A stretch of DNA of 24,550 bases from a virus: the IMG/VR virus record IMGVR_UViG_3300046012_000040, positions 1-24,550 of that record; one strand, written 5' to 3'. The notes beneath the pieces were generated by a model that was not told the origin of the DNA, did no database searches, and saw only the letters and a program-made list of their open reading frames with translations. A program made the translations under genes and the position numbers. Shown piece by piece: positions 1 through 24,550 of this stretch; position 1 is the first letter of the stretch, and the number at the start of each line of letters is the position of its first letter.

Positions 1-2
1 GG

Positions 3-839
3 TTCGCGTCGGCGGGTGGCCTCGGCATGACCCAAGCTGCCAATGGCGGCAAGGCGTGGATCGGCAAGGCGACCAACCAGATCACCGGTGTCGGCCTCGA
101 CATCGGCAAGATCACGCAGCCGTTGCGGCCGTGGTCGATGGAGATCAAATACACGGTGTTCGAGCTGGAATCCGCTGCCAAGCTCGGCCGCCCCATCGAC
201 GCGCAGAAATACGAGGGCTTGCAGCTCAAGCATCAGATGGATGTTGACGCGCAGGTCTATGTCGGCGATGTCGAGACCGGCGACACCGGCATCCTCACCG
301 CCGACGCCCGCACCGGCGCGGACAAGGTGACCGCTGTCACCAACGTCCCCGCCGGCGCCGGTGGTCATACCCAATGGGCGCAGAAAACGCCGAGCGAAAT
401 TCTCGCCGATTTCAACACGGCGTTGACGACGGTATGGGCCAACTCGGCGTGGGCGGTGATGCCGACCAAGGTCATCATCCCGCCGGATCAGTTCGGCCTT
501 ATCAGCTCGGCAATCGTGTCACAGGCCGGCAACGTCTCGGTTCTCCGCTACTTGTTGGAGAACAACCTGCTCACCGCATCTGGCCGTGGCACCATTGCCA
601 TCGAGCCGGTGAAATGGGCAATCGGCGCCGGTGTCGGTGGCACCCTGACCGTCGAAGGCACTGTCGACCGCATGATGGTCTACTCGCAGAAAAAGGAATA
701 CGTCCGCTATCCGATCACGCCGCTGGCCCGCACCCCGGTCCAGTACGACGCGATCTACCAGAAGGCGTCGTATTACTGCCGCCTCGGCGTCGCCGAGGTT
801 GTGTACCCGGAGACCATCGGGTATTTCGACGGCATCTAA
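3..839 (+). CDS. Major capsid protein, DUF2184-type (5' end outside window)
   Basis: This encodes the C-terminal 279 residues of the protein that builds the icosahedral head shell. The frame is open to the first base of the window, with no stop before the ATG at 27. DUF2184 capsid proteins are usually somewhat over 300 residues, so the ATG at 27 is probably internal and the gene partial. Visible family hallmarks are the region around PPDQFGLISSAIVSQAGNVS, the following VLRYLLENNLL, and a C-terminal block (YPITPLARTPVQYD, then YYCRLGVAEVVYPETIGYFDGI) that closes the HK97-like fold. The neighbours are head-tail connector genes in the order seen in DUF3383-sheath myophages. A stable hairpin follows the stop. 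The family assignment rests on remembered motifs, not on a search. Confidence 0.85.
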   Translation, partial: FASAGGLGMTQAANGGKAWIGKATNQITGVGLDIGKITQPLRPWSMEIKYTVFELESAAKLGRPIDAQKYEGLQLKHQMDVDAQVYVGDVETGDTGILTADARTGADKVTAVTNVPAGAGGHTQWAQKTPSEILADFNTALTTVWANSAWAVMPTKVIIPPDQFGLISSAIVSQAGNVSVLRYLLENNLLTASGRGTIAIEPVKWAIGAGVGGTLTVEGTVDRMMVYSQKKEYVRYPITPLARTPVQYDAIYQKASYYCRLGVAEVVYPETIGYFDGI

Positions 840-857
840 TCTGTCAGGCGACGGTGG

Positions 858-881
858 CGGCTCCCGGTAAAACGGGGGCCG
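858..881 (+). other. RNA hairpin directly after the capsid gene
   Basis: A 9-bp stem with one G-U pair (858-866 with 873-881) encloses the loop GTAAAA. It begins 18 bases after the capsid stop codon and lies 44 bases before the next start. No U-run follows, so it is not a standard intrinsic terminator. A role in 3' end protection or partial attenuation, raising capsid mRNA relative to downstream genes, is inferred. Confidence 0.5.
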
Positions 882-925
882 TTCCGGCTTAATAAAAATT
901 CTGCTTTTGGAGAGAGGGAACGGAC

Positions 926-1297
926 ATGGCTGACAAGAAACAGGATGACAAGGCAAAGGCGGCGGCAACGGAGAAGCCGCTTGTCGAGGCCGTCGCTGCG
1001 GAGAAGCCGCCGGTCGACGAAACTCAGGCCAGCACCTTCAAGGAAAAGACCGCCGCCGAGGCGTTGCAGCAACTCGCCGATGTCAGAAAAAAGGTCACCA
1101 CGGCGCCGCTGTCGCCGCGCGAGGCTTTCCCCGACATCGCGGAAAAGGAATTGGTCAGGGTCACCGTTCCGAGGGATTTCACCTTGACGCTCGATGACCG
1201 TCGTCGTGTCGCCTTTACGCGGGGCAGCATGTTGATCCCGCCGCAGCTCGTCGATCATTTCTACGTCAAGGCGCACAAGGTCGTCGCGGCCGAATAA
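926..1297 (+). CDS. Small virion-module protein with charged N-terminus
   Basis: A 123-residue protein of unknown function. Residues 1-50 are rich in Lys, Ala, Glu and Pro and probably disordered. The remaining part looks compact, with FPDIAEKELVRVTVPRDF, then LDDRRRVAFTRGSMLIPPQL and DHFYVKAHKV at the end. A strong Shine-Dalgarno run (GGAGAGAGGGA) precedes the ATG. The gene sits between the capsid protein and the DUF4054 connector, a position often taken by a small head accessory or connector protein in related myophages. The final HFYVKAH type of ending is familiar from proteins at this position, but I cannot name a family with confidence. No signal peptide or membrane segment is seen. Confidence 0.8.
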   Translation: MADKKQDDKAKAAATEKPLVEAVAAEKPPVDETQASTFKEKTAAEALQQLADVRKKVTTAPLSPREAFPDIAEKELVRVTVPRDFTLTLDDRRRVAFTRGSMLIPPQLVDHFYVKAHKVVAAE

Positions 1298-1322
1298 TCC
1301 TCGGCTCAGTTGGGGTCCGGGG

Positions 1323-1829
1323 ATGGCGATTGATCCTACAAAATTCAGAGCCGACTATCCGGAGTTTGCCGACGGCACGGCATACCCGGATAGCGGCATC
1401 AATTATTACATCAATCTCGCCGGTCTGCTGTTCACCGACCGCTGGGATGATACGCCGGGAACCACCGGCACCGCTCGCAGCCTGAAAGATGTCGGGATCG
1501 AGCTATTCATCGCGCATAACATGGTGCTGGAACGACAGGCCGCCAAGTCGGCCGCCGCTGGTGCGGTCCCCGGCATCACGCAGGGACCGGTGTCATCGAA
1601 GGGTGTCGGTCCCGCCAATATCAGCTATGACACCGGCGCCGGTCTTGAGGCCGCATCGAGCAGCTTCAATCTGACCACCTACGGGCTGCGCCTGATGAAC
1701 CTGTTTAAGAAAGTCGGCGCCGGTCCGGTGCTGATCGGGGTCGGCGGCGGGGAGCCGCCGTTCAATGGACCGGCGTGGCCGGGACCGTATCCGTATCCGG
1801 CCCCCGGCGGCTCCGGGTTCAGCTCATAA
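1323..1829 (+). CDS. Head-tail connector protein, DUF4054-type
   Basis: A 168-residue protein predicted to sit in the neck between portal and tail. The N-terminal signature is clear: FRADYPEF at residues 8-15, then a YPDSGINYYINLAG stretch and an LLFTDRWDD segment, which is the helical pattern of DUF4054 proteins (FRxxFPEFxxxxxYPDxxI). The helix around ELFIAHNMVLERQAAK also fits. The C-terminus is a Pro/Gly-rich tail (PAWPGPYPYPAPGGSGFSS), as in several members. The ATG is preceded by GTCCGGGG. It follows the capsid region and precedes gp10-like and terminator genes, consistent with a neck role. The family call is from recognised motifs and position. Confidence 0.85.
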   Translation: MAIDPTKFRADYPEFADGTAYPDSGINYYINLAGLLFTDRWDDTPGTTGTARSLKDVGIELFIAHNMVLERQAAKSAAAGAVPGITQGPVSSKGVGPANISYDTGAGLEAASSSFNLTTYGLRLMNLFKKVGAGPVLIGVGGGEPPFNGPAWPGPYPYPAPGGSGFSS

Positions 1830-1842
1830 GCGGAGATCGGAG

Positions 1843-2031
1843 ATGGGGAAGATCGTCGCCACGCTATTCGTCGCAGCGGTCTGCTGCTTTGCGGCGGCCT
1901 CGCTGTTGAAGCGAAGCCCAAACATCGATACCCGGCAGTCCGCCTTCATTCCAGCCATTCTCGGTCTCATGATCCTCAGCATCGATATCATGGCCGTCGT
2001 CTGCTATGCGATGTACCGGTTGTTTTCATGA
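1843..2031 (+). CDS. Two-helix membrane miniprotein in the neck operon
   Basis: A 62-residue protein with two hydrophobic segments: residues 5-21 (VATLFVAAVCCFAAASL) and about 36-58 (FIPAILGLMILSIDIMAVVCYAM). They are joined by a short polar loop (KRSPNIDTRQ). The start at 1843 is chosen because GGAGATCGGAG lies just upstream; a longer in-frame ATG at 1765 would overlap the previous gene deeply. The stop overlaps the next start by four bases, so the two are translationally coupled. A membrane protein inside a head-neck cassette is unexpected. It could be a holin-like or superinfection-related protein, but no family is recognised. Confidence 0.65.
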   Translation: MGKIVATLFVAAVCCFAAASLLKRSPNIDTRQSAFIPAILGLMILSIDIMAVVCYAMYRLFS

Positions 2032-2258
2032 CCGATCCGTCACTCGATGTCAGGATCAGCGGCGAGCTTGCCGACAGGATCATCGAACTGCTCGAAGCCG
2101 GTGCCGTCGGCAAGCCGGTTGATTCCGTTGTCGCCAGAACGGCGGCCAACAATGTGGTGCTGGCTATTTCATCGGCGGTGATGCGTGACGGCGTCGTCAG
2201 TCTCAGTGATGGCGGCGCCCTACCGAGACCAAACATGCCATGGCTGCCGCCGCGATGA
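2028..2258 (+). CDS. Hypothetical 76-aa protein, coupled to neighbours
   Basis: A 76-residue protein of unknown function. The ATG at 2028 lies within the end of the upstream miniprotein gene (ATGA junction). Its own stop overlaps the next gene's ATG at 2255 in the same way. The first half is predicted helical (SGELADRIIELLEAG, then RTAANNVVLAISSAV), and the end is a short Pro-rich tail (LPRPNMPWLPPR). No transmembrane segment, cysteine pair or enzyme motif is visible. Its place between the DUF4054 connector and the gp10-like gene suggests a small assembly or accessory protein, but this is inference only. Confidence 0.6.
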   Translation: MTDPSLDVRISGELADRIIELLEAGAVGKPVDSVVARTAANNVVLAISSAVMRDGVVSLSDGGALPRPNMPWLPPR

Positions 2259-2743
2259 AGCCGGGGCTTACCGTCATCAAGGACAATCTCGGCAACCTTA
2301 AAAAAGGTCTCGATCATCTATCCGGGACGCAGGTCATGGTTGGCGTCCCCGGTGACAAATCCGAGCGCGGCGAGCCGATCAACAATGCGGCGCTGGCGTA
2401 CATCCACGACAACGGATCGATGCTGGCTGGCATCCCGGCGCGGCAGTTCATGATCCCCGGTGTTGTTGCCGTTGAACCAGATAACGACGCCAGCTTCCGC
2501 AAGGCCGCTGCCGCCGCCTTGGAGGGCCGCGTCAAGGATGTCGACGCCGGTCTTAATGCCGTTGGGCTGCGGACACAGGCATCGATGCGAAATGTGATAC
2601 GGTCCCGGATACCGCCGCCGCTGGCGGCGTCAACACTGGCGGCGCGGCGGCGGAGAGGCCGCACCGGGGATGTCCCGCTGATCGATACCGGAAAGATGCT
2701 GGCGGCGCTTAACTATGTCATCCGAAAGATGAAACGTGCCTGA
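2255..2743 (+). CDS. gp10-like tail-completion / neck protein
   Basis: A 162-residue protein resembling the HK97 gp10 / virion-morphogenesis group that joins the tail end to the neck. Supporting features are the early basic helical segment, VMVGVPGDKSERG, a NNAALAYIHDNGS segment, the IPARQFMIPGV motif (compare the PARPFL motif of this group), and a long C-terminal helix ending in basic residues (RRRRGR, then VIRKMKRA). An in-frame ATG exists at 2240, five codons earlier. I prefer 2255 because it forms an ATGA overlap with the upstream stop, the usual junction in this operon. The 3' end overlaps the next gene by 8 bases. Confidence 0.7.
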   Translation: MKPGLTVIKDNLGNLKKGLDHLSGTQVMVGVPGDKSERGEPINNAALAYIHDNGSMLAGIPARQFMIPGVVAVEPDNDASFRKAAAAALEGRVKDVDAGLNAVGLRTQASMRNVIRSRIPPPLAASTLAARRRRGRTGDVPLIDTGKMLAALNYVIRKMKRA

Positions 2744-3158
2744 TATCGATGTCACCGATGTTTTGCTGGACCCCGATGTCAGCGCCGACACCTTCACGGT
2801 GATCCGGCGCGTCGAGGTCATCAATGCTTACGGCGAGCCGGGGGTGACGCAAACCGTGATCCCCAACGTCAGGGGCGCCGTCTATCCAACCGGAGACAAC
2901 AGCGTCGCCAGAGAAGCCGCGTTTGCCGCACAGAAAAAATCGATCGAGGTCGTCACTCCGTTCAAGTTGCGCGGCGTTTCCAGTGAGACCGTTGGCGCCC
3001 CTCCGGTGACGACGAAATATCTGGCCGACATCATCGTCTGGGCCGGCTCGCAATTCCAGATCGACAATCTCGATGATTTCAGCCGGTACGGCGCCGGGAT
3101 GACGGTGGCGCAAGCATCATCCGGAAACTTCGTCGATCCGGCACCGGGGACCGCCTGA
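2736..3158 (+). CDS. Probable head-closure / neck protein
   Basis: A 140-residue protein starting at GTG and overlapping the gp10-like gene by 8 bases. Residues about 18-60 form a probable beta-rich domain (FTVIRRVEVINAYGEPGVTQ, then VIPNVRGAVYPTG). It continues with VVTPFKLRG and a DIIVWAGSQFQIDNLDDFSRYGAG segment, which fits the pattern of small beta-barrel stopper or head-closure proteins, where a value plus its coordinate system is specified in short strands. The position between the gp10-like and neck-terminator genes supports this. The stop overlaps the next start (TGATG). No specific family name can be assigned from sequence alone. Confidence 0.65.
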   Translation: MPDIDVTDVLLDPDVSADTFTVIRRVEVINAYGEPGVTQTVIPNVRGAVYPTGDNSVAREAAFAAQKKSIEVVTPFKLRGVSSETVGAPPVTTKYLADIIVWAGSQFQIDNLDDFSRYGAGMTVAQASSGNFVDPAPGTA

Positions 3159-3775
3159 TGCCGAATACCTCAGCCACCGGTGGTTACCTCCAACCGGCAC
3201 CGGCGCCGGCACCGGCCGAGGGCCAAACCCTATTCAGGTTTTTGCAGCAATGGTTTGTCGGTCTTTCCGGTCTGGATGGGACGATGGTGCGGCCGCAATA
3301 TCAGGCGGTGCTGCCGTCGATCCCGGATGACGGGATCGGCTGGATGTCGTTTCGGATCACCACCGAGGACGGCGACCGCTTCCCCTATATCGTGCATAAG
3401 GGCGACCAGCCCGATGACAACGGCAGCGACGAGCTGCAACGCCATGAGACCCTCAATATCCTGTGCAGCTTCTACGACACCGGGGATACCGGAAACGCCG
3501 ATCTGCTGATGCGGCTGGTCCGCGACAACTCGGCGATCCCGCAGAACCGCGAGGTTTTGCTGCCGGCCCTGATGCAGCTTGCTTATGTCGGCGACGCCGT
3601 CGTCGTTCCGGTGATCGTCAAGACAAAATGGCTTTATCAGGTAGACTTGCCCGTACTGATTCGGCGTCAGGTCGTCCGCAGCTATCCAGTCCTGAACGTC
3701 CTATCGATGGTGGGGACGCTGAAATTCGATACTGGCGCAAAAGACAAACCGCTTGCGGTTAACCCGCCGGCTTGA
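3158..3775 (+). CDS. Neck terminator protein (LIC_12616-like)
   Basis: A 205-residue protein that resembles the neck/tail terminator family found immediately before DUF3383 sheath genes. The N-terminus has a Pro-Ala repeat (PAPAPAPAEGQ), then the characteristic LFRFLQQWFVGLSGLDGTMVRPQYQ region. Later conserved-looking parts are IGWMSFRITTEDGDRFPYI, HETLNILCSFYDTG, and the ending IRRQVVRSYPVLNVLSMVGTL. It is expected to cap the tail tube and sheath so that tails stop growing and can join heads. The start overlaps the upstream stop by one base. The family call comes from remembered motifs and the strongly conserved gene order. Confidence 0.75.
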   Translation: MPNTSATGGYLQPAPAPAPAEGQTLFRFLQQWFVGLSGLDGTMVRPQYQAVLPSIPDDGIGWMSFRITTEDGDRFPYIVHKGDQPDDNGSDELQRHETLNILCSFYDTGDTGNADLLMRLVRDNSAIPQNREVLLPALMQLAYVGDAVVVPVIVKTKWLYQVDLPVLIRRQVVRSYPVLNVLSMVGTLKFDTGAKDKPLAVNPPA

Positions 3776-3786
3776 GGGACCATACG

Positions 3787-5271
3787 ATGACTATCAACCT
3801 TTCGGTTTCACGGCTGGTAAATGTCGATGTCGTTATCACGCCGACCGGGGCGCGGTCGCCGAACCTCAGCACCTTGCTTGTTTTCGACACGTCGACCGTG
3901 ATCGATGTCGTCACCCGAAAGCGGACCTACAATACCCTTGCCGAACTGGCGGTTGATTTCGACGCCAACAGCGAAGCCTACAAGGCCGCCGCTATTTTCT
4001 TCGATCAGCGTCCGTCACCGACACAGATACAGATCGGCCGCTGGGCAAAGACGGCCTCCGCCGGCCAGCTCTATGGCGGTGTTCTTTCCGCCGCCGATCA
4101 AACCCTCGCCAATTTCACCGGGATTGATGACGGCGAGTTTAAGATCGCCGTCGATGGTGGCGGTGCCGCAGATGTCGGCCCCTGCGATTTTACCGGCGCC
4201 GCGAACCTGAACGCCGTTGCCGCCATCATCACCACCGCTCTGGGCGGCGGCAAAACCTGCGTCTGGAACGCCAGCCTCGCCCGCTTCATCATCACGTCGG
4301 CGACGACCGGCGCAGCATCATCCATCAGCTTCATGACGGCCCCCGCTGCCGGCACCGATATCTCGGCGCTGCTAAAAGGCCGCGCCGCCGATGGTGGCTA
4401 CCGCGCCGATGGTGTCGCCGCGCAGACCGCGCTCGCCACTTTGGAGCTTTTCGACAATCAATTTGCCGGACAGTTCTACGCGGTGTTTTTCCCCGGCATC
4501 ACCGTCGATGCAGATCACGAAGCCGTCGCCGGATATATCGAGGGTCTCGGCGGTCAGCATTTCTATTGGGTCGGATCAACCGAGGCCGGCTGCATCGATC
4601 CGGCGTCGACCACCGACATCATGTATGTGCTGAAACAGCTCAATTACGAGCAGACCGCTGTGCAATACAGCAGCACGAACATCAATGCGGTGATGTCGCT
4701 CGCCGCCATCGTCGCCGTCGTCGACTGGAACGGAAACAATACCGCGCTCACCCTGATGTATAAGCAGGAACCCGGTGTTGTCGCGGAGAGCCTGACGGCA
4801 ACACAGGCCGACGCCATCCAAGCCAAGAACGGCAACGTCTACGTCAATTACGCCAACGGCACGGCCATCGTGCAGACCGGCGTGACACCGAGCGGGCAAT
4901 TCATCGACACTATTGTCGGCGTGAACTGGCTCGCCGGGTCGATCCAGAGCAATGTTTTCAACCTGCTCTACACCTTACCGAAGGTGCCGCAGACCGATGA
5001 CGGCATGAACGCGATTGCCACTCAGATCGAGGCGGCTTGCGCGCAGGGCGTCGTCAACGGTCTCGTCGCCCCCGGCGTCTGGAACGCTGGCGGCTTCGGC
5101 CAGCTCAAGCAGGGCGACTGGCTCGATAAGGGCTTCTATATCTATGCGCCACCGGTTGCCTCGCAGAACGAAGCTGATCGTGCCGCTCGAAAATCGGTAT
5201 CATTCCAAGTCGCGGCGAAGCTCGCCGGGGCAGTCCATACCGTGCTTATCACGGTCTATGTGAACCAATAA
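3787..5271 (+). CDS. Tail sheath protein, DUF3383-type
   Basis: A 494-residue protein forming the contractile sheath around the tail tube. The start MTINLSVSRLVNVDVVITPT and the segment LLVFDTSTVIDVVTRKRTYN are typical of DUF3383 sheath proteins. The motif AAAIFFDQRPSPTQIQIGRW and the later segment EGLGGQHFYWVGSTE also fit. The C-terminal part (KGFYIYAPPV, then RAARKSVSFQVAAKLAGAVH and VLITVYVNQ) is the conserved sheath domain. An in-frame TTG at 3772 gives five more residues, but ATG 3787 has GAGGGA at suitable spacing and is preferred. A DUF3277 tube gene follows 13 bases later, as expected. Confidence 0.93.
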   Translation: MTINLSVSRLVNVDVVITPTGARSPNLSTLLVFDTSTVIDVVTRKRTYNTLAELAVDFDANSEAYKAAAIFFDQRPSPTQIQIGRWAKTASAGQLYGGVLSAADQTLANFTGIDDGEFKIAVDGGGAADVGPCDFTGAANLNAVAAIITTALGGGKTCVWNASLARFIITSATTGAASSISFMTAPAAGTDISALLKGRAADGGYRADGVAAQTALATLELFDNQFAGQFYAVFFPGITVDADHEAVAGYIEGLGGQHFYWVGSTEAGCIDPASTTDIMYVLKQLNYEQTAVQYSSTNINAVMSLAAIVAVVDWNGNNTALTLMYKQEPGVVAESLTATQADAIQAKNGNVYVNYANGTAIVQTGVTPSGQFIDTIVGVNWLAGSIQSNVFNLLYTLPKVPQTDDGMNAIATQIEAACAQGVVNGLVAPGVWNAGGFGQLKQGDWLDKGFYIYAPPVASQNEADRAARKSVSFQVAAKLAGAVHTVLITVYVNQ

Positions 5272-5284
5272 CAGCGAGGGCAAG

Positions 5285-5743
5285 ATGGGCAGCTATTCTT
5301 TTCTTAGCGTCTCGGCGCGCATCAGCGGTCCCGGTGGCAGCATCGCAATCGGCAATACCGCCGGGTCCAGCGATGAAGGCATCAAGACCAGCTTCGAGGA
5401 CGACAAGAACACCACGACCACCGGCGCCGACGGTTCGATCATGCAAAGCCTTCACGCCTCGCAGACCGGCGAGATCGTGGTGACGTTGCTGAAAACATCG
5501 CCGGTCAATCAACTGCTGGAAAAGATGTTCAACTTTCAGCGGAACAGCGCGGCGAATTGGGGCCAGAACGTCATCCGCGTCCACGACAGCGTTCGCGGCG
5601 ATGTCGTCACCGGCCGCCAGATGGCGTTCACAAAATTCCCGGATAATGCGTGGGCCAAGGACGGCAACACGCTGGAATGGCGCTTCAAGGGCGTCGTCAA
5701 CGAAATTCTGGGGGCGGGCGCTCCCAACTTGGTCAATCCCTGA
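5285..5743 (+). CDS. Tail tube protein, DUF3277-type
   Basis: A 152-residue protein that polymerises into the inner tail tube. Family features include the start YSFLSVSARISGPGG, the charged loop EGIKTSFEDDKNTTTTGADG, then HASQTGEIVVTLLKTSPVN and the ending TLEWRFKGVVNEILG. Each fits the beta-barrel tube fold shared with Hcp-like proteins. It directly follows the sheath, as in related phages, with GCGAGGGCAAG before the ATG. The gap after it (5744-5816) holds a strong GC hairpin and no gene. The product should be among the most abundant in the virion, which may explain the hairpin. Confidence 0.9.
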   Translation: MGSYSFLSVSARISGPGGSIAIGNTAGSSDEGIKTSFEDDKNTTTTGADGSIMQSLHASQTGEIVVTLLKTSPVNQLLEKMFNFQRNSAANWGQNVIRVHDSVRGDVVTGRQMAFTKFPDNAWAKDGNTLEWRFKGVVNEILGAGAPNLVNP

Positions 5744-5772
5744 CCGCCGAATCGGGGCGAGGCTGTAGGGTG

Positions 5773-5792
5773 CGGCGGGCCTCGGCCCGCCG
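5773..5792 (+). other. GC-rich RNA hairpin after the tail tube gene
   Basis: A perfect 8-bp stem CGGCGGGC / GCCCGCCG with the tetraloop CTCG lies between the tube gene and the chaperone gene, 24 bases before the GTG start. No U-run follows. It may protect the 3' end of the tube mRNA or lower read-through into the chaperone, which is needed in smaller amounts. This role is inferred. Confidence 0.6.
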
Positions 5793-5816
5793 TATCTGCT
5801 TCAAAGGGAGGTCAAC

Positions 5817-6260
5817 GTGACCACACTCGACATAAAAGGCAACAAATACAGCTTCCGCAAGCTGTCGACGTTTCAGGTCTGGGAGCTTGCCAGACTGCTG
5901 CGCGATGTCATCCAGTCGCTCGCCATCATGCGCTCGGTTGCCAACGATCCGAAACTGCCGGAGGGCGCCGTGAAGCCGGATCGACGCGCTTATATCACGA
6001 CGACGCTGGCACTATTCGGAGACCTCCCGAAAACCGCAAACGATGCCGCGCTCGCCGTCTGCCTCGGATCAATCCAGCGCGATCAAGGCAAGGATGGCGG
6101 CGTCGGCTGGGCCGACATCTATGCGGCCGGCCGCCTGATGTTCGACGACATCGACATCGCCGATGTCGCCGAGATGGTCTTTCAGGTGATCGAGGATAAC
6201 CGCATCATAGATTTTTTCTCAGCCCCCGTATCGAATACGGGGGCGACGGTCCAGAAATAA
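5817..6260 (+). CDS. Tail assembly chaperone, zero-frame product (G-like)
   Basis: A 147-residue protein starting at GTG after AAAGGGAGGTC. It lies between the tube and tape-measure genes, the universal place of tail assembly chaperones, which coat the tape measure while the tube polymerises. The N-terminus (ITLDIKGNKYSFRKLST-type beta start, then FQVWELARLLRDVI) and the helical C-terminal half ending in MVFQVIEDNRIIDFF fit the family. At 6212-6218 it carries a T TTT TTC slippery heptamer and a downstream hairpin. A fraction of ribosomes should therefore shift to -1 and make a 208-residue fusion with the downstream frame. Without shifting, translation adds 13 residues after DFF and stops at 6260. 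Confidence 0.85.
   Translation: MTTLDIKGNKYSFRKLSTFQVWELARLLRDVIQSLAIMRSVANDPKLPEGAVKPDRRAYITTTLALFGDLPKTANDAALAVCLGSIQRDQGKDGGVGWADIYAAGRLMFDDIDIADVAEMVFQVIEDNRIIDFFSAPVSNTGATVQK
6212..6244 (+). promoter_or_regulatory. -1 programmed frameshift signal
   Basis: The heptamer T TTT TTC at 6212-6218 is in the correct register (GAT TTT TTC in frame zero). Three bases further a perfect 10-bp hairpin begins, 6222-6231 paired with 6235-6244, with loop CGA. After a -1 slip, the new frame runs open from 6218 to the stop at 6440-6442. The location at the end of the chaperone gene matches the conserved frameshift of lambda G/GT and many other tailed phages. The short spacer is a little tighter than usual. 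Confidence 0.85.
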
Positions 6261-6442
6261 CCTACGCCAAGTTACCCGGCGGCGAGGACTACCTGATGCG
6301 ACCCGTACTGGCCGGCGCGATGCGAATGGAGAGCCTGAAAGACGGCAGCGCCGATATCATGGATGTCAAGCTGGCAAACGACGCCCTTGACGTGAAGGTA
6401 GAGAATGAGCGGCGCTATCAGGCGGCGGTGAACAAGAAATGA
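6218..6442 (+). CDS. Frameshift extension of the tail assembly chaperone (T-like part)
   Basis: These 74 codons in the -1 frame begin LSPRIEYGGDGPEITYAK, followed by LPGGEDYLMRPVLAG. They go on through MRMESLKDGSADIMDVKLAND and end in a charged helix (ERRYQAAVNKK). The frame is open only from 6200 and has no good start: the first ATG is at 6296, inside the conserved-looking part, with no Shine-Dalgarno. Expression by -1 frameshifting from the gene starting at 5817 is therefore the best explanation, giving a 208-residue fusion. The stop overlaps the tape-measure ATG (ATGA), so the extension is coupled to it, as expected if it binds the tape measure. An independent 48-aa ORF from 6296 is the alternative. 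Confidence 0.8.
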   Translation, partial: LSPRIEYGGDGPEITYAKLPGGEDYLMRPVLAGAMRMESLKDGSADIMDVKLANDALDVKVENERRYQAAVNKK

Positions 6443-8340
6443 TCCTTCGCGAATACCTTATCGCGCTGGGCTTCAAGGTCGACGAGCAATCGTTTCGCCG
6501 CTTCAACACCTATGTCGGCGTCACCAAGCGAGATGTTACCGAGCTTGGTGCCGCCGCCGTCACCGCAGCGACAGCCATCGGCGTCGTCATCGAGCGGGTC
6601 GCCCGCGAGTACGAAGAGCTTTACTACATCAGCCGGAGAACCGGCAGCTCCGTCGCCAACATAAAATCCTATGGATTTGCGTGGGGCCAGATCGGTCTTT
6701 CCGCCGATGCTGCAAAGCAGTCGATTGAGAATTTTGCCCAGACCATCCGGACCAACCCCGGTCTTAACGCGCTGCTCCGAAACATGGGGATCGACACCAC
6801 CGATGCGGTGGCGGCACAGCAGCAATTTGTCGGCCGCCTCAAGCAGTTCGGCGAGAAGGGCTACTTTATTGGCGCCCAGATCGCGGCGATGTACGGCATG
6901 GGCGAAAAGGAATTTTATCAGCTCTATCATTTCATGGATCAGTCGAAGGCGTGGCAGGAAGATTATTCCCGCCGCCTCCGGGAAGCCGGCATCAACGCCC
7001 AGCAGTACGCCGGAGATTTCCGGAATTATTCCAATCAGGTCAACCAGCTCGGTTCGACCTTCGGCATTACGGCAGAACGCATCGCGCATGACTGGCTTCC
7101 GGCGGCGGAGGGCGTAACCAAAACCCTGCAAGAGGGCGTCGAGTGGTTTAATAAATACAACGCCAGTACCGGCGGCGCCGCCGGTCAGATCGCATCCATT
7201 ACGCTCGCGCTGGGTGGTGCCGCTACGGCCCTACAGATCGTCGGGCGCCTTCTCGGTATCCAGCTTGCATCTGGGACCATCGGAGCATTTTTCAGCAAAG
7301 GGGGCGCCCTCGCCGGGTTGATCGCCTTGCTGGAATACATGAAGGGTGACGACGCCCAGCATAGCCGGCGCTCAACAGTAAGATCGCTCTTTGGTATAGA
7401 GGAAACCGAGGCCGACAAGTTAGCGCCACCTAATTTCGATGACCCATGGGCGGAACGGATCAATCCCCTTACGCGGCAAAGATACCTCCAAGGCTCCGAT
7501 CCAATCGGCATCTATAGAAATTCGATGGGGCCGAACTACCGTAGTCTCGACCGCAGTCAGTGGATGGGGACGCGGGACACCGGATACTACGATGCGTCCG
7601 GTTCGCCGGCCTATGATGCCTTGCAGCGTGGCGGCTCCGTAACCAACGTCCCAAGCCCTTGGGGGTCACCGCAGCCAAGACCCGCCGGCGGCTCCGGTGG
7701 CGCCGGCATCCCCGACATCCCGATGTCGGATCAAGAGCGCAACACGCTAGGGCTTATCCTGAAATACGAGAGCAAAGACCGCAACGTCATGAATTATGCC
7801 GGGCGGGCGCAGGGCATCAATCCGGAGGCTCCGAAGGGCTATACGGCTCAAGGGTATTACCAAGTCTTAAATTCAAATTGGGCGCGACTGGCTCCGGGTC
7901 TCGGCATCGCCGAACACAATGCCATGGCAGCGAGCAAGGAAGATCAGACCCGCGTCGCCTTGGCCCTGCTTCGGGAATCCGGTGTCGGTAATTGGGCGAA
8001 CTACAATCCGGCGCTGCGCTCGGCTCTGGCGCGTGGGGAGATCGCCGGGGCCGATCAGGGTCAGCCACGTCCCGACGGCGGCGTGGCCCGACAACAGGTT
8101 GCCGGCTACGGTGGCCCGGACCAACGGCAGGTCCGACCCGATGGCGGCGTCAATATCAACGGCGCCTTCAATCAGGCGATTGCTCCGGCTCCATCGGCGC
8201 CAACCAACGTCACCATTAACCAGAAAACCGACATCCACGTCACCGGGTCCGACGCCAAGGAGATCGGCAAGAACGTCTTGGATGGACAGGATAAGATCAA
8301 CTCCAACGTGGTCCGCAACGTCGTCGAGGTCGTCCGATGA
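6439..8340 (+). CDS. Tape measure protein with transglycosylase-like domain
   Basis: A 633-residue protein that sets tail length. The first 240 residues are mostly helical (start REYLIALGFKVDEQSFRRFN, typical of tape measures in this module). A hydrophobic stretch at about 245-300 (ASITLALGGAATALQIVG and following) may enter the host inner membrane. After a Gly/Pro-rich linker, residues about 432-520 resemble a lysozyme or lytic transglycosylase fold: LGLILKYESKD with Glu444 as the likely catalytic acid, then TAQGYYQ at 469-475 and later DQTRVALALLRESG. The C-terminus has a repeated basic/Gly motif (QPRPDGGV and QVRPDGGV) and a VTINQKTDIHVTG segment. At 633 residues, a tail of roughly 90-100 nm is inferred. 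Confidence 0.85.
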   Translation: MILREYLIALGFKVDEQSFRRFNTYVGVTKRDVTELGAAAVTAATAIGVVIERVAREYEELYYISRRTGSSVANIKSYGFAWGQIGLSADAAKQSIENFAQTIRTNPGLNALLRNMGIDTTDAVAAQQQFVGRLKQFGEKGYFIGAQIAAMYGMGEKEFYQLYHFMDQSKAWQEDYSRRLREAGINAQQYAGDFRNYSNQVNQLGSTFGITAERIAHDWLPAAEGVTKTLQEGVEWFNKYNASTGGAAGQIASITLALGGAATALQIVGRLLGIQLASGTIGAFFSKGGALAGLIALLEYMKGDDAQHSRRSTVRSLFGIEETEADKLAPPNFDDPWAERINPLTRQRYLQGSDPIGIYRNSMGPNYRSLDRSQWMGTRDTGYYDASGSPAYDALQRGGSVTNVPSPWGSPQPRPAGGSGGAGIPDIPMSDQERNTLGLILKYESKDRNVMNYAGRAQGINPEAPKGYTAQGYYQVLNSNWARLAPGLGIAEHNAMAASKEDQTRVALALLRESGVGNWANYNPALRSALARGEIAGADQGQPRPDGGVARQQVAGYGGPDQRQVRPDGGVNINGAFNQAIAPAPSAPTNVTINQKTDIHVTGSDAKEIGKNVLDGQDKINSNVVRNVVEVVR

Positions 8341-8906
8341 TAATCCCGGCCGGGTTACCGGTCCTGCTCGCACAGGCAGCCGGCTTGCTGTCGCCAGTTA
8401 TTTTTCTCAGCCGCAACATCGGCGGCTTCGTCGCGGATGTCACCATCGAAGAGATACACGATGACCAGCTCGTCATCACCCGTATCCCGGTCGAGCAGGG
8501 CGCCGCGATCACCGACCACGCCTACAAGGAACCACCGCGCGTTCTGATCCGGGCCGGCTGGTCGAACAGCAGCCTACAGGCCGGCGGCGACCCGAATTAT
8601 ATCCAGCAGGTCTACAACGACCTGATCGCGTTTCAGGCCGGCCGCGTCCCCTTCGAGATCATCACCGGCAAGCGGTTCTATACCGACATGCTGATGGCGC
8701 ATGTCCACACCACAACGGATCAAAAGACCGAGCAATCACTGATCGTCGGCATCGAGTGTCAAAACATCATCTTGGTCAGTACGCAGAGCGTACAGCTTGA
8801 CCCGTCGGCGATGAAAAATCCGGAGAATAATGCTGGACCAACCGAGCGCGGACCGGTCAACGCGCAGTCGTCAACTCGCGACTTTACCTCGGATTTTTCA
8901 CTATGA
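8337..8906 (+). CDS. Dit-like baseplate protein
   Basis: A 189-residue baseplate protein resembling the Dit-like N-terminal family of DUF3383 myophages. Recognisable parts are IGGFVADVTIEEIHDDQLVI, then ITRIPVEQGAAITDHAYKEP and VLIRAGWSNSS. The middle has YIQQVYNDLIAFQAGRVPFE and ITGKRFYTDMLMAHV, followed by DQKTEQSLIVGIECQNIILV. This organisation, a beta-sandwich that moulds an orthogonal tube-to-hub adaptor, is standard for the family. The C-terminal 35 residues are polar and probably flexible. The ATG overlaps the tape measure stop by four bases, and its own stop overlaps the plug gene by four. It should link tube and hub at the tail tip. Confidence 0.85.
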   Translation: MIIPAGLPVLLAQAAGLLSPVIFLSRNIGGFVADVTIEEIHDDQLVITRIPVEQGAAITDHAYKEPPRVLIRAGWSNSSLQAGGDPNYIQQVYNDLIAFQAGRVPFEIITGKRFYTDMLMAHVHTTTDQKTEQSLIVGIECQNIILVSTQSVQLDPSAMKNPENNAGPTERGPVNAQSSTRDFTSDFSL

Positions 8907-9223
8907 GCAGCTTCCAAATCCCGCTGATCCCGAAATCGCAAAAATTCACCATCTCGCTTGGCGGCATCAACTACAAGCTGACGCTGCAATGGAATAGCGG
9001 TTCGGCGACGTGGATACTCGGCATCTATGACAAGGATCAAAATCCGATTGTCACCGGCGTCCCCTTGGTCACCGGGGCCGACCTGCTTGAGCAGCTCAAC
9101 TATCTCCGCATCGGCGGCTCCGATCAGAACAAGCTGATCGTCGCCAATGACGACAGCTCGCTGGTGCCTCCGGGATATTCCGACCTCGGTGTTAACGGGA
9201 AGCTCTATTTCGTTACCCCATGA
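8903..9223 (+). CDS. Baseplate plug protein (Pam3 gp18-like)
   Basis: A 106-residue protein matching the small baseplate plug family described from cyanophage Pam3. The start FQIPLIPKSQKFTISLGGIN is characteristic, as are YKLTLQWNSGSATWILGIYD, the GVPLVTGADLLEQLNYLRIG segment and the PGYSDLGVNGKLYFVTP ending. It probably sits between Dit-like protein and hub, closing the channel or bracing the hub. Start and stop overlap the neighbours by four bases each, so its translation is coupled to both. Family naming relies on remembered motifs and on conserved order Dit-like, plug, hub, spike. Confidence 0.82.
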   Translation: MSSFQIPLIPKSQKFTISLGGINYKLTLQWNSGSATWILGIYDKDQNPIVTGVPLVTGADLLEQLNYLRIGGSDQNKLIVANDDSSLVPPGYSDLGVNGKLYFVTP

Positions 9224-10215
9224 GCAATCAGTTCATCCGCAAGATCGGGCTGATCGTCTCGAAGGGCGAGGAAGGCATCGACCTATCCGCCTTCCGCATC
9301 CAGTTTAATGTTGTGGCCCCGGATATCGATAGCCCGCCAACCGCAACCATCCGCGTCTACAATCTGGCCGATGCCACGGCGAAGCGGATACAGGACGAAT
9401 TTCAGTATGTGTCTCTGCAAGCCGGTTACGAGGGCGGCAATTTCGGCATTATTTTTCAGGGCGATCTGATCCGGATACGTCGAGGTCGCGAAAGCAACAT
9501 CGATACCTTCATCGAATTTATGGCATCCGATTTGGAGCAATGGTTCAATTTTGCCGTCGTCAACAAGACCGTCGACAAGGGCCAGACCCAGCTAAAAAAT
9601 CAGATCACAACCATCATCAACGATACCAAGGGTCAGGCCGGGACGCAGGGCATCGAGCAGGGCAGCGTTCCAGATGACCTCGGCACCGGCGGCACACTAC
9701 CGCGCGGAAAGGTGCTGTTCGGGCTGGCCCGCAACCGGATGACTGATGTCAGCAACACCGGTGACGCGACGTGGTCGATTGTCGACGGCAAGGTCCAGTT
9801 CATCAAGCTCGACGGCTACGGCCCAAATGAGGTCGTTGTGATAAATGCGGCGACTGGCATGGTCGGTATCCCGGAAGCCACGATCAACGGCATCGAGGTC
9901 ACCTGCTTGCTGAATCCGCTGATTAAGACCGGATCGAGGATCAAGTTGAACAACTCCGACATCACGACGACGCAGACCAATGCGGCGAATGTGCAGGGCG
10001 ACAAAGTGCCGGTCGGATTTCCGAATATCAGTGGCATCCAATTCTATGCGTCGCTTTCCAACGACGGCGTCTACCGCGTCATCGTTGCCGAGTTTGCCGG
10101 AGATAATTGGGCCAACGATCCTTGGTACAGTAAAATGATCTGCCTCAACGTCGATCAAAGCGCCGGTGGTGGTTCCGGCAGTAGCGGTGGAAGCGGAGTT
10201 AAGCCCTATGGCTGA
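9220..10215 (+). CDS. Baseplate hub protein (gp27/gpD-like)
   Basis: A 331-residue protein expected to form the trimeric hub joining the tail tube to the puncturing spike. The first half shows the usual beta pattern: FRIQFNVVAPDIDSPPTATI, then RVYNLADATAKRIQDEFQYV, followed by LQAGYEGGNFGIIFQGDL and a LIRIRRGRESNIDTFIEFMA segment. The second half includes PRGKVLFGLARNRMTDVSNT and GIPEATINGIEVTCLLNPLI. The C-terminal 20 residues form a Gly/Ser linker (AGGGSGSSGGSG). The plug gene precedes it and the spike gene overlaps its last eight bases. Hubs are diverged, so the call rests mainly on motif style and order. Confidence 0.85.
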   Translation: MSNQFIRKIGLIVSKGEEGIDLSAFRIQFNVVAPDIDSPPTATIRVYNLADATAKRIQDEFQYVSLQAGYEGGNFGIIFQGDLIRIRRGRESNIDTFIEFMASDLEQWFNFAVVNKTVDKGQTQLKNQITTIINDTKGQAGTQGIEQGSVPDDLGTGGTLPRGKVLFGLARNRMTDVSNTGDATWSIVDGKVQFIKLDGYGPNEVVVINAATGMVGIPEATINGIEVTCLLNPLIKTGSRIKLNNSDITTTQTNAANVQGDKVPVGFPNISGIQFYASLSNDGVYRVIVAEFAGDNWANDPWYSKMICLNVDQSAGGGSGSSGGSGVKPYG

Positions 10216-10999
10216 TCGTCGAGAGCGGATGCAGCTATTGGCGCCGACGCTGCGGGCGTTTTTTCGCAGCAATCAGGCGGAGGTCTGGACCTCGCTTCCC
10301 GGCATCATCGAATCCTACGATGCTGAAAAGCAGACTGTATCCGTCCAGCCCGCCATCCAAGCCAAGATGCGCGATGCAACATCCGGAGAGTGGAAAAATC
10401 TGACGATCTCGATGTGCGTCGATGTTCCGGTGCAGTTTCCCGGCAACGGCGATTTCATGCTGACCTTCCCGATCAAGAAAGGCGACGAAGGTCTGATCTG
10501 CTTTGCGGCCCGCTGCATCGATAGCTGGTATCAAAGCGGCGGTGTGCAGCCACAGGCCGAGCTGCGGATGCACGATCTCAGCGACGGTTTCTTTTTTCCC
10601 GGTTTCAGATCGCAGCCGGCGAAGATACCCAGTGTCAGCACCGATTCCGTCCAGCTCCGCAACAAGGACAAGACCAGCTTTTTCGAGATCGCGCAGGACG
10701 GCAAAGTTAACGTCCAGACCGACCACGAAGCCCTCGTCAAGTCAGGTGTCAAAATCACGCTTGACGCCCCAGAGGTAGTCGTAAAGGCAAGCGCCAAGAT
10801 AACGCTCGATTCTCCGATCACGGAGATCACCGGGAAGCTCGTCGCTGGCGACGGCTCCGGCAACGAGATCACCCTGAACGGCAATGTGACCGTGACCGGC
10901 GACGTTAAGGCGCAATCCGGGGCGGTTTCGCTGGTCAACCATACCCATGGCGGCGTGGATCGCGGCGGTGGCAATACGGATAAGCCCAATCAGGTCTGA
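10208..10999 (+). CDS. Membrane-puncturing spike, Gp138-type
   Basis: A 263-residue spike. Residues about 10-125 fit the Gp138 N-terminal OB domain (VWTSLPGIIESYDAEKQTVS, then CVDVPVQFPGNGDFMLTFPI and KKGDEGLICFAARCIDSWYQ). Residues about 140-235 are short strands with repeated Lys/Ile/Thr/Leu pattern (SGVKITLDAPEVVVKASAKI), as in a triple-stranded beta-helix. Near the C-terminus is VNHTHGGVD with His245 and His247, the His-x-His arrangement that binds an iron ion at the tip of P2 gpV-type spikes. The start at ATG 10208 is preferred over an upstream in-frame GTG/ATG region at 10166, because it overlaps the hub stop by eight bases and leaves the domain intact. Confidence 0.88.
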   Translation: MADRRERMQLLAPTLRAFFRSNQAEVWTSLPGIIESYDAEKQTVSVQPAIQAKMRDATSGEWKNLTISMCVDVPVQFPGNGDFMLTFPIKKGDEGLICFAARCIDSWYQSGGVQPQAELRMHDLSDGFFFPGFRSQPAKIPSVSTDSVQLRNKDKTSFFEIAQDGKVNVQTDHEALVKSGVKITLDAPEVVVKASAKITLDSPITEITGKLVAGDGSGNEITLNGNVTVTGDVKAQSGAVSLVNHTHGGVDRGGGNTDKPNQV

Positions 11000-11041
11000 T
11001 AAGCTCGACGCAGCGGCGAATCAGGGGACCGGGGGTTTTCG

Positions 11042-11395
11042 TTGATCTATCGCAGACTTGACGGCGATGGCGACATGACATTCGGCCATGGCGCGGCCGA
11101 TTTTCTGACCGACCAATTTGCCACGGCACAATCGGTGATGACGAGACTGCGCCTTTGGGCCGGCGAGTGGTTTTTGGATGTCAACGAGGGGACGCCGTAC
11201 AGCACCCAAATTCTCGGTGCCGGGACGAAGCCGCTTTATGACAACGCGATCCAGCAACGCATCCTCGGTACGGCCGGGGTCAAAAAGATCGTGTCGTACA
11301 ACAGCCAGCAAGACCCGGTGACCCGCCGCCTCACCATTACTGCGGTCATCAGCACCATCTTCGGGACGACCGCGCTTCCTCCGGTGGTGATCTGA
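11042..11395 (+). CDS. gp25-like baseplate wedge protein (TTG start)
   Basis: A 117-residue protein of the gp25/W-like baseplate wedge group. The first residues IYRRLDGDGDMTFGHGAADF, then TRLRLWAGEWFLDVNEGTPY and STQILG, are typical; the Glu-Gly-Thr-Pro-Tyr segment corresponds to the conserved EPR-like core of gp25-type sheath initiators. The start is TTG after GGGGTTTTCG. The first downstream in-frame ATG (11075) would cut the conserved IYRRLD part and lacks a better ribosome site. The stop overlaps the next ATG by one base. Together with the J-like and DUF2612 proteins it should form the wedge and nucleate the sheath. Confidence 0.85.
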   Translation: MIYRRLDGDGDMTFGHGAADFLTDQFATAQSVMTRLRLWAGEWFLDVNEGTPYSTQILGAGTKPLYDNAIQQRILGTAGVKKIVSYNSQQDPVTRRLTITAVISTIFGTTALPPVVI

Positions 11396-12573
11396 TGGCG
11401 ACCCTAGCAGCCAAGATCACGGCAACCGGCATCGCGGTTCCGAACTACCCAGACCTTTTCGCGCAGCTCAAAAACGCGATGCAGGAAATTTTCGGCGTCG
11501 ACATCGATCTCGATCCCGACAGTCAGGACGGCGAGGCCATCGCGATTTTTGCTCAAGCGGTGTTCGACCTCAACAACCTGATCGTCGACGCCTATAATTC
11601 GTTTTCTCCGGCAACGGCGCAGGGCGTCGGCCTCTCCAACGTCGTTAAAATCAACGGCCTCCGTCGCCTGATCTCGACCCGAAGCACCGCAGTTGTCCGC
11701 CTCGTCGGCGAGGTCGGCACCGTTATCGATGGCGGTGTCATCGGTGACAATCTCAGCCTGAACACGGTCTGGGATTTGCCAGACGAGGTCGTCATCCCAA
11801 TCGAGGGGCAGATCGATGTCACGGCGACCTGCCGTGCCGAGGGTGCAACAACGGCTGCGGTCGGCTCATTGACGCAGATTTTGACACCGACGCGGGGCTG
11901 GCAAACCGTTACCAATTCTGTGGCGGCGACCCCCGGCGATCCGGTCGAGCCTGATGCCACACTCCGTCGCCGTCAGGCCCGCTCCACGTCGAAGCCGGCG
12001 CAAACAATCCTTGAGGCGATTTATGCCGATCTCGCCGATCTCGCCGGTGTCGAGCGACTGAGAATCTATGAGAACGATGGCGATACCTTCAATGATGACG
12101 GGTTGCCGCCGCACACCATCTGCGCCGTGATCGACGGCGGAATAGCTCAGGAGATCGGTGACACCATCGCAGCAAAGAAACCTCCGGGTGGCGGCACCTT
12201 CGGCAACGTCAACGTCCTCACCGTTGACCAGAAAGGCGTTCCGGACCGCATCTTCTATCAGGAATTGATCCGTGTTCCCGTGGCGGTCCGCGTCAACATC
12301 ACCGCTCTCGCCGGATTTGTTTCGACCACCGAGGATTCGATCAAGCAGTCGGTGGCGGATTTCATAAACGGTCTCGATATCGGCGAGGACAGCTATCAGA
12401 CCCGGCTATTCGGTCCCGCCAACCTCAACGGCTCGGCACTGGCGGCCAGCTATGTCGTGACAGCGATCACACAGTCCCGCGACGGCGGCAGCTTTATCTC
12501 CGGCAATCTATCGATGTCGTTCAAGGAAGCTGCAACCTGTAGCGCCGACGATGTCGAGGTCACCGTGACATGA
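11395..12573 (+). CDS. Baseplate wedge protein, gp47/J-like
   Basis: A 392-residue protein of the baseplate J-like family, the main wedge scaffold. Diagnostic parts are FAQLKNAMQEIFGVDIDLDP and DSQDGEAIAIFAQAVFDLNN near the N-terminus, then the strand-rich VVRLVGEVGTVIDGGVIGDN insertion. TPGDPVEPDATLRRRQARST at about 180-200 is the family hallmark (PxExDxxLRxR). The C-terminal half includes DLAGVERLRIYENDGDTFND and GDTIAAKKPPGGGTFGNV. The TGATG junction couples it to gp25-like, and its stop overlaps the DUF2612 gene by four bases. Length is in the usual range for the family. Confidence 0.92.
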   Translation: MATLAAKITATGIAVPNYPDLFAQLKNAMQEIFGVDIDLDPDSQDGEAIAIFAQAVFDLNNLIVDAYNSFSPATAQGVGLSNVVKINGLRRLISTRSTAVVRLVGEVGTVIDGGVIGDNLSLNTVWDLPDEVVIPIEGQIDVTATCRAEGATTAAVGSLTQILTPTRGWQTVTNSVAATPGDPVEPDATLRRRQARSTSKPAQTILEAIYADLADLAGVERLRIYENDGDTFNDDGLPPHTICAVIDGGIAQEIGDTIAAKKPPGGGTFGNVNVLTVDQKGVPDRIFYQELIRVPVAVRVNITALAGFVSTTEDSIKQSVADFINGLDIGEDSYQTRLFGPANLNGSALAASYVVTAITQSRDGGSFISGNLSMSFKEAATCSADDVEVTVT

Positions 12574-13421
12574 CCTTCATCGATAGCTGGGACAGCGGGC
12601 AACCCGGAGCAAAATGGGATTCCGGACTGCAATGGGATATCAACGTCGGTCCGGCGACCGGTGATGTCTCCGCTTATCTGGCATTGGTCGCGGCCCAGCA
12701 CCGCGACAAGCCGAAATTCATCGCCTACCTGACGGCGCTGCTTCAACCGATATGCGACCAGCAAGTCGTCGCCCGTCGCTTGCAGACCTTGTTCAACCTT
12801 GATGACGCCGAGGGCGTCCAGCTCGATATCATCGGCGAATGGATCGGCGTCACCCGCGAGCTGTCGGTGCCGCTGGAAAACGTCTATTTCAGTTTTGACA
12901 TAGATGGCCTCGGCTTCGGGCAGGGCACATGGAAGGGCCGCTTCGATCCGACGGCCGGCTTGGTGAGCTTGCCAGATGATGCTTACCGCACCCTGCTACG
13001 GGCCAAAGCCGCCAATAACGGCTGGGACGGCACGATCCCCACGGCCTACCAGATTTGGGATACTCTATTTGCCGGCACCGGCTATGGCATCCTGATACAG
13101 AATCAGACCTATCCTATCCGCAACGTCTATTTTTCGATGGGTGACGAGCTTCTCGGTTTTGGTCGAGGCTTCTGGGCGTCGGCTCACGATCCGACGCTGA
13201 ACGGCCGCTCCATGCACATGCTGTACGCACTGACCGGGCCGGAGCCTGATGCGGTAACCAAGGCACTGTTCACCGGCGGTTATCTCAACATGAAGCCGGC
13301 GACGGTGAAGATCGATGGCTATCTGACGAAATCGGTTCCGGATTTTCCGTACTTTGGTTTCGGCGTAACGAACGACAACATCGCGGGTTTCGGCGAAGGC
13401 GCCTTCGCCGATGTCGCATAA
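12570..13421 (+). CDS. DUF2612 baseplate/tail protein (gpI-like position)
   Basis: A 283-residue protein at the place of P2 gpI, the wedge component that connects to the fibres. Family features include KFIAYLTALLQPICDQQVVA, then FNLDDAEGVQLDIIGEWIGV and DDAYRTLLRAKAANNGWDGT. Residues 105-121, 186-202 and 261-279 share a pattern (VYFSFDIDGLGFGQGTW, VYFSMGDELLGFGRGFW, YFGFGVTNDNIAGFGEGAF), so a short aromatic/Gly unit is present three times. It begins in the upstream stop (ATGA) and ends 18 bases before the first fibre gene. Sequence between the second and third units may be a fibre-docking insertion, which is inference. Confidence 0.85.
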   Translation: MTFIDSWDSGQPGAKWDSGLQWDINVGPATGDVSAYLALVAAQHRDKPKFIAYLTALLQPICDQQVVARRLQTLFNLDDAEGVQLDIIGEWIGVTRELSVPLENVYFSFDIDGLGFGQGTWKGRFDPTAGLVSLPDDAYRTLLRAKAANNGWDGTIPTAYQIWDTLFAGTGYGILIQNQTYPIRNVYFSMGDELLGFGRGFWASAHDPTLNGRSMHMLYALTGPEPDAVTKALFTGGYLNMKPATVKIDGYLTKSVPDFPYFGFGVTNDNIAGFGEGAFADVA

Positions 13422-13439
13422 CGAAGAGGTCAGGGGACC

Positions 13440-14810
13440 ATGCCGACAATCGATTTTCTTCCGTTCGCCACCGACCCCGGTGCCGATGTCATGCCGCAAG
13501 CCGACTATCTTGCGGCCGGCTTCCGTGGCACCGGATTTGAAACCGGTATCGCCCTCCCGGATAGGCTGAATAAGGTCTGGCGACAGTCCGCCTTCGTCAC
13601 AGCCGCCATCGCCAATCTTATTGCAGATCGCACCGGCCAAGATGTCTTGGACGACGGCGATCTCGCTGCCTTCAAAGCCAAGCTGCTCGCCGCGATTCAG
13701 AAGAGTGGGTACGCCATCGAAACCATTGTGGGCCTGACCCACGCCTACACGGTCAGTAGCGATGGCTTGATGACGATGCGGTCGGCCGGAGCGGCGTCGG
13801 CCATGATCGATACCCTCCCCGGCGGTGGCGCCTGTCTGCCGGCCCTGACGACACTGACGATCTATAACAACGATGCAACCCAGCTTTTGGCTATCAAGGC
13901 GGATGCTGGGTCAACGCTATCCGGGGCGCCGCGCTCATATGTCTTGCTTGGTCCCGGACAATCCACAGTCATCGTGTCGGACGGCGCCAATTATTTTGCC
14001 CTCAACAACGAGACCAGAACCAGACTTAATGCCGATACGACGATGTTTGTCTCGACAACTGGCGATAACGCCAATGTCGGCCTCACCGCCGCGACGCCTT
14101 GGGCGACGCAGACATTTGCGTGGAGTACGATTTGCGCCACCATCGATCTGGCTGGCTTCACGCTAACCGTGCAATGCGCGGCCGGAACATATGCACAGCA
14201 GTTTGCTGCGAGCGGTAGACCCACCGGGGCAAACGCCAGAGGGTGCGTCGTGATGCTGGGAGCGGCGGGGCTGCCGACCACCCACATCATCGACGGCGGC
14301 GCCAATTCTGCGGTCCGCACCTTCTCCAATGCGCTCAAACTGCAAGGCTTCCAGATACAGTCCACCGGAAACGCCGGTATCTACTGCCATGGCAGCGGAA
14401 GCCTGATGCTGTTCTCCAACATTGATTTTGGCGCCTGTCCAAACGGCGCCCACATCAGCGCCGTTGATGGCGCCAGCGTCTATGCCGTCGGAAATTATCG
14501 GATCACCGGCGCGGCCGTCAATCATTTGCGTGTCGACCAAAACGCCAACATCAGCACCAATCCTGACAATGTCGCCGTCACCGTTACGCTGGTCGGGACA
14601 CCGGCTTTCTCCGGGGCTTTCGCCAACGCCTCTGCTTGTGGTGCCATCCGGCAAGACCCGGCAACCACGATCTATGGCGGCACCGGCGCCACCGGTCAGC
14701 GGTATAACGTCGTCTTTAACGGCGTCATCCTGACCAATGGCGGCGGCGCCAATTATTACCCCGGCAGTATCGCCGGAGCGACCGCAACCGGCGGCCAGTA
14801 CCAAGCCTAG
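13440..14810 (+). CDS. Tail fibre / spike with beta-helix-like body
   Basis: A 456-residue protein with an N-terminal adaptor region (FLPFATDPGADVMPQADYLA, then FETGIALPDRLNKVWRQSAF and TGQDVLDDGDLAAFKAKLLA). Such regions attach fibres to DUF2612 baseplates in related phages. From about residue 200, short strands with Asn/Gly turns, starting TMFVSTTGDNANVGLTAATP, look like a parallel beta-helix (for example GGANSAVRTFSNALKLQGFQ and LFSNIDFGACPNGAHISAVD). This is the architecture of polysaccharide-binding or -cleaving spikes. No catalytic residue set can be identified, so enzymatic activity is not claimed. GAGGTCAGGGGACC precedes the ATG. Confidence 0.8.
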   Translation: MPTIDFLPFATDPGADVMPQADYLAAGFRGTGFETGIALPDRLNKVWRQSAFVTAAIANLIADRTGQDVLDDGDLAAFKAKLLAAIQKSGYAIETIVGLTHAYTVSSDGLMTMRSAGAASAMIDTLPGGGACLPALTTLTIYNNDATQLLAIKADAGSTLSGAPRSYVLLGPGQSTVIVSDGANYFALNNETRTRLNADTTMFVSTTGDNANVGLTAATPWATQTFAWSTICATIDLAGFTLTVQCAAGTYAQQFAASGRPTGANARGCVVMLGAAGLPTTHIIDGGANSAVRTFSNALKLQGFQIQSTGNAGIYCHGSGSLMLFSNIDFGACPNGAHISAVDGASVYAVGNYRITGAAVNHLRVDQNANISTNPDNVAVTVTLVGTPAFSGAFANASACGAIRQDPATTIYGGTGATGQRYNVVFNGVILTNGGGANYYPGSIAGATATGGQYQA

Positions 14811-14831
14811 AAAAGATACGGGTAAGGAAAC

Positions 14832-17800
14832 ATGAAAAAAATTCTGGTTACGCTGGCTCTGCTCGCGGCCTTTGTCACGCAAGCGATTGCCGCTAGCACC
14901 ATCAATGGTGCCGTTCCGGCGGAAAACTCGTCGCTATCATCGGCGGTGATCCGCAACAATTTTGCGGCAGCCAAGAACGATGTGAACAATATCCTCGGCT
15001 GTTTTGCCGGGGTTACCGCACCGGTTAATCCGTCGACATTCCAGTTCTGGTGCGACACCAGCCTCGGCTCGTCGAGCGTCAGGATCAAGCAATGGGATGG
15101 CTTCCATTGGGTGATCGAGGGCTTTCTGAACCAAAGCACCGGCGTCTATACCGCCGCCATCTCCGGTGCAAACTTTTCTCCGGTGCCGCCGATCACGGTT
15201 TCGGTGACATCGGGTGTCGCCACTATCGGCATCAGTCTGGACAGCCAATTCACCGTCAGCGGCGGCAGTCTTGCCTTCGCCTCGGTTGGGGTCGGTAACG
15301 TGATCGCCAACTGTACGGCGGGGTCGGCCGAACCAATCGGGTCGACGTGGACCTCATGCTTGGATCGAAACATCTCGTCGACCACAGGCGCCGTCGCGGT
15401 GCGGGGTTCGGCGTCGTGGGGTAGCAGCCATACGATGTCGTCCACTACGTTCCCGATCTTCAATCAGAACGTAAACGCGGCGCCATCGGCACTGACCGGC
15501 GCCATCGCCAATTTTGTCGGTATCGATGCAGCATCTCCACGACTGCAACTGACCTCGTTCGGCGCCCCAGCGTTTTTCTCCGGCGTCGCCTATGGCGGCA
15601 CCAATGCTGCGCAGACGGCTGTGACCTCTGGGTCGCAGCTCGTCGCCTATAATGCGTGGGGCTTCAACGGCACGGCTATCGCCGGCCCGGTATCATCCTT
15701 CCGAACCTACGCAACAGAAACCTATGCTGTCGGCGCCCAAGGCTCGAAGGCTTGCGTCGCCACGACGACGACCGGCACTACAACGATGGCGGATGGGTTC
15801 TGCCAGCAGAACGATGGCGGCATCACGGTTGCGACGCCAACCGGCGGCTCGAAGGGTCCGGGGACCGTCAATGTTTCTTCCGGCCTATATATCAATGGCG
15901 CCCTGATCTCACCAGCGACCGGTGGCGCCAACGGCCAGATGCTTCAAGGCGTCACATCCGCCGCTCCGGTCTGGACGACGACACCGACGCTCGGTGTTGC
16001 CGGATCATCGCTGGGATCATTGGCGCTGACCGGGAATACATCCGGTACAGTCACGGTGAAGCCACAGGCGGCGGCCGGCACCTACAATTTCAACCTGCCG
16101 ACCGCAGCCGGATCAACTGGACAAATCCTGCAAAGCGGCGGCGGCGTCGCCAATCCGATGACGTGGTCGACCGCGACATATCCGGCGACGACAACCAATC
16201 AGCAAATTCTATATTCGACATCAGCCAACACGGTTGACGGGCTTACCGCAGTAAGCGGCGGCATCGCCAATTACAGTAGCGGTGGAACGCTGTCGTTCAC
16301 GCGGACGCCAACCCTCGGCGTCGCCGGAACGGCAACCGGGACACTGGCATTTGCTGGCATCACGTCTGGCACAACGACGCTGACACCACTTGCCGCATCA
16401 TCGGGGGCGCTGACGCTGCCGTCGGCAACCGATACCCTGATCGGCAAGGCGACCACGGATACGCTGACCAACAAGACCTATGACACCGCTGGCACCGGCA
16501 ACAGCTTTTCGATCAACGGGCTGGCGGCAACCGCCAACACCGGCACCGGTGCCGTTGTCAGGGCAACCACACCGACGCTGGTGACCCCGGTACTCGGCAT
16601 CGCATCAGCGACATCCGTCGCTATCGGTGGTGCCACCATCGGGACCGATGCGCTGGCATGGACCGGAACGGCAACAGGATCGGGCCAGCTCAACGCGGCG
16701 AGCTTTACTCCAACCGGCTCAACAATCCCAGCGAACGGAATGTATTTGCCGAGCGCCAATTCTGTTGCTCTATCCACTAACTCTGCTGGACGCTGGTCAA
16801 TCAGCAGCGCCGGAAATTTCATCAGCCTCGGATCGGCGAGCGGGGCGCAGCTAACCGTGTCGGCTACATCGTCAACCGTTCCTGCGCTGGTCCCAAATCG
16901 AACAGATACCACCACCGGTGTCGGTGCCCAAGCTGCCGGCAATATGTCTCAAATCGTTGGTGGCGCCGAGGTCGGGCGGTGGACCTCGACTGGATTAAAC
17001 AATGCCAATATCGGAGCCACGACGGCGGGAACCGGTACGTTCACTACGTTGACCGGGACGACATCGATACTTGGTACGGCATCATCGACCACCGCCGCGT
17101 TCGGTGGTTGCACCATCGGCACCGATGTTTTCTGCGGCACCGGGACCGGAACGCTATCCGGGCAGATGACGGCGGGCAGTTTTGTACCATCGTCGTCGAC
17201 AGTTCCTACGAATGGCCTGTATCTGCCGAGCGCAAACACCCTCAGCTTTTCCACAGCGACGACTGCTCGCGTCACGCTGGATTCCGGATCGCTGCGGTCG
17301 GCCACCGCTGGAAGCTGGCAGCTCGGTATCGCTGCGGCTTCATCGACCGTACCATCATTGATCCCGAACAAGGCCGACACCACGACGGGTATCGGATCAC
17401 AGGCCAGCGGCAACATCTCTCAGGTCGTGGCCGGCGCCGAGATTGGACGCTGGACATCGACCGGTCTCAACAACGCGAACATCGGGGCAACTACGGCCGG
17501 AACCGGTGCCTTCACCACGCTGACGGCGACAACCGTCAACGGCAACACGATCAGCAGCGGGACCGGAACGCTGACCCTTGGTGCCGGCAAAACGCTGACG
17601 GCATCAAACTCCCTGACGCTCACCGGGACCGACGCGACATCATTCGCGTTCCCGGCGGGAAGCGACACCGTTGTTGGCCTGACCGCCTCGCAGACCTTGA
17701 CCAACAAAACGCTGACCGGCCCGACGATCTCGGCACCGGCGGTGACCGGCGTCGCTGATTTCCAAGGCGCGATGAAAACATCGACGCAGTCGGCACCGGC

Positions 17801-18869
17801 TCAGATCACGTCAAACCAGAACGACTACAATCCGTCATCCGTGGTCTGTACGACGACGACGACCCTGCTTATCAACTCGGATGCGGCTCGCGACATCACC
17901 GGTCTGGCCGGCGGTGCCGCCGGTTGCCGGATGTCGATCATCAACAATGGTTCTTTCACGATCACGCTGAAAGAACAGAACGTCGGCTCCACCGCCGCTA
18001 ACCGGTTCAATCTCGGCGGCGATTTCCTGATCGGCGCCAACGGGACGGCATCTTTGGTCTATGACGGCACGGCGTCGCGCTGGCGCAGTCTTGCCTCGCA
18101 ATCGGCCGGTGCCGGCTCCGGAACGGTGACCTCGGTGGTTTGCGGCACCGGTCTCAGCGGTGGCACCATTACGACCTCCGGAACCTGCGCCGCGCTGGGC
18201 TATCAACTCAAAGGGGTGACCCTGCTGACATCCGGCAGCTCGTCTTATGCGGTCCCCGCCAGCGTTCGCGCCCTCTTCATTGAGGCCATCGGCGCCGGTG
18301 GCGGTGGCGGTGGCGCTTCCGGCTCCGCATCAAATGCCGGGGCCGCTGGCGGTGGTGGCGGCGGTAGCTGCTCAAAGGTCTGGCTGACCACGCTCAATGG
18401 TCCGTATGCCTACGCGGTCGGTGCTGCCGGCACCGGCGGTACTGCGGGGGCCAACGATGGCACATCTGGCGGCAATACGACATTCACCGACGCCAGCTCC
18501 GTTGTTGTGCTGCAAGCCAACGGTGGCGCCGCAGGGAAGGGTGACACCTTCAACACCACGCTGCGTCTTGGCGGCACCGGCGGTGTTGGTGGCACCATTT
18601 CCACCGGCGACACATCGCTGGCGGGTGGGCAGGGCGGCACAGGATTGGCGTTCAGCGGCACGGTCGCCATATCCGGCGTCGGCGGCGCCGGTGCTTGCGG
18701 TGGTCCCGGTGCAGCACAACGGAACAGCACGGATAGCGCGTCTGGTGTCGGTGGTGCCGCTGGCGTTTCCGTAGGGGCTGGCGGCAGCGGTGCCTTGACA
18801 CTAACTGGCACTAGCCGCGCCGGTGGAAACGGAGCCGCCGGACTTATCCGGATATGGGAGTATTACTGA
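14832..18869 (+). CDS. Giant tail fibre with signal peptide, repeats and Gly-rich tip
   Basis: A 1345-residue protein, by position and composition a second, long fibre. Residues 1-20 form a convincing Sec signal peptide (MKKILVTLALLAAFVTQAIA, cleavage likely after Ala20), odd for a cytoplasmically assembled virion part. Residues about 22-90 resemble fibre head domains (RIKQWDGFHWVIEGFLN). The middle is Thr/Ser/Gly-rich with fibre motifs such as DTLIGKATTDTLTNKT and DTVVGLTASQTLTNKT, and a tandem unit of about 158 residues (from 598 and 757). From about 1150 the chain is Gly-rich (AIGAGGGGGGASG) and ends GLIRIWEYY, like polyglycine-helix adhesin tips. AAGGA precedes the ATG, and the stop overlaps the endolysin start. 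Confidence 0.8.
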   Translation: MKKILVTLALLAAFVTQAIAASTINGAVPAENSSLSSAVIRNNFAAAKNDVNNILGCFAGVTAPVNPSTFQFWCDTSLGSSSVRIKQWDGFHWVIEGFLNQSTGVYTAAISGANFSPVPPITVSVTSGVATIGISLDSQFTVSGGSLAFASVGVGNVIANCTAGSAEPIGSTWTSCLDRNISSTTGAVAVRGSASWGSSHTMSSTTFPIFNQNVNAAPSALTGAIANFVGIDAASPRLQLTSFGAPAFFSGVAYGGTNAAQTAVTSGSQLVAYNAWGFNGTAIAGPVSSFRTYATETYAVGAQGSKACVATTTTGTTTMADGFCQQNDGGITVATPTGGSKGPGTVNVSSGLYINGALISPATGGANGQMLQGVTSAAPVWTTTPTLGVAGSSLGSLALTGNTSGTVTVKPQAAAGTYNFNLPTAAGSTGQILQSGGGVANPMTWSTATYPATTTNQQILYSTSANTVDGLTAVSGGIANYSSGGTLSFTRTPTLGVAGTATGTLAFAGITSGTTTLTPLAASSGALTLPSATDTLIGKATTDTLTNKTYDTAGTGNSFSINGLAATANTGTGAVVRATTPTLVTPVLGIASATSVAIGGATIGTDALAWTGTATGSGQLNAASFTPTGSTIPANGMYLPSANSVALSTNSAGRWSISSAGNFISLGSASGAQLTVSATSSTVPALVPNRTDTTTGVGAQAAGNMSQIVGGAEVGRWTSTGLNNANIGATTAGTGTFTTLTGTTSILGTASSTTAAFGGCTIGTDVFCGTGTGTLSGQMTAGSFVPSSSTVPTNGLYLPSANTLSFSTATTARVTLDSGSLRSATAGSWQLGIAAASSTVPSLIPNKADTTTGIGSQASGNISQVVAGAEIGRWTSTGLNNANIGATTAGTGAFTTLTATTVNGNTISSGTGTLTLGAGKTLTASNSLTLTGTDATSFAFPAGSDTVVGLTASQTLTNKTLTGPTISAPAVTGVADFQGAMKTSTQSAPAQITSNQNDYNPSSVVCTTTTTLLINSDAARDITGLAGGAAGCRMSIINNGSFTITLKEQNVGSTAANRFNLGGDFLIGANGTASLVYDGTASRWRSLASQSAGAGSGTVTSVVCGTGLSGGTITTSGTCAALGYQLKGVTLLTSGSSSYAVPASVRALFIEAIGAGGGGGGASGSASNAGAAGGGGGGSCSKVWLTTLNGPYAYAVGAAGTGGTAGANDGTSGGNTTFTDASSVVVLQANGGAAGKGDTFNTTLRLGGTGGVGGTISTGDTSLAGGQGGTGLAFSGTVAISGVGGAGACGGPGAAQRNSTDSASGVGGAAGVSVGAGGSGALTLTGTSRAGGNGAAGLIRIWEYY
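16623..17049 (+). repeat. Fibre internal tandem repeat, copy A
   Basis: First copy of a roughly 475-bp unit within the giant fibre gene, from IGGATIGTD (residue 598) to about NNANIGATTAGTGTFTTLTG. It includes MYLPSANSV and a STVPALVPNRTDTTTG segment that recur in copy B. Copies are diverged at DNA level but aligned almost without gaps in protein. Confidence 0.75.
17100..17526 (+). repeat. Fibre internal tandem repeat, copy B
   Basis: Second copy, from FGGCTIGTD (residue 757) to NNANIGATTAGTGAFTTLTA. It has LYLPSANTL and STVPSLIPNKADTTTG at the corresponding places. The period is 157-159 residues, which points to duplication of one fibre-shaft module. Confidence 0.75.
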
Positions 18870-19660
18870 TGTCGATTGCTGATCTGGTCGAGACGCGGGC
18901 GGCGCGGCGCGGTGATACCGGTAGCACTGTTTTCCTAATCCAGCGTGGACTGCGAGCCGATCAGGCGGTCCTACAAGCCGATGGCGAGTTCGGTGACATC
19001 ACCGAAAAGGCCGTGATCTCGTTTCAACAACGGCACCATCTCGGCGTCGACGGCGAGGTCGGCGAGGAAACCGGCGCCGCGCTCGACGCCGTGATGCTTG
19101 AGCCGACAACCACGGTGTCGACGGCCGTTACCTCGGCAAAGACAGCGGCGCCATGGCTCGCCGTGATGCGGGCGATCTCCGGCACCAAGGAATTTCCCGG
19201 CACCGCCGACAATCCGGTGATCCTTGGCTGGGTTGCCACCATCATCGCAAAATACCCAGACCTCAAAGGCAGCGTCGGCTGGTATCACGACGACAGTATT
19301 CCGTGGTGCGGCCTCGCCACCGGGTACTGCGTCGCGGCCTCCGGGTTCAAGCCGCCGAAGCTGCTGCTCGGTGCTGGCAACTGGATCGACGACTGGCCGG
19401 ACGGCGTCAGGCTGCGAGAACCTTGTCGGGGTGCGATCATGGTGCGCCGCAGGACCGGCGGCAACCACGTCACCATGTATGAGGGCGAGGATACCGGCTA
19501 TTTCTACTGTCGTGGCGGCAATCAGTCCGACGCCGTCAATGTTGCAAGGTTCCCGAAGGACGACAGCATCCGTGGTTTCATGTTTCCGAAGGGGATCGTA
19601 CCAAGCGGCGGCAGGGTCATGACGACGTTCGCCGAGGCGAGATCGGTGTCGGAGACCTAG
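18869..19660 (+). CDS. Endolysin: peptidoglycan-binding plus TIGR02594-type domain
   Basis: A 263-residue lysis enzyme. Residues about 18-76 form a peptidoglycan-binding domain (VFLIQRGLRADQ, then LQADGEFGDITEKAVISFQQ and LGVDGEVGEETGAALD). Residues about 97-243 match the TIGR02594/CHAP-NlpC-like group: DDSIPWCGLATGYCVAASG with Cys147 as probable nucleophile, GGNHVTMYEGED with His200, and a CRGGNQSDAVNVARFP strand. It should cleave peptide bonds in the peptidoglycan at the end of infection. No signal peptide is present, so it would depend on a holin. The ATG at 18869 overlaps the fibre stop (TGATG) and has GGGAG upstream; an in-frame upstream ATG at 18854 is less likely. Confidence 0.88.
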   Translation: MSIADLVETRAARRGDTGSTVFLIQRGLRADQAVLQADGEFGDITEKAVISFQQRHHLGVDGEVGEETGAALDAVMLEPTTTVSTAVTSAKTAAPWLAVMRAISGTKEFPGTADNPVILGWVATIIAKYPDLKGSVGWYHDDSIPWCGLATGYCVAASGFKPPKLLLGAGNWIDDWPDGVRLREPCRGAIMVRRRTGGNHVTMYEGEDTGYFYCRGGNQSDAVNVARFPKDDSIRGFMFPKGIVPSGGRVMTTFAEARSVSET

Positions 19661-19700
19661 CGAATCGCGTATTGATTGCGGCGGGGAAAAGGGGGATCGG

Positions 19701-20204
19701 ATGAAATTCCTTGTCGCAGTAATTCTTCTCGCGGTGTCGGCCGTTGCGGCATCCGCCGCCGATACCGCGGCGGCGCCGTCACCAACGATCCTCAGCATCG
19801 GTCAGGCGTTTGGCCCTCTGGTGCAGCCATATGTCGATGCCATCGTTATGGCACTGATTACGGCACTATTTACTTGGCTCGGTCGTCAAAAGATCGTGCA
19901 GAACATCGACACCGGTTTCCGTAATACCTTGGAGACCGCCCTGAAAAATCAGGCCAGCTCTCTGGTCGCCGACGGCTTCGTCAAGCTCAACGGCGTCAAG
20001 GTCGATGTCCGCTCCGAGGCGTTGGTCAAGGCCGCTAACATCATCGCCCAACAGGCGGCACCGGCGGCGGTCAAGCATTTCGGCCTGACCCCGGAGGTCA
20101 TCGCCGCCAAGATCATCGATACGCTGCCGCAGCAACCGGTGGTCGCCATGCAGATCGCCAACGCCGCCGCAGCGACGCCCGCCACGCCTCAACCCCAGCC
20201 GTAA
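19701..20204 (+). CDS. Signal-anchored membrane protein, holin candidate
   Basis: A 167-residue protein next to the endolysin. Residues 1-19 are a signal peptide or N-terminal TM (MKFLVAVILLAVSAVAASA). A second hydrophobic helix lies at about 46-62 (VDAIVMALITALFTWLG). The rest is helical and Ala-rich (VKAANIIAQQAAPAAVKHFG), ending in a Pro-rich tail (TPATPQPQP). Proteins with this layout beside lysins in rhizobial phages and prophages are often annotated as holins, but neither pore formation nor a known family can be shown here. AAGGGGGATCGG precedes the ATG, and the gap after the endolysin is 40 bases. Alternatives are an envelope-stress or lysis-timing protein. Confidence 0.6.
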   Translation: MKFLVAVILLAVSAVAASAADTAAAPSPTILSIGQAFGPLVQPYVDAIVMALITALFTWLGRQKIVQNIDTGFRNTLETALKNQASSLVADGFVKLNGVKVDVRSEALVKAANIIAQQAAPAAVKHFGLTPEVIAAKIIDTLPQQPVVAMQIANAAAATPATPQPQP

Positions 20205-20208
20205 GGAA

Positions 20209-20224
20209 TGTTTCACATGAAACA
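20209..20224 (+). other. parS-like palindrome
   Basis: TGTTTCACATGAAACA matches the chromosomal parS consensus (TGTTNCACGTGAAACA) at 15 of 16 positions, differing only in one central base. It lies at the start of the lipoprotein gene and includes both of its candidate ATGs. The surrounding inverted repeat is eight bases per arm (20208-20215 and 20218-20225). Binding by host ParB is possible but not shown. Confidence 0.5.
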
Positions 20225-20540
20225 TCTGAAAAAAGCGTTACCGTTCCTGATGTTAGTCGCCGCCCTGATGGTTGGCGGCTGCACCACGGATGACCTCCGC
20301 ACCGTTGGGCAGGACGCCCTCGGCGTCGCCTGTCTCAACGTCTCGGCCATGGACCTCGAATTTGCGGCGCTGGCGCCCCACGCCTCGCAGCGGACGCAGA
20401 ACAACTACAGCGTCGCGAAAGCCGGTCTGGTCTCGATTTGCAGCAGCCCGGTGACCGATACGCAGTCAGCGGTCCGCGCCGCGCTCGCCGCCGCTGCGGC
20501 CATGGCGCAAGCCGTTGTCGACGCCAAGGCCGGCAGATGA
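20217..20540 (+). CDS. Small lipoprotein in lysis region
   Basis: A 107-residue lipoprotein precursor. The N-terminus is basic (MKHLKK), then hydrophobic (ALPFLMLVAAL), with the lipobox-like VGGC and lipidation expected at Cys22. The mature part is about 85 residues with two further cysteines (VACLNVSAM and LVSICSSPV), and an Ala-rich helix at the end. ATG 20217 is chosen because AAGGA is nine bases upstream; the earlier in-frame ATG at 20208 lies directly against it. The location after the holin candidate suggests an outer-membrane component of host lysis, such as an o-spanin, but the Pro-rich linker typical of o-spanins is missing. Its stop overlaps the next gene (ATGA). Confidence 0.7.
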   Translation: MKHLKKALPFLMLVAALMVGGCTTDDLRTVGQDALGVACLNVSAMDLEFAALAPHASQRTQNNYSVAKAGLVSICSSPVTDTQSAVRAALAAAAAMAQAVVDAKAGR

Positions 20541-20836
20541 TCTCGGTTGCCGGGATCACCGTTCTTGGCTTCACGATTGCGTGGACGCAGGTCGCCGCGA
20601 TTCTGGTCGAGATCATCGTCAAGGTGGTCCCGACCATCATCTCGATTTATCAGGCGCAGATCGAAAATGGTGCCAAGCCTGACGATGCTTCCGGCCTCGC
20701 CGCCGAGCTGCTCCGCAAAAGCATTGCGGCGACTATCTTCAACAAGATCGGATTGCCGATCCCGATCCCCCACCAGATGACGCGCGACGAAGAGGAACTA
20801 TGGTTCGGCCGCGCTCAAAGCGGTGTGACCTCATAA
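20537..20836 (+). CDS. Small membrane protein of lysis cassette
   Basis: A 99-residue protein with one long or two short hydrophobic helices at residues 3-38 (TVLGFTIAWTQVAAILVEII, then VKVVPTIISIY). A helical soluble part follows (ASGLAAELLRKSIAATIFNK) and a charged tail (TRDEEELWFGRAQ). The ATG lies in the stop of the lipoprotein gene (ATGA), so the two are coupled. In a Gram-negative phage lysis cassette this layout could be a holin, antiholin or inner-membrane spanin partner; no signature separates these. No homologous family is recognised. It ends 13 bases before the next gene. Confidence 0.65.
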   Translation: MISVAGITVLGFTIAWTQVAAILVEIIVKVVPTIISIYQAQIENGAKPDDASGLAAELLRKSIAATIFNKIGLPIPIPHQMTRDEEELWFGRAQSGVTS

Positions 20837-20849
20837 GAGACCGGAAAGC

Positions 20850-21089
20850 ATGGGCGACTTTGAAAGTGAGATCAGCCGACAGGAAAAGGGTCCGTTCAGC
20901 TTGCGAGATCGCCAGATCACGCGGGTTTCAAATGAACGTCTCGTCGCGCGAGAGCGTTGGAAGGAGCGGACCAAGGAATACTCAGCTTGGATCGGGGGCG
21001 TCGTCGGAGCGGCAATCGCTGTCCTAGCCTTCGGAGACAAGCTGTGGGAAAAAATTGCGTGGATCATGGGGAAGATCGGAGGACACTAA
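20850..21089 (+). CDS. C-terminally anchored small membrane protein
   Basis: A 79-residue protein with a charged N-terminal half (SRQEKGPFSLRDRQITRVSN, then ERLVARERWKERTKEYS). A single hydrophobic helix lies at about residues 45-61 (AWIGGVVGAAIAVLAFG) and a short basic end follows (KLWEKIAWIMGKIGGH). It resembles small holin-like or membrane-associated lysis proteins in topology only. The start ATG is preceded by GACCGGAAAGC. The stop overlaps the next start by one base. Part of a run of five membrane-associated genes after the endolysin. Confidence 0.65.
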   Translation: MGDFESEISRQEKGPFSLRDRQITRVSNERLVARERWKERTKEYSAWIGGVVGAAIAVLAFGDKLWEKIAWIMGKIGGH

Positions 21090-21589
21090 TGCTTGCTCGT
21101 TCCCACGTCGGGGGCCGGGGGGCCGTGGCGACGGAGCGGAGGACGAAGGTGAAAAAGACATTAAAAATTCACTGGAAGCCCGCGCTGCTCGCGCTCATTG
21201 TCGGCGCCTCAATCCTCTATCTATTTGACCGGCGGGCGCCGGTCGAGATCATTGCACCGGATGCGATCTCCGCGATGGCACCGGGAGAATCAAGGTACGT
21301 CGGCTTCACGATTGATTGGCGTCGGCTCTGTCGTGCCGAGGTCTACCGCGACCGGGAATGGGAGCCGAGCGGCGAGATCGACCATTATCGATCAGTGCCA
21401 CTCAATCCTCCGGACCAAACCGGCATCGAAGAGGATCGTCATCTTCCGGTGCATGTCCCGAAAAAGGCCGAGGGCAATTCGGTGATGACGATCCACGCCA
21501 CCGGATATTTTTCCTGCAACGCCTTGCAGGATATCTGGCCGATCAAGGTAAAATTTCCACCGATCCGGGTGCCGATCCAGACCGGCTGA
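21089..21589 (+). CDS. Single-pass membrane protein with two possible starts
   Basis: A 166-residue protein of unknown function. One TM helix at about 31-46 (PALLALIVGASILYLF), preceded by basic residues (KKTLKIHWK), predicts a periplasmic domain of about 120 residues. That domain is beta-rich, with Cys81 and Cys143 possibly bridged (RRLCRAEVY and GYFSCNALQ). There are two starts in frame: ATG 21089 and GTG 21149, each with GGAGGA exactly five bases upstream. The longer form adds 20 residues (MLARSHVGGRGAVATERRTK). ATG is given here, but both may be used. The gene ends the late operon; an intrinsic terminator follows within 40 bases. Confidence 0.65.
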   Translation: MLARSHVGGRGAVATERRTKVKKTLKIHWKPALLALIVGASILYLFDRRAPVEIIAPDAISAMAPGESRYVGFTIDWRRLCRAEVYRDREWEPSGEIDHYRSVPLNPPDQTGIEEDRHLPVHVPKKAEGNSVMTIHATGYFSCNALQDIWPIKVKFPPIRVPIQTG

Positions 21590-21625
21590 TTTGCCCGGTC
21601 GGCTCTTTCCAGATATAAAACAGTC

Positions 21626-21649
21626 AGGGCCGCGTTAATGCGGCCCTTT
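21626..21649 (+). terminator. Intrinsic terminator of the late operon
   Basis: Perfect 8-bp stem AGGGCCGC / GCGGCCCT (21626-21633 with 21640-21647), loop GTTAAT, then a short U-run (TTTC). It lies 36 bases after the last late gene, and an AT-rich stretch (ATATAAAA) precedes it. No terminator as clear is found elsewhere in the window. Confidence 0.75.
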
Positions 21650-21711
21650 CATTGTGTGCCGTCGGAGGTCGGCAGGGGAGCTTTGGGATCAACCAACGCA
21701 TAGGGGGAATT

Positions 21712-22161
21712 ATGCGAAGAGCTATCATTGCCGTCACCGCTGGAATAGCGGCAGTCCTAGTCACAGCAGACATCACCGACGCGAAGCCTCGACACCATCG
21801 CCATCCTCGCCTGACTGCGGAATCCTCCGAGGTCGTCAAGCATCCAGCCGGCTGCCCATGGCACCTGTTCTGCGGCTGCGGCACATCGGTCTACTTTTTC
21901 GGCTACCCGGTCCCCGGCCTCTTCCTTGCCTCGAATTGGGGGGTAAAATTCCGGCACGTCGAGCCGGGGCCGCGTACTGCTGCCTATCGCAGCGGGCACG
22001 TCATGGCGGTCATCACCGTCAACGGGGACACCGCAACGGTCTACAACCCGAACAGCGGCGGCCATCTCACCCGCGAGCAAACCGTCAGCATCTCAGCGTT
22101 GAGGCGGGCCGGATACCGGTTCGTCGATCCGTTTAGCAGTAAGACGGCCGCGCTACGGTGA
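21712..22161 (+). CDS. Secreted protein of unknown function (moron candidate)
   Basis: A 149-residue protein with a signal peptide at residues 1-24 (RAIIAVTAGIAAVLVTADIT, cleaved near ADA-K). A His/Arg-rich stretch follows (KPRHHRHPRL), then a Cys-rich segment (HPAGCPWHLFCGCG). The last 60 residues (YRSGHVMAVITVNGDTATVY, then NPNSGGHLTREQTVSISALR and GYRFVDPF) look like a compact beta domain that I have the impression of having seen in Rhizobiales secreted proteins. It has its own ribosome site (AGGGGGA) and lies after a terminator, so it may be a separately transcribed cargo gene. An in-frame ORF start at 21652 is rejected because the signal peptide begins at 21712. Confidence 0.7.
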   Translation: MRRAIIAVTAGIAAVLVTADITDAKPRHHRHPRLTAESSEVVKHPAGCPWHLFCGCGTSVYFFGYPVPGLFLASNWGVKFRHVEPGPRTAAYRSGHVMAVITVNGDTATVYNPNSGGHLTREQTVSISALRRAGYRFVDPFSSKTAALR

Positions 22162-22301
22162 GGCGTTGGCCCGACATCAGTCGGCCGCAGGGATCGGCAA
22201 GCTCGAAACTTGTCGACGCCGTACTGCTGGTGCTGTTGGCACTATCGGTGCTTCCGATCCTTGGGATAGCGGCAATGGCTGCTGTCGGGCTTCTACGCTG
22301 A
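22158..22301 (+). CDS. Possible 47-aa membrane miniprotein (GTG start)
   Basis: A short frame beginning at GTG within the stop of the secreted-protein gene (GTGA junction). It encodes a basic N-terminus (MRRWPDISRPQGSASSKL) and one strong hydrophobic helix (VDAVLLVLLALSVLPILGIA). It overlaps the 3' end of the minus-strand winged-helix gene by 125 bases. There is no clear Shine-Dalgarno, so expression would depend on coupling. The hydrophobic pattern could arise by chance from the opposite frame, so the call is tentative. Confidence 0.35.
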   Translation: MRRWPDISRPQGSASSKLVDAVLLVLLALSVLPILGIAAMAAVGLLR

Positions 22302-22659
22302 CGGCGCTGCCGTGCTGGGTCATGGTCAGGAAGCCCATGGCGGCCAGCCGGTTCAACGGCGGGTAAAGCCCGCTCTTCGTGATGCCGACATTGGCGGCCA
22401 GCTCACCCAGCGTCAACGGCAGCTTCGCCGAGGTCACGGCGACCATAATCTTGATATCGGTTGGCGTCGCCCGTAGCGCACCATCACCCCGCGCCAGAAA
22501 GACATCGGCGGCGACCTCCCTTGGGCCGACATTGAAGGCGGCGGCGACGACCTGCACCGCTGGCGATCTCGCCAGATTTGCCACCGTGGCGGCGGCGACG
22601 TTGTCCTTCATCCATCCGATTGCGATCTGGTAGCGGTTGGTCTTTGTTCTTTCCTGCAT
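22177..22659 (-). CDS. Winged-helix DNA-binding protein
   Basis: A 160-residue protein, last gene of the minus-strand operon. Residues 66-123 fit a winged helix: ATPTDIKIMVAVTSAKLPLT, then LGELAANVGITKSGLYPPLN as helix-turn-helix and RLAAMGFLTMTQHGSAVSVE as the wing, as in MarR- or IclR-like domains. Residues 1-62 are helical (IGWMKDNVAAATVANLARSP) and may bring dimerisation or partner binding. The last 37 residues are Pro/Arg-rich and look unstructured. AGGGGAG precedes the ATG. As an early-side regulator it could control the switch to late transcription, which is inference. Confidence 0.7.
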   Translation of the reverse strand: MQERTKTNRYQIAIGWMKDNVAAATVANLARSPAVQVVAAAFNVGPREVAADVFLARGDGALRATPTDIKIMVAVTSAKLPLTLGELAANVGITKSGLYPPLNRLAAMGFLTMTQHGSAVSVEARQQPLPLSQGSEAPIVPTAPAVRRRQVSSLPIPAAD

Positions 22660-22671
22660 CCGGCTCCCCTT

Positions 22672-23112
22672 TCAGATTGGCGGAATATCTGACCCACAGT
22701 TTCGACAACGTGAACCAAAAACCGGCCGACCACACCCGCATTGCCAGTCCGGTTTTTTCTTTTTATTGCGCTGCTTTTCCTTTTTTGCCCTGAGCTTTCC
22801 TGTCGGCGTTGTCGCCAGCAGATGACGGAGCTGCTCGGCGACGATCCGCTTCGTCTTGGCGGCGACCCCGGTGTCCTTGCGGTCCTTTTCTTTAAGATCG
22901 GCGCCGCGTGGCCGCATGTCGATATTCCACCATTTGTCGGAACCGCCGAGGCTGTGCAGGTCGATATGATCTGGGGTAAACATCCGGACGATCTGCTTTG
23001 CCGGCGGCTTGGTCTCGCGCAGCTTTGCTGCCTGATCCTTCGGCAGCTTGTCGCAAAGCGCGGAGGCCAGCAACTCAATTAGCGGAATATGCTTGCGCTT
23101 GCGGCGGCTCAT
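22672..23112 (-). CDS. HNH-like protein with C-terminal zinc ribbon
   Basis: A 146-residue basic protein. Residues 44-64 (MFTPDHIDLHSLGGSDKWWN) contain an HNH-type core: Asp48-His49, a Gly-Gly turn, and Asn63. In the usual motif a third His follows about ten residues later; here that area reads RGADLKEKDRKDT and no His is seen, so catalytic activity is uncertain. Residues 125-139 form CGCG...CRNCG (Cys125, 127, 136, 139), a probable zinc ribbon. A Lys-rich linker (KKEKQRNKKKK) separates them. It could nick DNA, help packaging or act as a DNA-binding factor. Its 5' end overlaps the upstream gene by 38 bases. Confidence 0.7.
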   Translation of the reverse strand: MSRRKRKHIPLIELLASALCDKLPKDQAAKLRETKPPAKQIVRMFTPDHIDLHSLGGSDKWWNIDMRPRGADLKEKDRKDTGVAAKTKRIVAEQLRHLLATTPTGKLRAKKEKQRNKKKKPDWQCGCGRPVFGSRCRNCGSDIPPI

Positions 23113-23317
23113 TGCGGGCTGATGTAGGAGTTGAGATATCGATTACGGTGCCGGTTTCGACGCGGGCGACGTTGTGTTGTCGCAGCATGATGTCCCTGTA
23201 GTGAAGGGCACCGACGACGACCTCGAAATTCTTTCGGCGTGGCGGTGGTAAATTGTTGCCGAGGCGGCGATAAAACACGATGCAGTAGAACGGGTATTTT
23301 GTATCGATCCCTGACAT
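23075..23317 (-). CDS. Hypothetical 80-aa protein
   Basis: An 80-residue protein with no recognised family. The first half has hydrophobic and aromatic strands (KYPFYCIVFYRRLGNN), then a basic Pro/Arg loop (LPPPRRKNFEVVVGALHY). Next come RDIMLRQHNVARVETGTVID and a polar tail. The start is ATG 23317, which overlaps the preceding stop by one base (TGATG) and has GGAGAG six bases upstream; a GTG one codon earlier is possible. The 3' end overlaps the HNH-like gene by 38 bases, larger than other overlaps here. Confidence 0.6.
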   Translation of the reverse strand: MSGIDTKYPFYCIVFYRRLGNNLPPPRRKNFEVVVGALHYRDIMLRQHNVARVETGTVIDISTPTSARNEPPQAQAYSAN

Positions 23318-23628
23318 CACTCACTCTCCGCTTTTTTCTCACGCAGCTCGAAAAAACCTCGACAAACCGGATGCCGCTTCATGAACCATCGGGCCAGTTT
23401 AGCGGACGTATTGTTGTTGATTTTGAAACTGTCGTCGCCACGCTCGACGCTGTGATACCAGCGGATGCGGTGAAGGATGGCGCGGGCGCTGAATTTGGTC
23501 TTGCCAGATCGGTAGACCTCAAGAGCGATCTGCTCGAACAGTGCAGCGATCTCCGGAGAAACCCCGGACGGAGCATCGGCGGCGGATTGTATTTGTGCCG
23601 GTGAAAGCGCGGCGATCTCTCCCATCAT
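23317..23628 (-). CDS. Small phage protein of unknown function
   Basis: A 103-residue protein. The core (PEIAALFEQIALEVYRSGKT, then KFSARAILHRIRWYHSVERG and FKINNNTSAKLARWFMKRHP) is strongly basic and helical, ending in GFFELREKKAESE. I have the impression of seeing this pattern in phage and prophage proteins, but no function is established. The basic helices suggest nucleic-acid contact. The start at ATG 23628 is preferred over 23709: GAGG lies six bases upstream and ATGA overlaps the preceding stop. The stop overlaps the next ATG by one base. Confidence 0.75.
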   Translation of the reverse strand: MMGEIAALSPAQIQSAADAPSGVSPEIAALFEQIALEVYRSGKTKFSARAILHRIRWYHSVERGDDSFKINNNTSAKLARWFMKRHPVCRGFFELREKKAESE

Positions 23629-23834
23629 TTTAGACCTCTTTTTTCTGTCATCCCCGCGCCCGCCTTGGATGGCCGCGCCTCGGTAATTCGCACTGGCGTC
23701 ATTTGCCAAACCGTTTTGAACGTGAGGTCCGGTGCGGCACCGTCGTAAAACTCTACGATGGCGCGCAGGATGGTCCGCCCGTCCTCGCCGGTATCGCGCT
23801 CGATTTTTGTAACGACGCCTAGATCAGGTTCCAC
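23625..23834 (-). CDS. Hypothetical 69-aa protein (GTG start)
   Basis: A 69-residue protein beginning at GTG after AGAGGTTATCCCC. The sequence is beta-like in the first two thirds (LGVVTKIERDTGEDGRTILR, then AIVEFYDGAAPDLTFKTVWQ), then MTPVRITEARPSKAG and a basic end. No family is recognised. It ends within the next start (ATGA) and lies 24 bases after the 59-aa gene. The compact strand pattern suggests a small globular protein rather than a spurious frame, and the coupling supports translation. Confidence 0.65.
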   Translation of the reverse strand: MEPDLGVVTKIERDTGEDGRTILRAIVEFYDGAAPDLTFKTVWQMTPVRITEARPSKAGAGMTEKRGLK

Positions 23835-23858
23835 GGGGATAACCTCTCGAAAACGCGG

Positions 23859-24038
23859 TCAGTCGCCGCAAATGGCGGCGGAAAAAGCCTCGAAGGAGAT
23901 ATTGCGGGCTTGCTCGGCGATGATTTTCACGTCCGCGACGGTTAGTGCTTGCGTCGGCGTGAATTGCATCAGGAAAACGATCATCTGCTTTTCGACTATC
24001 CCGCTCGCTTGCTGCCTTGGCTTCAAACTCTCGCTCAT
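23859..24038 (-). CDS. 59-aa protein of the early operon
   Basis: A short gene reading MSESLKPRQQASGIVEKQMI, then VFLMQFTPTQALTVADVKII, AEQARNISFEAFSAAICGD and stop. GGAGA is found seven bases upstream of the ATG. The predicted product is mostly helical and slightly hydrophobic, with one Cys near the end. It fills the gap between the partial gene and the 69-aa gene, with 31 and 24 bases on either side, so the operon has no empty stretch. Function unknown. Confidence 0.65.
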   Translation of the reverse strand: MSESLKPRQQASGIVEKQMIVFLMQFTPTQALTVADVKIIAEQARNISFEAFSAAICGD

Positions 24039-24069
24039 CGCAAATTCTCCATTGGTAACATCGCCTTAA

Positions 24070-24549
24070 TCAGACCTCTACGATATTCACCTTCATGCCT
24101 TGAGCAGCGATGTACGATCCGCGCCCTTCGGCAAAAAGAAACCCCATCTCGGCAATTTTTCCCAAATCGCGGCTGAGATTTCCGTTGTGGACGACGCGGC
24201 CTCGCCGCCTCAACTCCCTCCCGATCTCGGCATTAGATTTTACCGTATCGATAAAGCCATCAGCGATCAGAACTGCGATGGCACCGAGCTGGGTAGAGGC
24301 GTCCATTGGAAGGACGCTGCGCTTCCGGGTGACCTCGATTTCCGGCACCTGTTGCAGCACGGACAGGATGCGGGGGTCAGTCTCGGCGCGGCGGATCAAC
24401 TCTTCGATGACGGCGTCGATGCTGACACCATCGGTTTGTACCAGACCCGGCGGCGTGATCTTTTCGCTGTTATGTCGCGCCGAGATATCCCGTTTGAGGT
24501 CGGCGAGCTGGGCTTCGAGATAGGCATTGCGCTCACGCAGGGCGCGGCT
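24070..24549 (-). CDS. Coiled-coil / winged-helix protein (5' end outside window)
   Basis: The C-terminal 159 residues of a larger protein; the frame is open to the window edge. It begins in a charged helical stretch (ALRERNAYLEAQLADLKRDI) likely to be a coiled coil. A linker follows (KITPPGLVQTDGVSIDAVIE), then a domain at the end (STQLGAIAVLIADGFIDTVK, SNAEIGRELRRRGRVVHNGN, LSRDLGKIAEMGFLFAEGRG). That domain looks like a winged helix with recognition helix and a short wing. A TTG at 24399 is only an internal codon. Its partner, DNA or protein, cannot be named. Confidence 0.6.
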   Translation of the reverse strand, partial: SRALRERNAYLEAQLADLKRDISARHNSEKITPPGLVQTDGVSIDAVIEELIRRAETDPRILSVLQQVPEIEVTRKRSVLPMDASTQLGAIAVLIADGFIDTVKSNAEIGRELRRRGRVVHNGNLSRDLGKIAEMGFLFAEGRGSYIAAQGMKVNIVEV

Positions 24550-24550
24550 T

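Follow-up and report, generated by a model that had tools for sequence, protein, structure and literature searches.

A conserved slip site in a phage tail assembly chaperone gene and its probable -1 frameshift product

Does the reading frame that overlaps the 3' end of a phage tail assembly chaperone (TAC) gene encode a small protein in its own right, or is it entered by ribosomes that leave the frame of the chaperone? The question is raised by a 24,550-base virus contig, hereafter the window, in which the TAC gene, a second frame in the -1 register, a slippery heptamer and a hairpin crowd together just ahead of the tape measure gene (Table 1). From sequence comparison with its relatives, it is very probable that a programmed -1 ribosomal frameshift at 6212-6218, with likely help from the hairpin, yields a minority 208-residue fusion beside the 147-residue chaperone.

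Table 1. Coordinates in the window of the features discussed in the text.
Feature	Position	Strand	Remarks
Tail tube-like protein gene	5285..5743	+	KPP10_Orf10 family, E 8e-46; 5' of TAC
TAC, zero-frame product, 'G'-like	5817..6260	+	147 aa, GTG start; stop 6258-6260
Open -1 frame, putative 'T'-like extension, DUF6889/phrog_4364	6200..6442	+	74-residue trans-frame part coded from 6218
Slippery heptamer T_TTT_TTC	6212..6218	+	in phase with zero frame of TAC ORF
Spacer TCA, 3 nt	6219..6221	+	between heptamer and hairpin
Perfect 10-bp hairpin, triloop CGA, likely 3' stimulator	6222..6244	+	arms 6222-6231/6235-6244
Internal ATG in -1 frame, rival start	6296..6298	+	GAGGA at 6284-6288, 7 nt upstream
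ATGA, -1 frame stop overlapping tape measure start	6439..6442	+	TGA 6440-6442, ATG 6439-6441
Tape measure protein gene	6439..8340	+	633 aa; phrog_12506 E 1.8e-24, phrog_2276 E 4.5e-21

The chaperone gene and the frame that overlaps it

The first ORF (5817-6260) is a member of the TAC family, as it matches both Phage_TAC_15 of Pfam (33.4 bits against a cut-off of 22, E 7.5e-8) and phrog_1688, tail assembly chaperone (E 9e-14). It is flanked by the tail tube-like gene and the tape measure gene, and this KPP10_Orf10, TAC and tape measure series is preceded by a DUF3383 sheath gene. The gene order and the annotation of the correspondingly placed gene of phage Magia suggest that the product of 5285-5743 would be the tube protein. 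Between that gene and the chaperone gene lies a strong GC-rich hairpin (5768-5796; the fold of 5744-5816 has -38 kcal/mol and a z of -2.7), which might lower chaperone expression; a match to the Brucella sRNA CII26 there is weak, far under the gathering score. The tape measure protein is short, with a weak transglycosylase-like match (residues 460-520) just under the Pfam cut-off.

The -1 frame is open to 6442 and holds a 74-residue extension, as an earlier note on this DNA had it. It matches DUF6889 (PF21829; 44.7 bits against a curated cut-off of 23.9, E 1.1e-11) and phrog_4364 (E 5e-18), both listed as of unknown function, and a search for literature on DUF6889 found none. An AlphaFold2 model of the 76-residue frame, made from an alignment that excluded the loci behind seven rows from the phage collection, has a pLDDT of 87 and predicted helices at residues 26-33, 39-44 and 49-75. 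Fold comparison gave no PDB match for this model; its matches in BFVD are weak, mostly to uncharacterised phage proteins, none with an E below 0.001.

The slip site among relatives

Homologues gathered from phages, IMG/VR and prokaryote genomes gave 163 loci, 164 with the window. A DUF6889-like frame lies in the -1 register of the TAC ORF in all 164, a count that is silent on phages devoid of the extension, nearly all loci having been found via the extension itself. DUF6889 matches each of the 72 aligned -1 products. Conservation of the -1 product starts directly at the slip (F-F/Y-x-R, with the R in 81%).

The zero frame of the window reads ATC ATA GAT TTT TTC TCA GCC, which agrees in both coordinates and phase with the heptamer that the earlier note had pointed out. 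When the codons of the TAC gene are shuffled, 1.6% of the shuffles (310/20000) place an in-phase heptamer within the final 60 nt, so that on its own the heptamer of the window is not extraordinary; it is conservation across the family that convinces. Once near-identical loci had been removed, an in-phase XXXYYYZ heptamer (Y = A or T) was found within the overlap in 106 of 122 loci. Over the 4132 codons of the overlap there are 143 such heptamers in phase; the two remaining phases have 28 and 3, and the upstream part of the same genes holds 10 in phase per 16748 codons. Their position is also constrained: the distance from the LPxGED motif of the extension back to the closest heptamer is 60-81 nt for 101 of the 104 loci measured. 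The types met are TTTTTTC/T/G, AAATTTT, CCCTTTT, GGGTTTT, CCCTTTC, GGGTTTA and GGGAAAT. A canonical heptamer is missing from 16 of the 122 loci, several of which carry G_CCT_TTT at the same place. This putative non-canonical slip site takes the conserved position in L123, L133, L152, L160, L108 and L113 (about 1440-1470 in each); the loci that carry it are mostly from Achromobacter, Burkholderia and Cupriavidus genomes.

The same comparison bears on two other ways in which the -1 frame could be expressed. Gene callers annotate DUF6889/phrog_4364 as a separate small gene in several phages, which in the window would start at the ATG of 6296 and encode 48 aa. The earlier note had held that the frame lacks a plausible start; there is indeed no ATG, GTG or TTG ahead of 6296, but the statement was too strong, for the ATG at 6296-6298 has a GAGGA 7 nt upstream. 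Stand-alone ORFs are annotated in some records, and the PHROG model begins near this codon. The comparative data nevertheless oppose use of this ATG and make a separate gene very unlikely. The conserved LPxGEDxL motif (LPGGEDYL in the window) is encoded upstream of it, conservation of the -1 product already begins at the slip site, and the GAGGA belongs to the codons for the conserved Gly-Glu-Asp. Among 119 loci, the codon at 6296 specifies Met 53 times and Leu 62 times, and a start there would cut the predicted first helix (26-33 of 76) at residue 29. When the span from 20 nt before the chaperone stop to the LPxGED motif was searched for a standard -1 start, one was present in 50 of the 119 loci, and only 2 of the 119 had a start together with a ribosome-site-like sequence. 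The overlapping -1 ORF is devoid of a conserved start of its own, and homologues that express it from their own start and ribosome site, which the earlier note had named as the finding that would speak against frameshifting, are confined to at most these two of the 119 loci.

Another mechanism that could join the two frames is slippage of RNA polymerase, not of the ribosome, on the run of six Ts. A T6 or T7 run is present at the slip place in 66 of the 106 loci with a heptamer. However, T6 is short for polymerase slippage, and the other 40 loci carry one of the six remaining types (AAATTTT to GGGAAAT), mostly with no long homopolymer, on which tandem tRNA re-pairing is possible. Such a variety of heptamers fits tandem re-pairing better than polymerase slippage, which is hardly credible here. 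The earlier note's central claim, a -1 frameshift product of the TAC gene, is thus strongly supported by the 163 relatives, through the register of their -1 frames, their heptamers and the scarcity of starts. Programmed -1 ribosomal frameshifting is a familiar device of tailed phages, of which the window looks like a genuine new example with an unusually tidy signal; this signal is well conserved and very likely functional.

DUF6889 does not look like a stand-alone protein; it seems to form the C-terminal, trans-frame half of this chaperone. The modest new point is that the best reading of both DUF6889 and phrog_4364 is as the trans-frame half of a Phage_TAC_15-like chaperone, a reading that would fix the annotation of the tail genes of the window phage and of the whole DUF6889/phrog_4364 family.

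The hairpin downstream of the slip site

Folding confirmed the perfect 10-bp hairpin with a CGA loop that had been described 3 nt past the heptamer. The 61-nt fold at this place has a free energy of -20.5 kcal/mol (z -3.5), and none of 200 shuffles was equally stable. No known RNA family matched over 6222-6244.

In the relatives, stem pairing was tested arm by arm; a gapless alignment of the hairpins misplaces the 3' arms because loop length varies. Perfect stems of at least 7 bp that start 3-9 nt after the slip are formed by 21% of the loci with their own arms, by 3.3% when the arms are swapped between loci, and by 1.8% elsewhere in the gene. In the subclade with XXXTTTT heptamers the stem starts about 6 nt after the slip; full pairing over 7 nt is seen in 56% with the 3' arm of the locus itself and in 14% with one swapped in from another locus, and there are 10 distinct fully paired arms. 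These compensatory stems amount to covariation. The T6 group, to which the window belongs, has fewer stems (9%), and these are inconsistently placed; the longest are those of the window and of L032 (10 bp each). The window hairpin has no close relatives (over 75% identity at the site) among the collected loci for such a comparison, and conservation of its own stem is not supported by covariation. Part of the family therefore has a 3' stimulator, and the window likely has one too; in the G/GT class of chaperones such a structure is optional.

The alternative that the hairpin is a chance structure, or has some other role such as that of a terminator, bears on the hairpin only and is compatible with frameshifting, for which the heptamer alone would suffice. 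It would account for the variable position of hairpins in the T6 group and for a mean folding z downstream of the slip that is only modestly below that of control windows (-0.89 vs -0.44). It is nevertheless unlikely. The hairpin at 6222-6244 is the only perfect Watson-Crick hairpin of at least 10 bp with a loop of 3-8 in the 24.55 kb of the window, where whole-window shuffles give a mean of 0.2 (n=10); stems at the slip place are about tenfold more frequent than elsewhere in the gene, and they covary in one subclade. The terminator reading was rejected, since the run of Ts lies 5' and not 3' of the hairpin and a terminator scan made no call.

The earlier note had suggested that so short a spacer (3 nt) may result in frequent shifting, and this found no support. 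The commonest spacer in the relatives is 5-7 nt, the usual one is 5-9 nt, and shortening the spacer of an HIV cassette raised the ratio of -2 to -1 shifts (PMC5009743). Because usual spacers are longer and the HIV shortening favours -2 over -1, a 3-nt spacer is no sign of a high rate. It is quite doubtful that the U6C heptamer and a 10-bp GC-rich stem 3 nt away make for an unusual recoding event, with either a distinctly elevated -1 rate or -1 and -2 products side by side, a chaperone to fusion ratio unlike that of lambda, and tape measure synthesis tied to the shift via the ATGA.

Predicted products and known systems

In the proposed mechanism, most ribosomes would read through the heptamer and stop at 6258-6260, releasing the 147-residue chaperone. 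A minority would slip on T_TTT_TTC, aided by the adjoining hairpin, both Phe tRNAs re-pairing in the -1 frame (TTT/TTC to TTT/TTT), and would make 208 residues, 134 in the TAC frame and 74 in the -1 frame. Shifted ribosomes would end at the ATGA, on the start of the tape measure gene, and unshifted ones 179 nt earlier. The ATG at 6439-6441 has no evident ribosome site, and in the relatives the start at the tape measure position overlaps the -1 stop in 82% of the loci where a start was found; coupling of the frameshift to tape measure translation through the ATGA is plausible.

The closest functional precedent is gpG/gpGT of lambda, in which the two products are made at about 30:1, the G part binding the tape measure protein and the T part the tail shaft subunit (PMC5009743). 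By analogy, the part common to both window products may coat the tape measure protein; the extension, predicted to be a helical DUF6889 domain, would recruit subunits of the tail tube. In both systems the chaperone ORF immediately precedes the tape measure gene, an in-phase slip heptamer lies close to its 3' end, a -1 extension overlaps it, and a minority product is expected. They differ in that the lambda heptamer is G_GGA_AAG whereas that of the window is T_TTT_TTC with a strong adjacent hairpin, and in that the window has the Phage_TAC_15 and DUF6889 families and a sheathed, contractile tail.

The E/E+E' pair of P2 is also from a contractile-tailed phage and has a -1 extension ahead of the tape measure gene and a T6-type heptamer, T_TTT_TTG. 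In the window, by contrast, C is the last base of the heptamer and a 10-bp hairpin follows after 3 nt, and the protein families differ as far as Pfam and PHROG matches tell. Frameshift efficiency in P2-type phages is 2- to 3-fold higher (PMC5009743). Phage Mu likewise recodes by frameshift in connection with tail length, but it uses a -2 shift (PMC5009743). A -2 shift was rejected as the productive event in the window family: the extension is -1 in all loci, no Mu-type -2 (+1) extension was seen, and the -2 frame of the window ends after 57 codons.

Klebsiella phage Mulock and Burkholderia phage Magia have direct homologues in the same gene order, and their annotation already joins the two frames across the shift as a tape measure chaperone frameshift product; for Magia the frameshift has been reported (PMC7883833). 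The word hidden, which the earlier note applied to the product, may thus hold for the unannotated window record and not for these relatives. Identity to the window is 31% in the TAC for Mulock and 43-48% in the extension for the two phages, and their heptamers are TTTTTTG and CCCTTTT as against TTTTTTC. The family as a whole provides many natural variants of the slip heptamer, part of them with downstream stems, in which spacing and stem strength can be set against frameshift rate.

Two further observations concern the phage itself. A large putative tail fibre gene (14832-18869, 1345 aa) contains internal direct repeats, for example of 194 nt with 71% identity at a distance of 471 nt. By their extension (53% identity), L100 and L101, from Ochrobactrum and Brucella genomes, count among the closest relatives, a similarity that hints at an alphaproteobacterial host.
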